From Williamsia sp. CHRR-6 (GTDB lineage: Bacteria > Actinomycetota > Actinomycetes > Mycobacteriales > Mycobacteriaceae): a stretch of DNA of 64,000 nt. The position numbers and the translations under genes are program-made. The DNA lies in contig NZ_JAHCSG010000002.1 of NCBI RefSeq assembly GCF_018474015.1, positions 62,001 to 126,000 on the forward strand, written 5' to 3'. The notes beneath the pieces were generated by a model, which searched no databases, was not told the DNA's origin, and saw only the letters and a list, made by a program, of their open reading frames with translations. Below are positions 1 through 64,000 of the stretch, piece by piece; position 1 is the first letter of the stretch; each line of letters starts with the position of its first letter.

Positions 1-1
1 C

Positions 2-319
2 GCGGTGACGGTACTGCGCATCGCTCCGGTGGTGTTGTCGCTGATCGGCACCGACCTGGCGATGGTCGACCGGTTGGTGGTGGGGTTGCTGGGTCCGCGG
101 GGTACCGCCACCATCGTCTTCGGGTTGTTGGCCTACAACGGCCTCGCGGGCACCGCGGCCGATGTCACCCTCTATGTGATGGCGGCAACCGTGGTGATCA
201 GCATCGGGGTACACGGTGTGGCGGCCACCCTGGTGGCGCGCGGGTTCCGACGCATCGAGCGCCGACGCACCCGGTCGCTCAAGCGGCGGCAACGCCGCCG
301 GGCTGCCCGAAATGCCTGA
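2..319 (+). CDS. Na+/H+ (CPA1-type) antiporter, C-terminal end
   Basis: The reading frame is open from the left edge, so only the last ~105 residues of a longer membrane protein are present. They contain hydrophobic helices around a Gly-Pro-Arg-Gly motif followed by a phenylalanine-glycine-leucine stretch, the pattern typical of the last transmembrane segments of monovalent cation:proton antiporters, then a highly basic cytoplasmic tail (RRIERRRTRSLKRRQRRR). The family exchanges Na+ or K+ for protons across the membrane. The assignment rests on a short piece, so the exact subfamily is uncertain. Confidence 0.6.
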   Translation, partial: AVTVLRIAPVVLSLIGTDLAMVDRLVVGLLGPRGTATIVFGLLAYNGLAGTAADVTLYVMAATVVISIGVHGVAATLVARGFRRIERRRTRSLKRRQRRRAARNA

Positions 320-366
320 AATTGCCTGATTCTGAACCATTTTCGGTGAACATCTGGTGCATCCGC

Positions 367-395
367 TTGCGCAGCGCCCGGACCGTCGGTAGCTT
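367..395 (+). promoter_or_regulatory. Candidate promoter for doxX, leaderless
   Basis: TTGCGC (367-372) and TAGCTT (390-395) are separated by 17 bases. The -10 ends 7 bases before the ATG at 403, which predicts transcription starting at or next to the start codon, i.e. a leaderless mRNA. No Shine-Dalgarno sequence precedes the ATG, in agreement. This is inferred from spacing only. Confidence 0.4.
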
Positions 396-402
396 TCAAT
401 TC

Positions 403-888
403 ATGCATGAAGTAAACACCTCTTTGGGAAACGCGATCTCCACGTCTGGCGCCTCGGCCCAGAGCTCAGTCGTCCGTGACCTCGCAGTGCTGGTCGCCCG
501 CATCGGCATCGGTGTCATCTTCCTGGCGCATGGCCTGCAGAAGCTCGACAACGGCTACGCCGCCACCAAGGCCATGTTCACCACCATCGACGCGCCCGTG
601 CCGGCGGTGACCTCGTTGCTCGCGATCGTCATCGAGGTCGGCGGCGGCGCCGCGCTGATCCTGGGCCTGCTCACGCCGCTGGCCGGCATCGCTCTGGCGT
701 TGAACATGCTCGGCGCATACCTGCTGGTCCACATGGACAGTGGTCTCTACGTCAAGGACGGCGGCTACGAGTTCGTGCTGGCGCTCGGGGTGGCGTCGCT
801 GCTGATCGCGGCGGTGGGCGCCGGACGCTTCAGCCTCGACGCCATCCTGGCCGACAAGGTGCCTGCGCTCTCGCGCGTCCTTCGCTGA
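403..888 (+). CDS. DoxX family membrane protein
   Basis: 161-residue protein with four hydrophobic helices. After a polar N-terminus of ~25 residues, the first helix carries the DoxX-type motif ARIGIGVIFLAHGLQKL, and a second conserved block follows (EVGGGAALILGLLTPLAG). DoxX proteins are small integral membrane proteins tied in mycobacteria to a membrane oxidoreductase complex with SodA and SseA; here the neighbours are an antiporter and a convergent MarR gene, so the partner is unknown. The ATG at 403 was chosen because upstream codons in frame have no ribosome binding site and the protein start matches the family. Confidence 0.85.
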   Translation: MHEVNTSLGNAISTSGASAQSSVVRDLAVLVARIGIGVIFLAHGLQKLDNGYAATKAMFTTIDAPVPAVTSLLAIVIEVGGGAALILGLLTPLAGIALALNMLGAYLLVHMDSGLYVKDGGYEFVLALGVASLLIAAVGAGRFSLDAILADKVPALSRVLR

Positions 889-911
889 CCCCCTCGAACG
901 CCGCCGGGCGT

Positions 912-929
912 CGCGCCGCTATCGGCGCG
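912..929. terminator. Hairpin between convergent doxX and marR
   Basis: CGCGCCG (912-918) pairs perfectly with CGGCGCG (923-929) around a 4-base loop. The MarR stop codon (919-921, minus strand) lies in the loop. It is placed to end transcripts from both sides, but no T-tract follows, as is common for GC-rich actinobacterial hairpins. Confidence 0.5.
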
Positions 930-1440
930 GCGACCCGGCCTCGTCGGCCTTCACCTGTGCGGTGGCGGTGGTGATGCGAGTCCCGATCTCACGAAGCTGG
1001 CGGATCTGCGGCTGGGTCAATGCGTCGAACACCGTGCGCCGCACCATCTCCACGTGTCCTGGCGCACTGCGCTCGAGCACCGCGAACCCGTCATCGGTCA
1101 GCTCGGCCAACGTGTAGCGGCCGTCGGTGGGGTCGGGTCGCCGCACCAGCCACCCGCGTTTCTCCATCCGCGAGGCGACCTGCGAGAGCCGGGGAAGCTG
1201 GGCCTCGGTCAACTCGGCGAGTTCGCTCATCCGTAGCGTGCGCTCGCTCGCGTTGGACAGGGTGGCCAACACGCTGAACTCGAAGTGGGTGATACCGGCG
1301 TCTCGCTGCAGCTGACGATCCAGCTGGGCGGGTAGGCGGACCACCACGCCGATCAATGCCATCCAGGCGCTGCGCTCGTCGTCTGACAGCCATCGCGGGC
1401 TGGTGCCCGGAGTGCCGTGCGCGGCGCTGGATGCAGACAT
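919..1440 (-). CDS. MarR family transcriptional regulator
   Basis: 173-residue winged-helix protein. The central part holds the MarR DNA-binding region: a helix-turn-helix segment (SELAELTEAQLPRLSQVASR), then a wing with the diagnostic RRPDPTDGRYTLAELTDDG near residues 98-117. MarR proteins bind palindromes as dimers and usually respond to small phenolic or lipophilic ligands. The gene converges on doxX and diverges from trpF, 89 bases away, so it may control itself and trpF or act elsewhere. The ATG at 1440 is the only good start. Confidence 0.85.
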   Translation of the reverse strand: MSASSAAHGTPGTSPRWLSDDERSAWMALIGVVVRLPAQLDRQLQRDAGITHFEFSVLATLSNASERTLRMSELAELTEAQLPRLSQVASRMEKRGWLVRRPDPTDGRYTLAELTDDGFAVLERSAPGHVEMVRRTVFDALTQPQIRQLREIGTRITTATAQVKADEAGSPRR

Positions 1441-1529
1441 GGCCGTCAGGTTACGGCACGGAATCGGGCCTCGGCGCTCCGTCCGCGGCCGATGTCTCGT
1501 CCGCCGGTGGCCGGGTAGCCTCGGCGCCG

Positions 1530-2126
1530 ATGTTCATCAAAGTGTGTGGTCTGCGAACGGCTGGTGACGTGGATGCCGCGGTGGCCGCCGGCGCCGACGC
1601 CATCGGCGTCGTGATGAGCCCGGGCAGCCCGCGTGATGTCGACCTCGACACAGCTGCTGGTCTGGTGGCCCACGCCGATTCGCGTGCCACCACGGTGCTG
1701 GTGGTCAAGGGTCTGCCGGTGGCGACGGTGATCGACGCAGCGACGGCCGCCGGCGTCGACGTGGTGCAGCTGCACGGCTACGACGCAGTGCAGAGCGCGG
1801 CGGTGCTCGGTGCCATCGGACGAATCTGGCGGGCCACCTCCACTGCCCATGACCCTGATCTCACCGTCGGCGCCCACGGCGAGGAGGTGCTGCTGCTCGA
1901 CTCCCCGCACGCGGGGTCGGGGCAACGCTGGGACCTGGCTGAATTGATCGAACGCCCCGAGGGGAAGTGGCTGTTGGCCGGTGGCCTCGACCCCGCCAAC
2001 GTCGCCGAAGCCATCACGACGGTCGCGCCGTGGGGCGTCGACGTGTCCAGCGGGGTCGAATCCGAGCCGGGGGTGAAAGATCACGGCCGTGTCCGCGCCT
2101 TCGTGCGTGCCGCGCGTGGCGTGTGA
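1530..2126 (+). CDS. trpF: Phosphoribosylanthranilate isomerase-like protein
   Basis: 198-residue (beta/alpha)8-barrel enzyme, the usual length. The N-terminus MFIKVCGL contains the catalytic Cys, and LLDSPHAGSGQRWD carries the catalytic Asp in the expected strand. The C-terminal LAGGLDPANV and GVDVSSGVE...PGVKD blocks form the phosphate-binding site. The family converts N-(5-phosphoribosyl)anthranilate to CdRP in tryptophan synthesis. The gene stands alone, away from other trp genes. The loop HAGSG differs from the more usual GGTG, so a related isomerase role cannot be excluded. Confidence 0.8.
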   Translation: MFIKVCGLRTAGDVDAAVAAGADAIGVVMSPGSPRDVDLDTAAGLVAHADSRATTVLVVKGLPVATVIDAATAAGVDVVQLHGYDAVQSAAVLGAIGRIWRATSTAHDPDLTVGAHGEEVLLLDSPHAGSGQRWDLAELIERPEGKWLLAGGLDPANVAEAITTVAPWGVDVSSGVESEPGVKDHGRVRAFVRAARGV

Positions 2127-2223
2127 GACGCGCCTGGCAACGCCTGCGCTGTAGGACGCCCAACGCCTCTGAGCTGCGTGGACATTCTCGGAATAACTTG
2201 CCCCGTGAAGTCATTGAGTTGTA

Positions 2224-2239
2224 GTGTCCATCGCGACAC
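2224..2239. promoter_or_regulatory. Small dyad upstream of the dioxygenase gene
   Basis: GTGTC (2224-2228) and GACAC (2235-2239) form a 6-spaced inverted repeat 16 bases before the start codon. It could be an operator or a chance repeat. The surrounding 2127-2255 is the only AT-richer part between trpF and the dioxygenase gene. Confidence 0.25.
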
Positions 2240-2255
2240 ACAACAAGGGATGACG

Positions 2256-3155
2256 ATGACCCGCTCCACCGCGACCAGCACGGCGATCGCCGACGCCCAG
2301 ATCTCCGCCGACCACCCGTTCGCCGCGCACCTACGCCGCCACGTCGACCTCTCCACCCGGCAGCCAAGTACGGCGTGGACCCCGGATTCGGGACCGTTGC
2401 CTGCGCTGTATCTCAGCCATGGCGCGCCGCCCACCTTCGAAGACGCCGCCTGGATGGCCGAGCTGTACGACTGGGCTGCGGGCATTCCCACCCCGCGAGC
2501 GGTGTTGATCGTGAGTGCGCATTGGGAATCGACGAGCATCGGCATCACCGCATCGGCCCCCACCGAGCTGGTCTACGACTTCGGCGGGTTCCACCCGATG
2601 TACTACCGGATGCGTTATGACACCCCGCCCGCCCACGCATTGGCCGATCTGGTGCGCGCAGCCCTACCACAGACCATCGATGTGCACGAGCACACCGAAC
2701 GCGGCCTCGACCACGGCGCCTGGTTGCCGCTGAAGGTGATGTTCCCCGACGCCGACATCCCGGTGCTGCAGTTGAGCCTGCCCACCGACGATCCGATTCG
2801 ACTGCTGGAGTTGGGTTCTCGGCTCCAGTCGCTGCGCGATGAGGGTGTGCTGGTGATCGGATCGGGCTTCATGACCCACGGACTGCCCTACCTCAACTGG
2901 CATCGGCCCGACGAGGTGCCCGCCTGGTCGGTGGAGTTCGATGACTGGGCTGCGGCCGCGTTGGCCCGGGGCGACGTCGACGAACTCGCCGACTTTCGAT
3001 CCCGCGCACCAGGATTGCCCTACGCCCACCCCACCGTCGAACACTTCACGCCGCTGTTCGTGACGCTGGGGGCGGCACGGGTGGGGGAGACGGTGCGCAC
3101 CTCGGTGGATGGCTTTGCGATGGGGCTGTCCAAGCGGTCGCTGACCGTCGCCTGA
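2256..3155 (+). CDS. DODA-type extradiol ring-cleavage dioxygenase (LigB/YgiD-like)
   Basis: About 299 residues, matching the class III extradiol dioxygenases related to plant DOPA 4,5-dioxygenase and E. coli YgiD. Conserved blocks are LPALYLSHGAPP (metal His), AVLIVSAHWES (second metal His), GLDHGAWLPLKVMFPDADIPV, and VIGSGFMTHGLPYL. The enzymes use Fe(II) or Zn(II) to open catechol-type rings. The substrate is unknown and no other aromatic pathway genes adjoin it. ATG 2256 is preceded by AAGGGA at 2245-2250; the ATG at 2250 overlaps that ribosome binding site and is less likely. Confidence 0.85.
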   Translation: MTRSTATSTAIADAQISADHPFAAHLRRHVDLSTRQPSTAWTPDSGPLPALYLSHGAPPTFEDAAWMAELYDWAAGIPTPRAVLIVSAHWESTSIGITASAPTELVYDFGGFHPMYYRMRYDTPPAHALADLVRAALPQTIDVHEHTERGLDHGAWLPLKVMFPDADIPVLQLSLPTDDPIRLLELGSRLQSLRDEGVLVIGSGFMTHGLPYLNWHRPDEVPAWSVEFDDWAAAALARGDVDELADFRSRAPGLPYAHPTVEHFTPLFVTLGAARVGETVRTSVDGFAMGLSKRSLTVA

Positions 3156-3179
3156 TCGGGCGCGCATACCCTCGGGCAC

Positions 3180-3767
3180 ATGAGCGATGAGCAGGCGCAG
3201 CAACGGTTCTGGGCTGCGGTGGGCACCAATCCACAGATCGATGCGGTGTGCGCCCGGCTGGCCGAGCTGGGCCTACCCGACTGGTACCTCACCGGCGGCG
3301 CGGTGTTCCAGACCGTGTGGAACCACCTCGACGGTGCTCCGCCGCAGGCCGGTATCGCCGACTACGACGTGTTCTACTTCGACGCCGCGGACCTGAGCTA
3401 CGCCGCCGAGGACCGGGTGATCGCCCGGGTACAGCGGGCGTGCGCCGATCTGCCCATCACCATCGAGGTGCGAAACCAAGCGCGCGTACACCTGTGGTAC
3501 TCCGAGAAGTTCGGCATCCCGGCCGCGGTCCTACGGTCCACCCGCGACGGAATCGACCATTTCGTCTCCACCACATGCTGCTTCGGGATCCGACGCAGCG
3601 CGCACGGCCACGACGAGGTGTACGCGCCGCACGGGTTCGACGACCTGTTCGCCAAGATCGTGCGCCCCAACCCGGTGCTGGACACCCGCGCGGTGTACGA
3701 GGCGAAGGTGGCCCGCTGGCGGCAGCAGTGGCCCACCATCACCGCGTTGCCGTGGGATGCACCCTGA
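3180..3767 (+). CDS. Nucleotidyltransferase-like protein (DUF925 / NTP_transf_6)
   Basis: 195 residues. The YLTGGAVFQTVWN block followed by GIADYDVFYFD matches the family's nucleotidyltransferase core, in which acidic residues of the DYDV segment bind metal. A later block (YAPHGFDDLFAKIVRPNP) is also typical. The cellular substrate of this family is not known. The gene ends in a 29-base convergent overlap with the histidine kinase gene (3739-3767). ATG 3180 begins 24 bases after the dioxygenase gene, so the two are probably co-transcribed. Confidence 0.75.
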   Translation: MSDEQAQQRFWAAVGTNPQIDAVCARLAELGLPDWYLTGGAVFQTVWNHLDGAPPQAGIADYDVFYFDAADLSYAAEDRVIARVQRACADLPITIEVRNQARVHLWYSEKFGIPAAVLRSTRDGIDHFVSTTCCFGIRRSAHGHDEVYAPHGFDDLFAKIVRPNPVLDTRAVYEAKVARWRQQWPTITALPWDAP

Positions 3768-4779
3768 CGACGCCGACCGGCAGTCTCACCTCGAACCGGC
3801 AGCCCGGGTGTCGGTTGGCCACGCTGATGTGACCCCCGTGGGCCTCCACCAGCCCACGTGCGATCGCCAACCCGAGACCAGCACCTGATCCGCCGACCGG
3901 CGAGCGCGCCCGTTCCCCACGAAACGCCGTGTCGAACACGAACGGCAACTCCTCATCAGGGATCCCGCCGCAGGCGTCTTGCACCGCGACCACCACATCG
4001 TGTGACCCGGGCCGGACGTCGACGACGATCCGGCCGTCGGTGGGGGTGTGGCGGATGGCGTTGGTCAACAGATTGCCCAGGACCCGGGTCAGCTCGTGCG
4101 CCGAGCCACGAATCCGGGCAGTGGTGTCATCACTGGCCGGGTTGATCGCCACCTCGATCCCACGGGCGTGTGCGGTCGGTCGTGCGGATTCGACTGCGGC
4201 ACACACCACCTCATCGACCGCCACCTCCCCGAAGACGATCTGCAGTGTCCCGGAGTTGATCCGCGACAGCTCGAAGAGGTCATCGACCATCGCCGCCAGT
4301 CGCTGCGTCTCCTCGCCGATACGTCGGGCGTAACGCGCCATGTCCTCGGGGTGGTCGACGACCGAGTCCTCCAGGGCTTCACCCATGGCCCTGATCCCGG
4401 CCAGCGGGGTGCGCAGGTCATGGCTGATCCACGCGATGAGTTCACGCCGGGAGGTCTCGGCGGCGTGCTCGGCGGCCCGGTCGGACTGCATCGCCAGTTC
4501 ACGCCGCGCGGTGTCTCGGGCCAGCACCACCGCTGCCGGGCCCACCGCCACCCCGATGAGAACGCAGGCGATCAAGGTCCACATCAGTTGCTGGGTGAAC
4601 ATGAAGCCGCTGATCGCGACCACGAACAGCAGCACGGCCACGAGCGGAAACGCGACCATCACCGCCAGCACCACACCCAGGCTTCGGCCGCGCACCGCCC
4701 GCAGCAGCAGCGCCTCGACCACGGCCACCACCGCGCCTGCCAACACGGCCCAGGGCAGGATGTGGATGAACTCGGTCAT
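3739..4779 (-). CDS. Membrane sensor histidine kinase
   Basis: 346-residue kinase. Two hydrophobic segments (residues ~8-27 and ~35-58) and a third at ~66-88 anchor it with almost no extracellular loop. A short linker leads to the dimerisation helix with phospho-accepting His120 (ISHDLRTPL), then the ATPase: N box LGNLLTNAIRHTP, G1 DACGGIP (Cys in place of the usual Gly), and G2 GSGAGLGLAIARGLVEAHGG. It partners the response regulator gene; its ATG overlaps that gene's stop codon (ATGA at 4776-4779), indicating translational coupling. The near-absence of a sensor domain suggests it senses within the membrane. Confidence 0.92.
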   Translation of the reverse strand: MTEFIHILPWAVLAGAVVAVVEALLLRAVRGRSLGVVLAVMVAFPLVAVLLFVVAISGFMFTQQLMWTLIACVLIGVAVGPAAVVLARDTARRELAMQSDRAAEHAAETSRRELIAWISHDLRTPLAGIRAMGEALEDSVVDHPEDMARYARRIGEETQRLAAMVDDLFELSRINSGTLQIVFGEVAVDEVVCAAVESARPTAHARGIEVAINPASDDTTARIRGSAHELTRVLGNLLTNAIRHTPTDGRIVVDVRPGSHDVVVAVQDACGGIPDEELPFVFDTAFRGERARSPVGGSGAGLGLAIARGLVEAHGGHISVANRHPGCRFEVRLPVGVVRVHPTATR

Positions 4780-5501
4780 GCGGTCGGATCGAATCGGTAG
4801 CCCACGCCCCAGACGGTCACGATTCGTGTCGGTGTGGCCGGGTCGGTTTCGATCTTCGCGCGTAGCCGTCGCACATGCACGGTGACGGTGGACTGATCGC
4901 CGAAGGACCAGTCCCACACCCGCTCCATCAGAGTGGTGCGGGAGAACACCGCACCGGGATGGGTGACGAAGAACGCGAGGAGATCGAATTCCCTTGAGGT
5001 GAGCGAGATGTCGTGCCCGGCCCGGGTGACTGTGCGCGCGTCGAGGTCGAGGCGCAGGTCGCCGTCGACGACGGCGTGGGCGAGGGTGGCCTGGGGTTGG
5101 CTGCGAGCCAGGATCTTGCCCACCCGCAGGGCGAGCTCACGCGGGCTGAACGGCTTGACGACGTAGTCGTCGGCCCCGAACTCCAACCCCGAGACCCGGT
5201 CGGACTCTTCCCCGAGGGCGGTCAGCATGATGATCGGCACCGCACTGGTGCGGCGAATGTGTCGGCACACGTCGAGACCGTCGATCCCGGGCAGCATCAC
5301 GTCGAGTACCACCGCATCGGGACCGTGACGATGCATCGCGGCCACCGCGCCTGGGCCGTCGACCGCCTCCACCACGCTGTGGCCTGCGCGCGTCAGATAG
5401 CGCCGCACCACCTCCCGAACGGTGTCGTCGTCGTCGACCACCAACACGGTCGACGTGGCGGGTGTCGCCGGGGTGGGTGGTGCGCCGTCGACGGCGGTCA
5501 T
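4776..5501 (-). CDS. OmpR/PhoB-type response regulator
   Basis: 241 residues. The receiver domain has the acidic pocket DDDD (residues 23-26), phosphorylation site Asp67 (VVLDVMLPG), and the conserved Lys in VVKPFSPREL. The C-terminal winged helix ends in TVTVHVRRLRAKIE and GVGYRFDP. It should bind direct repeats and activate or repress nearby genes. AAGGAG sits just upstream of the ATG at 5501, and only ~20 bases separate it from the upstream membrane protein gene, so the three minus-strand genes form an operon. Candidate targets are that operon and the divergent glycosyltransferase operon. Confidence 0.93.
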   Translation of the reverse strand: MTAVDGAPPTPATPATSTVLVVDDDDTVREVVRRYLTRAGHSVVEAVDGPGAVAAMHRHGPDAVVLDVMLPGIDGLDVCRHIRRTSAVPIIMLTALGEESDRVSGLEFGADDYVVKPFSPRELALRVGKILARSQPQATLAHAVVDGDLRLDLDARTVTRAGHDISLTSREFDLLAFFVTHPGAVFSRTTLMERVWDWSFGDQSTVTVHVRRLRAKIETDPATPTRIVTVWGVGYRFDPTA

Positions 5502-5521
5502 CAGAGCTCCTTCGGATCGAC

Positions 5522-6961
5522 TCACCAGTGGGTCAGCAACAGGTGGTTGACGACGAGCGCGGTACCCACCTGCACGGCGAGTACCCATCGTGCACCTCGG
5601 GAGGGCACCAGGGCCAGCGCAGACAGCAGCCACACCCCGAACGGCAACCAGATCCGCTCGGTCTCGGCCTTCGACAACCCGGAGGCATCGGCGATCAGGA
5701 CGCAGGAGAGTGCGGCCAGGGTGAGGGCAGCGGGTACCAGTGCGGCCCAACTCCCACCGCCTGCTGTGAGATGGCGAGCGCGAGTGCGCATCACCCGCAC
5801 CGACCGGGCGACGGCGACCGCACACGCCGGACCGGCGGACAGACACAGTGCGGCCAGGTTGGCCCACACGAAGTAGTCGTAGGGCCGCATCGAGGCGACG
5901 CCCTGGTAGTAGCGGGTGTGCAACAGTCGCAGGCCTTCGATCCACGAGAACCCCGACGCGGTCATGGCCACCGCCACCACCCCGGCGCCGACGGTGGCCG
6001 CGCCCCACCGCATCAGCCAGGCCGCCCGAGCGCCCGGCCCGCGCGGCCACATGCGCAACCCGCTGAGCAGCGCCACCATCGCGACCAGCACGCCAAACGT
6101 CGCCAACCCGTACGACAGGTACACGGTGACCCCCAGCAGGGCGCCCCCGACCGCGGCGATCGGCATCCCGAGTCGACCCCGATGGGCGACCCCCACCGCG
6201 ACGACCGCTACGCCGGTTGCCGACACCCCCATGAACATCCCGTCGGCAGACGCACCCACCCAGACCGCGCCGGGGAAGAACACCACGAACGGCCACACCG
6301 CGCGCGCCGCAGCCGGGGCCGCCAACGCACGCATGGTGACCGGTACCGCGACTGCGGCCAGTGATCCCACCGCGATCACTGCTACCGCCGCCATCGTCCC
6401 ACCACCCAACCCCACCCGGTCGAGCGCGACGAAGAACAGGGTGGCCAGCGGTGGATGGCTCGACACGTGGGTTGTCCAGCTGTCGGGCCGGAAATCGAGG
6501 ATGTGGTCGGTGAAGGTCCGCAGGAACTCGCTGACGTCGGCGGCGCGGGGGATCTCGTAGAGGTACTCGTTGCGGTCGGTCAGGGGGGCGCCGAGTGGTC
6601 GCCGGGTCAGGTCGATCGAGGCCAGTGCGAACGTCCACACCGTGGCCGCCGCCCAGCCGACCGCCAGCAGCGGGCGCCACGGCAACCGCCGTGCCAGCGT
6701 GGGGGCATAGACGACGGCGGCGACAGCCAGCGCGATCGCGGGCACCGTGCCCGGGCCGGTGTGTGGATCGAGATGCGCGAACAACGGTGGGGCGGGGACG
6801 AACAGGACCTCCCCGTGTAGTTGCCGGTACCGCCCGACCGCGGTGGCCGAGGCCACCAGCAGCAGTGCCGCGCTCACCCACACCAGGTCGGGGATCCGGC
6901 GCGCGCGGCCGCGTCGATCGCGACCGGCCGGCCGGTGGGGACGGGTGAGTAGATCGGTCAT
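5522..6961 (-). CDS. Polytopic membrane protein, probable GT-C-like glycosyltransferase
   Basis: 479 residues with roughly eleven to twelve hydrophobic helices after a basic N-terminus. Features resembling actinobacterial GT-C glycosyltransferases include a first large loop (residues ~130-180) with DRNEYLYEIPRA and a SSHPP motif, and a late SKAETERIWLPFG segment. Such enzymes use polyprenyl-phosphate sugars on the outer face of the membrane. It is first in an operon with the two-component system and diverges from a second operon containing a GT2 enzyme that could supply a lipid-linked sugar. Assignment to a specific CAZy family is not possible by eye. Confidence 0.6.
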   Translation of the reverse strand: MTDLLTRPHRPAGRDRRGRARRIPDLVWVSAALLLVASATAVGRYRQLHGEVLFVPAPPLFAHLDPHTGPGTVPAIALAVAAVVYAPTLARRLPWRPLLAVGWAAATVWTFALASIDLTRRPLGAPLTDRNEYLYEIPRAADVSEFLRTFTDHILDFRPDSWTTHVSSHPPLATLFFVALDRVGLGGGTMAAVAVIAVGSLAAVAVPVTMRALAAPAAARAVWPFVVFFPGAVWVGASADGMFMGVSATGVAVVAVGVAHRGRLGMPIAAVGGALLGVTVYLSYGLATFGVLVAMVALLSGLRMWPRGPGARAAWLMRWGAATVGAGVVAVAMTASGFSWIEGLRLLHTRYYQGVASMRPYDYFVWANLAALCLSAGPACAVAVARSVRVMRTRARHLTAGGGSWAALVPAALTLAALSCVLIADASGLSKAETERIWLPFGVWLLSALALVPSRGARWVLAVQVGTALVVNHLLLTHW

Positions 6962-6998
6962 GGCCGCGACCGTATGCTGCCGGCGACGCTGCGGTCAG

Positions 6999-7024
6999 GG
7001 CCCGGACCGAAGGTTGTCCGGGCC
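6999..7024. promoter_or_regulatory. 9-bp inverted repeat in the divergent promoter region
   Basis: GGCCCGGAC (6999-7007) and GTCCGGGCC (7016-7024) are perfect inverted arms with an 8-base centre. They sit midway in the 145-base region between the divergent membrane-protein/two-component operon and the glycosyltransferase operon. It is likely an operator shared by both, or less likely a leader hairpin. OmpR-type regulators prefer direct repeats, so another regulator may bind here. Confidence 0.45.
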
Positions 7025-7106
7025 GTAAGAATTGCGGGTCCGACGAAATACTTCGGTAAGGATCTACCCACCGGATCGGCAAGATCTGCTTCCTAGCGTC
7101 GTGGAC

Positions 7107-7817
7107 ATGACCGATCACACATCACGTCCACCGACGATCGTCGACGTGGTCATGCCGTGCCTGAACGAGGCGAGGGCACTGCCATGGGTGCTCTCGCGGC
7201 TGCCGGAGGGGTACCGCGCCATCGTCGTCGACAACGGCAGCACCGACGCCAGTGTCGCGGTGGCCGCGGCCCTGGGCGCGGTGGTCGTCGAGGAACCACG
7301 ACCTGGCTACGGATCTGCGGTGCACCGTGGGATATCCAGTGCCACCGCCGATCTGGTGGCGATCATCGACGCCGACGCCACCCTGGACCCCGCCGACCTC
7401 CCGGCACTGGTGGCCCTGATCGTCAGCGGCGACGCCGACGTGGTGTGCGGGCGACGCCGACCCACCGGTCCGCGGGTGTGGCCGTGGCACGCCCGTGTCG
7501 GCACCTCAGCGCTGGCTGCGGTCATCTCGGTGGGCACCGGGACCCGGGTGCATGACATCGCGCCGATGCGGGTGGCCCGGCGGTCGGTCTGGCTGGGTCT
7601 GGGGGTCCTCGACCGGCGGTGCGGGTATCCGCTGGAGACCATCCTGAAGGCGACCGACGCCGGCCTCGATGTCGTGGAGGTGCCGGTGACCTATCGGGCC
7701 CGGCCGGCCGGGACGCGATCGAAGATAAGCGGTTCGGCGCGCGGAACATGCATCGCGGCAACCGATTTCGCGACGACCCTGGTCCGACACCGACGCACCC
7801 GGGTGGGTGCGTCGTGA
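7107..7817 (+). CDS. Family 2 glycosyltransferase
   Basis: 236 residues with a GT-A fold. It shows the nucleotide-binding start VDVVMPCLNEARALPWVL, VDNGSTDAS, and the metal-binding DADATLDP motif. The acceptor half ends with RAGTRSKISGS-like residues seen in dolichol-phosphate-mannose-synthase-type enzymes (PAGTRSKISG). There is no membrane anchor. It is the first gene of a six-gene operon with ATGA/GTGA overlaps throughout most of it. A likely role is making a polyprenyl-phosphate sugar or glycosylating a small molecule. The ATG at 7107 follows the divergent promoter region. Confidence 0.88.
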   Translation: MTDHTSRPPTIVDVVMPCLNEARALPWVLSRLPEGYRAIVVDNGSTDASVAVAAALGAVVVEEPRPGYGSAVHRGISSATADLVAIIDADATLDPADLPALVALIVSGDADVVCGRRRPTGPRVWPWHARVGTSALAAVISVGTGTRVHDIAPMRVARRSVWLGLGVLDRRCGYPLETILKATDAGLDVVEVPVTYRARPAGTRSKISGSARGTCIAATDFATTLVRHRRTRVGAS

Positions 7818-8491
7818 CCGCCACCGTGCTGGTGGTCGCCAAGGCGCCGATCCCCGGCCGAGCGAAGACCCGGCTTGCCGTGGGCCTCACCCCGCAGCTG
7901 GCGGCCGAACTCGCCGCGATGGCCCTCCTCGACACCCTCGACGCCGCGCTCGCGGTACCGGGGGCACGCACCGTCGTCGCGATGACGGGTGCACTCGATG
8001 CCGCTGTGGCCGCCGCGCAGGTGCGGACCCGACTGGCCGACTGCGTGGTGATCCCACAGTGCGGCAATACCTTCGGGGAACGTCTGGTCGCGGCCCATCA
8101 TGATGCCGGCGGCGCCGACCACCGTGTGGTGCAGATCGGTATGGACACCCCTCAGGTGACCGCGCAACTGCTGGGATCTGCGTTGGACGCGATCGCCACA
8201 TCGGGAACCGCTGCTCTCGGGATGGCCGACGACGGCGGTTGGTGGGGGCTCGCGGTGCGCGATGCCCGGCACGTCGACGGTCTGCGCACGATCGAGATGT
8301 CCACCGACCACACCGGATCGCTGACCCGCGACATGCTGTTGACACAGGGTCTGCACGTGGTCGATCTGCCCCGGCTCACCGACGTGGACACCTGCGCCGA
8401 CGCCGCGGTGGTCGCCGCCGCGGCGCCGACCACGCGGTTCGGGCGGCTCGCCACCGCGCTGCTGGCCCGGGATGCGGTGGTCTCGACATGA
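7814..8491 (+). CDS. DUF2064 (TIGR04282-type) glycosyltransferase-like protein
   Basis: 225 residues starting at a GTG that overlaps the previous stop codon (GTGA, 7814-7817). The N-terminal VVAKAPIPGRAKTRLAVGLTP is diagnostic of DUF2064, a GT-A-like nucleotidyl/glycosyl transferase family. QIGMDTPQVT and GMADDGGWWGLAVRD are the other conserved blocks. Family members occur in arsenosugar and selenium-associated clusters, but no radical SAM arsenosugar enzyme or ArsM is present here. The real product is unknown. Tight coupling to the GT2 gene suggests sequential steps on one glycoconjugate. Confidence 0.82.
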   Translation: MTATVLVVAKAPIPGRAKTRLAVGLTPQLAAELAAMALLDTLDAALAVPGARTVVAMTGALDAAVAAAQVRTRLADCVVIPQCGNTFGERLVAAHHDAGGADHRVVQIGMDTPQVTAQLLGSALDAIATSGTAALGMADDGGWWGLAVRDARHVDGLRTIEMSTDHTGSLTRDMLLTQGLHVVDLPRLTDVDTCADAAVVAAAAPTTRFGRLATALLARDAVVST

Positions 8492-9129
8492 CACCCGCCG
8501 CAGCGATCTACGACATCGCCTTGCGCACAGGCGAGTTGAGCGATCAGGACGGCCGGTCGCTGCCGGTGCGGACCTGGTTGGCCGACGCCGACGCCTCCGA
8601 TGCCCCCATGGTGCAGGCCTGCACCGGACCGACCCTCGACGTGGGGTGCGGCCCGGGTCGGCTCACCGCCGCGCTCACCGCGCGTGGAGTGCCTGCACTG
8701 GGAATCGACATCTCGGCCCGGGCGGTTGCGCTGACCCGAGCGCGCGGCGCGATGGCCATGCGACGCGACGTCTTCGCCATGACCGCGGGCTGGCACCGCT
8801 GGGATCACCTGCTGCTGGCCGACGGCAACATCGGGATCGGAGCCGACCCGGTCCGGTTGCTGTCGAGATGTGCGTCGCTGGTGTCCCCACGTGGAACCAT
8901 CGTCGCCGACGTCGAGGCGCCGGGAACCGGATTACGTACGGTCACCATGCGGCTCAGCGCCGCAGGCGAACTCTCCGATCCGTTCCGGTGGAGCCATGTC
9001 GGCGTCGACGCGGTCGAGGCCGTGGCCCACGCCGCGGGGCTGCACGTGGTGGCGACCGGCGTGCACGGCAGCCGTTGGCAGGTGACGCTGGTGCGTGCCT
9101 GCAGTCGAGGCCACCGGGGAGCGGAATGA
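8488..9129 (+). CDS. Class I SAM-dependent methyltransferase
   Basis: 213 residues beginning at an ATG overlapping the DUF2064 stop (ATGA). Motif I for S-adenosylmethionine is LDVGCGPGRLTAAL, motif II LGIDISARAV, and a later block LLLADGNIGIGADPVRLL. These place it in the Rossmann-fold methyltransferases. It most likely methylates the small molecule or glycan made by this operon. The acceptor (O, N, C or As) cannot be read from the sequence. Confidence 0.85.
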   Translation: MTPAAAIYDIALRTGELSDQDGRSLPVRTWLADADASDAPMVQACTGPTLDVGCGPGRLTAALTARGVPALGIDISARAVALTRARGAMAMRRDVFAMTAGWHRWDHLLLADGNIGIGADPVRLLSRCASLVSPRGTIVADVEAPGTGLRTVTMRLSAAGELSDPFRWSHVGVDAVEAVAHAAGLHVVATGVHGSRWQVTLVRACSRGHRGAE

Positions 9130-10313
9130 TCACGCCACGCCTGCCGCGACCGCAGGACTACACCTCGCCGCTGCACGAGGAGCGGCTCGCCGCCCGGCTG
9201 GGACTTCTGCTCGGGATCGCCTTCACCGTGTGCTTCCTCACCGGATTGTTCAGCCATCTGCATCAACACCCGGTGGAGTGGCTCACCCTGCCCACGCGAC
9301 CGGTGTGGATCTACCGGCTCAGCCAGGGCCTGCACGTGGCGACCGGAATCGCGGCCATCCCGCTGCTGGTGATGAAGCTGTGGGTGGTGACCCCGAAGTT
9401 CTGGAAGCGACCCCTCATCGGCGGCCCGGTGGCCGCTGTCGAACGGGCCTCCATCCTGCTGCTCATCGCGTCGGCGAGCTTCGAGCTGATCACCGGATTG
9501 CTCAACGTGGCCGAGTACTACCCCTGGAGCTTCTTCTTTCCCACCGTGCACTACGCGGTCGGGTGGCTGGCCGTGGCGGCCATCGTCGTGCACATCGCGG
9601 TGAAGCTTCCGGTGATCCGGCGGGCATTGTCATCGGAGCCCGACCACGATGGCGCGAACAATGATCCGGTAGAACAACAATCGCCCGGCCGCTCGGTATC
9701 GCCGTCGTCGCAGGGATCGAATTCGCAGCTGACCCGGCGGGGGGTGTTGGTGCTCGCAGGCGGGGCAGCGGGTGTGGTCACCGTGGCCACCATCGGTGAC
9801 CGCATCCCGCTGTTCGCACCGGTCTCGGTGGCCGCACAGCGGTCGGGTCGCGGACCGCAGGGGCTACCGGTCAACCGAACCGCGGTCGCCGCCGGGGTGA
9901 CCGCGGCCGCTCGCTCGCAGCGATGGCGCCTCGTGGTCACCGGTCCGACCGGTCAACGAGAGTTCGATCTCGCTGCCCTGCAGGCACTCCCACAGCGCAC
10001 CGCCACCCTGCCGTTGGCCTGTGTCGAGGGCTGGTCACGCAACGCAGAGTGGACGGGCGTGTCCTTCGCCGAGGTGTTGGCGGCGGCGGGAATCGACCCG
10101 GCCGACTCCGAGGTCGTCTCACTCGAACGTGGCCTCTACGGGCGGGCCGCGGTTCCCCGTGCGGTGGCGGAGGATCCGCTGACGCTGATCGCCCTGCGAC
10201 TCAACGGTGATGAGCTCGACATCGACCACGGCTATCCCGCTCGATTGATCGCCCCGGGACGTCCCGGTGTGCTGCAGACCAAGTGGCTCTCGCGCATCGA
10301 GGTGCGGACATGA
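9126..10313 (+). CDS. Membrane-bound molybdopterin oxidoreductase with cytochrome-b-like domain
   Basis: 395 residues in two parts. Residues ~20-165 form four membrane helices with several His residues placed as haem ligands (His70 in LSQGLHVATG, His142 in PTVHYAVGW, His156 in VVHIAVK). Residues ~200-230 look like an internal twin-arginine segment (TRRGVLVLAGGAAGV). The C-terminal ~150 residues are a sulfite-oxidase/MsrP-type Moco domain with the Mo-ligating Cys299 in PLACVEGWS. The layout resembles MsrP and MsrQ joined, with electrons passing from membrane haem to an external Moco site. Start overlaps the methyltransferase stop (ATGA). Confidence 0.85.
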   Translation: MITPRLPRPQDYTSPLHEERLAARLGLLLGIAFTVCFLTGLFSHLHQHPVEWLTLPTRPVWIYRLSQGLHVATGIAAIPLLVMKLWVVTPKFWKRPLIGGPVAAVERASILLLIASASFELITGLLNVAEYYPWSFFFPTVHYAVGWLAVAAIVVHIAVKLPVIRRALSSEPDHDGANNDPVEQQSPGRSVSPSSQGSNSQLTRRGVLVLAGGAAGVVTVATIGDRIPLFAPVSVAAQRSGRGPQGLPVNRTAVAAGVTAAARSQRWRLVVTGPTGQREFDLAALQALPQRTATLPLACVEGWSRNAEWTGVSFAEVLAAAGIDPADSEVVSLERGLYGRAAVPRAVAEDPLTLIALRLNGDELDIDHGYPARLIAPGRPGVLQTKWLSRIEVRT

Positions 10314-10750
10314 TGTGGATTCGTGGTGCCCTGGCGCTGCTCGCGGCGGGACTGGCGTGGGTGGGGGTGTCGGCGTTGCTCGACGCGTTGCCCCGACGCG
10401 CCGACGTGATCACCTTCGGCCTCTGGTTCCTCGTCCCACCGGTGCTCTCGGACCTGGTGTTGATGCCTACCGTCGCGGTCGTCGGCTGGGTTCTGCACCG
10501 GTTCGCCGCCCCCTGGCTGCGCACGCCGTTGATCGTGGCCCTGGTGGGCTCGGCGGCCCTGATCGCGGTGGCCGCACCGTTTCTCACCCGGCCCGGGCTG
10601 CGGCCAGACAACCCCACCCTGCTCGACCGGAACTATCCCCTCGGAGTTGCCGTCACCGTCGCGGTGATCTGGGCATCGGCGGGGGTGTGGGCATTGGTGC
10701 GACAGCGGGGCTCGCGCCGCACCGAAGTGTCACCAACGACCCGACCATAG
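10310..10750 (+). CDS. Small four-helix membrane protein of the glycan operon
   Basis: 146 residues with four predicted membrane helices (starts near residues 3, 45, 78 and 115) and a short basic tail. Its ATG (10310) overlaps the stop of the oxidoreductase gene, so it is translated together with it. I recognise no family. It could be a partner subunit of the oxidoreductase or a membrane scaffold for the pathway. Confidence 0.75.
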   Translation: MMWIRGALALLAAGLAWVGVSALLDALPRRADVITFGLWFLVPPVLSDLVLMPTVAVVGWVLHRFAAPWLRTPLIVALVGSAALIAVAAPFLTRPGLRPDNPTLLDRNYPLGVAVTVAVIWASAGVWALVRQRGSRRTEVSPTTRP

Positions 10751-10759
10751 GAGTACACG

Positions 10760-11806
10760 ATGCGGGTATTGCTCACCGGTGCAGCCGGATTCATCGGAGC
10801 TGCCATCGACAGGGAGTTACGTGCGGCCGGTCACGAGGTGCGCGGTGTGGACCTGATGTTGCCCTGTGCCCACGGCCGTGATGCGGCGCCGCCGGCGGGG
10901 GTGATCGGCGGGGACATCCGCGATCAGGATCTGCTCCACGACCTGCTCGACGGGGTGGACGCGGTGTGCCATCAGGCCGCGATGGTCGGGCTCGGGGTCG
11001 ACGCCGCCGACGCGCCGGAATACGCCTCGCACAACGTGGTGGGAACTGCCACGCTGGTGGCCGCCATGGCTCGTCGCGAGACCCCAGCGCTGGTGCAGGC
11101 ATCGTCGATGGTGGTCTACGGCGAAGGACGTTATCGATGCGTGCGACACGGGGCTCAGCCCGCTGTGGCCCGAACCGCGCACGCACTGCGCAACAACGTG
11201 TTCGACCCGCCGTGTCCGCGTTGTGGTGAGCCGTTGCAGTGGCTGACCGTTGACGAGGACGCCCCGATGGATCCGCGCAACAGCTACGCCGCATCGAAGG
11301 TGGCGACCGAGCACTTCGGCCGATCGTGGGCGCATACGACCGGTGGTCGGCTCATCTCGCTGCGCTACCACAACGTCTACGGTCCTGGGATGCCGCGCGA
11401 CACCCCGTACGCCGGGGTGGCCAGCATCTTCCGGTCGGCCCTGGAGGTCGGCCGGGCGCCACAGGTCTTCGAGGACGGTCGCCAGATGCGCGACTTCGTC
11501 CACGTCGACGATGTGGCCCGCGCGAATCGGCTGGCGCTCGAGCGGGTGATCGGTGGCCGAGCAGGTGTTCCCGAGGTGACCGCTTGCAACGTGGCCTCCG
11601 GCGATCCGCACTCGGTGGGCGAGTTCGCCACGATGCTCAGCGCAGCCATGGACGGACCGCCACCGCAGGTGGTCGGGGGTGGTCGTGCGGGCGACGTGCG
11701 CCATGTGGTGGCCGATCCCTCAGCGGCACGTCGGCTGCTCGGATTCTCAGCGCAGACCCGCTTCGACACCGGCGTCGCCGAGTTCGCCCACGCGACGTTG
11801 CGGTGA
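10760..11806 (+). CDS. NAD-dependent sugar epimerase/dehydratase
   Basis: 348 residues of the extended short-chain dehydrogenase type. The N-terminal TGAAGFIGAAID is the NAD(P)-binding GxxGxxG, and the active-site Tyr-Lys pair is in NSYAASKVATEH, followed by YHNVYGPGMP. An insertion of ~50 residues before the active site (residues ~125-175) contains RCVRHG and CPRCGEP, three Cys and a His that could hold zinc. It is the last gene of the operon, 9 bases after the membrane protein gene, and probably makes or alters the activated sugar used by the GT2/DUF2064 enzymes. Confidence 0.88.
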   Translation: MRVLLTGAAGFIGAAIDRELRAAGHEVRGVDLMLPCAHGRDAAPPAGVIGGDIRDQDLLHDLLDGVDAVCHQAAMVGLGVDAADAPEYASHNVVGTATLVAAMARRETPALVQASSMVVYGEGRYRCVRHGAQPAVARTAHALRNNVFDPPCPRCGEPLQWLTVDEDAPMDPRNSYAASKVATEHFGRSWAHTTGGRLISLRYHNVYGPGMPRDTPYAGVASIFRSALEVGRAPQVFEDGRQMRDFVHVDDVARANRLALERVIGGRAGVPEVTACNVASGDPHSVGEFATMLSAAMDGPPPQVVGGGRAGDVRHVVADPSAARRLLGFSAQTRFDTGVAEFAHATLR

Positions 11807-11911
11807 GCGCTGCGGCGACTCGGTTCGTCAGGCCATGGCACGGTGGTGTGATCCAGATTACGCTCGAGGCCACCCGACCGGTGTTCCACACAGTTGCAGG
11901 AGACGTCGACG

Positions 11912-13498
11912 ATGACGATCGAGGCCACCCCCACCCACGCTGAGCTGCTGTGTGACTACGTGCCCCGGTGGGCGCGCGACACCCCCGACGCCGTGGCCAT
12001 CACCTACGGCGAGCAGACCTGGACCTGGTCGCAGTGGAACCACCGCATCCGGTCACTGACCGGGGCACTGCGCGCGGCGGGCATCACGCGCGGCGACGTG
12101 ATCGGTTTCCTCGACAAGAACCACCCGGCCTGCCTGGAGACCACGTTCGCAGCGGCCGCGATCGGGGCGGCGGTCACCGTCGTCAACTGGCGACAGGCCG
12201 GCGACGAACTGCGTCACGTCCTCGTCGACTCGGGGACCCGTCTGCTGGTGGTGGGAGCCGAGTTCGCCGATGAGGTTGCCCGACTGCGTGATCAGATCCC
12301 GGGCCTGGAACGGCTGGTGGTGCTGGCCACCCCGGGAGCCGCCGACGCACCGACCGGCGACGACTACGAGTCGTTCCTCGCCGCTGCCGCCCCGAGCGAT
12401 CGGGACGCGGCCGTGGTCGAGGATGATGCGGCCCTGATCATCTACTCCTCGGGCACCACGGGTAGACCCAAGGGTGTGGTGCTCAGCCAGCGCGCGTTGG
12501 TGGCCCACACGGTCAACGTGGCCGACTGCTTCCCGTTCAACGCCGGTGACATCAGCCTCGTGGCCATGCCGCTGTTCCACTTGGGCGGGATCTGTTACTC
12601 CTTCTTCGGGATCCGCGCCGGGGTGGCCACCATCATGACCCGGGAACCCGCTGCGCCTGCGTTGGTGGGCGCCTTGATGAGCGGGGCCACGCACACGTTC
12701 TTCGTGCCGCCGGTCATCGCCGGCTTCCTGGCCGCCGGTCCGCCGGCGATGGGTGCGCTCTCGCGGCTGAAGACGCTCGGCTACGGCGCGGCTCCGATGC
12801 CGCTGCCGCTGTTGCGGCGAGCACTCGACGCGTGCCCCGATCTCGACTTCGTGCAGGTCTACGGACAGACCGAGGTGTCGGGGGTGGCGACCACCCTGCT
12901 GCCTGCCGACCACCGCGATCCCGCCCGCGAGCACCTGCTGCTCTCGGTGGGCCAACCCGTGGCGGGGATGGAGGTGATGGTGGTCGACCCGGTCACCGCC
13001 GAGCCGGTGGCCGCCGGTGAGCAGGGTGAGATCTGGTGTCGCAGTGCGCAATCGATGACCGGGTACCTCAATCGTCCGGACGCCACCGCAGAGACCGTCA
13101 CGGCGCAGGGGTGGGTGCGGACCGGGGACATCGGGCGCGTGGATGCCGACGGGTACGTCTTCGTCGACGACCGGATCAAGGACATGATCATCACCGGCGG
13201 GGAGAACGTGTACGGCCCCGAGGTCGAACGGGTACTGCTCGATCACCCCGACGTGAGCGATGCGGCGATCATCGGGGTGCCCGACGACACGTGGGGTGAA
13301 TCGGTGAAGGCCGTGGTGGTGGCGCCCGGTGACGTCGACGTCGAGGGCATCATCGCGTTCTGCCGCGAACGACTGGCCGGCTACAAGTGCCCTCGCACGG
13401 TCGACGTGGTCGCCGCCCTGCCGCGCAACCCCAGCGGCAAGATCCTCAAACGCGAACTGCGCGCAGGGCATTGGGTCGGCCGGGATCGCGCGGTGTGA
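11912..13498 (+). CDS. Acyl-CoA ligase (AMP-dependent synthetase)
   Basis: 528 residues. It has the P-loop-like [18 protein letters not shown], the YGQTEVSG core motif, [39 protein letters not shown] and the C-terminal catalytic Lys in [12 protein letters not shown]. These define the acyl-adenylate family that activates a carboxylic acid with ATP and attaches it to CoA. The acyl pocket ([10 protein letters not shown]) suggests a medium or long fatty acid or aryl acid. AGGAG lies 9 bases upstream of the ATG. The next gene, a NUDIX CoA pyrophosphatase, overlaps its stop. Confidence 0.9.
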
Positions 13499-14115
13499 GC
13501 ATCGACTCCACCGATCCGGTCGGGGTACGAGCGGCGATCACCGCTGCGCTACATGACTTCCGATTCGCTACCGCCGAGGTGCCGGGGGCGCGTCGGGCCG
13601 CGGTGGCCCTGGCGGTGGCGCAGGTCGACGGCCGGTTCGGCATCTGGCTGATGCTGCGGGCAGAGTCGATGCGCACCCATTCGGGGCAGTTCGCGCTGCC
13701 CGGTGGTCGGCTCGACCCTGGCGAGGACCACGTCGACGCCGCGCTGCGTGAGCTCGCCGAGGAGATCGGCATCGTGGTGCCGCGTTCGGCGGTGCTCGGA
13801 CGTCTTGACGACTACCCCACGCGGTCGGGGTACGTGATCACCCCGGTCGTCTGCTGGGTGGGCGCAGGTGCCACCCCGGTGCCCAACCCAGACGAGGTGG
13901 GGACGTTGTTCTTCGTCTCGTTGGCCGAGATCGCCGTGCCGCCGCAGTTCGTCTCCATCCCCGAGTCTCCGCGGCCGGTCATCCAGCTGCCGCTGGTCGG
14001 ATCGTTGGTGCACGCGCCCACGGCCGCAGTGATCCACCAGTTCGCCGAGGTGGTGGTCCACGGTCGGCATACGCGAGTGGACGGCTACGAGCAACCGGTA
14101 TTCGCGTGGCGGTGA
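13495..14115 (+). CDS. NUDIX hydrolase, CoA pyrophosphatase-like
   Basis: 206 residues. The NUDIX box begins at [15 protein letters not shown] and continues RELAEEIGI, with all metal-binding Glu present. The preceding [14 protein letters not shown] and the later [15 protein letters not shown] resemble CoA diphosphatases of the NudL/Nudt7 group, which cut CoA to 4'-phosphopantetheine and 3',5'-ADP. The GTG start overlaps the acyl-CoA ligase stop (GTGA at 13495-13498), so the CoA-using and CoA-cleaving enzymes are made together. The substrate is inferred. Confidence 0.85.
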
Positions 14116-14165
14116 CCAGCGTTCTTGCGTTGTTCGCAGAGAATTCAGCCGATCCGGAATAGATA

Positions 14166-14199
14166 CGGACCGCAGTCCGATTTAATGGTGGTCACCACC
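14166..14199. promoter_or_regulatory. Two dyads before yceI
   Basis: CGGAC-CGCA-GTCCG (14166-14179) and GGTGG-TCA-CCACC (14187-14199) lie 21-54 bases upstream of the YceI start. They are perfect small inverted repeats of 5-bp arms in the promoter region 14116-14219 and are candidate regulator sites. Confidence 0.35.
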
Positions 14200-14219
14200 C
14201 ACACGACCGAGGAGACCTC

Positions 14220-14771
14220 ATGGGAACGTCCATCACCACCACCGAGCTGGCCCCCGGCACCTGGAACATCGACCCGGTGCACTCGACCGTCGGATTCACT
14301 GTGCGCCACCTGGTGGTGAGCAAGGTGCGCGGCACCTTCGACACCTTCTCCGGTGCCATCACCATCGCCGAGGACGGCACCCCGTCGGTGACCGCCGAGA
14401 TCGACGTCGCCTCGATCAACACCAAGAACGAGCAGCGCGACGGCCACATCCGCTCGGCGGACTTTTTCGACACCGAGAACCACCCGAAGGCCACCTTCAC
14501 CTCCACCTCGGTGGTCGCCGACGGCGACGACTACGTGCTGACCGGCGATTTCACCCTCAAGGGAGTGACCAAGTCCGTCGAGCTAACCCTGGAGTTCAAC
14601 GGCGTCAACCCGGGTATGGGCCAGGGTGAGGTGGCGGGCTTCGAGGCCTCGACCGTGTTGAACCGCAAGGACTTCGGCATCGATATCGAGATGCCGCTGG
14701 AAACCGGGGGCGCGGTGGTGGGTGACAAGATCACCCTGAACCTGGAGATCGAGGCCGTCAAGGCCGCCTGA
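14220..14771 (+). CDS. YceI family protein
   Basis: 183 residues with the YceI lipocalin-like beta-barrel pattern: GTWNIDPVHSTVGFTVRHL at the start, RDGHIRSADFFDTENHPKATF in the middle and a closing GDKITLNLEIEAVK. Members bind long polyisoprenoids or related lipids. No signal peptide is present, so it is probably cytoplasmic, as for most actinobacterial members. GAGGAGACCTC precedes the ATG. It is a single-gene unit followed by a large hairpin. Confidence 0.9.
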   Translation: MGTSITTTELAPGTWNIDPVHSTVGFTVRHLVVSKVRGTFDTFSGAITIAEDGTPSVTAEIDVASINTKNEQRDGHIRSADFFDTENHPKATFTSTSVVADGDDYVLTGDFTLKGVTKSVELTLEFNGVNPGMGQGEVAGFEASTVLNRKDFGIDIEMPLETGGAVVGDKITLNLEIEAVKAA

Positions 14772-14807
14772 CCCCGCGTCGAGGACGCAGGTCACACGGC
14801 ACGTTAT

Positions 14808-14865
14808 CCGCCGTCACCTGATGGGCGCCAATCATTCTCCGGCGCAATAAATCAGGTGACGGCGG
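14808..14865. terminator. Large hairpin after yceI
   Basis: A perfect 15-bp inverted repeat (left arm 14808-14822, CCGCCGTCACCTGAT; right arm 14851-14865) encloses a second short stem (GCGCC/GGCGC, 14825-14829 and 14841-14845). No T-run follows. It most likely ends the yceI transcript, although its length and its place 66 bases before the next start also allow a regulatory role. Confidence 0.6.
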
Positions 14866-14931
14866 TGTGCACTGTGCTCTAGCTTCATCGGTGAAAGTGG
14901 TTCCACCACACACCGATTGGAGGTAGACACC

Positions 14932-15129
14932 ATGGCAGTCCACATCTCGGGCCAGTTCACCGCGCTGGTCCCGTCGGCACTTCTTCGTCGCCCCGATCGG
15001 GTGCGGCGCGAAAAGCGCGCTGCCGCAGACGTTTCCCGTAAGCGTCGCTTGGTCGCACAGCGGCGGCAGGCGCGGGTCGAACGCGAGCGAGAGACCTATC
15101 TGCAGGCCAGCCGGTATCTGTTGCGGTAG
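14932..15129 (+). CDS. Small basic protein, unknown function
   Basis: 65 residues, with a hydrophobic first third (MAVHISGQFTALVPSALL) and then a strongly basic, probably helical part rich in Arg/Lys (RRPDRVRREKRAAADVSRKR). GGAGG 8 bases before the ATG is one of the best ribosome binding sites in the window, so I regard it as real. I recognise no family. It could bind nucleic acid or membranes. It converges on the TetR gene with 11 bases between. Confidence 0.65.
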   Translation: MAVHISGQFTALVPSALLRRPDRVRREKRAAADVSRKRRLVAQRRQARVERERETYLQASRYLLR

Positions 15130-15140
15130 TGAGTACGCCC

Positions 15141-15743
15141 CTATCGGCGTGAGATCCCCCGGAACACCAGGTCGACGAGAGCCACCAGATAGCTCTCGTC
15201 GACCTGGTCGCGTCGGATCAGCATGCGCGCCAGGATCGGCGCGTACAGCGCGTCGAGGGCCACCGCAGCATCCACATCGTCGGCCACCTCGCCGCGCTCG
15301 ATCGCACGTTCCACCACGGCCAGGGCCGCGCGGGTACGACCGTCGAGGATGCGTTGGCGCGCCTCCTCTAGGCGGTCGACCTCCAAGGGCAGCGCCGCGA
15401 TCCGCAGCAGTGCCCGACTCTGCGGCGAGTCGACCGCATCACGCAGGTTGCCCGCCAGGAGCAGCAGATCGCCCCGCAGATCGCCGGTGTCGGGGATTGC
15501 GACGTTGGTGGGGTCGAGCTGCGTCAGCACCGCGTCGGTGATCAGCTGTTCCTTGGTCTTCCACCGGCGATAGACCGACGTCACATGAACACCGGCGGAC
15601 TCGGCCACCGAAGCGATGGTGACGCCGTCGAAACCGGCGTTGAGCAGCTCGTTCACGGCGGCAGCCAGCACCCCGTCACGAACCGCTTTGCCGCGTCGAT
15701 GCGGCTTGGCGGGGCTGGACACGACCGGGAGCCTAACGCACAT
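15141..15743 (-). CDS. TetR family transcriptional regulator
   Basis: 200 residues. The N-terminal HTH is classic TetR: VAAAVNELLNAGFDGVTIASVAESAGVHVTSVYRRWKTKEQLITDAV (abbreviated, residues ~25-70). The C-terminal ligand domain is of the TetR_C_11/16 type. The ATG at 15743 lies inside the first of two palindromes between it and the cyclase gene, so binding there would block its own transcription. A GTG at 15722 is an alternative start that would place the palindrome fully upstream. Confidence 0.88.
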   Translation of the reverse strand: MCVRLPVVSSPAKPHRRGKAVRDGVLAAAVNELLNAGFDGVTIASVAESAGVHVTSVYRRWKTKEQLITDAVLTQLDPTNVAIPDTGDLRGDLLLLAGNLRDAVDSPQSRALLRIAALPLEVDRLEEARQRILDGRTRAALAVVERAIERGEVADDVDAAVALDALYAPILARMLIRRDQVDESYLVALVDLVFRGISRR

Positions 15744-15783
15744 AGTGTTGCGTTGGGTACGCTTACGCAAACAATGTTGCGTT
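15735..15783. promoter_or_regulatory. Twin TetR operators between tetR and the cyclase gene
   Basis: Two copies of ACGCA-N8-TGCGT occur at 15736-15753 and 15765-15782, with centres 29 bases apart. The 19-base cores match at 16 positions. They lie in the divergent promoter region of the TetR repressor and the adenylate cyclase, the expected arrangement for cooperative binding and joint repression. Confidence 0.75.
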
Positions 15784-15823
15784 TATCGGGGTGTGTGACC
15801 GGAGCGAAGAGGGGGTGGACGGC

Positions 15824-17605
15824 ATGGGCGGACGCGCAACAGCGACCCTGCGCCGCAGCACCGTCGACCGACTGCTGTCCCCGAGCACGCTGCCCGGCAT
15901 CGACGTCTACTACCACCTCAGCGGCTTCGCCCCACCGCGGCCGGCCGCCCCAGCCGTGGACCTCGACGCCCGCCGGGCGATCGCTCGACGACTGCTGGCC
16001 ATCGCCACGCTCGGTATCGTCACCGCCAACGTGTTGGTCGGCATCGAGACGATGGTGCTGCTGGCCCTGGTCACCAGCGGCGGTGATCTGTCGACTGCGA
16101 GTGGACCGCTGCGCAACACCGCAGCCCTCGTCGCCGCCCTGGTCGTCGGTGCCGTGGCCAACGTGGCCGCCGGGATCGCGTTGCTGCGCCCGCAGATCCT
16201 CTGGTTCATCAGCGGCACCCCCGCTGACGTCGACCGCCGCCGCGCGGTGCAGCGGATCCCGGTGCTCGGAGTGCTCGCCACCGCCATCGCCTGGGTCACC
16301 GGGGTCATCACCTATGCGGTGGCCACCGGCGGGGTGAGCGTGCGCGACCTGTCGATCATCGCCGCAGCCTTCGCCCTGGCCGGCGCGTCGTCGGGGTCGG
16401 TGGCCTACATGGTGCTCGAACGGGCGGGTCGTCCGCTGGTGGCCGCGGCCATGGCGGATGCACCCCCACGCCGCACCCTTCTGGGTGTGCGTGAGCGACT
16501 GTTCGTTCTGTGGATCGTGTGTTCCGGCGTACCGCTGGTGGGCATGCTGTTGGTCAACATCGGCCGTGGTGTGGGCTGGTTGCCCGCCAGCAGCACCGCC
16601 GTCGACATCACCACCGTCGTGCTCGCGGTGGTCTGCCTGGCCAGCGGGCTGCGCGCTGTCGCGCTCATCAGCACCTCCATCACCGACCCGGTCCGTGGTC
16701 TGCGACGTGCCGTGGAGGCCATCGGAGCCGGTGACTACTCCGCCCAGGTCGAGGTCTACGACTCGTCCGACCTCGGCATCCTGCAGCACGGGTTCAACGA
16801 GATGGTCGACGGTCTCGCCGAGCGGGAACGACTACGCGATCTGTTCGGTCGCCACGTGGGCCACGAGGTTGCCGCACTGGCGCTGCGCGACGACGACGGA
16901 ATGCACGGCACCATCACCGACGTCGGTGTGCTGTTCGTCGACATCGAGGGATCCACGCGACTGGCCGAGAGCACCGATCCGCGTGCGGTGGCCGAGATGC
17001 TCAACCGGTTCTTCACCATCGTCGCCGACGTGATCGGTCGCCACGGCGGATTCATCAACAAGTTCGAGGGTGACGCCGCACTCGCGGTGTTCGGTGCGCC
17101 GACCCCGCTGGCCGACGCATCGACCGCAGCGCTGCGAGCCGCTCGCGAACTCGACCACGAACTTGCCGAGTTGGCCCCGCTGCGCTGCGGGATCGGGGTG
17201 TCGGCGGGAACCGTGTTCGCCGGCCACATCGGCGCCGAGACCCGCTACGAATACACCGTGATCGGCGACCCGGTCAACGAATGTGCGCGCCTGGCCGAGG
17301 TGGCCAAACGCACGGCATCGACGGTGTTGGCCAGCGGTGCCGCCATGATCGAGCAGGCGCCGGAACTCACCGCTCTCGATGCGGCCGACGCGCAGGGCGA
17401 GCGCGGCGGCACCGACGAGTACTGGGAGTGGGTGTCGCTGGGCACCATCACGCTGCGCGGTCGCAGCGCCGAGACCGAGATCTTCGCCCCCGCCGTCGAC
17501 GGCGACGACGATGCGACGCAGTACAGTTCGGCGATCGGTGATCTGGTGGACCTCGTCGACGGATTGATCCGACGCCCGTTCTCCCTGTTACGCATCCGCC
17601 GATAG
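15824..17605 (+). CDS. Membrane class III adenylate cyclase with HAMP domain
   Basis: 593 residues. Six hydrophobic segments (residues ~55-300) are followed by a HAMP region (TDPVRGLRRAVEAIGAGDYSA) and a class III cyclase domain. The catalytic domain shows the metal Asp in VLFVDIEGSTRLAES, adenine-specifying Lys and second Asp in NKFEGDAALAVFGAP, and the Asn/Arg pair in VIGDPVNECARLAEV. It makes cAMP in response to membrane or cytoplasmic signals, like the Rv1318c-Rv1320c/Rv3645 group. The start at ATG 15824 is favoured by AGAGGGGG just upstream; GTG 15791 is possible. Control by the divergent TetR protein is likely. Confidence 0.9.
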   Translation: MGGRATATLRRSTVDRLLSPSTLPGIDVYYHLSGFAPPRPAAPAVDLDARRAIARRLLAIATLGIVTANVLVGIETMVLLALVTSGGDLSTASGPLRNTAALVAALVVGAVANVAAGIALLRPQILWFISGTPADVDRRRAVQRIPVLGVLATAIAWVTGVITYAVATGGVSVRDLSIIAAAFALAGASSGSVAYMVLERAGRPLVAAAMADAPPRRTLLGVRERLFVLWIVCSGVPLVGMLLVNIGRGVGWLPASSTAVDITTVVLAVVCLASGLRAVALISTSITDPVRGLRRAVEAIGAGDYSAQVEVYDSSDLGILQHGFNEMVDGLAERERLRDLFGRHVGHEVAALALRDDDGMHGTITDVGVLFVDIEGSTRLAESTDPRAVAEMLNRFFTIVADVIGRHGGFINKFEGDAALAVFGAPTPLADASTAALRAARELDHELAELAPLRCGIGVSAGTVFAGHIGAETRYEYTVIGDPVNECARLAEVAKRTASTVLASGAAMIEQAPELTALDAADAQGERGGTDEYWEWVSLGTITLRGRSAETEIFAPAVDGDDDATQYSSAIGDLVDLVDGLIRRPFSLLRIRR

Positions 17606-18553
17606 CGGCGCGGCGGCGGCGAAACGATCGAGGTCGACGTTGCCGCCGGAGATGATCACCCCGACCCGCCGACCGGCGAACAGATCCCGGTTGTTCAGGG
17701 CTGCAGCCACTCCCAGCGCACCCGTCGGCTCGACCACCATTTTGGTGCGGGTGGCCACCAGACCCATTGCGGCCAACAGCTGCTCGTCGGTGGCGGTCAG
17801 GATGTCGGTGACGTACTCGGCGATGATTTCGAAGGTGTGGGTGCCCAACGCGGTGGTCTGTGCGCCGTCGGCGATGGTGCGTGGCGGCGCTATGGTCACG
17901 ATGCGGCCGGCGCGCAGCGACCGCCGACCGTCGTCGCCGGCCGCCGGTTCCACCCCGTATACCGCTACTCCTGGGGCCCGCGCGGCCGCGGCCACCAGGC
18001 CACCCGCCAGCAGTCCACCGCCGCCCAGCGGGATCAGGATCGCATCGAGATCGTCGGTGTCACTGAGGAGTTCGAGGGTTGCGGTGCCCTGCCCGGCGAT
18101 GACGTCGGGATGATCGAAGGGTGGCAGCACCGCGGCCCCGGTGCGGTGGGCGAGTGCGGCCGCCACCTGCTGGCGATCCTGCGTGTAGCGGTCGTAGCCG
18201 ACGATCTGTGCGCCGTAGCCGCGGGTGGCCGCCACCTTCGCCGCCGGGGCGTCGTGGGGCATGACGATGGTCGCGGGGATGTCGAACAGCGACGCGGCCA
18301 GCGCGACGGCTTGGGCGTGATTGCCCGACGAGAACGCCACCACACCCCGTGCCCGTTGCGGCCCGAGGCGGCTGATGGCGGTGTAGGCACCACGAAACTT
18401 GAACGCCCCCATGCGTTGCAGGTTCTCGCACTTGCAGAACAACTGGGCGCCGGCCGCCTCGTCGAGCAGACGTGAGGTGATCACCGGGGTGCGGTGGGCC
18501 ACCCCGTCGAGGATGTCCGCCGCGGCCGTGACGTCGTCGATGGTGATCGGCAC
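17588..18553 (-). CDS. PLP-dependent threonine/serine dehydratase-like enzyme
   Basis: 321 residues of fold type II. The PLP Lys is in GAFKFRGAY, the substrate loop is FSSGNHAQAVALAA, and the PLP phosphate cup is LGGGGLLAGG. Its length without a C-terminal ACT domain fits catabolic threonine dehydratase or serine racemase rather than biosynthetic IlvA. It removes water and ammonia from Thr or Ser or racemises Ser. Its 3' end overlaps the cyclase gene by 18 bases. The 5' end faces a tandem-repeat promoter region shared with the SDR gene. Confidence 0.87.
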   Translation of the reverse strand: MPITIDDVTAAADILDGVAHRTPVITSRLLDEAAGAQLFCKCENLQRMGAFKFRGAYTAISRLGPQRARGVVAFSSGNHAQAVALAASLFDIPATIVMPHDAPAAKVAATRGYGAQIVGYDRYTQDRQQVAAALAHRTGAAVLPPFDHPDVIAGQGTATLELLSDTDDLDAILIPLGGGGLLAGGLVAAAARAPGVAVYGVEPAAGDDGRRSLRAGRIVTIAPPRTIADGAQTTALGTHTFEIIAEYVTDILTATDEQLLAAMGLVATRTKMVVEPTGALGVAAALNNRDLFAGRRVGVIISGGNVDLDRFAAAAPLSADA

Positions 18554-18567
18554 GCACTCACGCTACC

Positions 18568-18672
18568 CGCGTCGGTTGGGCGGAAACCCGCGTCGGTTGG
18601 GCGGAAACTCGCGTCGGCTGGGCGGAAACCCGCGTCGGCTGGGCGGAAACTCGCGTCGGCTGGGCGGAAGCC
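18568..18672. repeat. Five 21-bp tandem repeats in a divergent promoter region
   Basis: Units start at 18568, 18589, 18610, 18631 and 18652. All begin CGCGTCGG and contain TGGGCGGAAAC or, in the last, TGGGCGGAAGC. Position 9 is T,T,C,C,C and the last base alternates C,T,C,T,C, which suggests that a 42-bp pair was duplicated. The array fills almost all of the 136 bases between the dehydratase and SDR start codons and ends 17 bases before the SDR ATG. A period of two helical turns would put identical faces in line for a DNA-binding protein. Confidence 0.95.
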
Positions 18673-18689
18673 ATCCGTAGAATCGGTCC

Positions 18690-19562
18690 ATGGCGAAATG
18701 GACGACGAACGACATCCCCGATCAGACCGGACGCACCGTGTTGATCACCGGGGCCAACAGTGGTCTGGGCGAGCAGACTGCACGAGCGTTGGGCGCCAAG
18801 GGTGCAACGGTGATCATGGCCTGTCGCACGGTGAGCAAGGCCGAGCCGATCGCCGCAGCCATCGGTGCGAACGCCTCAGTGGTTCCGCTCGACCTCGCCG
18901 ACCTGGGGTCGGTGCGTGCGTTGGCCGCCTCGATCGACTCGATCGACGTGTTGGTCAACAACGCCGGCGTCATGGCTGTGCCCGAGATGCGTACCGCCGA
19001 CGGATTCGAGATGCAGTTCGGTACCAACCATCTCGGCCACTTCGCGTTGACCGGGTTGCTGCTGCCCAAGATCACCCAGCGCGTGGTCACGGTGTCCTCG
19101 ACCATGGCATCGATCGGTGCGATCCAACTCGACGACCTCAACTTCCAGCGGCGGCGGTATGACCGGTGGGGCGCATACGGCCAGTCGAAGCTGGCCAACC
19201 TGATGTTCGGCCTCGAGCTCGCCCGCCGGCTCGGTCGTTCCGGATCTCCGGTCGCCTCGATGATCGCCCACCCCGGATACGCCTCCACCGGTTTGCAATC
19301 GCACACCCAGAGCTGGCAGGACGTGATGATGAAGGTGGGCGACCTGTTCGCCCAGTCGGCGGCTGCGGGTGCGTTGCCGCAGCTCTACGCCGCCACCTCG
19401 CCGGCTGCAGCGTCAGGTGCCTACTACGGGCCCAGCGGGATCGGAGGGCTGCGCGGGTCGCCCAAGCAGGTCAACCCGATAGCCCGCGCTCGCGATGAAG
19501 CGGTGGCGGGATCGTTGTGGTCGGCGTCGGAGGATCTGACGAAGGTCACCTTCGACTTCTGA
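18690..19562 (+). CDS. Short-chain dehydrogenase/reductase
   Basis: 290 residues resembling retinol-dehydrogenase-type SDRs. NADP(H) binding is by TGANSGLGEQTARAL, the NNAGVMAVPE motif follows, catalytic Ser lies in VTVSSTMAS and the Tyr/Lys in AYGQSKLANLMFG. The ATG at 18690 lies just after the tandem repeats, and no ribosome binding site is obvious there. Substrate unknown. It is divergent from the PLP dehydratase. Confidence 0.88.
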   Translation: MAKWTTNDIPDQTGRTVLITGANSGLGEQTARALGAKGATVIMACRTVSKAEPIAAAIGANASVVPLDLADLGSVRALAASIDSIDVLVNNAGVMAVPEMRTADGFEMQFGTNHLGHFALTGLLLPKITQRVVTVSSTMASIGAIQLDDLNFQRRRYDRWGAYGQSKLANLMFGLELARRLGRSGSPVASMIAHPGYASTGLQSHTQSWQDVMMKVGDLFAQSAAAGALPQLYAATSPAAASGAYYGPSGIGGLRGSPKQVNPIARARDEAVAGSLWSASEDLTKVTFDF

Positions 19563-19637
19563 CCACGTGCACGTTCTGGGAACGGTGCATATAGGGTAAA
19601 CCCGACATTTCGCCCGTGAGTGATCGGAGCCCCCAAC

Positions 19638-20243
19638 ATGAGTACACCCACGCCGCCGGCTGCCCCTCAGTTCCCGGCCGGGGCCAGTCCCTACGGGCCG
19701 TCGCCGACGAAGAAGTCCAAGCGCCCGCTGTTCATCGTCTTGGGCGTGGTCGCCGCGCTGGTGGTGGCCATCGTTGTCGTCGGCCTGGTGTCGTCCGGTG
19801 GTTCGGTGGAGAACAACATCGACAAGGCGGCCGCCGGTGACTGCCTCACCATCGGTGGGTCATCGGCGTCAGCCAAGCCGAAGAAGGCCGACTGCGAGGC
19901 CGAGACGTTCTCCTTCATCGTGGCCAAGCAACTCGATGTAGGCCAAAGCGATTGCGGCAACGACCAGTACTCGAACCTGACGCAAAAGGGCAAGGGTTCG
20001 CTGTGTCTGGTGCCCAACATGCGGGTGGGCAAGTGCTACCAATTCCCCGGGACCGGCGGCAGCATCGTCGATACTCGTGAAGTCGACTGCGGGGCAGCGG
20101 TTCCTGCGGAGGGCAAGCAGGTGGTGTCGGTCACCGACCGACAGGACGCCGACGGCGCCGCCTGCGATCAGGCGATCGCACTCACCTTCGACGAGCCCGC
20201 CCCGTTGACCTACTGCCTGCAGATCCTCGATCCCACGAACTGA
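19638..20243 (+). CDS. LppU-like membrane-anchored protein, paralogue 1
   Basis: 201 residues. It has a Pro-rich cytoplasmic start, one membrane helix (residues ~36-58, PLFIVLGVVAALVVAIVVVG) and an outside domain with eight Cys in the order GDC, DC, DC, LCL, KCY, VDCGA, AC and YC. Two further genes in the window (22802 and 23597) share this plan. The layout resembles the actinobacterial LppU/SCO3897 family, of unknown function. The eight Cys probably form four disulfides outside the cell. Confidence 0.75.
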   Translation: MSTPTPPAAPQFPAGASPYGPSPTKKSKRPLFIVLGVVAALVVAIVVVGLVSSGGSVENNIDKAAAGDCLTIGGSSASAKPKKADCEAETFSFIVAKQLDVGQSDCGNDQYSNLTQKGKGSLCLVPNMRVGKCYQFPGTGGSIVDTREVDCGAAVPAEGKQVVSVTDRQDADGAACDQAIALTFDEPAPLTYCLQILDPTN

Positions 20244-20270
20244 CCGCGAGGCCCCCGGGTCGAACCGACC

Positions 20271-20903
20271 TCAGCGCACGCCCCGCGGGCGGAATTGGAC
20301 GCTGATCCGGGGGCCCACGCCGGTGCGTTTGGGTATCGAGTGGTCCCAGGTGCGTTGGCACGATCCGCCCATGACGAGCAGATCTCCATGGGCGACAGTG
20401 AATTTCATCGACGGTCCGCCACCACGCGGCCGTAACAGGAGCGGACGGGTGGCGCCGAACGACACGATGGCCACCAGAGTGTCGTCGGTGGCGCCGCGAC
20501 CGAACCGGTCGCCGTGCCAGGCCACACTGTCGCGGCCGTCGCGGTACAGACACAACCCGGTGGTGGTGAACCCCTCGGGAAGTTCCCGGCGGTAGTGCTC
20601 GTTGAGCGCATCGCAGGCCGACCGCACCAGTGGGTGGGGTGCGATCCCATCGTGGAAGCTGACCAGGCGGGGGACGTCGAGCACCCGGCGGTACATCGCG
20701 CGTTGCTCGTGCTACCAATCCAGGGTGTCCCGCAGTTCCTCGACGATGGTGTCGGCGTTGCGAATCCAGCCCGGCATCACATCCACCCATGCACCCTCGG
20801 CCAACTCTCGCCGGTGCACCCGGGGGCCCAGGTCGCCGATGATCGGTGCGTCGGTGGTGGGCGTCTCCTCGAACAGCGACCCCTGCAGACCAGGCGTGTG
20901 CAT
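20271..20903 (-). pseudogene. alkB: AlkB-type DNA repair dioxygenase interrupted by an in-frame amber codon
   Basis: One frame of 210 codons encodes an AlkB-like 2-oxoglutarate/Fe(II) dioxygenase, but codon 64 (20712-20714) is TAG. Before it, 63 residues end in LRDTLDW; after it the frame continues HEQRAMYRRVLDVPRL without shift. All catalytic parts are downstream and intact: WHGDRFG (metal His and Asp), TWDHSIPK (second His), and RISVQFRPR (2-oxoglutarate Arg). The family repairs alkylated bases by oxidative demethylation. ATG 20696 could still start a 141-residue core. It may be a recent pseudogene, a sequencing error or readthrough. Confidence 0.8.
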
Positions 20904-20951
20904 GCCACGATCCTAACCCACTGTGGGAACATCAGTTCGAAATATGATTCG

Positions 20952-20994
20952 TTGACGTCACCATATGGATCGATTTAGGGTTATCGCGCGATAA
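20952..20994 (+). promoter_or_regulatory. Strong promoter and perfect 14-bp palindrome
   Basis: TTGACG (20952-20957) and TAGGGT (20976-20981) are 18 bases apart, a good housekeeping promoter. The perfect palindrome TTATCGCGCGATAA (20981-20994) covers the expected transcription start, where a repressor would block initiation. The start codon is at 21060, leaving a ~70-base leader. Confidence 0.6.
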
Positions 20995-21059
20995 GCATCG
21001 CAGATGTGCTGCCGGGGCACGGTACGTCGACTGGACAACCTGACCTACAGGAGAATCAG

Positions 21060-21560
21060 ATGACGAAGCACACGATGAAGTCGACAATTCGGGTCGCCAC
21101 GGTGGCCATCGGGGTGTCGGTCGCCGCAGCGGGAATCGCGGTCCCCGCATCCGCTCAACCGCCGGGGTGCAGCCGGATGTACGACGAATCCTGCCCGCCG
21201 GCGGCACCGGGATCGCCACAGGAGATCAGCGACACGGCTTACGCGGCCGGCAGCGTTCTGTACATAGTCACGCTGGAGATGCTCTACGGCGACCAGTGGC
21301 GCGAGGTGTACCTGCGGACGTACGGCCAGAAGCCGCCGACGACTCCCGCACCCACGAAGCCGGCGCCAACCCAGAAGAAGCCGGCGCCAACCCAGCCCGC
21401 GCCCGCCCCACCAGCAGGCGGCGGCGGAGGCGGCGGTGAGGGTCGTGGCGGCGGGGGGTCCGCTGGTGGCATCGACCTGCCCAGCGGAAGCTACGGCGGG
21501 TCCGGCTCCGACACCAGTGGCACCCCCACGGTGATCGTGGGTCCCCTGCGGCCGGAGTAG
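21060..21560 (+). CDS. Secreted Pro/Gly-rich protein, unknown function
   Basis: 166 residues. A signal peptide (basic start, hydrophobic core VATVAIGVSVAAAGIAV, cleavage after PASA) leads to a short domain with two Cys and an aromatic-rich helix (ALYIVTLEMLYG-like). It continues as a Pro/Ala/Lys repeat (PAPTQKKPAPTQPAPAP) and a Gly-rich tail. Such tails often cross or bind the cell wall. AGGAG 6 bases before the ATG decides the start. No family is recognised. Confidence 0.75.
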   Translation: MTKHTMKSTIRVATVAIGVSVAAAGIAVPASAQPPGCSRMYDESCPPAAPGSPQEISDTAYAAGSVLYIVTLEMLYGDQWREVYLRTYGQKPPTTPAPTKPAPTQKKPAPTQPAPAPPAGGGGGGGEGRGGGGSAGGIDLPSGSYGGSGSDTSGTPTVIVGPLRPE

Positions 21561-21571
21561 CGGCGGCCAGA

Positions 21572-22732
21572 TCAGTCGGTGAGGGTTTGTAGACGTGCCA
21601 CCGCCTCGGTCAGCACCTCGTCGCGTTTGGCGAAGGCGAAACGCACGAGGTGCGACCACGGTTCGGCGTTGTCGACGAACGCACTCACCGGCACTGCAGC
21701 CACCCCGACCCGCTGGGGCAGATCGCGACAGAGTTGTTCGCCGTCGCGGTACCCCAGCGGGCGCGGGTCGGCGCAGACGAAGAATGTCCCGGCGGTGTGA
21801 TGAACCCCGAAACCGATGTTGCGCAACGCCTCTGAGATCAGGTCACGCTTGCGCGCCAGGTCTTCGCGCGCCTGGTGCACCCAGGGCATCTGGGTGTTCA
21901 GTGCGTGCGTGACGGCCGGCTGGAACGGGCCGCTGCCCACGAACGACATGAACTGCTTGGCGGTCCGGGTCGCCGCCACCAGCTCCGCCGGACCACTGAC
22001 CCAGCCCACCTTCCAGCCGGTGACATTGAAAGTCTTTGCTGCACTGGAGATCCGAAGGGTTCGCTCGCGCATGCCGGGCAGGGTGGCGATGCTGCGATGC
22101 GGGCGGCCGTCGAACACCTGGTGCTCGTAGACCTCGTCGCTGAGCACGATCACGTCGTGGGCGATGCAGACCGAGGCGATGGCCTGCAGATCGTCGGCGC
22201 TCAGCACCGTCCCGGTGGGGTTGTGTGGACTGTTGAGCACCAGCACCGCGGTGCGGTCGGACACGGTGGCGGCCAGGGCATCGCGGTCCAGGGTGAAGGT
22301 GTCGCCGTCGGCGACCAGCGGCACCGTGCGCCGCACACCACCGGCCATCGCGGTGGCCGCGGCATAGGCGTCGTAATACGGCTCGATCACCACCACCTCT
22401 GCACCCGGCTCCACCAGCCCCACCAGCGAGCCGGCGATGGCCTCGGTGGCGCCGACGGTGATCAGCACCTCGGTGTCGGGGTCGTAATCCAATCCGTGAC
22501 AACGTGATTGGTGATCGGCCACCGCCTGCCGCAGCAACGGCACCCCCGGGCCGGGTGGGTACTGGTTGTTGCCCCCGGTGATCTGCGAGCAGGCCGCGGC
22601 CAACATCGACGCGGGTCCGTCGGTGTCGGGGAACCCCTGCCCGAGGTTGATGGCACCGTGGGTCACCGCCAGCTGCGACATCTCGGCGAAGATGGTGGTC
22701 GCGTAGGGGGTGAGTCGGGATACGGTCGGCAT
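21572..22732 (-). CDS. dapC: Class I aminotransferase, probable N-succinyldiaminopimelate aminotransferase
   Basis: 386 residues of fold type I. It shows NLGQGFPDTDGP at the start, the NSPHNPTGTVLS loop, DEVYEHQVFDG, and the PLP Lys in SSAAKTFNVTGWKVGW. Family and position match Rv0858c (DapC) of M. tuberculosis, which transaminates N-succinyl-2-amino-6-ketopimelate in lysine/DAP synthesis; kynurenine-aminotransferase-like activity is also known in the family. It is divergent from the second LppU-like gene with 69 bases between. Confidence 0.82.
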   Translation of the reverse strand: MPTVSRLTPYATTIFAEMSQLAVTHGAINLGQGFPDTDGPASMLAAACSQITGGNNQYPPGPGVPLLRQAVADHQSRCHGLDYDPDTEVLITVGATEAIAGSLVGLVEPGAEVVVIEPYYDAYAAATAMAGGVRRTVPLVADGDTFTLDRDALAATVSDRTAVLVLNSPHNPTGTVLSADDLQAIASVCIAHDVIVLSDEVYEHQVFDGRPHRSIATLPGMRERTLRISSAAKTFNVTGWKVGWVSGPAELVAATRTAKQFMSFVGSGPFQPAVTHALNTQMPWVHQAREDLARKRDLISEALRNIGFGVHHTAGTFFVCADPRPLGYRDGEQLCRDLPQRVGVAAVPVSAFVDNAEPWSHLVRFAFAKRDEVLTEAVARLQTLTD

Positions 22733-22801
22733 GGTTTCCAGGCTGTCACACCCGACCCGACGCCGTAGAGTGGTGCGATCGGCCGACAGACTGGAGCTGG
22801 C

Positions 22802-23545
22802 ATGACCTATCCGAACGACCCGGCCCGGCCCGACCCCGATCATCCGGCACCGCAGTTCGGATTTCCACCGCCCTTTCCGCAGCCCGGCCACGGACCGAGC
22901 CCCTATCCGGCGCCGCCACCGGCCGGGGGCCCGCCACCGTACGGTCAGAGTCCCTACCCGCCCGCTCCTGGTGCTCCCGGCCCCTATCCGCCACCGCCGT
23001 TGGGCACCCCGCTGCCCAAGAAGCGCAAGTTGTGGCCGCTGTTGGTCATCCTGGGCGTGGTAGCCGCCGTCGTCGTCGGGTCGGTGATCGCCGTGGTCGC
23101 GCTGACCAAGGACAACGTGACCGCCGCCGACGACGTGAACGTGAAGGACTGTGTGACGGTCAAACCCGTGGGCGACAAGGTGAAACCAGAGAAGGTGAGT
23201 TGTTCGTCGTCGACGTTCTCCTACACCGTGGCCGAGAAGTTCGAGAGTTCCTCGGCCTCGTGCACCGACACCCTCGCCTCGGCGGTCACCTTCGGCGACC
23301 GGGGACGACTCTGTCTGCGACTGAACCTGCAGGTGGGTAAGTGTTATCGCCTACCGACCGGGGCCGACAAGGGCGACTTCGGGCGGATCGACGAGGTGAG
23401 CTGCGGGGCTGCTTCGGCAGGCAGCCTGGTCATCGAGGTCAAGAGCCGCAGCCGCGCCAGCGAGGACTGCGGTGGCAGTGAACCGTTGACCTTCACCAAG
23501 CCCGACCCGCTCACCTACTGCGTGGACGCCATCAGCGGCGGGTAG
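22802..23545 (+). CDS. LppU-like membrane-anchored protein, paralogue 2
   Basis: 247 residues. The first ~75 residues are Pro/Gly/Tyr-rich (PYPAPPPAGGPPPYG), then a Lys-Arg stop-transfer and one helix (LWPLLVILGVVAAVVVGSVIAVVAL). The outer domain carries the same eight-Cys plan as paralogue 1 (KDC, VSC, SC, LCL, KCY, VSCGA, DC, YC). It lies 51 bases before paralogue 3, probably in one transcript. The longer cytoplasmic Pro-rich arm is the main difference. Confidence 0.75.
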   Translation: MTYPNDPARPDPDHPAPQFGFPPPFPQPGHGPSPYPAPPPAGGPPPYGQSPYPPAPGAPGPYPPPPLGTPLPKKRKLWPLLVILGVVAAVVVGSVIAVVALTKDNVTAADDVNVKDCVTVKPVGDKVKPEKVSCSSSTFSYTVAEKFESSSASCTDTLASAVTFGDRGRLCLRLNLQVGKCYRLPTGADKGDFGRIDEVSCGAASAGSLVIEVKSRSRASEDCGGSEPLTFTKPDPLTYCVDAISGG

Positions 23546-23596
23546 CAGCCGCGGCACGCCGAGCCGCACCGACTCCTCGGACGATAGGGTCGGCGG

Positions 23597-24328
23597 ATGA
23601 GCTATCCGCAATTCCCGTACCCCGGCGATCCGCGTGGGCAGGCCGGGACTCCCATGGGTCCGGCGTTTCCCGGTGGTCCGACCGGGTCACCCCAGTACGG
23701 TGCGGGACCGCATGCACCGATTCCCTATGGGGCCGGTCAGTTCCCGCCCGCGCCGTACGGGCAGTTCGCGCCGCCCCCGCCGCCGCGCCGACGCGGATAC
23801 AAGGCGCTGGCGGTGATCGGCGTCGTGATCGTCGCCCTGGTCATCGGGCTCATCGTGGCGTTCGTGATGATCACCCGGGACTCGGTGACCTCCGCCGACG
23901 ACGTGCAGGTCGGTGACTGCGTCCGCGTGACGGAGAAGTCGGGCGCGGACAACAACGTGACCGTCAAGACCGTCGACTGCGCCGACGAGAAGTTCAGCTA
24001 CTACGTGGCCTCGTCCAGCGATTCGACCTTCGCCTACTGCTCGGGCGGTCGCTACGACAAGGTGACCCTCGGTATGGGTCAGGGGTCGTTGTGCTTGGCG
24101 CCCAACATGAAAGAGGGCAGGTGCTACCAGTTCGGCGACGACTCGTCGTTCGTGGATCGGCCGTGTGGGGCGGCGTCGACCGAGCCCGGTGGCACCGTGG
24201 CGAAGGTGACCAAGCGGGTCGACGGTGACACCACGCCTGACTGCCCCGAGGGTTCCGGAGGCGTCGGGTTCGCCCTCCCCAGACCCATCGGCTACTGCCT
24301 GCAGTCGGCCACCGGCGTTCCGGCCTGA
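23597..24328 (+). CDS. LppU-like membrane-anchored protein, paralogue 3
   Basis: 243 residues with the same layout: Pro/Gly-rich arm, helix near residues 76-98 (LAVIGVVIVALVIGLIVAFVM) and eight-Cys outer domain (GDC, VDC, YC, LCL, RCY, RPCGA, DC, YC). The stop codon abuts the stop codon of the convergent helicase gene with no base between (24326-24328 and 24329-24331). Divergence between the copies is high, pointing to old duplications. Confidence 0.75.
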   Translation: MSYPQFPYPGDPRGQAGTPMGPAFPGGPTGSPQYGAGPHAPIPYGAGQFPPAPYGQFAPPPPPRRRGYKALAVIGVVIVALVIGLIVAFVMITRDSVTSADDVQVGDCVRVTEKSGADNNVTVKTVDCADEKFSYYVASSSDSTFAYCSGGRYDKVTLGMGQGSLCLAPNMKEGRCYQFGDDSSFVDRPCGAASTEPGGTVAKVTKRVDGDTTPDCPEGSGGVGFALPRPIGYCLQSATGVPA

Positions 24329-25978
24329 TCAGACCGCGGGTCCGAGCAGGTCGTCGGCGTCGGTGATCCGGTAGGCGTACCCCTGCTCGGCGAGAAAGCG
24401 CTGCCGATGCGCGGCGTAGTCGGCGTCGAGGGTGTCGCGCGAGACCACCGAGTAGAAGTGTGCTTGTCCGCCATCCTTTTTCGGCCGCAGCAAGCGGCCC
24501 AGCCGTTGCGCCTCCTCCTGGCGGGAGCCGAATGTCCCCGACACCTGCACCGCCACCGACGCCTCGGGGAGGTCGATGGAGAAGTTGGCCACCTTGCTGA
24601 CCACCAGCGTGGCGATCTCGCCGGTGCGGAACTGTTCGAACAGGGCTTCGCGGTCCTTGTTCTTGGTGGAGCCCTGGATGACCGGTGCATCCAGGGCGGT
24701 CCCGAGCTCTTCGAGTTGATCGATGTAGGCGCCGATGATGAGCGTGGGAGAACCGTTGTGGCGCGCCAGGATCGACTTGACCACGTTCACCTTGGTGTGG
24801 GCGGTGGAACACAGCTTGTACTTCTCGTCGGCCTCGGCCACCGCGTACTGCAGACGTTCCTCGTCGGTCAACGTCACCCGCACCTCGATGCATTCGGCCG
24901 GCGCGATCCAGCCCTGGGCCTCGATGTCTTTCCACGGTGCGTCATAGCGTTTCGGGCCGATGAGGCTGAACACGTCACCCTCGCGACCGTCCTCACGAAC
25001 CAGGGTGGCGGTCAACCCGAGGCGCCGACGCGACTGTAGGTCGGCGGTCATCCGAAACACCGGCGCGGGCAACAGATGCACCTCGTCGTAGATGATCAGA
25101 CCCCAGTCGCGGGAGTCGAAGAGTTCGAGGTTTCGATACTCGCCCTTGGACTTTCGTGTCATCACCTGGTATGTCGCGATGGTGACGGGCCGGATCTCCT
25201 TGCGTTCACCCGAGTACTCGCCGATCTCTTCCTCGGTCAGCGACGTGCGTGCCACCAGTTCACGCTTCCACTGTCGCCCGGCCACGGTGTTGGTCACCAG
25301 GATCAAAGTGGTGGCACCGGCTTTGGCCATCGCCGCGGCACCGACCATGGTCTTGCCCGCGCCACAGGGCAGCACCACCACACCCGAGCCGCCCGCCCAG
25401 AACGAGTCGGCGGCCATCTGCTGGTAGTCGCGCAACGCCCAATCGGTCTGGGCCAGCTCGATGGGGTGGGCCTCACCGTCGACGTAACCGGCGAGATCTT
25501 CAGCCGGCCACCCCACTTTGAGCAGCACCTGCTTGAGTCGACCCCGCTCGGAGGGGTGCACGATCACGGTGTCGTCGTCGATCCGGGCACCCAGCATCGG
25601 GGCCACCTTCTTGTTGCGCATGATCTCCTCGAGCACCGCGCGGTCGAGGCTCACCAGCGTCAGACCGTGCACCGGGCTCTTGACCAACTGCAGCCGCCCG
25701 AACTTGCCCATGGTGTCGACGATGTCCATCAGCAGCGGCTGTGGCACCGCGTAGCGGGAGAACTTCACCAGGGCATCGACCACCTGCTCGGCGTCGTGAC
25801 CGGCGGCCCGAGCGTTCCACAGCGCCAACGGGGTGATGCGATAGGTGTGCACGTGCTCGGGGGCACGTTCGAGTTCGGCGAAGGGGGCGATCGCCGCGCG
25901 GGCGGCGGGCGCGTCGGCGTGGTCGACCTCGAGGAGCAGGGTCTTGTCGGACTGGACGATCAGCGGGCCATCGGTCAC
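24329..25978 (-). CDS. XPB/Ercc3-type DNA repair helicase
   Basis: 549 residues. The N-terminal part starts GPLIVQSDKTLLLEVDHADA, as recalled for Rv0861c. Helicase motifs are I (VLPCGAGKTMVG), II (IIYDEVHLLPAP), III (LGLTATLVREDG), and the RecA2 motifs ending QEEAQRLGRLLRPK. It is a 3'-5' superfamily 2 helicase, the bacterial relative of the TFIIH/archaeal XPB, thought to act in repair or to unwind or anneal DNA. GTG 25978 was chosen because it gives the conserved N-terminus; GTG 25993 is also in frame. It follows its presumed partner gene by 35 bases. Confidence 0.9.
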   Translation of the reverse strand: MTDGPLIVQSDKTLLLEVDHADAPAARAAIAPFAELERAPEHVHTYRITPLALWNARAAGHDAEQVVDALVKFSRYAVPQPLLMDIVDTMGKFGRLQLVKSPVHGLTLVSLDRAVLEEIMRNKKVAPMLGARIDDDTVIVHPSERGRLKQVLLKVGWPAEDLAGYVDGEAHPIELAQTDWALRDYQQMAADSFWAGGSGVVVLPCGAGKTMVGAAAMAKAGATTLILVTNTVAGRQWKRELVARTSLTEEEIGEYSGERKEIRPVTIATYQVMTRKSKGEYRNLELFDSRDWGLIIYDEVHLLPAPVFRMTADLQSRRRLGLTATLVREDGREGDVFSLIGPKRYDAPWKDIEAQGWIAPAECIEVRVTLTDEERLQYAVAEADEKYKLCSTAHTKVNVVKSILARHNGSPTLIIGAYIDQLEELGTALDAPVIQGSTKNKDREALFEQFRTGEIATLVVSKVANFSIDLPEASVAVQVSGTFGSRQEEAQRLGRLLRPKKDGGQAHFYSVVSRDTLDADYAAHRQRFLAEQGYAYRITDADDLLGPAV

Positions 25979-26013
25979 CCACCCATTGTCCACGTCCCGG
26001 TGGCGGTGAACGC

Positions 26014-28371
26014 TCAGAGGTCGTCGACCAGCAACTCCACCGAGGTGATGCGGTGCAGGGCGAAGTGGGATTCGTCGAACGGCCCCGCGGTGGCGTGGGG
26101 TGCGGCGATCAACTGCCCGGCGCCCACCTGGCGCGGCACCACCACGTGCGTGCTGGCCGAACCGTGGGCGTCGACGTAGCCGATACGGACGCGTCGGTCG
26201 GCCTTGCGGGCCAGGTTCAGCAGGGCGGTGGCGCTCTCGCCGCCACCGCTGCGCACGCTGCTCGACGAGCGAGCTGCGGTGGCCACGTCGTGTGCCCGCA
26301 TCCGGTCGACCACCTCGCCGAGTTGCTCGGCGCTGGGGGTGGGCGGTCGGTGCGCGGGTCGTCGGGTGGTTCGCGGCGCCGGAACGCGGGCGCCTCGCTC
26401 GCGCAGATCCACCAGGTCGCCTGAGCTGTCCTCGCCGGCCGGGGCGAAACCGGCCGCCCGCAACTCGTCGAGCACCGTTTTCAGCGGGGCCTGCGACACC
26501 GCGACGGTCGGAGCCAGGGCACGCAACGCCAGAGTCTCGGCCACCGGGTTCGACAGCACCGCGGCCAGGGTGGTGGCGTCCTCACAGCGGATGAACGCCG
26601 TCGCCACCCCCACCCGAAGTTGCCCGTGGCGCCGCGCGACATCGTCGATGAGGTACTCCAACGACTGTGGCACCGGGGTTTTCGAGTGCGCGGTGAAGAA
26701 ACCGATCAGCTCGGTGCCGGTGCGGCCGGTGTCGAGCGCGCGGCGGATCGACTCGTCGGTGATGCGGTACACCGAGGCCGCCCCGCCTGATTCCAGATCC
26801 GCCACCAGGCTCAGTTCGGCGCTGAGCTCGGCCACCAACGGTCCGGGCGCGGTGACGGTCAGATCGGCCTGGGTAAGGAAGAAGTCGATCGGTTCGGGCA
26901 GCGCGCGAGCCATCGCGGCTAGCACCGACTTGTCCCGTGCGTCGGCGGTGTCCGCGTCGATACCACGTGAGATGGCCTCGGCCGCAATGAGTTCACGCCC
27001 CACCGCACTCAGTGCACCGTGCGCCACCACCCCCAGGGCGCGCGCCTCGTCGAGGGTGGCCTCGATCAACGTCCGCGTCAGCCGGCGCTGCCAGCGAGGA
27101 TGTCGCCACGTCGTCAACACGCCCAACTCGTCGAGGTCGACCGGTACCCCAGGCTTTCCAGATGCCATGGCGCCCAGGATTATCCGACGCTCCACGATGG
27201 CGGCGGTGTCGTGCAATTCGCCGGCGAGGGTGGGGATGGTGGCACCGTCGATCCCGGCTTCGCCCACCTGCCACGGCCGTCGCGGCAGCGTCAGCCAGCT
27301 CTCGGCCACGCTGTGCCAGCGACGTTCGGGTACCTGATGCAGCCATTGGTCGGCGGTGACGGTCGGTGTCCAGGCGTTCTCGCCGGACTCCAGCGGTGGA
27401 TCGGGAAAGTTGTTGTCCACCAGGCGTGCCGCCACCGCCAGCTCCAGCACGAAGCTCTGTCGCGCCGCCGGCAGCCCGGTCACCTTGACCAGCTTGCGCA
27501 GCTCACGCACCCCCAGCCCGCCCGCGCGCAGTTGCAGCGCAGGCGTGCGCCCCAGCGCCTCGATGGTGTCGGCGAGGTGGCGCAGCAACTCCAGCGCCTC
27601 GCCCCCAGCCGCGGCCTCCACGTCACCGGCGGTGAAACGTCGCCGGCCGGTGGCGCTCGACAGGGTTGGCTCACGCAGATCGCCTGGCTCGCCGGTGGTC
27701 TCGCCACGCAGCAGCGCACCCACCACCGGCGGCAGCTCGACGGTCTGATCGTCCACCCGGGCCAACAGGCCCAACCCGATCATCCGGGGCACCGGCCGGT
27801 CGGCGGGGGCGCTGGGATCGGCATCGCGGGTGCGCCCCAGCGGTGATCCGGTGGCCAGCGTGGTCAGCAGCTCACGCTCGCGTTCGGACACCGAATCCAG
27901 CAGTTCGGTGATCTCGGCCAGGGTGCGGGCAGCCAACGGCCCGTTCAGGTGGTGGGCGCGGGTGGGCAGGGCGGCACCGCCGTGCGGGGCCACCGACAGT
28001 GCGTCGTCGGGACCCCAGACGATCGCGCGCTTACGTAACTGGTCGATGCGGGCCCGGATCTCGGCGGGCTCGGCGCGCCCGGTCAATGCGGCCAGGACCG
28101 CGTCGGTGGAGGTGGTGTCGAGACCGGCTTCGTCGAGGATCACCTCGAGGACGGCGACGCCGAGGAGGTCGATCGCCTCAGCCGCCAGGTTGATCGACGC
28201 GGCCGCCGCCGCCCGCTGGGCCAACACCGACACCCCGGCCGGTGGGGGAGCAGCCAGATCGGGTCGGGTGGTGAACAGCTCGATCAGTTCGGCGTCGGTG
28301 CGCGACGCCAGGTCCTCGGCGAGACTGCGACGCCCAGGGGATCCGGCTCCGACATGGGGTGCAGAGCTCAT
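26014..28371 (-). CDS. Helicase-associated (XPB/Ssl2-like N-terminal) domain protein
   Basis: 785 residues, matching the Rv0862c position and family. There is no ATPase motif. It consists of long helical repeats with an N-terminal [32 protein letters not shown] block and a C-terminal basic linker followed by a WYL-like domain ([19 protein letters not shown]). The pair is always neighbouring in actinobacteria, implying that they work together on DNA. Divergent from the small-protein/moa operon by only 42 bases. Confidence 0.85.
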
Positions 28372-28413
28372 CTGGTCGATGATAGGGACCTGGCGTCATG
28401 GCAGAATGAGCAC

Positions 28414-28614
28414 GTGGCTGAAAAGAAGAAGCAGGACAAGCGTCGCTACGTCGACAACGGATGGCCCACGTCGGCAGAGGGTGACCACGAGCACGCGGTG
28501 TCGGAGTTCGCTGCCAGCATCTCCGGTGCGCTGTCTCCCTTCGGCGAGACGGAGTTCCCGTTGCCGGTGGAGTCGCTGCCCTACACCCACGCCAAGACCG
28601 ACATCAACCGCTGA
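28414..28614 (+). CDS. Small conserved actinobacterial protein (Rv0863-like)
   Basis: 66 residues starting with [18 protein letters not shown] from a GTG codon. Nearby ATG codons run into stops or are out of frame. The sequence is charged at the start and acidic later. By position it matches Rv0863 of M. tuberculosis, a conserved protein of unknown function between the helicase pair and moaC. It is the first gene of the moaC operon. Confidence 0.7.
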
Positions 28615-28617
28615 TCG

Positions 28618-29118
28618 GTGTCCGATCCCGGATCACTCTCCAACGCTGAGCCCGGGCTGACCCACATCGACGCCTCGGGCGCGGCCCGCATGGTCGATGT
28701 CGGAAACAAGGCTGCCTCCAAGCGGATTGCGGTGGCCGCCGGTACGTTCCTCACCACCACCGAGGCGATCGCTGCGTTGTCAGACGGGCAGCTCGCCAAA
28801 GGCGACGCCCTGGCCACCGCCCGGATCGCGGCGATCATGGGCGCCAAGCGAACTCCCGATCTCATCCCGCTGTGCCATCAGGTGGCCCTGTCGTCGGTGT
28901 CGGTCGATTTCGACATCGCCGCCACCTCCATCGGGGTACGGGCTACCGCCGTCACCACCGACCGCACCGGGGTGGAGATGGAGGCGTTGACCGCCGTCGC
29001 GATCGCCGGTCTCACCCTGCACGACATGGTCAAGGCGCTCGATCCGCTCGCCACCATGACCGAGGTGCGGCTGGTGGAGAAGATCGGCGGCAAGCGTGGA
29101 CACTGGACCCGTGACTGA
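28618..29118 (+). CDS. moaC: Cyclic pyranopterin monophosphate synthase
   Basis: 166 residues. Conserved blocks are THIDASGAARMVDVGNK, KGDALATARIAAIMGAKRTPDLIPLCHQV, GVEMEALTAVAIAGLTLHDMVKALD and EKIGGKRGHW. The enzyme completes cPMP formation in molybdenum cofactor synthesis with MoaA, which is encoded on the far side of rpf. The GTG start lies 3 bases after the previous stop. Confidence 0.95.
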   Translation: MSDPGSLSNAEPGLTHIDASGAARMVDVGNKAASKRIAVAAGTFLTTTEAIAALSDGQLAKGDALATARIAAIMGAKRTPDLIPLCHQVALSSVSVDFDIAATSIGVRATAVTTDRTGVEMEALTAVAIAGLTLHDMVKALDPLATMTEVRLVEKIGGKRGHWTRD

Positions 29119-29602
29119 CCTGCGTTCCACCCCGTTCACCGCTCGTGTCGTCGTGTCCTCCACCCGGGCGGCCGCCGGGGTATACCCCGACCGGACCGGA
29201 CCCATCATCGTCGAATGGCTTGCTGCACAGGGCATCACCGTCGACGAGGTGAGCGTTGTGGCCGACGGCGACCCGGTGGGGATGCAGCTGCGCGCTGCGG
29301 TGACCGCGGGAGTGTCGTTGGTGATCACCACCGGCGGCACCGGGCTGAGCCCCTCCGACGAGACCCCTGAACAGACGCGTGCGGTGATCGACAAGCAGAT
29401 CCCGGGTCTGGCGGATGCTATTCGGGCCGCGGGCGGTGATCGGGTGCCCACGGCGGTCCTCTCGCGCGGCACCGCAGGCATTGCCGGGCGCACCCTCATC
29501 GTCAATCTGCCCGGATCGACTGGCGGCGTGCGCGACGGCTTGACCGTTTTGGCGCCGGTCCTGGCCCACGCCCTCGACCAGATCGCCGGAGGTGACCACT
29601 GA
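29111..29602 (+). CDS. mog: Molybdopterin adenylyltransferase (MoaB/MogA family)
   Basis: 163 residues. The MPT-binding motif [19 protein letters not shown] and [26 protein letters not shown] are diagnostic. The protein adenylates molybdopterin before metal insertion. The GTG at 29111 overlaps the moaC stop by 8 bases; an upstream start would overlap more. Whether it is closer to MogA or MoaB is not decided here. Confidence 0.92.
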
Positions 29603-30042
29603 TGGGTGCAGCGGTGGTCGCGTGCGCGGTGGTGACCGAGGATGTCGTGGATGAGGCCCGCCATCGCGATGCCGTCGTCGAGGCGGCCGGTGGGACGGCC
29701 GGGGCGATCGTCAGCTTCGTCGGCGCGGTCCGCAACCACGACGGCGGTCGTGGCGTGTCGGCCCTGCACTACAGCGCCCACCCCACCGCCGCTGACGTGG
29801 TGGCGACGGTGGCCGCGGAGGTGGCCGCAGGTGCCGAGGGTGTGCGGGCGGTGGCGGTGTCGCATCGGGTGGGCGACCTGGTGATCGGTGACGCCGCGCT
29901 GGTGGTCGCCGTGGCCGCCGATCATCGTCGTGCGGCGTTTGACACCTGCGCGCACCTGGTCGATGCCATCAAAGAGGCCCTGCCGGTATGGAAGCACCAG
30001 ATCTTCGCCGACGGCACCGACGAATGGGTGGGCTCGGCCTGA
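29602..30042 (+). CDS. moaE: Molybdopterin synthase large subunit
   Basis: 146 residues. [28 protein letters not shown] is the conserved N-terminal block, [21 protein letters not shown] and the catalytic Lys region [21 protein letters not shown] follow. It transfers sulfur from MoaD thiocarboxylate to cPMP. ATG overlaps the mog stop (TGATG). Ends before a strong terminator. Confidence 0.95.
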
Positions 30043-30099
30043 GTTCCCGCCGGCCCTGAGTTATCGCTCGGTGGGGCAAGAACGGAGAGCGAAGTGGAA

Positions 30100-30140
30100 A
30101 AGGGCCCCGCACGGGATCGATGTCCTCGTGCGGGGCCCTT
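30100..30140. terminator. Strong bidirectional terminator between moaE and rpf
   Basis: A perfect 14-bp stem (30100-30113, AAGGGCCCCGCACG; 30127-30140) with a 13-base loop. It starts with AA and ends with TT on either strand. It separates the convergent moaE and rpf transcripts. Confidence 0.9.
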
Positions 30141-30182
30141 CGTTCAGGAGACCCTCACGGCGTCAGGCGCCGAGTGTGAGAG

Positions 30183-30851
30183 TCACGGCAGGGGGATGAG
30201 GCCCTTGTTCTGGTTGAACAGCGCGATCTGACCGGGGGTCAGGTTCAGCGCGCCCTTGGCCTGGTTCCAGAAGGCCACGATGGCCGGGTTCACCGGGCGG
30301 CCGGACTGGGCAGCGTTGGCGATCGACGCGTCGACCTGAGCCTTGACCTCGGCGGTGGTGGTGGCGTTGCCTGCGGTCTGCAGCGAGTTCAGCGGCTCCG
30401 ACACCCGTGCGGGAGCGGGTGCGGGCTTTGCCTTGGGGGCGGCCTTGACCTGCTTGGGCACATCGGTGACGGTGCGCGGGGTGGCGGCGCCGAGCCCCAC
30501 GCCACAGACCGGCCAGGCACCCTTGCCCTGAGTGGCCAGCACGCGCTCGGCGATCATGATCTGCTGCTCTTTGGTGGCCTGGTCGGCGGTGGGCGCGAAC
30601 TGGGTTCCGCCGTGGCCAGCCCAGGTGCCGGGGCTGAACTGAAGTCCACCCTGGTAACCGTTTCCGGTGTTGATGGCCCAGTTGCCACCCGACTCACACT
30701 GTGCGACCTGGTTCCACTGGTCGTCGGTCGCGGCCGAGGCGTTGCCCGCACCCATGAGGATGCTGGCGCCACCGCCGATGACGGCGGAGGTCAGGGCCAC
30801 CTTGGCGGCGGTACGAACGATGGGCGACTGTTGACGATGACGTCCGGACAT
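30183..30851 (-). CDS. Resuscitation-promoting factor
   Basis: 222 residues. A signal peptide ends at NASAA. The Rpf catalytic domain follows (residues ~40-115): WNQVAQCESGGNWAINTGNG with the catalytic Glu, GGLQFSPGTWAGHGG and the C-terminal conserved Cys in WPVCG. The rest is an Ala/Pro/Lys-rich linker and a C-terminal segment with LTPGQIALFNQN. The muralytic enzyme cleaves peptidoglycan and helps dormant cells to regrow. ATG 30851 is preceded by AGAGGAA; GTG 30875 is in frame but unlikely. It matches rpfA by position and is under a c-di-AMP riboswitch. Confidence 0.93.
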   Translation of the reverse strand: MSGRHRQQSPIVRTAAKVALTSAVIGGGASILMGAGNASAATDDQWNQVAQCESGGNWAINTGNGYQGGLQFSPGTWAGHGGTQFAPTADQATKEQQIMIAERVLATQGKGAWPVCGVGLGAATPRTVTDVPKQVKAAPKAKPAPAPARVSEPLNSLQTAGNATTTAEVKAQVDASIANAAQSGRPVNPAIVAFWNQAKGALNLTPGQIALFNQNKGLIPLP

Positions 30852-30879
30852 GAATATGCCAATTCCTCTCTCCACGCGC

Positions 30880-31015
30880 CGACGAAGTGAGCTGTCGGGT
30901 TCGGGCTGAGAGGTCGCCCGGCTCCGCAGTGCGGAGCTTCACCCCAAGGGGATGGTCTGTGAACCAGTCCCCGGTTCTCCTGGGAGATGTGGGTCCCCCG
31001 CCCTCGTTCCTGAAG
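30880..31015 (-). ncRNA. ydaO/yuaA c-di-AMP riboswitch in the rpf leader
   Basis: Read on the minus strand, the leader has GAACCGGGGACTGG, then GGGGTGAAGC (30936-30945), a short hairpin GCTCCGCACTGCGGAGC, and CCGGGCGACCTCTCAGCCCG followed by GAACCCGACAGCTCAC and CTTCGTCGGCG. This is the conserved core order of the ydaO class. In actinobacteria this riboswitch commonly precedes rpf genes and turns them off when c-di-AMP binds. It ends about 30 bases before the start codon. Boundaries are approximate. Confidence 0.88.
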
Positions 31016-31254
31016 TGTGTTTCTGGTTTGCTCTGTCCACGGAACGAGGTTTGGCGCGGCGGGCAGAGCGTGTGTTGTGTCGTTGACCGTTTGGACGGCC
31101 GAGCCAGACGCTACGTGCTGTGCCGGACGAAGTCATACCTTTGGTTGACGAACTATTCCCGCGTCGATGTCACGATCTCGCCGCCATAACCGGAGTCATC
31201 CCAGGCCACGCGCGCGACTGCCGAGCCGTCGCCGTTCTGTTACTGAGAAGTTAT

Positions 31255-31270
31255 TGTGACGAAGGACACA
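31255..31270. promoter_or_regulatory. Crp-like site far upstream of rpf
   Basis: TGTGA-N6-ACACA (31255-31259 and 31266-31270) deviates from the palindrome TGTGA-N6-TCACA at one base. In M. tuberculosis the Crp protein Rv3676 is known to activate rpfA. This site is ~400 bases from the rpf start, with the riboswitch leader in between. Confidence 0.45.
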
Positions 31271-31361
31271 TCAAGACTGTACGTCTGAGCGGTCATGTCC
31301 TGGGGTTCTCGGCGGAGCGCCCGTCGTGAGACGTCGCCGTACCAGGGCTGTTCACCAATTG

Positions 31362-31376
31362 TGGTCTGCCAGACCA
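31362..31376. promoter_or_regulatory. Perfect 15-base dyad TGGTCTG-C-CAGACCA
   Basis: Arms 31362-31368 and 31370-31376 pair perfectly with a single central base, so it cannot fold as a hairpin but suits a dimeric protein. It resembles FadR-type GntR sites (TGGT...ACCA). It lies 40 bases after the moaD stop and upstream of rpf. With the Crp-like site and riboswitch it is the recognisable content of the gene-free stretch 30852-31415. Confidence 0.45.
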
Positions 31377-31415
31377 TTTCTCGTCGATGTGATCGCGCCC
31401 ACCGTAGCGGGTTCG

Positions 31416-31700
31416 TCAGCCGCCCGCGAACGGCGGCAGGACGTCGATGGTGGTGCACGGGGCCACCGGCACGGCACGATCGCGCACGGCAACCGCGTCG
31501 CGTAGATAGGTACATCGCTGTAGCACCCGAGCCAGCGCGGGGTTGTCCATGCCGATCTGAGCCTCCAGGTCGCCGATGGTGGCCGTTGCAGGCACGGTCA
31601 GGGATTGCTCGCCGCGTCCGGCGGCCGCGCGGGCTGCGGCGAAATAGCGGACGGTCACGGCGTGGGTCTCGGGTGCCGGACCCGCGGTGTGATCAGCCAC
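31416..31700 (-). CDS. moaD: Molybdopterin synthase small subunit
   Basis: 94 residues with a ubiquitin-like fold. VTVRYFAAARAAAGRGEQ is the conserved start and the protein ends LPPFAGG, whose Gly-Gly tail is adenylated and thiocarboxylated. GTG 31700 overlaps the moaA stop by 8 bases (31693-31700). Works with MoaE encoded on the other side of rpf. Longer upstream readings in this frame lie inside moaA and are not used. Confidence 0.9.
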   Translation of the reverse strand: MADHTAGPAPETHAVTVRYFAAARAAAGRGEQSLTVPATATIGDLEAQIGMDNPALARVLQRCTYLRDAVAVRDRAVPVAPCTTIDVLPPFAGG

Positions 31701-32784
31701 CGATGGCCGACATCGGTCGTGTCGGTTGGAGAAAGGATGGATCGTTGATGGCGTGGCCCGGCAGCTTGCCCCAGGTCGCCCGCCGCCAGGCCTGCGCGAT
31801 GGTGTCGTCGTCGACACCGCTGCGCAGCAGCGCCCGCAGATCGGTCTCGGTGCTGGAGAACAGACAGGTGCGCAGCTGCCCGTCGGCGGTGAGCCGGGTG
31901 CGGTCGCAGTCGCCGCAGAACGGCCGGGTGACCGAGGCGATGATCCCCACGCGCGCCGGAACGTGCGTCCCGTCGCGACCCGGTGCGGTGTGACCGCCCA
32001 CCACCCACGTCTGAGCCGGAGCGGCACCGCGTGGGACGGAGTCGGGGCGCAGATCGAACTCGGCCGACAGGCGGGCGTACACCTGATCGGCGGTGATCAT
32101 GTCCGCGCGCGACCATCGGTGATCTGCGTCGAGTGGCATCTGTTCGATGATCCGCAGCGCGAACCCCCGGTCCAGGCACATCCGCAGCAGGGCCACCGCA
32201 TCGTCGAGTCCACCGTCGGGGGCGAGCACCGCATTCACTTTCACCGGGGTCAGGCCTGCCTCGGCGGCCGCGTCCAACCCGAGCAGGACGTCAGCTATCC
32301 GGTCGCGTCGGGTGATGGCGGCGAAACGGTCTCGGTCAAGGGTGTCCAGGGACACGTTCACCCGGTTCAGCCCAGCGGCGGCCAACGCACCGGCGTGCTT
32401 GTCCAGGCCGAGACCATTGGTGGTCAACGCCAGCTCCGGGCGCGGGTGCAGTGCGGCGGCCGCAGCGATGATCTGGGTGATGTCCTTGCGTAGCAAGGGT
32501 TCTCCGCCGGTGAATCGCACCGCACGGATACCGAGCGCGCTGACCCCGATGCCGATCAGGCGGATCATCTCGTCGGTGGTGAGCACGGCAGCATCGTCGA
32601 GCCAGTCCAGCCCCTGCGCCGGCATGCAGTAGGTGCAGCGCAGATTGCACCGGTCGGTCAGCGACACCCGCAGATCTCGGGTGACCCGGCCGAAGGTGTC
32701 GACCATCGGTCCGGTCTCGGGCATACCGGCCACTGACGTGGTGCTCGAGGCGAGGCCGGGAATGCCCAGGCCGGTGACGGTCAT
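31693..32784 (-). CDS. moaA: GTP 3',8-cyclase (radical SAM)
   Basis: 363 residues. The radical-SAM cluster is in TDRCNLRCTYCMPA, FTGGEPLLR binds SAM, and the C-terminal 4Fe-4S site is FCGDCDRTRLTADGQLRTCLFS. The last residues are Ser-Ala-Ile-Gly-Gly; the final GG is needed for activity in MoaA. It starts Moco synthesis from GTP together with MoaC. It follows a flavin reductase gene by 25 bases. Confidence 0.95.
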   Translation of the reverse strand: MTVTGLGIPGLASSTTSVAGMPETGPMVDTFGRVTRDLRVSLTDRCNLRCTYCMPAQGLDWLDDAAVLTTDEMIRLIGIGVSALGIRAVRFTGGEPLLRKDITQIIAAAAALHPRPELALTTNGLGLDKHAGALAAAGLNRVNVSLDTLDRDRFAAITRRDRIADVLLGLDAAAEAGLTPVKVNAVLAPDGGLDDAVALLRMCLDRGFALRIIEQMPLDADHRWSRADMITADQVYARLSAEFDLRPDSVPRGAAPAQTWVVGGHTAPGRDGTHVPARVGIIASVTRPFCGDCDRTRLTADGQLRTCLFSSTETDLRALLRSGVDDDTIAQAWRRATWGKLPGHAINDPSFLQPTRPMSAIGG

Positions 32785-32809
32785 GACACCAGCCTAGCCG
32801 CGGGGACCC

Positions 32810-33316
32810 TCAGCCACGGACCTCCAGCGCGCGGAACGTGCTGGCGTGGAAGACCAGGGGTTCGATCGCGGGGTCGGCGCGCAGAGCTGAGATCTCCAGC
32901 AGCACCAGATTGTGGTCGCCGGTGGGGAACTCGTTGTACAGGCGGCACGACAACATCGCCGCAGCGCCGGGGATGAACACCGCGCCGTGATCGTCGATCA
33001 CCGGGTCGATGCCGTCGAAGCGTTGCGGGGCCGGTCCGGCGAGCTGCGTGCACAGGCGATCCTGCCCGGCGGCGAACACACTGACCCCGATCGCGGTGGC
33101 GGCGCGCAGTCGTGGCCAGGTGGAGGAGGTGTGCTGCACACACAGCGACACCAGGGGCGGATCGAGGGAGACGGTGGCAAACGAGCTCGCCGCGATGCCC
33201 ACCGGCACCCCGTTGATCACCGCGCACACCGCGACGACTCCGGTGGGAAAACAGCTGTAGGCGTTGCGGAGTGCCGAGCCGTCGGCGACGGGGGTCAGGG
33301 TGGCCGGGGTGCTCAT
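32810..33316 (-). CDS. Flavin reductase-like FMN-binding protein
   Basis: 168 residues of the flavin-reductase family (FMN-binding split barrel). Conserved parts are CFPTGVVAVCAVINGVPVGIAASSFATVSLDPPLVSLCV and the later GDHNLVLLEISAL. Such proteins reduce FMN or FAD with NAD(P)H for two-component monooxygenases or act as FMN oxidoreductases. No monooxygenase adjoins. The ATG overlaps the preceding membrane protein stop (ATGA at 33313-33316); coupling to moaA may be for reducing power, but this is conjecture. Confidence 0.85.
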   Translation of the reverse strand: MSTPATLTPVADGSALRNAYSCFPTGVVAVCAVINGVPVGIAASSFATVSLDPPLVSLCVQHTSSTWPRLRAATAIGVSVFAAGQDRLCTQLAGPAPQRFDGIDPVIDDHGAVFIPGAAAMLSCRLYNEFPTGDHNLVLLEISALRADPAIEPLVFHASTFRALEVRG

Positions 33317-33525
33317 CGTTGGCGCCGACCCGAGCGAAGGGCGTAGATCAGTCCGAGCACGAATCCGATCGGGGCGCAGTTGGTGAGCAGCGAGACCACG
33401 ATCGGGGCTCGTTCGTCGCCACCGGTGACGGCCGGGACGATGAACATGATGGCGATCGAGACCAGTCCGACCACGAAGAAGGCGATCGCCGCGCGGAGCA
33501 GGCGGTCGCTGCGCTGTTGCTGCAT
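33313..33525 (-). CDS. Small two-helix membrane protein
   Basis: 70 residues with helices ~12-33 and ~45-63 and basic ends, by position related to Rv0870c. Function unknown. First gene of the membrane-protein / flavin-reductase / moaA / moaD operon, divergent from cspB. Confidence 0.7.
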   Translation of the reverse strand: MQQQRSDRLLRAAIAFFVVGLVSIAIMFIVPAVTGGDERAPIVVSLLTNCAPIGFVLGLIYALRSGRRQR

Positions 33526-33614
33526 ACGACGACGGTAGATCAGCGGGTCAGCCGCCGCCCAGCCGAGTGTGTGAGCTGCGTCGAGTACAGGTCAATCCAT
33601 CGACATCTGAGCTG

Positions 33615-33620
33615 TAGAAT
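33615..33620 (+). promoter_or_regulatory. -10 element TAGAAT of cspB
   Basis: TAGAAT lies 75 bases before the cspB start, giving a long leader of ~70 bases as in other cold-shock genes. No clear -35 was found at the right distance. Confidence 0.4.
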
Positions 33621-33695
33621 GCTGCCGTAGCGCGTCCTGGGATGGTCAACACGGTCCGTCTTCGGGGCGCTTTTCGTTGTGAAAGGGTGACGGCA

Positions 33696-34109
33696 GTGCC
33701 TACCGGCAAAGTGAAGTGGTACGACACCGAGAAGGGCTTCGGCTTCCTGTCTCAGGAGGACGGCGAGGACGTCTACGTCCGATCGAGTGCGCTTCCCGCC
33801 GGTGTGGACGGTCTCAAACCCGGCCAGCGGGTCGAGTTCGGCATGGCCGCAGGGCGCCGCGGACCGCAGGCGCTGTCGGTGAAGGTGCTCGACCCGGCCC
33901 CGAGTGTGGCCAAGAATGTGCGTGAGGCCGCCAAGGAGAACGCCAAAAAGCACAGTCCCGACGAGTTGCACGGCATGGTGGCCGACCTGATCACCTTGCT
34001 CGAGGCCAAGGTGCAACCGGACCTGCGCAAGGGGCGCTACCCCGACCGCAAGACCGCCCAGCGCATCTCCGAAGTGGTGCGCGCGGTGGCCCGCGAACTG
34101 GAGAACTGA
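33696..34109 (+). CDS. cspB: Cold-shock-domain protein
   Basis: 137 residues: a cold-shock domain (residues 1-65, [17 protein letters not shown] and [10 protein letters not shown] with the RNP1/RNP2 aromatics) plus a ~70-residue helical C-terminal part conserved in the order ([50 protein letters not shown]). The protein closely resembles Rv0871 as recalled. The GTG at 33696 gives the usual start and has AAAGGG 8 bases upstream. Likely an RNA chaperone. Confidence 0.92.
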
Positions 34110-34147
34110 CCCCCCCGCACGCCGAGCATCGTCACCGGCGTGGGGGC
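34110..34147. terminator. Hairpin between convergent cspB and ROK gene
   Basis: CACGCCG (34118-34124) pairs with CGGCGTG (34136-34142), extended by CCCC/GGGG with a bulged G. The loop contains the ROK stop codon (34132-34134, minus strand). No T-tract. Confidence 0.5.
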
Positions 34148-35061
34148 AGGGTCTGGCGTCGATAGATCAGTGCCGCCGCCCCGATCAGTGGTGCGTCCGC
34201 GCCCAACCCGGCCCCCACCACCGGTACCTCGGCGACATACGGCAGCGGATGGCGGGCCACCTCGGCGGCGATCAGGTCGACCAGATCGGTGCTCACCCTG
34301 GTGAATCCGCCTCCGATGGCCACCACCTGGACTGGGACCAACGCGATCGCGCTGCCGATGGCCTGGCCGACGGCGTTGGCGCAGCGCACCACCGCGGCCT
34401 GCGCGATCGGGTCACCGGCGGCGTAGGCCACGGCGAGATCCTCACCGGTGGCACCGGAGAACCCCTGCTCCACAGCCCACGCCACAGTGTTGGGACCCGA
34501 GGCGACCGATTCGAGCATCGTGGTGCGGCCCAGACAGTCTGCGCCGGTGACTCCGGAGATCTCCATCTGACCGATGTGTCCGGCGTTGCCGCCCAACGGT
34601 GTCCCGTTGACGATCAGTCCGCCGCCGATGCCGGTGGAGATGACCAGCACCAGCGCATGATCTGCTCCGCGGGCCGCGCCCAGCCAGTGTTCACCCAACG
34701 CCACGGCCACCCCGTCACGCCGGAACTCCACCTCGGATTCGTCGGCCCCCGCGGCGCGGGCGATCACAGTGCGCAGCGCAAACCCCTCCAGCACAGGCAG
34801 ATTGATCGGCACCACCTGTCCGTCGATCTCGTTCACCGGGCCGGGTGCGGCGATCCCCACCCCGATCACGTCCACCTGCGGGTGGCTCGTGCGCGCGGCA
34901 CGCACGGTGTCGCCGATCACCGCGGCCAGCTCGTGCGCGCTCGCCCGGGCGCCGGTGGCACCTCGGCGACGACTGTCGGTGAGCACCGCCCCATCCGCGG
35001 TGACCAGACCGGCTTCGACCTTGGTGCCGCCCAGATCGACGGCGAGTACCGCTTCGGTCAC
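34132..35061 (-). CDS. ROK family sugar kinase
   Basis: 309 residues. The ATP-binding start AVDLGGTKVEAGLV, the STGIGGGLIVNG and GHIGQME motifs place it in the ROK family. There is no helix-turn-helix, so it is a kinase rather than a repressor. The ROK zinc motif CxCGxxGCxE is degraded to DCLGRTTMLE, with no conserved Cys in place. In the alpha-mannosidase operon it probably phosphorylates mannose or another released hexose. Starts 11 bases after the mannosidase gene. Confidence 0.87.
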   Translation of the reverse strand: MTEAVLAVDLGGTKVEAGLVTADGAVLTDSRRRGATGARASAHELAAVIGDTVRAARTSHPQVDVIGVGIAAPGPVNEIDGQVVPINLPVLEGFALRTVIARAAGADESEVEFRRDGVAVALGEHWLGAARGADHALVLVISTGIGGGLIVNGTPLGGNAGHIGQMEISGVTGADCLGRTTMLESVASGPNTVAWAVEQGFSGATGEDLAVAYAAGDPIAQAAVVRCANAVGQAIGSAIALVPVQVVAIGGGFTRVSTDLVDLIAAEVARHPLPYVAEVPVVGAGLGADAPLIGAAALIYRRQTLPPRR

Positions 35062-35072
35062 GGCCGGTTCTC

Positions 35073-38000
35073 TCAGGATCGCCGCAGACGCAGCGTCACG
35101 ATCTCGAAGGGCCGCAACGTCAATGACATCGAACGCTCCGGCGAGATCTCCACCGCGGCCTCGGGCAGTGGACGCTCCAACAGATCAGTACGTACGGCCT
35201 GCGTAAGACCAAACCCGGCGCTGATCTGTGCCCGCGCCCGGGCACCGAGCGACTCGTAGCACCGCACCACCACGTCGCCGCTGCCGTCGGCGGCCGCCTT
35301 CACCGCCTCGACGACCACCCCCGGGTTGTCCACCGAGATCAGCGGATCGACCACGCGCGCACCGGAAATCCTGCGTTGCCGAAGGTTGATCGCATACCCG
35401 CTGCGCACCGCGTCGACGATCTCGGCCCCGGATGTGATCGACAACCCGAACCGGTGCGTGCCCTGATCGGCGTCGGGGTCGGGATACAGGGGTGCACGCA
35501 GCAGGGACACCCGAGCCGTCGTCGTGGTCTGGCACCGGGTCACGTCATGACCGTACGTCGAATCGTTGGCGATGGCCACGCCGAAACCCGGCTCGCCGAG
35601 GTGGATCCAGCGCTGAGCGCAGGTCTCGAATTTCGCGGCGTCCCAGGAGGTGTTGGCGTGGGTGGGCCGAAAGACGTGACCGAACCCGACCTCGGAGGCG
35701 AATCGCTCGCATGCCACGTCGAACGCGAACCCGAGTTTGAGCAGTTTCTGTCGTTCGTGCCAGTCGACGGTGGTGAGAATCCCGACCTCGGTGGTGCCGG
35801 TGGTGATCACCACGTCCTGCTCGATGGTGCTCGCGCCGAAGCTACGACACAGGCGCAGTGTCACCCCGATGTCGTTGTGTACCACCTCCATCGAGTCCAG
35901 ATCGGTGAGGTCGGTGACCGTGCGCCGATAGTGGGCGTCGATGTCCCAGGCGTCCCATTCGTTGGGGGTGTCGCGGTGGACCTGCAGTAGGTTGCCCACC
36001 TGTCCGGGCGCGATCACCTCGCGGGCGGCACCGATGTCGAACCAGGAGGTGATCAGGCCGCGCCGGTCCACCACCAGCCGCAGCGCACCGTTGTCGATCA
36101 CCAGATCGTCGCCGTGTTCGGTCACCGTGGTGGTGCCTTCAGGGTGCGGGGCAGCGATGCCGATGGCGCCGGCAGCCACCCCGTCGCGGGGGTGGGCGGC
36201 GGCGTTGGCCTGCAGTGCCACCTCGCCCGAGCCCACCAACTGCGCCAGGGTGGTGGTGATCAACTCGTCGAGTTCGGCGGTGATCGCGGCGTAGTTGCGT
36301 TCGGCCTCCCGGTGTACCCAGGCGATCGACGAGCCGGGCAAGATGTCGTGGAACTGTTGCAGCAGAACCAGTTTCCAGATCCGGTCCAGTCGCTCGTGGG
36401 GATAAGGCGCACCGAGGACGACCATCGCGGTGGTGCACCACAGCTCGGCCTCGCGCAGCAGGTGTTCGCTGCGCCGGTTGCCCTGCTTGGTGCGTGACTG
36501 TGAGGTGTAGGTGCCGCGGTGGGACTCCAGGTACATCTCGCCCAACCACACCGGGGGGTCGGGATACTCGGCCTGGGCATCGAGGAAGAACGTGTGCGGG
36601 GAGGCGGTTCGGACGCTGGGTGACCCCTCCAGCGATCGGGTGCGCGCCGCGACCGCGGTCATCTCCCGGGTCGGTCCACCGCCGCCGTCGCCCCAGCCGT
36701 AGGGCACCAATGACATCGAGCCGTGACCGTGTTCGGCGTAGTTGCGTTGGGCGTGGGCCAGATCGGCGGCCCCGAGGTCGGAGTTGTACTTGTCGACCGG
36801 TGGAAAGTGGGTGAAGATGCGGCTGCCGTCGATGCCCTCCCACCAGAACGTGTGGTGCGGCATGCGATTGGTGGTGTTCCAGGAGATCTTCTGGGTGAGG
36901 AACCAGCGCGCACCGGCGGCGCGGAAGATGCCCGGTAGCGACGCCGAGTAGCCGAACGAGTCGGGCAACCACACCTCCTCGCATTCCACCCCGAACTCGT
37001 CGAGGAAGAAGGTCTTGCCCACCAACAGTTGTCGGGCCATCGCCTCACCGCCGACCATGTTGGTGTCCGACTCCACCCACATGCCGCCCACCGGGACGAA
37101 CTGTCCGTCGGCGACTTTCGCTCGGATCCGTTCGAAGAGCGCGGGATAACGCTCCTTGATCCAGGTGAGCTGCTGGGCCGACGAACACGCGAACACGAAG
37201 TCGGGGTCGTCGTCCATCAGCGCCAACACGTTGGAGAAGGTGCGCGCACATTTGCGGATGGTCTCGCGGACCGGCCACAACCACGCCGAGTCGATGTGGG
37301 CGTGGCCCACCGCGTAGAGCCGGTGTGCGCTGGCGTCGGCGGGTGCGTGCAGCGCCGGGGCCACCACATCGCGCGCGGCTGCGGCGGTACCGGCGATGTC
37401 GTCGGGGTCGAGGGTGTCGAGCATCTGTTCCAGCGCGCGCATGATGACCGCGCGTCGGGGTCGGTCGGTGGGCAGCTGACGCATCAGGCCGTCGAGCACT
37501 GCGATGTCTTGACGCAGCTCCCAGACCGTGGTGTCGAGCACGGCGAGATCGGCGGTGGCCAGCCGGTAGCGGGGTTCGTGACCGGCGGTGGCCGGATCAC
37601 CCAGCGATGTGGGCAGGAAGTCGAATTCCTTGGCGATGTCAGGGTTTCCGGCGGCCTCGAGCAGGAACGCCACCGGGTCGCCCGGGTTTCCCGCCAGCGG
37701 CACGTACCGGTTCATCGGGGACACGCCCTTGATGGGCCGTCCGTCGAGGTCGAACGCCAGGCCTTCGGACTGAAAGCCCGGGTTGACGGTGTCGAAGCCC
37801 AGATCGATGACCGCCTCCAACGGCCCGACCCCGAGATCCCAGTGGGCGGGGATGGTGGCGGTGAACCGAAACCAGGTGGTGGTCCAGGGTGCGCCCCAGC
37901 GATCGCCGATGCAGAAGGGTGAGAACTGTTGGTGCACTGCGTCGGTCACCGCAACGGGTTCGCCGTCGACCTCCCACGCCGAGACCGCCAACGGCAGCCG

Positions 38001-38081
38001 GTGCCGGTAGAGGTTCGGGTCGAGGTGGTCGCGGACGAATCGGGTCAGGCGTCCTTCGGTGCTGATCCTGTCGTCATGCAT
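35073..38081 (-). CDS. Glycoside hydrolase family 38 alpha-mannosidase
   Basis: 1002 residues, typical length. Catalytic zinc residues are His262 and Asp264 (GHAHIDSAWLWP) and the nucleophile is Asp374 (WLPDSFGYSASLP). FHDILPGSSI and the C-terminal beta-sandwich domains follow. There is no signal peptide, so it acts in the cytoplasm on imported manno-oligosaccharides or glycans. The operon also holds an ABC importer and a ROK kinase, implying import, hydrolysis and phosphorylation. Confidence 0.92.
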   Translation of the reverse strand: MHDDRISTEGRLTRFVRDHLDPNLYRHRLPLAVSAWEVDGEPVAVTDAVHQQFSPFCIGDRWGAPWTTTWFRFTATIPAHWDLGVGPLEAVIDLGFDTVNPGFQSEGLAFDLDGRPIKGVSPMNRYVPLAGNPGDPVAFLLEAAGNPDIAKEFDFLPTSLGDPATAGHEPRYRLATADLAVLDTTVWELRQDIAVLDGLMRQLPTDRPRRAVIMRALEQMLDTLDPDDIAGTAAAARDVVAPALHAPADASAHRLYAVGHAHIDSAWLWPVRETIRKCARTFSNVLALMDDDPDFVFACSSAQQLTWIKERYPALFERIRAKVADGQFVPVGGMWVESDTNMVGGEAMARQLLVGKTFFLDEFGVECEEVWLPDSFGYSASLPGIFRAAGARWFLTQKISWNTTNRMPHHTFWWEGIDGSRIFTHFPPVDKYNSDLGAADLAHAQRNYAEHGHGSMSLVPYGWGDGGGGPTREMTAVAARTRSLEGSPSVRTASPHTFFLDAQAEYPDPPVWLGEMYLESHRGTYTSQSRTKQGNRRSEHLLREAELWCTTAMVVLGAPYPHERLDRIWKLVLLQQFHDILPGSSIAWVHREAERNYAAITAELDELITTTLAQLVGSGEVALQANAAAHPRDGVAAGAIGIAAPHPEGTTTVTEHGDDLVIDNGALRLVVDRRGLITSWFDIGAAREVIAPGQVGNLLQVHRDTPNEWDAWDIDAHYRRTVTDLTDLDSMEVVHNDIGVTLRLCRSFGASTIEQDVVITTGTTEVGILTTVDWHERQKLLKLGFAFDVACERFASEVGFGHVFRPTHANTSWDAAKFETCAQRWIHLGEPGFGVAIANDSTYGHDVTRCQTTTTARVSLLRAPLYPDPDADQGTHRFGLSITSGAEIVDAVRSGYAINLRQRRISGARVVDPLISVDNPGVVVEAVKAAADGSGDVVVRCYESLGARARAQISAGFGLTQAVRTDLLERPLPEAAVEISPERSMSLTLRPFEIVTLRLRRS

Positions 38082-38087
38082 GCCGTC

Positions 38088-39053
38088 TCAGCAGGTGGAG
38101 GAGTAGAGGTACTTGGCAGTCTCGGGGTTGCCGACGTTGTCGGCGGTGATGATCGTGGTCCCGGTGCCGGTCACCTCGGCGGGCTTCTTGCCGTCGACGA
38201 TGGCCTTGGCCTGTTGGACGGCGAGACGTCCTATTTCGGTGGGCATCTGGGCCACCAGTGCCTGCACCACACCCTGCTTGAGTTGATCGACCTGCGTGGC
38301 GCCGGCGTCGAAGCCGATCACCTTGATCGCGCCGGATTTTCCGGCGGCGCGAACCGCGTTGTTGGTGCCCTGGCTCTGGTCGGTGGCCAGCGCGAACACC
38401 CCGGCGAGGTTGGGGGTGGCGGCGATCTTGGATGACACCAGAGCCGAGATCCCGGACACACCACCGGTGTTGGTGAAGACATTGCCCACGTAGGTGATGT
38501 TCGGATACTTCTTGAGTTGGTCGCGGAAGCCCTGTGCGCGCTGCACTGCGGTGGTCACGCCGGGCTGTTCGCCGACCAGTAACACGTCGCCCTTCTCGCC
38601 GATCAGCTTGGCCAGGGCGTCGGCGGCCGCAGCTCCGGCGGCCACGTTGTCGGTGGCGATCCGGTAGGAGAGCAGCCCGGTGTCTTTGATGGTGGTGTCG
38701 ACGGTGGCGACCTTGATGCCGGCCGCCTTTGCGGTGCGCAGCGGTGCCACCATGCCGGTGGCGTCGTTGGGGGCGATGAACAACACCCGGGGTTTGGCGG
38801 CGATCGCGCTCTGCACGATGGGGGTCTGCAGGCTCACGTCCCAGTTGTTGGCGCCCTGGACGTTGAGGTCCACCCCGATCTTGGCGGCTTCGGCCTTCGC
38901 CCCGCACGCCATGCTCTGATAGAAGGGATCGTTGGACACGCCCTGGATGAAGGTGACCTTGGGTTTGCCCGTGGAACCGGAGTCGGAACTGCAGCCGGTG
39001 AGCGCGAGTGCAGTTACCGACACCATGGTCAGGGCAATGGTGGTGCGTCTCAT
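38088..39053 (-). CDS. Sugar ABC transporter substrate-binding lipoprotein
   Basis: 321 residues. The signal peptide has a lipobox (ALTGCSS, residues ~17-23). The mature part is a ribose-binding-type periplasmic protein (VTFIQGVSNDPFYQSMACGAK, FIAPNDATGMVAPLRTAKAAGI, VIGFDAGATQ). It captures a sugar for the permease upstream. ATG 39053 is preceded by AAAGGAAAG; ATG 39071 overlaps the permease stop but adds a six-residue leader and is less likely. Confidence 0.9.
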   Translation of the reverse strand: MRRTTIALTMVSVTALALTGCSSDSGSTGKPKVTFIQGVSNDPFYQSMACGAKAEAAKIGVDLNVQGANNWDVSLQTPIVQSAIAAKPRVLFIAPNDATGMVAPLRTAKAAGIKVATVDTTIKDTGLLSYRIATDNVAAGAAAADALAKLIGEKGDVLLVGEQPGVTTAVQRAQGFRDQLKKYPNITYVGNVFTNTGGVSGISALVSSKIAATPNLAGVFALATDQSQGTNNAVRAAGKSGAIKVIGFDAGATQVDQLKQGVVQALVAQMPTEIGRLAVQQAKAIVDGKKPAEVTGTGTTIITADNVGNPETAKYLYSSTC

Positions 39054-39067
39054 GATCTTTCCTTTGT

Positions 39068-40183
39068 TCATCGGGTGTTGAGGGCCAGGCGACGACGTTG
39101 GTCGATGGCGACGACGACCACCAGGGCCAGGCCCATGGCGACGTTCTGCCAGAACGGTTGGATGCCCACGATCACGAATCCCGACTGCAGGGTGGCTGGG
39201 ATGCAGACGCCGATCACGGTGCCGGCCATCCGGGCGACGCCGCCGCTGAGGCTGGTGCCGCCGATGACCACCGCCAGCACCGCCTGCAGCATGTCGGTCT
39301 GGTGGCCGTTGATGGTGGTGGTGGAAAACCGTGCCAGCGAGACGAATCCGGCGAGGCCGGCCAGCATCCCGCACAGCACGTAGATGGAGGTGACGTGGCG
39401 TGAGACGTTGATGGCGGCACGGCGAGCGGCTTCTTCGTTGGATCCGATGGCGCTGGTGTGGCGCCCGAACCTGGTCTGGTTCATCACGAATCCGCCGACC
39501 GCGGCCACCGCGAGCCCGAGCAGCACCGTGTACGGAACACCGAGCACCGTGCCGAATCCCAGCCCGCTGACCAGCCCGGCGGGGACTCCGGTCAGGTCGA
39601 CGCCGCCGGTGATGACCTGCGCCAATCCCAGTGCGGCGAAGAGGGTGCCAAGGGTGGCGATGAGGGGTTGCACTGCGGTGCGGGTGATGACGAGCCCGCC
39701 GATGAGGCCCCAGGCGGCACCGGCGATGAGCGCGACGACGAGTCCGACGGCCATGGTGGCTATGCCGCTGCCGCCGATGGCGACCATGGCCTTGACGCTG
39801 AGCACCCCGGCGAAGACCAGCACCGATCCGACGCCGAGGTCGATGCCGGCGATGGTGATGACGAAGGTCATTCCGATGGCCACGATGAGGTAGCCCGATG
39901 CGTTGACCGCGATGCTCGTGAGGTTGTCGCCGGAGAGGAACGCGTTGGGGTGGGTGATGCCGAAGACGGCGATGAGGATGACGAGGACCCCCAGAGCCCA
40001 CTGCTGGCGGAGCCAGCGAGCGACTGACTGCTGGCGCAGCCAGCGAGCGACTGACTGCTGGCGGAGCCAGCGAGCGACTGACTGCTGGCGAGTGCGCGCG
40101 GTGTCGGGTGCGGAGCCTGGGTCGGTGTCCGGTTCGGCGTTCGGGTCGTCGTGCGCCGTCGTCTGGTCGACCTGCTCGCTCAT
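39068..40183 (-). CDS. Ribose-type ABC transporter permease
   Basis: 371 residues. The N-terminal arm contains three in-frame copies of the nonapeptide SVARWLRQQ. About ten helices follow, with the RbsC-type signature NASGYLIVAIGMTFVITIAGIDLGVGS and GTVLGVPYTVL. It pairs with the binding protein and the ATPase encoded divergently. The ATG at 40183 has GGGGAG close upstream. Confidence 0.9.
   Translation of the reverse strand: MSEQVDQTTAHDDPNAEPDTDPGSAPDTARTRQQSVARWLRQQSVARWLRQQSVARWLRQQWALGVLVILIAVFGITHPNAFLSGDNLTSIAVNASGYLIVAIGMTFVITIAGIDLGVGSVLVFAGVLSVKAMVAIGGSGIATMAVGLVVALIAGAAWGLIGGLVITRTAVQPLIATLGTLFAALGLAQVITGGVDLTGVPAGLVSGLGFGTVLGVPYTVLLGLAVAAVGGFVMNQTRFGRHTSAIGSNEEAARRAAINVSRHVTSIYVLCGMLAGLAGFVSLARFSTTTINGHQTDMLQAVLAVVIGGTSLSGGVARMAGTVIGVCIPATLQSGFVIVGIQPFWQNVAMGLALVVVVAIDQRRRLALNTR
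40001..40091. repeat. 27-bp tandem repeat, 3.3 copies, inside the permease gene
   Basis: Units start at 40001, 40028 and 40055, with a partial fourth at 40082. Only one base differs (GCGGAG to GCGCAG in the second). Each unit encodes nine residues and contains the inverted repeat CTGGC-GGA-GCCAG. The near-identity suggests recent expansion. The copies lie before the first membrane helix, so copy number can change without breaking the protein. Confidence 0.95.
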
Positions 40184-40215
40184 TGCTCCCCAGTCCCGGT
40201 GGCGTGACCACCATA

Positions 40216-40229
40216 TGACAGCGTTGTCA
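40216..40229. promoter_or_regulatory. LacI-type operator 1
   Basis: TGACA-GCGT-TGTCA, 33 bases upstream of the permease start. Together with operator 2 it defines TGRCARCGTTGTCA with a central CG, as expected for LacI-family sites. Confidence 0.75.
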
Positions 40230-40337
40230 CATTTCCATGCGAAAATGTATCCGACCTCACATCTGCGGTCAACGCCCGACGGCGACCGGCTGCTCGCGGC
40301 CGCCCGTTGACGCGACGCGGTGCGCACGTCAGGATCA

Positions 40338-40351
40338 TGGCAACGTTGTCA
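40338..40351. promoter_or_regulatory. LacI-type operator 2
   Basis: TGGCAACGTTGTCA, a near-perfect palindrome 46 bases before the ATPase start (40397). It matches operator 1 at 12 of 14 bases; their centres are 122 bases apart. This allows DNA looping by a LacI tetramer or two dimers over the divergent promoters. Confidence 0.75.
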
Positions 40352-40396
40352 TCCGACGTCATCGGCGGCGGCGGCGCGACCAGACAGGAGCAGGCC

Positions 40397-41215
40397 ATGG
40401 GCCAGGCAGTTGACCCGACAGCGGCGCCCGGACAAGCGGCGCCCGGACAAGCGGCGCACGGGGATGTCCCCGTTCTCGAGGTCCGCGGGATCACCAAGAC
40501 CTACGGGACAGTGCAGGCCCTGCGGGGAGCTGACCTCACGGTCAACCGCAACGAGGTGGTTGCGCTCGTCGGTGACAACGGGGCCGGTAAGTCCACCATG
40601 ATCAAGTCGATCTCGGGGGTCATCTCGCCCGACTCCGGTCAGATCCTGATCGACGGTCGACCGGTGTCGTTGTCCAGTCCGCGCGACGCGCGTGCCCACG
40701 GCATCGAGACGGTGTACCAAGACCTCGCCCTGGCTCCCGACCTCGACCCCAGCGCCAACCTGTTCCTCGGCCGCGAGCTGATGCGGCCGGGCATCCTGGG
40801 CCGGTTGGGGGTGTTGGACAAGCGGCGGATGCGGCGCGAGGCCGACGAGGCGTTCGCCTCCCTGGGCGTCGGTATCCAGGACACCACCGTGCAGGTGGCC
40901 ACCATGTCAGGTGGTCAGCGCCAGGGTGTGGCCGTGGGACGCGCGGTGCGGTGGGCCCATCGGGTGGTGCTGATGGACGAGCCGACTGCGGCGTTGGGTG
41001 TGGTGCAGACCGAGCGGGTGGGTGCGCTGATCGAATCCGTTCGCGCGTCGGGTATCTCGGTCGTTCTGATCAGCCACAACATCCCGTTCGTGTTCGAGGT
41101 GGCCGACCGGATCGAGGTGTTGCGACTCGGGCAGCGGGTGGCCACGTTCGATCGTTCGACGATGTCGGCGCAGAACGTGTTGGGCGCCATGACCGGAGCC
41201 CTCACCTTCGGCTGA
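40397..41215 (+). CDS. Sugar ABC transporter ATP-binding protein
   Basis: 272 residues with one nucleotide-binding domain: Walker A VGDNGAGKSTMIKS, signature MSGGQRQG, Walker B VVLMDEPTAAL, and switch His in LISHNIPF. Its N-terminus holds two exact copies of a 15-base unit (40421-40450) coding for APGQA repeats. AGGAG at 40385-40389 supports ATG 40397 over ATG 40337, which overlaps operator 2. It completes the importer with the permease and binding protein. Ribose-type ATPases usually have two domains; this is a half-size one. Confidence 0.9.
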   Translation: MGQAVDPTAAPGQAAPGQAAHGDVPVLEVRGITKTYGTVQALRGADLTVNRNEVVALVGDNGAGKSTMIKSISGVISPDSGQILIDGRPVSLSSPRDARAHGIETVYQDLALAPDLDPSANLFLGRELMRPGILGRLGVLDKRRMRREADEAFASLGVGIQDTTVQVATMSGGQRQGVAVGRAVRWAHRVVLMDEPTAALGVVQTERVGALIESVRASGISVVLISHNIPFVFEVADRIEVLRLGQRVATFDRSTMSAQNVLGAMTGALTFG

Positions 41216-41218
41216 TGT

Positions 41219-42226
41219 TCAAGGCGAACGCGGCCTACCACTACTGCGCACCACCAGCCGCGGTTGGATCTCGTGGTGCCGCGGTGGCGTGGTGTCGCCG
41301 TCGATCCGGTCGAACAACGTTCGTACGCCCAGGGTTCCCAGCTCGGTGGGTTCGCTGCTGAGCACCGTCACGGGTACCGGGAGCATGTCGGCCAGGGGCA
41401 GATCGTCGAAGCCGACGATCCCGATGTCGGTGCGACCGTCGAGGGCGCGCAGCAGACCCAGCGTGACGAATCCGGTGGTGGCGAACACCGCGTCGGGCGG
41501 GTTGGGTGCGGCGAGCAGGGTGCGGGCAGCGGCCTCGGCTTCCTCGGCAGATCCCTTGTCCAACTGCACGATCAGTGATTCGTCCACCTCGCCCAGCGCC
41601 GCGGAGATCGCGTTGCGGTAGCCCCGCAGACGTTCGCCGGTGGAGTGGCGACTGGCGGCCACGATGATCGCGATGCGCGTGAAGCCGCCGGCGAGAAGGT
41701 GTTCGGTGCCCTCGCGCGCCCCGGCCTCGTTGGCCAACACCACCTCGTCGGCCTCCAGGCCGGCCGCGGGACGGTCGAGGAACACCACCGGTGTGCCCAG
41801 CCCGATCTCGTCGGCCAGGAACCCGAAGTCCTCGCCGCCGGCCACCAACAACAGCCCGGCGACCTGTCGGCTGATCAGTCCTTCGACGGCGTGCCGCTCG
41901 GCGGTCGGGTCTTCGTCGACGCTGGCGATCATCACCCCGTAGCCGCCGGCGTGGGCGGCGGCGATCACCGCGGCGGCCACCCCGCCGAAGAACGGGTTGC
42001 GTAGGTCGCCGATCAGCAGACCCAGGTCGGTGGATTCCTGGCCGGGACGCATCCGACGCGCGATCTCGTTGCGGCGGTAGCCGATCTGGGCGATGGCGGC
42101 CTCGACGCGTGCGGCGGTGGCGCTGGCGATGTAGCCCTCACCGTTGACCACGCGCGACACCGTCTTGAGGCTGACGCCGGCGAGTCGGGCGACGTCGTTC
42201 ATCGTCGGTCGCGCCACGCGGGTCAT
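41219..42226 (-). CDS. LacI family transcriptional repressor
   Basis: 335 residues. The HTH is MNDVARLAGVSLKTVSRVVNGEGYIASATAARVEAAI and the hinge and periplasmic-binding-like sensor follow (GLLIGDLRNPFFGGVAAAVIAAAH, GIVGFDDLPLADML). It likely represses the GH38/ABC operons through the two palindromes at 40216 and 40338. It converges on the ATPase gene with 3 bases between. ATG 42226 gives the usual N-terminus; GTG 42241 and ATG 42256 are alternatives. Confidence 0.9.
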   Translation of the reverse strand: MTRVARPTMNDVARLAGVSLKTVSRVVNGEGYIASATAARVEAAIAQIGYRRNEIARRMRPGQESTDLGLLIGDLRNPFFGGVAAAVIAAAHAGGYGVMIASVDEDPTAERHAVEGLISRQVAGLLLVAGGEDFGFLADEIGLGTPVVFLDRPAAGLEADEVVLANEAGAREGTEHLLAGGFTRIAIIVAASRHSTGERLRGYRNAISAALGEVDESLIVQLDKGSAEEAEAAARTLLAAPNPPDAVFATTGFVTLGLLRALDGRTDIGIVGFDDLPLADMLPVPVTVLSSEPTELGTLGVRTLFDRIDGDTTPPRHHEIQPRLVVRSSGRPRSP

Positions 42227-42298
42227 CCCTCCATCGGTCACGCCTCCCCCGGCCATCGGCCCCCGTGGTCAGGGTGTCACATCAGGGCTACGCGGCGG

Positions 42299-42832
42299 TC
42301 ACTTCAGTTGATCGGCAACCGGCTTCGGCAGGGTGTCCAGACCCCAGTACGCGCGCGCCAACTGCTGCCCGCTGGGATCGACCGCGGCCGAGGGCAACTG
42401 GATCTCGACCGTGCTCAAGATCTTGTCCGGGCGCGATTGCAGGGTGAGGGCATAGCGGGTGCCGCTCTTCTGTAGCCGCGACACCTCGGTGACGAAGCCG
42501 TTCGGGGTGAGGTACTCGACCACGTAGCTCCACGGTGCGTCGAACAACCCACGCGACAGTGACAGCAGCAGGTTGCTGTCGACCTGTACCGGGAAACGGG
42601 TCGGCTGCCGGTCCTCGATGGGACAGATGGTGATGTCGGTGACGTCGCAGAACTTCGTGGGCGGCACGGCCACGGTGGCTTTCCCGCTGGTCGCCTGGAT
42701 GTAGGGGTATTTGTCCTTCTTCTCACCGGCGCTGAGGTAGGCGACGGTTCCGCCGACCACGGCGACGAACAGCACCCCGACCACTGTCGCGATGGCCAGG
42801 AACTTCTTCTCGCCGGAGGTGAGGGTTGGCAC
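42299..42832 (-). CDS. DUF2771 family membrane-anchored protein
   Basis: 177 residues with one N-terminal helix (FLAIATVVGVLFVAVVGGTVAYL) and an outer domain with two Cys (TKFCDVTDITICPIE), the DUF2771 layout. By position it matches Rv0875c. Function unknown. GTG 42832 has GGAAAG 8 bases before it and follows the MFS gene by 5 bases, so the two are co-translated. Confidence 0.75.
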   Translation of the reverse strand: MPTLTSGEKKFLAIATVVGVLFVAVVGGTVAYLSAGEKKDKYPYIQATSGKATVAVPPTKFCDVTDITICPIEDRQPTRFPVQVDSNLLLSLSRGLFDAPWSYVVEYLTPNGFVTEVSRLQKSGTRYALTLQSRPDKILSTVEIQLPSAAVDPSGQQLARAYWGLDTLPKPVADQLK

Positions 42833-42837
42833 GGTGA

Positions 42838-44655
42838 CTACTTTCCGTTGTCGGTGGCCACCGGGCGTCCGCCGGCGGCGTCGGGGGCGTCGGGGTCGAG
42901 TCGGGGAATGCCGCCTGTGGGCATCGCTTTCGCGGGCCGGTTGCCGCCGAAGCCGGGTACCAGGGTGGTCGCAGCATTGGTGGCCAGGGTCTGGGCCAGA
43001 CCGAACGCCATCACCACCGTCACCACGGTGAAGCCGATCCACAGGGTGGGCGGCAGCAACACGCCCATGGCGGCGCCGGCCACCCAACACAACTGCAGCA
43101 CCGATTCCGACCGACCGAACGCCGACGCGCGTGACTCGTCGGGCAGGTCGTCCTGGATGGACGCGTCCAGACACACCTTGCCGATGGCGCTGGTGCCCGA
43201 GGCGATCAACGCGGCGAACGCGGCCACCACCACCGAACCGAAGATCGCGGCGAGCAGAGCCACCGCGAAGCTGCCGACGGTCACCAGCACCACGATGCGC
43301 TGCGGGTTCTTCAACTCCATCCGCGTGCCTAGAGCATTACCGGCGAAGTTGCCGATTCCCGCTGCGGCACCGACGGATCCCAGGAGCAGCAGCTGCATCC
43401 CACCGGACTGTCCCGAGGGGTTGGACTTGGCGTAGAAGGCGATGTAGAGAGTGAGGAATCCGGTGAGGATGCGGATGGTCCCGTTGCCCCAGAGGCCGGT
43501 CAGCACGGTCCGCCCCAACGGCTGTCGCATGGTGGCCAGCGCCGTGGCGGTGAAAGTCTTTGTCCGCGAACGGATCTGACCGGGCTCGACGGCCGGCTCG
43601 CCGTGATAGGACAGCGTCGCGGGGATCTCGCCCGCTGTCGACTCCACCCAGGACGGGATGCGCATACACATCATGGCGCCGAACCCGGCGATGACGGCCA
43701 GGAACAGCATCGCGCCCGGGATGTGCAGGGGCAGAAAACGACCCAGGACGGTTTCGAACAGTGCGGCCACCGCGCCGCCGGCGATGGTGCCACCCAGCAG
43801 GCCGAAGGTGGTCAGCCGCGAGTTCACCCGCACCAGGTCGATGGTCGGTGGCAGGACGCGCGGGGTGACCGCCGACTTGAGCACGCCGAAAGACTTGGAC
43901 AGCACCAACATTCCCAGCGCAGCGGGGTAGAGCACCCACGGGTCGTAGACCAGCTGATCGCTGCGGGGGTCCCAGCTGGAGTTGACGATGATGATGATGG
44001 CCAACAGGACTCGTAGCCCGAACGTGGTGGCCATGGCGATCCGTCGGCCTCGCTGCAGCCGGTCCAGGGCCGGTCCGATGAGCGGGGCGATGAACGCGAA
44101 CGGTGCGATGGTCAGCAGCAGGTACAGCGCCACCTTGCCCTTGGACTCGGCACTGGCGGCGGCGAAGAACAACGTGTTGGCCAGGGCCACGGTCATCGCG
44201 GCGTCGACGGCGAAGTTGACCACCACCGGCACCGTGAGCGCGGTCAGCCCGGACTTGTCGGCACCGTCGGCGGTGGCCGCCCGATGGATCGACGCCGCGC
44301 CTCGGGCGCTGAGCTCGCGGGCCCGCAGCGCCGCCACGCGGGTGACGGTCAGCTTCTTCGGGACAGCCGCAGGATCGGGGTGCGGGGCCGACCGGAACAC
44401 ATCGGTGGGTGCGACAGGCGGGCTGGGCGGGGGTGGGGCAGACGCGGGGACGCGATGGGGGGCGGCCCGCTCGCGCGGCAACGGGCCGAGGTGAGGATTG
44501 CGCGAGGTGTGCGGTGGGGCGGGGACGGGGCGGGTCGGGCGGTAGGAGCGGTCGACCGGGTAGTTGACATTTCCCGGATGCTCGTCCGGACGACCCTGGT
44601 CTCGACCACCGCGCTCGGGCGGACCCGGCGGGCGGCGATCGTTGGGTCGGTGCAT
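42838..44655 (-). CDS. MFS-type membrane protein (Rv0876c-like)
   Basis: 605 residues, long for the major facilitator superfamily because of a ~130-residue Pro/Arg-rich cytoplasmic arm before the first helix. About twelve helices follow with PLIGPALDRLQRGRRIAM, the MFS loop motif. It is the neighbour of DUF3027 in mycobacteria too (Rv0876c/Rv0877). The substrate is unknown. Start ATG 44655 is favoured by a conserved Arg/Pro arm; ATG 44679 is also in frame. Confidence 0.82.
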   Translation of the reverse strand: MHRPNDRRPPGPPERGGRDQGRPDEHPGNVNYPVDRSYRPTRPVPAPPHTSRNPHLGPLPRERAAPHRVPASAPPPPSPPVAPTDVFRSAPHPDPAAVPKKLTVTRVAALRARELSARGAASIHRAATADGADKSGLTALTVPVVVNFAVDAAMTVALANTLFFAAASAESKGKVALYLLLTIAPFAFIAPLIGPALDRLQRGRRIAMATTFGLRVLLAIIIIVNSSWDPRSDQLVYDPWVLYPAALGMLVLSKSFGVLKSAVTPRVLPPTIDLVRVNSRLTTFGLLGGTIAGGAVAALFETVLGRFLPLHIPGAMLFLAVIAGFGAMMCMRIPSWVESTAGEIPATLSYHGEPAVEPGQIRSRTKTFTATALATMRQPLGRTVLTGLWGNGTIRILTGFLTLYIAFYAKSNPSGQSGGMQLLLLGSVGAAAGIGNFAGNALGTRMELKNPQRIVVLVTVGSFAVALLAAIFGSVVVAAFAALIASGTSAIGKVCLDASIQDDLPDESRASAFGRSESVLQLCWVAGAAMGVLLPPTLWIGFTVVTVVMAFGLAQTLATNAATTLVPGFGGNRPAKAMPTGGIPRLDPDAPDAAGGRPVATDNGK

Positions 44656-44733
44656 GGTCTCGATTGTTCCCCATGACATCAAGGTCACCAACCCGTAACG
44701 CCAGCGTGGCGCGTCGTACGGCACACTGTAGGC

Positions 44734-45717
44734 GTGGACACCGAGATTCAGCCCGTCTCTGCCGACGTCGAGGCCCGATTGGTCGAGGCGGTGGAGTTCG
44801 CGCGCGCGGCCGTCGAGGCCGACAGCGGCAGCGATTCGGCGCCCAGCGCCGTGGGCGGACATCTGCGTGCCGACGTCGAGGGTGATTACACGGTCTCGCA
44901 CTATTTCGAGGCCGACATCGCGGGTTATCGCGGCTGGGTCTGGTGCGCGGTCCTGGCCACCAGCCCCGTGGCGCCGGGCATCGAGCCCACCATCACCGTC
45001 AGTGAGATCGCCCTGCTTCCCGGCGCCGACGCCGTCGTCGCCCCCACCTGGGTGCCGTGGGCGGAGCGAATCGCTCCAGGCGACCTGGGCCCCGGAGACG
45101 TGTTGGCCGCCCCTGCCGACGACATCCGGCTGGTGCCCAACCACATCGACACCAGCTACCTCGACGCCGACGAGTACGACCAGGTCTCCGAGGTCGCTCT
45201 CGAGCTGGGTCTGGGTCGCAAGCGGCTGCTCAGTCGTGAGGGACGTGACCTCGCCGCGCAGCGCTGGTTCGACGGAGACTTCGGGCCGGACGCCGACATG
45301 GCCGCGGCCAGCAAACTCGCCTGCGGGTCGTGTGGGTTCTATCTGCCGCTGGCTGGTGGTCTGCGGGTCGCTTTCGGGGTGTGCGCCAACGAGTTCGCCG
45401 CCGATGGCCGCGTGGTGGCCTCCTCCTACGGCTGCGGGGCGCACTCGGATGTGGTGGCCCCCAGCGGGGAGGGTTCACCGGCGTACGACGCCTACGATGA
45501 CGGCGCCATCGAGGTGGTGGCCCGACCGGCCGCGTCCACCGAGCACCAGGCGGCCGCGCCTGCTGCCGAGGTCGCGACCGACACCGATCCCGAGACCCCC
45601 GAATCCGAGACCCCCGAGGCTGCCGAGCTCGAGACCACCGCAACCGACACCGAGTCGCGTGTCGACGCACCGGCCGAGGACAGCGAACCGGCCCAGGCGT
45701 CCGACGTCACCGTCTGA
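44734..45717 (+). CDS. DUF3027 family protein
   Basis: 327 residues. The conserved DUF3027 core runs from DYTVSHYFEADIAGYRGWVWCAVLA to a Cys cluster (KLACGSCGFYLPL, FGVCANEF, YGCGAHSD) that may bind zinc. An acidic, Thr/Glu-rich tail (residues ~260-327) is probably unstructured. Matches Rv0877 by position. The GTG at 44734 is the only suitable start. Function unknown; it lies beside a sacsin-like ATPase. Confidence 0.85.
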   Translation: MDTEIQPVSADVEARLVEAVEFARAAVEADSGSDSAPSAVGGHLRADVEGDYTVSHYFEADIAGYRGWVWCAVLATSPVAPGIEPTITVSEIALLPGADAVVAPTWVPWAERIAPGDLGPGDVLAAPADDIRLVPNHIDTSYLDADEYDQVSEVALELGLGRKRLLSREGRDLAAQRWFDGDFGPDADMAAASKLACGSCGFYLPLAGGLRVAFGVCANEFAADGRVVASSYGCGAHSDVVAPSGEGSPAYDAYDDGAIEVVARPAASTEHQAAAPAAEVATDTDPETPESETPEAAELETTATDTESRVDAPAEDSEPAQASDVTV

Positions 45718-45724
45718 TCGCAGC

Positions 45725-48436
45725 GTGAGCGCGTCGGGGCCCGACCCGTTCGGGACCGCGGCCATCCGCCATGGCGTGCTGGAGGCCTGGCGGTTGTCGT
45801 CCACCCGGATCGCCGAGGACGCCGCCGCCGAAGCCGAGCTGGTCCACATCGGCTATCGAGACCGGTTGTTCACCGAGCTCGCCGCCAACGCCGCCGATGC
45901 CGCCCCCGACACCGGTGGACACCTGGCCATCTGGTGTTCGGGGCAGGCCCTGCACGTGGCCAATACCGGAGCCCCGTTGACCGCTGCCGGCGTGAGTTCG
46001 CTTGCGGCGCTGCGTGCGTCGAGCAAGGCTGATCGCGGTACGGTCGGCCGATTCGGGGTGGGGTTCACCGCGGTGTCGGCCGTGGCCGATGAGGTGGCGA
46101 TCCGGTCCACCTCCGGTGGTGTGGTGTTCAGTCGCCGCAGGACCCGAGAGGCGTTGGTCGCCAACGAGATTCCGGTGCCGGATGAGATCCCGTTGCGTCG
46201 CCTGCCGTGGCCCGACGACACCGCCCCGGCGGACGGGTTCGACACCGATGTGGTCTTGTCGCTGCGGCCCGGGATCGACGGTGAGACGCTGCTGGCCGAG
46301 GTGTCGGCGATCGTCGGGGAACTGCTGCTCGAACTGACCGCGTTGACCGCGATCACCGTGCACGGCCACCGATCCGAGCGCGCGATCGCAGCCCGCGACG
46401 GCCACGAGCTGGTGGGCGTCGGCTCGCAGAACTGGGTGCAGACGACCGGTGAGCATGCGCGCTGGCTGATGCCGGGTACCCCCGATCACCCGATGCCCCT
46501 GCATGATTCGCTGCTGCGGGCACCCACCCGGACCGATGTGGCGCTCACCCTGCCCGCGCTGTGCATCGCCGACGTGTCCCTCACCCCGGACCGGCGCGGC
46601 CTGCACCCCGACGCCGACATCGCCACCGCAGCGATCGGGTACCACCGGCTGGCGCGGGCGCTGCATCCCGCACGCCGACTCGCTGCCGTACCGAGGCCGG
46701 GGTTCGCGGCCTCACCGGTCGACGACCGGCTACGCACCGCGGTCCTGGCCGATCTCACCGAGGGGGCGTGGATACCGTGCGTTGACGGCGCCGACGTGCG
46801 GCCGGGTCGGGCGGTGGCCATCGTCGACATCGATGACGCGCTGGCCGCCGTGCTGGGCGAGGTGATCGACGGACTGGTGATCCCAGATCTGTGCTCCCGC
46901 AGTCAGATTCGTGCGCTGCGGGCAGTGGGAGTGCAGGAGGTGACCCTGGCGCAGCTCTGCGATCGACTGACCGGTGTGCTCCGCGAGCCGCGGTGGTGGG
47001 CGCAGCTGTACGAGGCCCTGACCCCGATGGTGCCCGACGACCATGCGGTCGCCGAGATCGCCACCATCCCGGTGCCCCGAGCTGAGGGCCGGATGGCGAT
47101 GGGTGCGCGTGGCCTGGTGCTTGCCCAGCTCGGTCGCGATCACACTGTGCCGCAACCGATCTCCTGGCTACCGATGGTGCACCCCGACGCCGAGCATCCA
47201 CTGGTCGAGCGACTGGGTGCGCGGCCGATGAGCGTCACCGAGATGCTGGCCGACCCGGCGTTGCGGGCGAGCCTCGACGACGTCGACCCCGAGGCAGTGA
47301 TCGGTCTGGTGGCCGCCGATCCCGACGCCGACACGCCCAGCTGGCTGGGTGGGCTGCTGCTGCCTGACACCGACGGCGGGTACCGCCCGGCCGATGAGCT
47401 GCTGATCGCAGACGGCCCCCTGGCGCAGGTGTTGATCGAGGACCACCCGTTCGGGTTCGTGGCGCCGGAGGTGGTGCGCCGTCACGGAGCGCAGGTGCTG
47501 GCACGGGTGGGCGTCGGCGTCGGGTTCACCGTCCTGGTCGACGAGTTCCCGGTGGGCCCAGACCACGATCTGGCCGACGAAGAGCAGTGGTGGCAGTGGC
47601 TGTCCGACGAGCCGCAGCGGCTGGTGGCGGTGCGCGACCTCGACCTCGTCGACCCGCAGCGGTGGTCGGCCGCGCTGACGATGCTGGTGGCTGACCCGCG
47701 TGCCGCGGCGACGCTGGCCGATCGGGCGGGCTACACCGCGTGGTGGCTGCGCACCTACGCCGAACTCGACGGCCACCGGCTGGGCTGTCTGCGCTCACCC
47801 GATGACGACGCACTCGCCGGTGTCGTCGACGTGGTGGACCACCCCGACGCCGCGGCGTTCGCTGCGGCGTTGGCCGGTACCCAGGTCGAGTCGATCGCAC
47901 AGGCGAGCATCATGCTGGCCAACCTGGGCGACCCGGATCGCGACGTGGCACCCGGGGTGGCCGCAGGTGCACACGCCGCGCTGGTGACGGCGTACCGTCG
48001 GGGCGTGTTCGACCTGGCCGATCTGGACCCGCCCGTGGGGGTGCGCACCGTCTCGGGCGCGGTTGCCGAGACCGCGCTGGTGTGTGATGCCCCCTGGATC
48101 GCCCAGGTGCTCCCGTCCGCTGATCTCGTCGTCGCCGGGGTGCCGGTCGAGGCGTCCTCGGCCCGAGATCTCGCCGACATCCTCGACATCCCCTCGGCCA
48201 CAGACGAACTCGACTGCGAGGTCGTCTCGTCGGGGGCCGCAGTGTCTGCAAACGACTCGGCGGCGGCCGTGCTCGACGCCATCGATCGGGGCGTCGCGAC
48301 GGGTGCTGGTCTGGTTCGGGTGCACGATCGACTCGAGGTGTCGGTCACCCGCGCCGGTGTCACGACCGTGCACCGGGTGCGCTGGTGGGTCGACTCCGCC
48401 GGGGTGCGACACCTAGGTGGTGAGTTCGAGCGATGA
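45725..48436 (+). CDS. Sacsin/HSP90-like ATP-binding protein
   Basis: 903 residues. The N-terminal GHKL ATPase shows the N box FTELAANAADAA (Glu51 and Asn55), a weak G1 (HVANTGAPL) and the G2 loop GRFGVGFTAVSAV. The remaining ~600 residues are unlike other known domains. Proteins with this sacsin-type N-domain occur beside DUF3027 in many actinobacteria and are thought to be chaperone-like or regulatory. GTG 45725 starts 8 bases after DUF3027 and looks co-transcribed. It overlaps the next gene by 4 bases (ATGA). Confidence 0.82.
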   Translation: MSASGPDPFGTAAIRHGVLEAWRLSSTRIAEDAAAEAELVHIGYRDRLFTELAANAADAAPDTGGHLAIWCSGQALHVANTGAPLTAAGVSSLAALRASSKADRGTVGRFGVGFTAVSAVADEVAIRSTSGGVVFSRRRTREALVANEIPVPDEIPLRRLPWPDDTAPADGFDTDVVLSLRPGIDGETLLAEVSAIVGELLLELTALTAITVHGHRSERAIAARDGHELVGVGSQNWVQTTGEHARWLMPGTPDHPMPLHDSLLRAPTRTDVALTLPALCIADVSLTPDRRGLHPDADIATAAIGYHRLARALHPARRLAAVPRPGFAASPVDDRLRTAVLADLTEGAWIPCVDGADVRPGRAVAIVDIDDALAAVLGEVIDGLVIPDLCSRSQIRALRAVGVQEVTLAQLCDRLTGVLREPRWWAQLYEALTPMVPDDHAVAEIATIPVPRAEGRMAMGARGLVLAQLGRDHTVPQPISWLPMVHPDAEHPLVERLGARPMSVTEMLADPALRASLDDVDPEAVIGLVAADPDADTPSWLGGLLLPDTDGGYRPADELLIADGPLAQVLIEDHPFGFVAPEVVRRHGAQVLARVGVGVGFTVLVDEFPVGPDHDLADEEQWWQWLSDEPQRLVAVRDLDLVDPQRWSAALTMLVADPRAAATLADRAGYTAWWLRTYAELDGHRLGCLRSPDDDALAGVVDVVDHPDAAAFAAALAGTQVESIAQASIMLANLGDPDRDVAPGVAAGAHAALVTAYRRGVFDLADLDPPVGVRTVSGAVAETALVCDAPWIAQVLPSADLVVAGVPVEASSARDLADILDIPSATDELDCEVVSSGAAVSANDSAAAVLDAIDRGVATGAGLVRVHDRLEVSVTRAGVTTVHRVRWWVDSAGVRHLGGEFER

Positions 48437-49443
48437 GTGACTGGATGCGACCACGACGGTGGCGGCCACCGCCTGCGCCGCCGCGAGTTCGCCGTCGCGA
48501 CAGCGAGATCCCGATGCCGCCACTGCGCCGCATCGAACTGCCCGGGCCCGGACCAGAGGATGTCGTCGAGGCCCCCGACGGGCGGGTGATCACCGGGATC
48601 CGCGACGGACGGATCCTGGCCGTCGACCTTGGATCCGGTGCGGTGCAGACCATCACCCACACCGGCGGGCGGCCCCTGGGCCTGGAGGTGTGTACCGACT
48701 CCTCGCTGTTGATCTGCGACGCATTCCGAGGTCTGTTGCGGCTTGCCCGGATCGAGCCGGGCGCTGCGTGCGAGGTGATGCTCGGCCACCTCGGCGGCGA
48801 GACTCTCAACTTCGCCAGCAACGTGGTCGCCCATCCTGATGGCACCGTCTACTTCACCACCTCCACCCGGCGCTGGGACATCGAGCAGTGGATGGGTGAT
48901 CTGCTCGAGCACTCGGGTACCGGCCGCCTGTGGCGACGTACCCCTGACGGCACGGTGTCAGTGCTGCGTGATGGCCTCGACTTCGCCAACGGGGTGGCCT
49001 TCACCCCGTCCCGCGACGCGCTGATCGTGGCTGAGACCGCCGGCTACCGGATCAGCCGGTTCCAACTCACCGGACCCGACGCGGGTCGCTGGACGACATT
49101 GGTCGACAACCTGCCCGGGTTCCCCGACAACATCAGCCTCGGCAGCGACGGGCTGATCTGGGTGACCCTGGCCGCACCGCGCAACCCGATGCTCGACGCG
49201 TTGCTGCCGCGCCCCCCATGGTTGCGACGGCTTGTCTGGGCCCTGCCCGAAGCCTTCACCCCGGCACCCGCCCGCACCGCCTGGGTGCTGGCCATCGATT
49301 CGACCACCGGTGCGATCGTGCACGACCGGCAACGCGCGGGGACCGAGTTCGCGCTGGTCACCGGGGTGATCGAACGAGACGGCACCCTGATCCTGGGGAG
49401 CCTGGACGAGTCCGCCATCGCCGTTGCCGCGCTCGCTGACTGA
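48433..49443 (+). CDS. Strictosidine synthase/SMP-30-like beta-propeller protein
   Basis: 336 residues with six-bladed propeller repeats. GTGRLWRRTPDG, GLDFANGVAFTP and LPGFPDNISLGSDGLIWVTLAAPRNPMLD are diagnostic of strictosidine-synthase-like proteins, which in bacteria and animals act mostly as lactonases or arylesterases. There is no signal peptide. ATG 48433 overlaps the ATPase stop, so the two are coupled. The substrate is unknown. Confidence 0.83.
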   Translation: MSDWMRPRRWRPPPAPPRVRRRDSEIPMPPLRRIELPGPGPEDVVEAPDGRVITGIRDGRILAVDLGSGAVQTITHTGGRPLGLEVCTDSSLLICDAFRGLLRLARIEPGAACEVMLGHLGGETLNFASNVVAHPDGTVYFTTSTRRWDIEQWMGDLLEHSGTGRLWRRTPDGTVSVLRDGLDFANGVAFTPSRDALIVAETAGYRISRFQLTGPDAGRWTTLVDNLPGFPDNISLGSDGLIWVTLAAPRNPMLDALLPRPPWLRRLVWALPEAFTPAPARTAWVLAIDSTTGAIVHDRQRAGTEFALVTGVIERDGTLILGSLDESAIAVAALAD

Positions 49444-49521
49444 CCACGAGCCCCGCCGAGCCCATCGCGCGGTCCGTATCGTGGGAACGGCAGGTGCCGA
49501 GAGACAGAGACGAGGACGACG

Positions 49522-50166
49522 ATGCAGTTGCAGCCCTTCGGCATCGACCGGGACATCACCGACTGGGTGGTCTCGCACCGCGTCGACTGGTTGCGCGGGC
49601 CCGCGCACGTCGCCAGCGAGGTCGGCGGGACGCTGGCGTTGGCGGTGCTCGCGACCCTGGTGGGTGCGTGGCTGTGGACGCGTGGGCAGCGGTCGGATGC
49701 GGTCCTGGTGGTGGGTGGCTCGGCCGCGGGGTGGCTGGTGATGATCGGGCTCAAGCATCTGTTCGGTCGCGATCGCCCACCCGCGCGGGTGCGGTTGGAG
49801 AACATCACCACCTACTCGTTCCCATCCGGTCATGCGATGGTGTCGATGGTGATCCTGGGGCTGATCGCGGTGGCCGCCCACCGGAACTCTCGCTGGGTGC
49901 GCGAGCATGCGGTGGTTCTGCTGATCGCGCCCCTGGCGAGCATCCTGATCGGTTGCAGCCGTGTGTATCTCGGTGTGCACTGGGCGTCTGATGTGCTGGC
50001 CGGTTGGCTGGTGGGGGCCGTGTGGATCGCGGTGGTGCTAGCCGTCCAGTCCGCGTTGAGCCGCGCGGTCGCCGCGCCGACTGGACCGGCGCTGCACCAG
50101 GAAGACCCCGGTTCCGAACACGCCGACCGCGAGGCCGATGAGACAGCTCACCAGAGTCGTCGTTGA
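49522..50166 (+). CDS. PAP2-type membrane phosphatase
   Basis: 214 residues with about five helices. The three phosphatase motifs are KHLFGRDRP, SFPSGHAM and SRVYLGVHWASD. Likely acts on lipid pyrophosphates, such as undecaprenyl pyrophosphate or phosphatidic acid. Its last 43 codons lie antisense over the DUF2530 gene. An upstream region with AGACGAGGACGACG precedes the ATG. Confidence 0.88.
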   Translation: MQLQPFGIDRDITDWVVSHRVDWLRGPAHVASEVGGTLALAVLATLVGAWLWTRGQRSDAVLVVGGSAAGWLVMIGLKHLFGRDRPPARVRLENITTYSFPSGHAMVSMVILGLIAVAAHRNSRWVREHAVVLLIAPLASILIGCSRVYLGVHWASDVLAGWLVGAVWIAVVLAVQSALSRAVAAPTGPALHQEDPGSEHADREADETAHQSRR

Positions 50167-50295
50167 GCCCCATCCGGTGACCGCCACGACGACGGTTGCG
50201 ATCAGCCAGGCCGCCATCCCGACGTAGACCACGTTCTCCGGCGCCCCCAGCCATCGCGGCAGTGGCGGGATGGTCGGATCGGGCGTGTCTGACAT
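50038..50295 (-). CDS. DUF2530 two-helix membrane protein
   Basis: 85 residues. Two helices (residues ~22-41 and ~47-66) precede the family tail QRRSSRRGDRAAQRGL. It matches the Rv0879c position. Function unknown. The gene overlaps PAP2 by 129 bases on the opposite strand. Confidence 0.75.
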   Translation of the reverse strand: MSDTPDPTIPPLPRWLGAPENVVYVGMAAWLIATVVVAVTGWGSTTTLVSCLIGLAVGVFGTGVFLVQRRSSRRGDRAAQRGLDG

Positions 50296-50484
50296 GGCCT
50301 CAGCCTAGGGAGGTGCTGCGCATCGCTCAAGGGTCGCGCCGAACGCAGCAATCCCGACGACGGCATCGCCGCACTACATTGCGGATGACTCGATCGGTGT
50401 GAACGATTCGCGATCGCGCGGGTACGGTGCGCCACCTATGTAGTTTGCGCCGCATTCGGGATGCGGTGACATATTGTTGTCGAT

Positions 50485-50916
50485 GTGAATGCCAAAGACG
50501 ACAAGCTGGCCAGCGATCTGGCCCTTGCGGTGGTGCGCCTGGCGCGGCACCTTCGCGGGCGTCGACCCACGTCGACTGTGTCGCTGACCCAGTTGTCGGC
50601 GTTGTCCACCCTGTCGCGGGAGGGCCCGATGACGCCGGGTGCGATGGCCGCCCAGGAGCGCGTCCAACCCCCGTCGATGACCCGCGTCATCGCGTCTTTG
50701 GCCGACCTCGGGATGGTCAAACGCGATCCCCATCCGACCGACGGCCGTCAGGTGATCGTCACGTTGTCGGAGTTGGGGCGTGAGGTGATCACCGATGAGG
50801 CCAACGCCCGGGAAGCCTGGCTGCGTTCGCAGCTGGAGAAGCTGGAGCCCGACCAGCTCGGCACGCTGCGGGACGCGGTGGAGATCATGACCCACCTGGT
50901 GGCCAGCACCGACTGA
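50485..50916 (+). CDS. MarR family transcriptional regulator (Rv0880-like)
   Basis: 143 residues. The HTH is TPGAMAAQERVQPPSMTRVIASL and the wing is VKRDPHPTDGRQVIVTLSELG. It matches Rv0880 by family and position. GTG 50485 is used because the nearby ATG codons are out of frame. The 189-base region 50296-50484 upstream should hold its operator; only weak repeats are visible. The next gene, an MFS exporter, may be its target. Confidence 0.87.
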   Translation: MNAKDDKLASDLALAVVRLARHLRGRRPTSTVSLTQLSALSTLSREGPMTPGAMAAQERVQPPSMTRVIASLADLGMVKRDPHPTDGRQVIVTLSELGREVITDEANAREAWLRSQLEKLEPDQLGTLRDAVEIMTHLVASTD

Positions 50917-50986
50917 TCTACGACGGCGCGTGGGGCGTGTCGCGGGCATCCCCGCGGGCTGTCGAAACAGATGTGTTTAGCAGCGG

Positions 50987-50992
50987 TAACAT
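50987..50992 (+). promoter_or_regulatory. -10 element TAACAT, leaderless start of MFS gene
   Basis: TAACAT ends 7 bases before the ATG at 50999, and there is no ribosome binding site, predicting a leaderless transcript. Confidence 0.45.
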
Positions 50993-50998
50993 AGGCTC

Positions 50999-52249
50999 AT
51001 GCCGCTACCGACGATGTTCTCCTCGCTGTCGGTGCGCAACTACCGTCTCTGGGCGTCGGGCCAGGTCGTCTCGCTGGTGGGTACCTGGATGCAGCGGATC
51101 GCCCAGGACTGGTTGGTCCTGCACCTCTCGGGCAACAGCGGGGTGGCCATCGGGATCGTGATGGCCCTGCAGTTCGGTCCCACCGCAGTCTTCTCCATGC
51201 CGGCCGGGGCGCTGGCCGATCGATTCGACAAGCGCCGCCTGCTGATCGCCACCCAGGTAGGAATGGCTCTGTGCGCCTTGATCCTTGGGCTGTCCGACAC
51301 CCTCGGTGCGGCCACCCTGGGGCAGGTGTACGCCATCTCGCTGGCGCTGGGGGTCATCTCCGCGATCGATGCCCCGATCCGACAATCGTTCACCGTCGAG
51401 ATGGTCGGCCCCGAGCAACTGCCCAACGCGGTGGCGCTGAACTCGATGACGTTCAACCTCGCCCGCATCATCGGTCCCGCGATCGCAGGCGTGCTGATCA
51501 CCCTGGTCGGCACCGGGCCGGTCTTTCTGATCAATGTCGCCACGTTCGTCGCGGTGCTCACCGGGCTGCTGATGATGAACGACTCGCAGCTGCAGCGCAG
51601 CGCCCGTTCGGTCGGGTCGCGCTCGGTACGGGCCGGGCTGTCCTACGTGCGCGAGCGCCCGCAGCTGATCGCCCTGTTCGCCACCGTCTTCGTGGTTTCC
51701 ACGTTCGGCCTGAACTTCCCGCTCTCGTTGGCCCTGTTGACCAAGAACACCTTCGCCGGATCGGCCGGCGGGTACGGGTTCTTGTCCACGATGTTGGCGG
51801 TGGGCACCCTGGCCGGGGCCACGCTGGCGGCCCGGCGCCGCGGCCCGGCCACCCTGCGCACCTTCTTCCTGGCCGCGGTCGCCTTCGGGGTGCTGGAGAC
51901 CGCGGTGGGACTCATGCCCACCTTCTGGCTGGTGGCGGCCATGTTGATCCCCGCCGGCATCGTGTCGCTGTTGTTCACCACCGCAGCGATGAACATCGTT
52001 CAGCTGTCCGTGGATTCGTCGATGCGCGGTCGCGTGATGGGCATCTACATGCTGTGCTTCCTGGGTGGCACCCCCGTGGGCAGCCCCCTGTTGGGTTGGT
52101 TGGCCGAGGTGACCAGCCCGCGCGCACCGCTGTTGGTGGGCGGGCTGGTGAGCGTGGCCGCGGGCGTCGCGTGCGCACTCCTGGTGCGGCGAAGGCACAT
52201 CGGGGCACCGGGGAGCACCGCGCCCACCGAGGTGCCCGTCAGCGCTTGA
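50999..52249 (+). CDS. MFS exporter, EntS-like
   Basis: 416 residues, twelve helices. The start MFSSLSVRNYRLWASGQVVSLVGTWMQRIAQDWLVL and GALADRFDKRRLLIATQ are of the MFS_3 (EntS) group, which exports siderophores or drugs. It follows a MarR gene, a common pairing for drug-efflux control. Confidence 0.88.
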   Translation: MPLPTMFSSLSVRNYRLWASGQVVSLVGTWMQRIAQDWLVLHLSGNSGVAIGIVMALQFGPTAVFSMPAGALADRFDKRRLLIATQVGMALCALILGLSDTLGAATLGQVYAISLALGVISAIDAPIRQSFTVEMVGPEQLPNAVALNSMTFNLARIIGPAIAGVLITLVGTGPVFLINVATFVAVLTGLLMMNDSQLQRSARSVGSRSVRAGLSYVRERPQLIALFATVFVVSTFGLNFPLSLALLTKNTFAGSAGGYGFLSTMLAVGTLAGATLAARRRGPATLRTFFLAAVAFGVLETAVGLMPTFWLVAAMLIPAGIVSLLFTTAAMNIVQLSVDSSMRGRVMGIYMLCFLGGTPVGSPLLGWLAEVTSPRAPLLVGGLVSVAAGVACALLVRRRHIGAPGSTAPTEVPVSA

Positions 52250-52265
52250 CGCCCGCCGAGCGAAC

Positions 52266-53489
52266 TCAGAAGAAGGTGCCGCAGAACGGAGTCCGGTCGG
52301 TGCGAAACGCCCGGTCCAGCGCATCGAGTGTCTGCGGGTCGGCCGCCCAGAGCCGCCCGGCCGCCGCGAACTGACCGGCCCCGAACCCGCCGAGGTAGAT
52401 GCTGCTCAACACCGAGATGTCCATCCGCACAGTGGGATCGGCGTCGGTGGCGGCCACCGTCGCGGCCCCGTCACGCACGATAAGGCTGAATCGACCACCC
52501 CGGGAACGGAATTCGTCACTCACCTCCAGCACCACGTCGAGATCGCCGGGGTAGGTGCGCGCGCTCAACGCGGCCGGGACGTCGAGGACACGCAGCCACA
52601 TCGTGTCGTCGATCGCGGTGACGGTGGGGGCACGCAGATCGGTCAGCTTGAGCGGCAACGGATCATCGGTGGGGATCGAGGCCTCCACCCGGGTCACCAG
52701 GTCGAGGTTCAGCAATACCTGCCACAGATCGGTGTGGGCGGTGTCGGTGATGGGGAAGAACTCCGACACCTCCACCAGCGGACGGCCGTCCTCGCGCGCG
52801 ATGCGATAGCTGGCGTAGCCGTCGGGGTGCAGCAGGTAGTGCAGCGTGCTGCGGCCGTCGCGGCGCACCTTTCGGTCGGCGAAGATCATGTTCCACCACA
52901 CGGGCGATCGCAGGATGGCCCCGGGGTGTGAAGCCGCCCAACGATCATGCAGCGTCGGGACCACCGACTCGATGAGGTCGGCGTCGGCGTAGCGGACGGG
53001 AGAGTGGATCGGGGCGGGCGTGCGCAGCCGAGCCCGACGTAGATCGACCCGCACCCGCTGGGCCGAGGTGGCCGGACCGTATCCGAACCGCTCATAGATG
53101 GTGGCCTCGCTCGCGGTGAGGATCGAGAACGCGGAGTTTTCCTGCTCCCACTGGTCGAACAGCTCGCAGAGCATCATCCGCAGGATGCCGCGCCGACGGT
53201 GGGTGGCCGCCACCGAGACCCACGACAGGCCGGGCAGATCGACACGGGTGCCGCCGGGCACCGTCAGCGCCATCCGGTAGAACATCGCCACCCCGGCGAG
53301 AACCGGTGCGTGGGAGCCAGATTCGTCGTAGACCACCACCACGTCGTCGTTACGGAGCTTGTCGCGCAGATCAGCCTGGGCGGCGTCGTCGAGCGGCTCG
53401 GCGAACATGAACGCACGCGCGTCGGCGGCGATGATGTCGGGCCAGTCGTCGTCGGTGGCCCGGCGGAGGACGAGATCGGATGCGGTCAT
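52266..53489 (-). CDS. Eis-like GNAT N-acetyltransferase
   Basis: 407 residues in the Eis layout: N-terminal GNAT domain (VAATHRRRGILRMMLCELFDQW, acetyl-CoA binding), second GNAT-like domain, and SCP2-like C-terminal domain ending with Phe-Phe, where the terminal carboxylate is part of the active site in Eis. Related enzymes acetylate aminoglycosides, peptides or Lys residues. ATG 53489 has GGTGGAG close upstream. Confidence 0.85.
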   Translation of the reverse strand: MTASDLVLRRATDDDWPDIIAADARAFMFAEPLDDAAQADLRDKLRNDDVVVVYDESGSHAPVLAGVAMFYRMALTVPGGTRVDLPGLSWVSVAATHRRRGILRMMLCELFDQWEQENSAFSILTASEATIYERFGYGPATSAQRVRVDLRRARLRTPAPIHSPVRYADADLIESVVPTLHDRWAASHPGAILRSPVWWNMIFADRKVRRDGRSTLHYLLHPDGYASYRIAREDGRPLVEVSEFFPITDTAHTDLWQVLLNLDLVTRVEASIPTDDPLPLKLTDLRAPTVTAIDDTMWLRVLDVPAALSARTYPGDLDVVLEVSDEFRSRGGRFSLIVRDGAATVAATDADPTVRMDISVLSSIYLGGFGAGQFAAAGRLWAADPQTLDALDRAFRTDRTPFCGTFF

Positions 53490-53544
53490 GAACTCCACCG
53501 TTGCACATCGGCCGGACCGGGCGCACCTGCCGTGGGCGACGACC

Positions 53545-54636
53545 TCACTCGTCGAAGGTGAGGACCGCCTTGATGACCCCGCCGCTCTCGGAGGCCTCGA
53601 TGGCCTCGTTGATCTTGCTGAACGGGAAAGTACGGACCAGCTTCTCCATCGGGAACTTGCCCTCGAGCTGCCATTGCACCAGCTGTGGGATGAACTCCTG
53701 AGGATTGGCGTCGCCCTCGATGCACCCGCGAATTGTTTTGCCGCCGTTGATGAGATCCTGCGCGTCCACGGTGAGGTCGGGCCCGGTGCCCACCACCACC
53801 AGGGTGCCCAGGGTGCCCAGGGACAGGGCGGCGTTGCGGATCACCGCCGGGATACCGGTGGTGTCGAAGGCGTGCGACGCCCCACCTGCGGTGATCTCTT
53901 TGAGCTTGTCGACCACCTGCACGTCGCGGCCGTCGAGAGCGTGTGTGGCCCCGACCTGAAGTGCTGTCTCGCGGCGCGACTCGGTGACGTCGACGGCGAT
54001 GATCTGCCCTACCCCCAGGTTGGCGGCGGCCATCACCGCAGCCATCCCGACGGCGCCGGCGCCGAAAACCACCAGGCTGGACTGTTCCTCGGGTCGCAGG
54101 ACGTTGAGTACCGCACCCGCGCCGGTCTGGATGCCGCAGCCGAAGGATGCGACCAGCGACAGATCGCAACGAGGGTCGACGACCACCGCGTTGCTGCGAC
54201 GGGTGAGGATGTAGCCGGCAAAACTGGACTGACCGAAGAACGCACCCGCCACCGGCTTGCCGTGCTCGGTGATGGTGGCGGTGCCGTCGAGTCGTTTGCC
54301 CGAGGCGTTGGCGGCCTGAAAGTTTCTGCAGTAGTTGCGTAGTCCGCGCACACACGGCTCGCATCGGCCACAGGATGAGAAACTCACCACCACCCGTTCG
54401 CCCACCCGCACGTCGTCGATGTCGGAGCCGACCTGTTCGACGATCCCGGCGCCCTCATGACCCAACACGATCGGAACACCTTCGGGCCAGACGCTCTTGA
54501 TGGCCAGATCGGTGTGACAGATGCCCACCGACTCGATTCGGATCAGCAGCTCATCCGGCCGGGGGTCGTCGAGGTCGACGTCTTCGATGGAGAACGGGGT
54601 GTGTGCTCCAGTGCTCACGGCGGCAACGGTTTTCAT
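53545..54636 (-). CDS. Zinc-dependent alcohol dehydrogenase, aryl/allyl-alcohol type
   Basis: 363 residues. Catalytic zinc ligands are Cys40 (GICHTDL) and His60-Glu61 (GHEGAG); structural zinc is held by Cys89, 92, 95 and 103. The NAD-binding motif is VFGAGAVGMAAVMAA. SFGCGIQTGAGAVLNVL resembles benzyl-alcohol and geraniol dehydrogenases. The ATG overlaps the aldehyde dehydrogenase stop (ATGA), so the alcohol and aldehyde steps are coupled. Confidence 0.9.
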   Translation of the reverse strand: MKTVAAVSTGAHTPFSIEDVDLDDPRPDELLIRIESVGICHTDLAIKSVWPEGVPIVLGHEGAGIVEQVGSDIDDVRVGERVVVSFSSCGRCEPCVRGLRNYCRNFQAANASGKRLDGTATITEHGKPVAGAFFGQSSFAGYILTRRSNAVVVDPRCDLSLVASFGCGIQTGAGAVLNVLRPEEQSSLVVFGAGAVGMAAVMAAANLGVGQIIAVDVTESRRETALQVGATHALDGRDVQVVDKLKEITAGGASHAFDTTGIPAVIRNAALSLGTLGTLVVVGTGPDLTVDAQDLINGGKTIRGCIEGDANPQEFIPQLVQWQLEGKFPMEKLVRTFPFSKINEAIEASESGGVIKAVLTFDE

Positions 54637-56150
54637 GACTTCTTCTCCAACGGTGTCGTGGTGGTGGGGTGGTCGATGCGGGCGGTGGCATCGGCGTGGG
54701 CGCCCGCGATGGCGGCGCGCAGACCGGCGATGGTTTTCGCGTCGTAGCCGCCGGGGTGCAGGCTGACCGCGGTGGGCACCGGCAGCTCGGAGGCCGACAC
54801 CGCCCGCCGATGACTGAACGTGTCGAACCCGGGCTTGCCGTGATAGCTGCCCATGCCGCTCTGACCGATGCCGCCGAAGGGCACGTCAGGGACACTGAGG
54901 TGTACTGCAAAGTCGTTGCGCGACATGCCACCTGATGTCGTCTTGCGGCGGAACTCGGCGAATTCGGCCGAGTCGTCGCCGTACCAGTAGGCGGCGAGCG
55001 GCGAAGGCCGCGAGGTGATGTAGGAGATCGGCTCGGACAGATCGTCGTAGGTGAACACCACCAGGACCGGCCCGAAGATCTCCTCGTGCGCCACCTGCAT
55101 CTCGTCGGTCACGCCGAGCAGGATGGTGGGGGCGATGAACCGGGTCTGCGGATCGGGTAGCCGGGCGGCCTTCTCGTCGGCGACCCCGACGATGGCGGTG
55201 GCGCCCTTGGCGACTGCGTCGTCGATGAGCCCGGTCACGCGGTCGTAGTTGCGGTCGTTGATGATCGAGGTGACGTTGGGGTTGGTGGCGTAGTCCGGGA
55301 AGTACTCGGCGAACGTCGCTCGCAGGCCCTCGACGAACGCGTCTCGAGAGCTGGTGGGAACGAACACGTAGTCGGGGCACAGACACACCTGGCCGCCGTT
55401 GATCATGCGCGCCAAAGCGATTCGCTTCGCCGACTCGGCGATGTCGGCGTCGGTGCCCACCACCACCGGGTTCTTGCCACCCAGCTCCAGCGTGACCGGG
55501 GTGAGATTGTCTGCGGCTGAGCGCATCACGATCTTGCCCACCGCCGGTGACCCGGTGAAGAACAGGTGGTCGAACGGCAGCGCGGAGAATGCCGTCGCGA
55601 CGTCGATACCGCCGTTGACCACGACCAACTCCTCCGGCGGGAAGTACCGGGCGATGGCGTCGGCGAGAACCTGACCCGAGCGGGAGTTCACATCGGTGAA
55701 CTTGATCATCACCCGATTGCCCGCCGCGATGGCCTCGGCGGCGGGTAGCACCACGAGCTGCACCGGGAAGTTCCACGGGCCCACCACACCGACGACGCCC
55801 TTGGGGTCGACATCGATCGTGGTGGGTATGCCCGATTCGGCCGAACCGGCCACCGGGATCGGCTGCATCCAGTCCTCGAGGTTGTCCCGAGCGTGCTGGA
55901 TGGCGGCGAGCACGCTGAGGATCTCCACCACCAGGCTGAACTGCTCGGGGCGCTGGCCGAAGTCGGCGTCGAGGGCGGCCACCAGGTCGTCAGACGCCCC
56001 GGACAGGGCGAGTGCCAGTCGATCCAGCCGGTTGCGGCGGACCTCGGCGCTGGGGGGCCCCTCGGCGAGGAAGGCGGCGCGCTGTCGGTCGAACAGCTCC
56101 TTCAGTTCGACTGCCTCGACAGTGGTTCGGGTGAGCTCGGAAGTCGTCAT
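54633..56150 (-). CDS. Aldehyde dehydrogenase, coniferyl-aldehyde-dehydrogenase-like
   Basis: 505 residues. Catalytic Cys256 lies in NGGQVCLCPDY and Glu222 in TLELGGKNP. The NAD motif is FTGSPAVGK. The N-terminal form (LKELFDRQRAAFLAEGPPS) and GGQVCLCPDYV motif match the short-loop CALDH group that oxidises fatty or aryl aldehydes. AGGGG 6 bases before the ATG. A ~60-residue C-terminal extension beyond the usual end (HPGGYDAKTIAGLRAAIAGA) is unexplained. Confidence 0.88.
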   Translation of the reverse strand: MTTSELTRTTVEAVELKELFDRQRAAFLAEGPPSAEVRRNRLDRLALALSGASDDLVAALDADFGQRPEQFSLVVEILSVLAAIQHARDNLEDWMQPIPVAGSAESGIPTTIDVDPKGVVGVVGPWNFPVQLVVLPAAEAIAAGNRVMIKFTDVNSRSGQVLADAIARYFPPEELVVVNGGIDVATAFSALPFDHLFFTGSPAVGKIVMRSAADNLTPVTLELGGKNPVVVGTDADIAESAKRIALARMINGGQVCLCPDYVFVPTSSRDAFVEGLRATFAEYFPDYATNPNVTSIINDRNYDRVTGLIDDAVAKGATAIVGVADEKAARLPDPQTRFIAPTILLGVTDEMQVAHEEIFGPVLVVFTYDDLSEPISYITSRPSPLAAYWYGDDSAEFAEFRRKTTSGGMSRNDFAVHLSVPDVPFGGIGQSGMGSYHGKPGFDTFSHRRAVSASELPVPTAVSLHPGGYDAKTIAGLRAAIAGAHADATARIDHPTTTTPLEKKS

Positions 56151-56260
56151 GAGAGGCCCCTGTTCTGGTGCGTCGGTGATGTTTGGTCTGTGCACCCAGG
56201 ATGCCCAGGGCTCAGGAAGGGCTTCAACGAACCGACGTGGCAACCTCCACCATTGGTGCG

Positions 56261-56275
56261 TTGCGCGAAGTGCAA
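56261..56275. promoter_or_regulatory. LysR-type box upstream of the ALDH-ADH operon
   Basis: TTGC-N7-GCAA is a dyad of the T-N11-A form, ~110 bases before the aldehyde dehydrogenase start and just downstream of the lysR gene. A related TTGC-N5-GCAA occurs at 57286-57298 in the lysR/CoA-transferase divergent region. These are candidate sites for the LysR protein. Confidence 0.45.
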
Positions 56276-56313
56276 TGTTCTGAACTGGTGAAACTAGGTT
56301 CTGACCTGCAGTT

Positions 56314-57234
56314 TCAGTAACGTTCCGGTATCGGCCACCGTGACCTCGCCGCAACCACGAGCTCGGCGACCACCGGATCGCGCTCGGCCTCGATGCGCCG
56401 CCACACCAGACCCAGCTCGAAGACCAGCCGCCCGCCACGGATCGGTCGCACCGCGAAACCGGGATGGTCATACGGCCCGCGGGCCCAGCTGCCGGCCCGA
56501 CCCTGTACCGTCAGGGTGACCCCCCGCATCTGGCGCACGTGACCGGCCACCCGGGCCGAATCCTGATCCGGCACCCGATGCACGGTGGTCACGCCGGCGG
56601 CGGCGAGGTCAGCCATCAACTTGCCCATCGCGACCGGCTGCGGATCGTCTGGACCCATGATGAGGGTGCGCGCGGCGAGGTCGGACAGTTCCACCTCGTC
56701 GGCGGCGGCGAGTTCGTCATCGGAACGCATGGCCACCTGAAACGTGTAGAGCGCGGCCACCAGGCTCTCCAGGCCCGGACGATCGTGGGGCAGGTGGACC
56801 ATGGCGATGTCGAGGGCACCGCGTTCGACCATGTCGATCAGCTCCACCGACGACCCGACCGCACCCTGGACCGGCCGACCGCCCGCCGCCGATGCGACCA
56901 CCTCCTCCAGATCGTCGACCATCCCGATCGGGGCTCGGAAGATGTTGCCGCTGCGTACCACTCGTGCCGAGTTGATGGCGTCGGGGTCGATTTTCGAGGG
57001 CAGCGCGTCCACGGCGGCCAGGATCGACTGCACGTGCGGGCGCAACGCGGTGCCCGCACTGGTCAGCTCCACGCTGTGGTACCCGCGGATGAACAACTCG
57101 GTGCCCAGTTCGCGTTCGAGCTCTTTGACCGTCCGGCTGACCGGCGACGGCGTGAGGTGCAGTCGTGAGGCTGCCCGGCCGAAATGCAGTTCCTCGGCCA
57201 CCGCGTCGAAGCACCGCAGCTGATGCAGGTCCAT
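56314..57234 (-). CDS. LysR family transcriptional regulator
   Basis: 306 residues. The N-terminal HTH is MDLHQLRCFDAVAEELHFGRAASRLHLTPSPVSRTVKELERELG. The rest is a co-inducer-binding domain. It is divergent from the CoA-transferase gene and lies upstream, on the same strand, of the aldehyde and alcohol dehydrogenases, so it is well placed to control both arms of the pathway. GTG 57243 is an alternative start. Confidence 0.9.
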   Translation of the reverse strand: MDLHQLRCFDAVAEELHFGRAASRLHLTPSPVSRTVKELERELGTELFIRGYHSVELTSAGTALRPHVQSILAAVDALPSKIDPDAINSARVVRSGNIFRAPIGMVDDLEEVVASAAGGRPVQGAVGSSVELIDMVERGALDIAMVHLPHDRPGLESLVAALYTFQVAMRSDDELAAADEVELSDLAARTLIMGPDDPQPVAMGKLMADLAAAGVTTVHRVPDQDSARVAGHVRQMRGVTLTVQGRAGSWARGPYDHPGFAVRPIRGGRLVFELGLVWRRIEAERDPVVAELVVAARSRWPIPERY

Positions 57235-57399
57235 ACCGAACACAACTACTACATTGCGCGCTCGAGCAGGTAGGGCTGCCGGAACTTGCGATGGGCAATC
57301 CGATTCCGTCGAGGCACGGTGGAAACACGGCAACCATCCGCCGGCACCGGGCCCGTACACCCCGCGGGTCGCGGGTCGACTGTGAACTCTGGAGGGACG

Positions 57400-59886
57400 A
57401 TGGCCGACACCACGCACTTACCGCTCGACTCTTTGACCGTCCTGGACCTGTGCAACGGTCCCGGCGCGTCGGCGACCCGACTGCTCGCCGACCTCGGGGC
57501 CGATGTGATCCGAGTGGAACCACGGGCAGGCAGCCCGGCTCGCACCGACGGCGTGCTGGTCGGCTCGCACTCACTGACCTACGCGGTCCGACAGGCCAAC
57601 AAGCGGGTGATCGCGCTCGATCTCGACCGACCGGGTGCCGACCTGGATGAATTCTTCGCCCTGGCCGCCCGAGCCGACATCGTGTTCGAGGATTCCCGGC
57701 CCGCCCAACATGCGAGCAACCCGGTACGCCCGGAGGTGCTTCGGGGGCGTTTCGACTCGCTGGTGATCGTCTCGGTCACCGATTTCGGTCAGACTGGGCC
57801 GTATCGGGACTGGGTGGCCACCGAGCCGGTCCTGTTGGCGCTCAACGGCGAACTGTCGCGCTCGGGCCTGCCCGGTCGGCCGCCGCTGCTTCCGCCGGTG
57901 GAGTTGGCCACCGAGTCGGCAGCGGTGCAGGCCGCCTGGTGTGCGCTGCTGGCGTACCTGCGTCGACTCGACACCGGTAGCGGCCAGATCGTGGACTTCT
58001 CGATGATGGAGGCCGCCACCCAGGCCCTCGATCCGGCGTGGGGAGTGGGCGGGTCGGCGACCGGTGGCCGTACAGCCGTGGAGGGGCCGCGCGGTCGCCC
58101 CGATGCGCGTAACCGGTACCCCGTCTTCGCCTGTCGCGACGGGTACGTCCGGCTGTGCATCCTCTCGCCGCGGCAATGGCAGGGCATGTTCACCTGGATG
58201 GGTGAACCCGAAGAGTTCTCCGATCCCGGTCTTGCCGCGATTCCCAAGCGGTTCAAGGTGATCGACAAGATTCACGCCGCCATCGGCGCGATGTTCGCCG
58301 ATCGTTCGCGGGCCGAGATCGTCGAGCAGGGTCGTCGCCACGGAGTGCCCGCCGCGGCGATGCTCGAACCCCACGACGTCTTCGAGATCGAACAGTACGA
58401 CGAGCGTGGCGCTTTCACCTGGGTCGACGTCGACGGCCGAACCGCCCGCGTCCCCGACGGTCTCGTCGAGATAGACGGGGTCCGGGCGGGCACCCGCACC
58501 GCTGCACCCACCCCGGACCAGCACGGAGCCCAGATTCGATCCGAGCTGGCGACGCCGCGTGCGACCGGGCCCGCCGAACCCGGTCGCCTCGACCGAGATC
58601 AGTTGCCACTGGCCGGACTTCGCGTGCTCGACCTCGGCGTCATCGTGGTGGGCGCCGAGACCGGTCGGCTGATGGCCGACATGGGTGCTCAGGTCATCAA
58701 GGTGGAGAACACCGCCTTCCCCGACGGCAATCGGCAGTCGATCAAGGGCGATCCGATGACGTGGTCGTTCGCCTGGGGCTGCCGCAACAAGCTGGGTCTG
58801 GGGATCAACCTGCGCAGCCCGGAGGGCATCGCGGTGTTCAAGGAACTCGCGGCGACTGCCGATGTGGTGTTGTCGAACTTCAAGCCGGGCACCATGGAAT
58901 CCCTCGGCATCGGGTATGACGTTCTCTCCCAGATCAATCCGGGCATCGTGATGGCCGACAGCTCGGCGTTCGGGCCCACCGGCCCCTGGAGTCGGCGCAT
59001 GGGCTACGGCCCACTGGTGCGGGCCGAGACAGGGCTGTCGATGCTGTGGAGCTACCCGGCCGCCGACGGCTCCGAAGGCTCCGACGGTGTCGAGGTTGCC
59101 GACGGGGGAGACGGGTTCAGTGATGCCAGCACCATCTATCCCGATCACACCGCCGGGCGGGTGGGTGCGGTGGCCGTGCTGGCGCTGCTGCTCCGCCGAC
59201 GCGCGACCGGGCACGGAGGCACCGTCAGCGTCGCACAGGCCGAGGTGGTGCTGAGCCAGATGGCGGCGCACCTCGGACGCGACTGGCTGTCGCCGGGATC
59301 GCTACGGGCACCGGGCAATTCGTTGGACGCCGACGCCGGACGCGGGGTGTACCCCTGCGCCGGTGACGACGAGTGGGTGGTCATCACCAGCCGCGACACC
59401 GCCGACTTCGCCGCGTTGGCCCAGACGATCGGTCGGCCCGAGTGGGCCGACGATCCCGACCTGGGCACCGTCGAGGGCCGGCTGGCCCGCCGCACCGAGA
59501 TCGACGCCGCGGTGGCACGGTGGACCGGTACGCGCAGCCCGCAGGACGCGGCCCAGATCCTGCAGTCAGCGGGGGTGCCCGCGGGCCGGATGGCGCGGCC
59601 GCTGGACCTGCTCGACGATCCACATCTGCGTGACCGCAAGTTCTTTCGCACCATGACCCACCCCCTGATGTCGGGGTCGGAGCCGACTGAGAACCAGCCC
59701 GCCGTGTTCGAATCGATGCCACCGACCCCGCTTGAACCGGCCCCGCTGGCTGGTCAACACACCCGCGAGATCCTCTCGCAGGTGCTCGGATACTCCGATC
59801 AGCGACTCGACGAGCTCATCGAGCTCGGAGCGCTCCAGGAGACGCTGCCCCAACCGACCGATGCAACCGTCCCGAACAGAAGGTGA
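57400..59886 (+). CDS. Double-domain family III CoA-transferase
   Basis: 828 residues made of two CaiB/BaiF-type domains (about 1-395 and 405-815). Domain 2 has the expected start LAGLRVLDLGVIVVGAETGRLMADMGAQVIKVE and the catalytic-Asp motif YPDHTAGRVGAVAVLALLLRR. Domain 1 has the fold (LTVLDLCNGPGASATRLLADLGADVIRVEP), but its equivalent motif reads ATESAAVQAAW, without the Asp. It probably transfers CoA from a donor thioester to the acid made by the dehydrogenases. TGGAGG precedes the ATG. Confidence 0.87.
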   Translation: MADTTHLPLDSLTVLDLCNGPGASATRLLADLGADVIRVEPRAGSPARTDGVLVGSHSLTYAVRQANKRVIALDLDRPGADLDEFFALAARADIVFEDSRPAQHASNPVRPEVLRGRFDSLVIVSVTDFGQTGPYRDWVATEPVLLALNGELSRSGLPGRPPLLPPVELATESAAVQAAWCALLAYLRRLDTGSGQIVDFSMMEAATQALDPAWGVGGSATGGRTAVEGPRGRPDARNRYPVFACRDGYVRLCILSPRQWQGMFTWMGEPEEFSDPGLAAIPKRFKVIDKIHAAIGAMFADRSRAEIVEQGRRHGVPAAAMLEPHDVFEIEQYDERGAFTWVDVDGRTARVPDGLVEIDGVRAGTRTAAPTPDQHGAQIRSELATPRATGPAEPGRLDRDQLPLAGLRVLDLGVIVVGAETGRLMADMGAQVIKVENTAFPDGNRQSIKGDPMTWSFAWGCRNKLGLGINLRSPEGIAVFKELAATADVVLSNFKPGTMESLGIGYDVLSQINPGIVMADSSAFGPTGPWSRRMGYGPLVRAETGLSMLWSYPAADGSEGSDGVEVADGGDGFSDASTIYPDHTAGRVGAVAVLALLLRRRATGHGGTVSVAQAEVVLSQMAAHLGRDWLSPGSLRAPGNSLDADAGRGVYPCAGDDEWVVITSRDTADFAALAQTIGRPEWADDPDLGTVEGRLARRTEIDAAVARWTGTRSPQDAAQILQSAGVPAGRMARPLDLLDDPHLRDRKFFRTMTHPLMSGSEPTENQPAVFESMPPTPLEPAPLAGQHTREILSQVLGYSDQRLDELIELGALQETLPQPTDATVPNRR

Positions 59887-59891
59887 CCCCG

Positions 59892-62264
59892 ATGACCTCT
59901 CCCGTGCCCCCCACCACCCCGATCCTGGTCGGAGTCGGCCAGGCCTCTGAACGCCTCGGCGACCCCGACTTCACGGGGCTCTCGCCGGTCGATCTGTCCG
60001 CCCACGCAGCTCGTGCCGCCCTGCACGACACCGGTGTCGACGCCGCGACGATCGCCGCGGCTATCGACACCATCGTCGGAGTGCGACAGTTCGAGCACTC
60101 CACGCCCCGCGCGCACGCACCACTGGGCACGAGCAACAACGTGCCGCGATCGGTGGCGGCGCGGCTGGGTGTTCAGCCCGAGCACGCCGTTCTCGAGGTG
60201 GTCGGCGGTCAGGGGCCCCAGCATCTGGTCAACGAGTTCGCCCGTCGTATCGCCGACGGAGACAACGAGGTGGTGTTGTTGACCGGGTCAGAGGCCATCT
60301 CCTCGGTCCGCCACTTCGCCAAGGCCGACCAACGGCCCGATTTCAGCGAAACCGTCGAGGGCACCCTGGAGGACCGCGGTTACGGGCTCACGGGTTTGAC
60401 CTCTTCGCAACAACTCTCGCACGGCCTGATGGGCGCGCCCTCGCAGTACGCATTGTTCGAGAACGCGCGCCGCGCGCGACTCAAGGAGTCGCGTGCCGAC
60501 TACGCCGCGTCGATGGGCAAGCTGTTCGAGCCGTTCACCGCGGTGGCCGCGAACAACCCGCACTCGTCTGCACCACGAACCATGACCGCCGAGGAACTGG
60601 TCACCGTCACCGAACGAAACCGCTGGATCGCCGAGCCCTACCCGCGGTTCCTGGTGGCTCGGGATCAGGTGAACCAGGGTGCCGCCGTGCTGCTCACCTC
60701 GGTGGCCGCCGCGCGTCGACTCGGCATCGCCGAGGACCGCTGGGTGTTTCTGCACGGACATGCCGACCTGCGCGAGCGTGACCTCCTCGACCGCGCCGAC
60801 CTCAGCCGCGCGCCCTCGGCGGTGATGGCGGCCGAGCACGCGCTTGAGGTCGCGGGCATCACCGTCGATGACGTGGCCACCTTCGACCTGTACTCCTGCT
60901 TCCCGATCGCGGTGTCGAACGTGGCCGATGGGCTGGGTCTGGCGGCCGACGACCCGCGTGGTCTGACCGTCACCGGCGGGCTGCCGTTCTTCGGCGGCGC
61001 CGGGAACAACTACTCGATGCATGCGATCGCCGAGACGGTGCAGCGGTGTCGGGCCAACCCCGGTTCCCACGGGTTCGTCGGGGCCAACGGCGGCCAGCTC
61101 AGCAAATACTCGGTGGGGGTGTACGCCACCACCCCCACCGAATACCGCCGCGATCGCAGCGCCGAGATCCAGGCGGAGATCGATGCGTGGCCGGCGGTGG
61201 ACAACGCCGCGTTCCCCGACGGCCCGGCCACCATCGAGACCTACACCATCACCCACGCCCGCGACGGCAGACGCAAAGCCATCGTGGTGGGGCGGCTGGA
61301 GGCGACCGACGAGCGTTTCGTGGCCAACGGGCTCGAGGACGACGACGAGCTGGTGGAGTTCCTGGCCACCGCCGACGAGCCGATCGGGCAGCCGATCTTC
61401 GTGCGTGCCTTCGGTTTCGGCAATCGGGTCACGCTCACCGCCGATCGGATGCGGGAGTTGCGCCCGGTGCGTGCCCCCGGGTTCCGCGACAGCTACGAGT
61501 TCGTCGAGGTGGCCCGCGACGGTCACCTGCTGGAGGTGACCATCAACCGGCCGCAGGCGCGCAACGCCTTGCACCCGCCGGCCCACGAGGAACTCGAGGA
61601 GATCTTCGACGCCTACTTCGCCGATCCGGATCTGTGGGTGGCCATCATCACCGGTGCAGGCGACAAGGCGTTCTGCGCCGGCAACGACCTGATCTACACC
61701 GCCAGCGGCAAACAGTCGTACTTCCCGCGCAGCGGATTCGCTGGTCTCACCAGCCGCGCGGGCATGACCAAACCGGTCATCGCCGCAGTCAACGGGTACG
61801 CGATGGGCGGTGGGTTGGAGACCGCGATGGCCTGTCACCTGGTGGTCGTCGACTCCGAGGCGAAGCTGGCCCTCAGTGAGGTGCGTGTCGGTCTGGTCGC
61901 CGCTGCCGGAGGCGTGGTGCGGCTGCCACGTCAGCTGCCGGTGAAGACGGCCACCGAGATGATCCTCACCGGACGTCGCCTCGGTGCGCAGGAGGCACTC
62001 GAACGTGGGTTGGTCAACAAGGTGACCCCGGCGGGGCAGGCACTGGCCGGGGCTCGTGAGCTGGCCGCCGAGATCATGGCCGGGTCGCCGACGTCGGTGC
62101 GGGTGTCGTTGCAGCTGATGAACGAGACCGAGGGCATCGCCGACACGATCGCCGCGGTCACCCACCGCAGTGGCGCCCTCGATGAGTTGATGATCGCCGA
62201 GGACACCATGGAAGGGCTCAGCGCCTTCGGTGAGAAGCGGCCTCCGCAGTGGAAGAACCGCTGA
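59892..62264 (+). CDS. Thiolase-like protein (TLP1) fused to enoyl-CoA hydratase
   Basis: 790 residues, one open frame. Residues ~1-490 are a thiolase fold of the SCP2/TLP1 kind (GGLPFFGGAGNNYSMHAIAE, DLYSCFPIAVSN) with the extra C-terminal OB-like domain. The nucleophile position reads VVGGQGPQ, without Cys. Residues ~530-790 are a crotonase with FCAGNDL oxyanion loop, GGGLETAMAC and ALSEVRVGLVAAAGG (both catalytic Glu). Fusion would couple hydration and thiolysis-like steps on one CoA ester. ATG 59892 is preceded by AAGG; GTG 59883 overlaps the previous stop. Confidence 0.88.
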   Translation: MTSPVPPTTPILVGVGQASERLGDPDFTGLSPVDLSAHAARAALHDTGVDAATIAAAIDTIVGVRQFEHSTPRAHAPLGTSNNVPRSVAARLGVQPEHAVLEVVGGQGPQHLVNEFARRIADGDNEVVLLTGSEAISSVRHFAKADQRPDFSETVEGTLEDRGYGLTGLTSSQQLSHGLMGAPSQYALFENARRARLKESRADYAASMGKLFEPFTAVAANNPHSSAPRTMTAEELVTVTERNRWIAEPYPRFLVARDQVNQGAAVLLTSVAAARRLGIAEDRWVFLHGHADLRERDLLDRADLSRAPSAVMAAEHALEVAGITVDDVATFDLYSCFPIAVSNVADGLGLAADDPRGLTVTGGLPFFGGAGNNYSMHAIAETVQRCRANPGSHGFVGANGGQLSKYSVGVYATTPTEYRRDRSAEIQAEIDAWPAVDNAAFPDGPATIETYTITHARDGRRKAIVVGRLEATDERFVANGLEDDDELVEFLATADEPIGQPIFVRAFGFGNRVTLTADRMRELRPVRAPGFRDSYEFVEVARDGHLLEVTINRPQARNALHPPAHEELEEIFDAYFADPDLWVAIITGAGDKAFCAGNDLIYTASGKQSYFPRSGFAGLTSRAGMTKPVIAAVNGYAMGGGLETAMACHLVVVDSEAKLALSEVRVGLVAAAGGVVRLPRQLPVKTATEMILTGRRLGAQEALERGLVNKVTPAGQALAGARELAAEIMAGSPTSVRVSLQLMNETEGIADTIAAVTHRSGALDELMIAEDTMEGLSAFGEKRPPQWKNR

Positions 62265-62289
62265 CCGAGGCGGCGTCGGGGGCATAAAT

Positions 62290-63525
62290 GTGGCCGTGCG
62301 CAGACTTGCACTGCACATGGTGTTACCGAGGACGGCGTCGACCGCCGGGTTGATGGTGGTGCTGGCGATGATCATGCTCGGCACCACCATGCCCACGGCG
62401 GTCTACGCCACCTACCAACGCGAGTTCGGGTTCTCGCTGCTCACCGTCACCATCATCTACGCCACCTACGCCGTGGGGGTGTTGGTCGCGCTGCTGGCGT
62501 TGGGCACCTGGTCGGATGTGCTCGGTCGGCGGCCGCTGCTACTCGGCGGGATCGGATGCGCCATCGCAAGCGACGTGGTGTTCCTGCTGGCCGACGACAC
62601 CGCGATGCTGCTGGTGGGGCGGTTGGTGTCGGGGCTGTCGGCCGGGGTGTTCGTGGGCACCGCATCGGTGGCGATCATCGAGATGGCTCCACGCCACCTG
62701 GCCGCTCGGGCGCCGCTGATGGCGTCGATGGCCAACATCGGTGGTCTGGGTCTGGGTCCGGTCACTGCTGCGATGCTCATCACCTGGTTTCCCACGCCCA
62801 CCCGCACCCCCTACGCAGTACATCTGGGGCTGATGGTGATCGCCGCGCTCATCGTGTTCGCGGTGCCCGAGACCCGACCGCGCGACCGCGACACCCCGGT
62901 CCGGTTGACCGTCATGCCGCTGTCGGTTCCCGCCGAGGTGCGTCCGGTGTTCGTGCGTGCCGCGATCCTGGGCTTCGCCGGGTTCGCGGTGCTGGGACTC
63001 ATCACCGCCGTCACCCCGACGTTGGCGGCGACGGTGGTGGGTGTCCACTCGGTGATCGGGGTGGCGTTCCTCGTCTTCGCGGTGTTCGCCGGTTCCATCG
63101 TGGGACAGAACCTCGGTCGGCGGCTCGACGCCCGCCCCGCCGATGCCGTGGCCATCGCGCTGTTCGTCGTCGGGATGGGGTTGTTGGTGGCGACCGTGCA
63201 CATCGGCCGGTGGGAGGTGTTGGCCGCTGCCGCGGCGATCAGCGGGATGGGCCAGGGGATCGCGTTCGCGCGCGGGCTGGCCGGGATCGCCGCCGCTGCG
63301 CCCGCAGCCACGAAGGCTGCAGTCACCTCGGCCTACTTCGTGGTGATCTATGTGGGCATCAGCCTGCCGGTGGTGGCCGAGGGGGTGTTGTCGAATGCGA
63401 TCGGGATCCGCACGGCCAGTGAGGTCTTCGCCGCCGCGGTGGTGGTGATGGCGGTGGTCGCCGGTGCGTTGGGCGTGGCCGCCGACCGCCGTGGGACACC
63501 TTCTCCAGCCGGCGGTCGCCCATGA
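62290..63525 (+). CDS. MFS transporter of the catabolic locus
   Basis: 411 residues, twelve helices. VLGRRPLLLGG is the MFS loop motif and LGTTMPTAVYATYQREFGFS the first helix pair. It probably takes up the substrate of the locus. GTG 62290 was chosen; GTG 62296 and ATG 62317 are alternatives. Its stop overlaps the next start (ATGA). Confidence 0.82.
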   Translation: MAVRRLALHMVLPRTASTAGLMVVLAMIMLGTTMPTAVYATYQREFGFSLLTVTIIYATYAVGVLVALLALGTWSDVLGRRPLLLGGIGCAIASDVVFLLADDTAMLLVGRLVSGLSAGVFVGTASVAIIEMAPRHLAARAPLMASMANIGGLGLGPVTAAMLITWFPTPTRTPYAVHLGLMVIAALIVFAVPETRPRDRDTPVRLTVMPLSVPAEVRPVFVRAAILGFAGFAVLGLITAVTPTLAATVVGVHSVIGVAFLVFAVFAGSIVGQNLGRRLDARPADAVAIALFVVGMGLLVATVHIGRWEVLAAAAAISGMGQGIAFARGLAGIAAAAPAATKAAVTSAYFVVIYVGISLPVVAEGVLSNAIGIRTASEVFAAAVVVMAVVAGALGVAADRRGTPSPAGGRP

Positions 63526-64000
63526 GCGTGGTGCAGGTCGTCGACGTCACCGACCCCGATGATCGGCGCGTCGACGATTTCCGTGACCTCAACTCCGTTG
63601 ACCGTCGACCCGACCTGCCGATCCTGCCTGGCGGCACGCCCGGCAGGGGGTTGGTCATCGCCGAGGGAGTGTTGGTGGTGCAGCGGATGATCGCCTCGCG
63701 CTTCACCCCGCATGCCTTTCTCGGGGTGGACAAGCGGCTACGGGAACTCGGTGCGGCGCTGGCTGATCCGTCGGTGGCGGGGGTGCCGTTCTACCGCGCC
63801 AGCGCCGAGGTGATGGCGACGGTGGTCGGGTTCCACCTCAACCGTGGGGTGTTGGCTGTGGCTCGGCGCCCGCAGCCCCTCGACGCCGCCACGGTGGCTG
63901 CCGATGCCCGCACCATCGCTGTGCTCGAAGGCGTCAACGACCACGAGAACATCGGCAGCGTGTTCCGCAACGCCGCGGGACTGGGGGTGGACGCGGTGGT
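63522..64000 (+). CDS. SpoU/TrmH family RNA methyltransferase, 5' part
   Basis: The first 159 codons, cut by the right edge. The N-terminal region PDLPILPGGTPGRGLVIAEGVLVVQRMI is a substrate-binding L30e-like domain, and LEGVNDHENIGSVFRNAAGLGVDAVV is SpoU motif 1. It methylates ribose 2'-OH in rRNA or tRNA using SAM. It matches Rv0881 by position. The ATG overlaps the MFS stop. Confidence 0.88.
   Translation, partial: MSVVQVVDVTDPDDRRVDDFRDLNSVDRRPDLPILPGGTPGRGLVIAEGVLVVQRMIASRFTPHAFLGVDKRLRELGAALADPSVAGVPFYRASAEVMATVVGFHLNRGVLAVARRPQPLDAATVAADARTIAVLEGVNDHENIGSVFRNAAGLGVDAV

Follow-up and report, generated by a model that had tools for sequence, protein, structure and literature searches.

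The locus considered here, a compact gene set of a soil-type bacterium, raises the question of how an alcohol could be degraded via CoA thioesters by a gene set that contains neither an acyl-CoA dehydrogenase nor a hydroxyacyl-CoA dehydrogenase. We tentatively suggest that the unit is controlled by LysR and serves the catabolism of a primary allylic alcohol. The alcohol would most likely be an acyclic terpenoid, for example the plant-scent compounds geraniol or nerol, and its activated acid would be hydrated and cleaved by a hydratase–aldolase fusion protein.

Gene Content of the Locus

A profile search of the window (the whole 64-kb stretch of DNA analysed) recovered six genes, each matching its Pfam family, at the coordinates of the initial annotation, so that the layout proposed there (overlapping alcohol and aldehyde dehydrogenases, LysR regulator, double CoA-transferase, fusion, and MFS transporter) stands. 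The features are as follows:

53545..54636, minus strand: zinc-dependent medium-chain alcohol dehydrogenase (ADH) of the aryl/allyl type (PF08240 and PF00107)
54633..56150, minus strand: aldehyde dehydrogenase (ALDH; PF00171; 505 aa), the likely start being MTTSEL at 56150
56314..57234, minus strand: LysR-type regulator (PF00126 and PF03466; 306 aa with the start at MDLHQL)
57235..57399, no strand: divergent promoter region between LysR and CaiBx2 (165 bases)
57400-59886, plus strand: CaiBx2, double family-III CoA-transferase (Pfam CoA_transf_3 twice in one frame)
57400..58587, plus strand: N-terminal half of CaiBx2, degenerate at the catalytic-Asp stretch (best solved relatives, the 9FN0 subunits)
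58588..59886, plus strand: C-terminal half of CaiBx2, Asp residues kept (9FN0 chain B, 177.9 bits)
59892..62264, plus strand: fusion of TLP1 and enoyl-CoA hydratase (ECH), with weak thiolase matches, TLP1_add_C and ECH_1 in one frame
59892..61439, plus strand: TLP1 half, thiolase fold and TLP1_add_C barrel (NF006105, 4EGV, PF18313)
about 61164-61409, plus strand: TLP1_add_C barrel (PF18313, E 1e-15)
60207..60209, plus strand: Gly109 at the thiolase-nucleophile site (52/52 relatives; Gly102 in MsTLP1)
60891..60899, plus strand: Tyr337-Ser338-Cys339, predicted aldolase dyad (Tyr and Cys in 52/52; aligned with YDCF of 5AB4)
61500..62264, plus strand: ECH half (PF00378, 4.1e-56; crotonase relatives)
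61818..61820, plus strand: Glu646, first catalytic Glu of crotonase hydratases (invariant in 36 rows)
61878..61880, plus strand: Glu666, second catalytic Glu (at least 90% of 36 rows)
62290..63525, plus strand: MFS transporter (PF07690, 1.9e-30), start uncertain, the reading frame opening at 62230

The ADH start and the ALDH stop overlap by 4 bases, and the fusion is read from ATG 59892 behind AGAAGG, with GTG 59883 as the alternative. The absence of both β-oxidation dehydrogenases from the locus, noticed already in the initial annotation, is borne out: acyl-CoA dehydrogenase (PF00441) has 26 matches and 3HCDH (PF00725) three matches in the genome, none of them inside the window. Since the set has no acyl-CoA dehydrogenase, the acid formed in it is probably already unsaturated, as had been supposed. 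The Pfam search found no SDR-type dehydrogenase among the genes of the set either.

The two halves of CaiBx2 match both unlike family-III subunits of the benzylsuccinate CoA-transferase 9FN0, although in CaiBx2 they form a single chain, and none of the 22 columns examined in the N-terminal half (15 rows) holds a conserved Asp. In the C-terminal half, Asp is conserved in 14/14 rows. We take the conserved Asp of family-III CoA-transferases to be catalytic, and judged by its sequence CaiBx2 seems to consist of a competent C-terminal half and a degenerate N-terminal one.

A Predicted Hydratase–Aldolase in One Chain

The thiolase-like half belongs to the proteins termed thiolase-like protein type 1 (TLP1). 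It scores 775.4 bits with the NCBIfam model NF006105 (cut-off 683) and 609 bits (E 8.1e-182) with its solved relative 4EGV, MsTLP1 of Mycobacterium smegmatis; with its thiolase fold and additional C-terminal domain (PF18313, 4EGV) it belongs to the TLP1 subfamily. It lacks the nucleophilic Cys of the CxS motif by which thiolases are recognised: Gly109 occupies this site, and Gly is found there in 52/52 relatives collected without motif-based selection (29 best loci, 20 weaker ones hand-picked from the same list, and three plasmid matches). Across the same rows Tyr337, Cys339, Tyr377, His380, and Lys408 are identical as well. The 80 loci of the genome-contig scan, in one of which Ser replaces Cys339, came from a scan that used the YSCF motif and hence provide no proof of its conservation.

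Thiolase activity of MsTLP1 was reported to be absent (PMC3406046), and together with the Gly residue this speaks against the fusion as a thiolase, so that the thiolysis ascribed to the thiolase-like half by the initial annotation is not supported and was rejected. That reading, ordinary β-oxidation with a hydroxyacyl-CoA dehydrogenase supplied from elsewhere in the genome, agrees with the NCBIfam name of the family (acetyl-CoA acetyltransferase) and could draw on the three 3HCDH matches outside the window, but the missing nucleophile and the inactivity of MsTLP1 make it highly improbable.

The residues point instead to an aldolase. The YSCF of TLP1 is aligned with the YDCF of 5AB4, an SCP2-thiolase-like protein, and the combination found in Sal, SLP, and Ltp2 aldolases is present: Tyr at the NEAF/HDCF site, followed as in Sal and SLP by Cys two positions on, and Gly at the nucleophile site. 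In CtSal, which also has Gly at this site, the Tyr and Cys of the YDCY motif were reported to be essential for retro-aldol cleavage. For TbSLP, very weak malonyl-CoA decarboxylase activity was described, and thiolase-like proteins were suggested to be possible aldolases. The ECH half carries the two catalytic Glu residues of crotonase hydratases, Glu646 being present in 36/36 rows. A congeneric fusion (L052) has Asp at the position of the first of them.

The fusion is thus predicted from its residues to combine hydratase and retro-aldolase in one chain. Such a protein would need no hydroxyacyl-CoA dehydrogenase, the absence of which is better explained by retro-aldol cleavage than by a thiolysis route. 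In tblastn searches, neither the window, L062, and 100 further loci nor a set of 79 loci gave a match to hydroxyacyl-CoA dehydrogenase close to the fusion; this is weak evidence, as chance would yield only about one match in that much sequence.

On the other hand, the TLP1 half may be a CoA-binding scaffold or some other enzyme, the cleavage being performed by proteins encoded elsewhere. MsTLP1, a monomer, has been described without an assigned function and with a Kd of only 0.6 mM for CoA; the weak activity of the related TbSLP and the existence of TLP1 loci without ECH agree with such a role. The six residues identical in all 52 rows look like an active site, and we consider a non-aldolase role rather unlikely. 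It is quite possible, though somewhat less likely than not, that the TLP1 proteins, which form an orphan branch of the thiolase superfamily, act as retro-aldolases on 3-hydroxyacyl-CoA, and that TLP1-ECH is a single-chain hydratase–aldolase for 3-methyl-branched isoprenoid alcohols (geraniol, nerol, linalool) in Actinobacteria without the carboxylase route. Neither TLP1 aldolase activity nor a hydratase–aldolase route for alcohols was found in the open-licence literature.

Proposed Pathway and Its Relation to Known Systems

In the proposed pathway, ADH and ALDH would convert the alcohol into a 2-enoic acid, which CaiBx2 would turn into the 2-enoyl-CoA. The ECH half of the fusion would add water to give the 3-hydroxyacyl-CoA, and the TLP1 half would split the latter by a retro-aldol reaction, in which Tyr337 may act as the base on the 3-hydroxyl and Cys339 as the acid on the enolate, while Gly109 replaces the thiolase nucleophile. 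From geranyl-CoA, acetyl-CoA and 6-methyl-5-hepten-2-one would thereby be formed, and neither the carboxylase that acts on geranyl-CoA in the known ATU/LIU pathway nor a hydroxyacyl-CoA dehydrogenase or thiolase would be required.

The comparisons with known systems draw on published reports, which also include PMC12329534, PMC11321319, and PMC10386936. According to these reports, the coupling of a hydratase to a thiolase-fold retro-aldolase on a CoA thioester, predicted here, occurs in Shy-Sal of Comamonas testosteroni and in ChsH1-ChsH2-Ltp2, and Sal shares the Gly at the nucleophile site and the Tyr-x-Cys motif; in steroid systems, the aldolase is described as needed to pull the unfavourable hydration. 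However, in both systems the hydratase is of the MaoC type and the complex is held by DUF35, whereas the present fusion is one polypeptide with a crotonase hydratase and the TLP1 barrel. The DUF35 partner domain of Sal and Ltp2 has no match in the gene set; that TLP1 has no such partner and that MsTLP1 is a monomer, unlike both aldolases, counts against the proposed role. Steroid genes are absent from the set, and Ltp2 is reported to use two Tyr residues. MsTLP1 is the closer counterpart, belonging to the same subfamily and sharing YSCF, the Gly, and the extra C-terminal domain, although it is a stand-alone protein while the window protein is fused to a hydratase and encoded in a catabolic operon.

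Among terpene pathways, the ldi-geoA-geoB linalool/myrcene pathway of Castellaniella defragrans has a similar pair of allylic alcohol and aldehyde dehydrogenases, and its linalool dehydratase/isomerase (Ldi) is encountered in relatives of our set; it differs in that the present genome has no Ldi, that a CoA-transferase takes the place of the ligase GeoC (PMC4109377), and that the later steps are predicted to diverge. With the acyclic terpene (ATU/LIU) pathway of Pseudomonas the predicted common intermediate is geranyl-CoA, which is carboxylated there by AtuCF, hydrated by AtuE, and cleaved by a lyase (PMC4097962). Neither a biotin carboxylase nor a geranyl-CoA carboxylase is found among the genes of the set. 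A 2014 review (PMC4097962) names ATU/LIU as the single citronellol/geraniol pathway of which all genes and enzymes are known; if Actinobacteria do use a route without the carboxylase, it would be a second such pathway. TLP1, known from a 2012 structure without thiolase activity, would gain a function, the aldolase suggestion made for TbSLP would become directly testable with small substrates, and the fused hydratase–aldolase could serve as a catalyst adding acetyl-CoA to ketones.

The Probable Substrate

The view of the initial annotation that the locus serves the CoA-dependent catabolism of an allylic or aryl alcohol is supported, and the neighbours of the set in other genomes indicate which alcohol may be involved. 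Pseudonocardia (L068) and Nocardia harenae (L081, the same as L251) have Ldi next to the fusion, ADH, and ALDH, and another locus of N. harenae combines the fusion, CaiBx2, and ALDH with two Ldi genes; CaiBx2 is not nearby in L081, and ADH is absent from the stretch seen of the second locus. In addition, ADH relatives adjoin classical-looking Ldi genes in L217-L219. Since Ldi occurs beside the fusion, ADH, and ALDH in two genera, geraniol-type alcohols are favoured, which strengthens the earlier nomination of geraniol as a candidate substrate. Against this, the genome itself has no match to Ldi (PF18566), while the same query matched 34/401 genomes of the family. Ldi was rejected as a general marker of the set, the fusion being absent from the stretch in 38/40 Ldi regions (38 and two from two listings, only L239 having been extended further); the two regions belonging to a fusion locus are both from N. 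harenae.

The same hydratase–aldolase chemistry could act on a phenylpropenoid alcohol of the cinnamyl or coniferyl type, with cinnamoyl-CoA giving an aromatic aldehyde and acetyl-CoA and with ALDH also oxidising the product aldehyde. The best solved relatives of ADH are 5TNX (340.6 bits) and the benzyl alcohol dehydrogenase 1F8F (298.8 bits). The sequence relationship to the latter agrees with an aromatic substrate, as do the best NCBIfam match of ALDH, the benzaldehyde dehydrogenase MdlD model (far below its cut-off), and the aldehyde reported as the retro-aldol product of Sal. However, the recurrent neighbour of the loci bearing ADH and ALDH is Ldi, which belongs to a terpene-alcohol enzyme family, and ring-cleavage genes were not found in the set, so that we regard this substrate as unlikely. 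The best solved relative of ALDH is the steroid aldehyde dehydrogenase 9NXL; the label “coniferyl-aldehyde-type” given to this gene earlier was not recovered in the libraries used, in which benzaldehyde and steroid aldehyde dehydrogenases come first.

Perillyl alcohol or another alicyclic alcohol, whose ring thioester would be opened by the TLP1 half after hydration, appears very unlikely as the substrate. The geraniol dehydrogenase GeoA was reported to be most active on perillyl alcohol, but the known ring route requires the dehydrogenase and hydrolase MrcD and MrcE (PMC4109377), both absent from the set, whose neighbourhood showed no limonene gene either.

Recurrence and Regulation of the Gene Set

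The search for the same genes in related genomes, proposed with the initial annotation, demonstrated that the set is real and beyond chance, as it recurs in three other lineages: L045, L073, and L068 (to which L110 is identical) each combine LysR, CaiBx2, ALDH, ADH, and the fusion. L119 has LysR, CaiBx2, ADH, and the fusion with a more distant ALDH. In L045, L073, and L119, ALDH and ADH sit between CaiBx2 and the fusion, which agrees with the earlier assumption that both arms form one unit.

LysR relatives adjoin CaiBx2 in the relative loci. No operator motif better than in shuffled sequence was common to the 57235-57399 promoter and the gap upstream of ALDH (56151-56313), or to the window promoter and those of seven relatives; therefore the putative co-regulation of both arms rests on the operon layout in relatives.

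In the genome-contig scan, CaiBx2 was near TLP or TLP-ECH in 15/80 loci (14 distinct), while in the other 65 it was absent from the stretch, in some cases a short one, and the neighbours were different; an acyl-CoA dehydrogenase is close by in 32/79 fusion/TLP loci. With such neighbourhoods, several substrates must be handled by the fusion, which counts against a dedicated role for geraniol-type alcohols. ADH was discarded as a marker of the set: TLP was present in 0/15 regions around weaker ADH relatives (43–51% identity), the 15 having been taken from a list of 38 other places and two of the stretches being only 4-6 kb.

Vertical inheritance within the genus was likewise rejected, since the other seven genomes have only 31-39% CoA-transferase matches and the tree placement disagrees: in a tree of 54 of the 80 scan loci together with L042, L045, L257, and the window, Williamsia and Gordonia fusions are placed elsewhere than the window fusion. 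TLP1 stands beside CaiBx2 without ECH in L129, a point against the proposed hydratase–aldolase pathway; in its favour, L047 and L041 have ECH and TLP as neighbouring but separate genes of one cluster.

Gene Arrangement and Recurrence of the Set

The gene set located at the end of the window consists of two divergent arms, and all six genes described in the initial annotation are present:

53545–54636, leftward arm: alcohol dehydrogenase (ADH)
54633–56150, leftward arm: aldehyde dehydrogenase (ALDH), overlapping ADH by 4 bases
56314–57234, leftward arm: LysR-type regulator
57400–59886, rightward arm: double family-III CoA-transferase
59892–62264, rightward arm: fusion of TLP1 (thiolase-like protein type 1) and enoyl-CoA hydratase (ECH); alternative start GTG at 59883
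End at 63525, rightward arm: MFS transporter

The ORF from 63522, next after the transporter, is RNA methyltransferase-like in a by-eye reading. An Rv0880-family MarR regulator, an MFS_3 transporter and an Eis-like GNAT acetyltransferase with an SCP2-like domain (50485–53498, to the left of ADH) are not counted as part of the set.

The set is real and does not represent chance neighbours. LysR, the double CoA-transferase, ALDH, ADH and the fusion are co-located in three loci of relatives, namely L045 (another genus of the same family, where the two CoA-transferase halves are in different frames), Pseudonocardia L068 (L110 has the identical sequence) and Paractinoplanes L073, while Nonomuraea L119 has the full set with a more distant ALDH; in L045, L073 and L119, ALDH and ADH sit between the CoA-transferase and the fusion. 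Scattered neighbours in relatives, which the initial annotation had named as an argument against the set, are not what we found: the set recurs, though at 65 of the 80 motif-found fusion or TLP loci the neighbours are different, and the double CoA-transferase occurs near TLP or TLP–ECH at 15. A tree was built from 58 fusions (54 from these 80 loci plus L042, L045, L257 and the window); mapping the presence of the double CoA-transferase on it required 9 changes versus a shuffle mean of 14.2, and none of 500 shuffles was as low. TLP and ECH may also be separate genes, which form one cluster with LysR and the double CoA-transferase in genome G131 (L047) and are adjacent on a Methylobacterium plasmid.

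The locus was probably acquired. Elsewhere in the genus, all seven genomes give CoA-transferase matches of just 31–39%, and the Williamsia and Gordonia fusions occupy a different part of the 58-fusion tree from the window fusion.

Putative Functions of the Fusion Halves

The thiolase-like half belongs, by sequence, to TLP1 because it matches NF006105 (775.4 bits, cut-off 683), PF18313 and the solved MsTLP1 (4EGV, 609 bits). The MsTLP1 report describes a CoA-binding monomer (Kd 0.6 mM) with an extra six-stranded barrel and no thiolase activity, in which Gly102 replaces the nucleophilic Cys and YSCF replaces NEAF (PMC3406046). The counterparts in the window protein are Gly109 and Tyr337-Ser-Cys339-Phe. 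Gly109, Tyr337, Cys339, Tyr377, His380 and Lys408 are identical in all 52 relatives not found by motif (the 29 best of the matches listed, 20 weaker hand-picked ones with 34–51% identity, and three from plasmids); at one of the 80 motif-found loci, Cys339 is replaced by Ser. A PDB profile search aligned YSCF with YDCF of the SCP2-thiolase-like protein 5AB4 (whole-match E-value 2.6e-8), which from its name and motif we infer to be TbSLP. This alignment and the Gly/YSCF conservation lead us to predict that TLP1 is a retro-aldolase. The thiolysis initially assigned to this half is thus replaced by predicted retro-aldol cleavage, given the Cys-to-Gly substitution and the inactivity of MsTLP1 as a thiolase.

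The ECH half retains both catalytic glutamates of the crotonase hydratases. Its solved relatives include the mevalonyl-CoA hydratase SidH and methylglutaconyl-CoA hydratase, both acting at 3-methyl-branched carbons. In steroid degradation, an unfavourable hydration equilibrium is overcome only with an aldolase (PMC11321319); the fusion could couple hydration to aldol cleavage within one chain. In a same-genus fusion (L052:3225-5564), the first hydratase Glu is Asp, and therefore the ECH half of this congener may be altered.

Proposed Pathway and Its Substrate

ADH and ALDH would convert an alcohol via the aldehyde into a 2-enoic acid, from which the double CoA-transferase would form 2-enoyl-CoA; the ECH half would then add water at C3, and the TLP1 half would release a carbonyl compound and acetyl-CoA. 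Geraniol would thus yield geranyl-CoA, its 3-hydroxy adduct and finally 6-methyl-5-hepten-2-one with acetyl-CoA. Since the tertiary 3-hydroxyl is not oxidisable, a dehydrogenase and a thiolase would be useless on this adduct; in the ATU/LIU acyclic terpene pathway of Pseudomonas, carboxylation sidesteps this problem (PMC4097962). A genome-wide search gave 26 acyl-CoA dehydrogenase and three 3HCDH matches, all located outside the window. Among 79 loci with the fusion or a TLP, 32 have an acyl-CoA dehydrogenase in the vicinity; relatives may therefore apply this cleavage to different acids that are saturated. We consider the hydratase and retro-aldol mechanism moderately likely and a terpenoid substrate less so.

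For both halves of the CoA-transferase, the two subunits of benzylsuccinate CoA-transferase are the best or near-best matches. Asp residues are retained in the C half in 14 of 14 aligned rows, and no conserved Asp occurs in the corresponding stretch of the N half (15 rows; both counts include the identical L068 and L110), so that the protein likely combines one working and one structural half.

The nearest solved relatives of ADH are 5TNX and benzyl alcohol dehydrogenase, a family to which we assign geraniol dehydrogenase GeoA. A gene for linalool dehydratase/isomerase (Ldi; PF18566, E 1.5e-66) directly follows the fusion in Pseudonocardia L068, before an HMGL-like lyase and, by eye, a two-subunit CoA-transferase. 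In Nocardia harenae, the Ldi gene of L081 (= L251) has ALDH on one side and the fusion on the other, and a second locus of this genome (G288, L257 + L239) holds the fusion, the double CoA-transferase, ALDH and two Ldi genes. The fusion is paired with an ADH of over 50% identity at six distinct loci (window, L045, L068, L073, L081, L119), two of which have Ldi within the retrieved stretch; tblastn revealed none at the remaining motif-found loci. Ldi is uncommon: it turned up in 34 of 401 genomes sampled from the family and in 14 of 394 from the class, the two samples overlapping. In addition, 38 of 40 retrieved Ldi regions show no fusion. The PF18566 profile found no Ldi in the strain's own genome; therefore linalool would not be the entry point here, but rather a primary allylic alcohol. 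The interpretation in the initial annotation is thus supported in part: terpenoid alcohols, already among its candidates, are now favoured owing to Ldi beside the set in relatives, and its thiolysis step gives way to the predicted retro-aldol cleavage.

Other Genomic Settings

N. harenae has in total two TLP1–ECH loci (L251 = G288:C4; L257/L239 = G288:C9), whose fusions share 74% identity, and three Ldi genes. At L217, L218 and L219, from three genomes, Ldi is matched strongly (E about 1e-113) and accompanied by ALDH and an ADH 44–45% identical to that of the window, and L217 has an AMP-dependent acyl-CoA ligase by Pfam; with no TLP1 within the stretch examined, they probably represent another myrcene/linalool cluster.

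In Planotetraspora, L083 carries the fusion, while L122 and L124 from two other species have TLP1 alone with common neighbour genes, which suggests gene fusion or loss inside one genus. On large plasmids of sphingomonads (L039, Novosphingobium; L040, Sphingobium), one of which is typed conjugative, the fusion occurs together with one single CoA-transferase. In L042:4418-14491, it lies beside a TetR regulator and a nitronate-monooxygenase-like gene, flanked by two DDE transposase genes, and an NDP-forming acyl-CoA synthetase was recognised there by eye.
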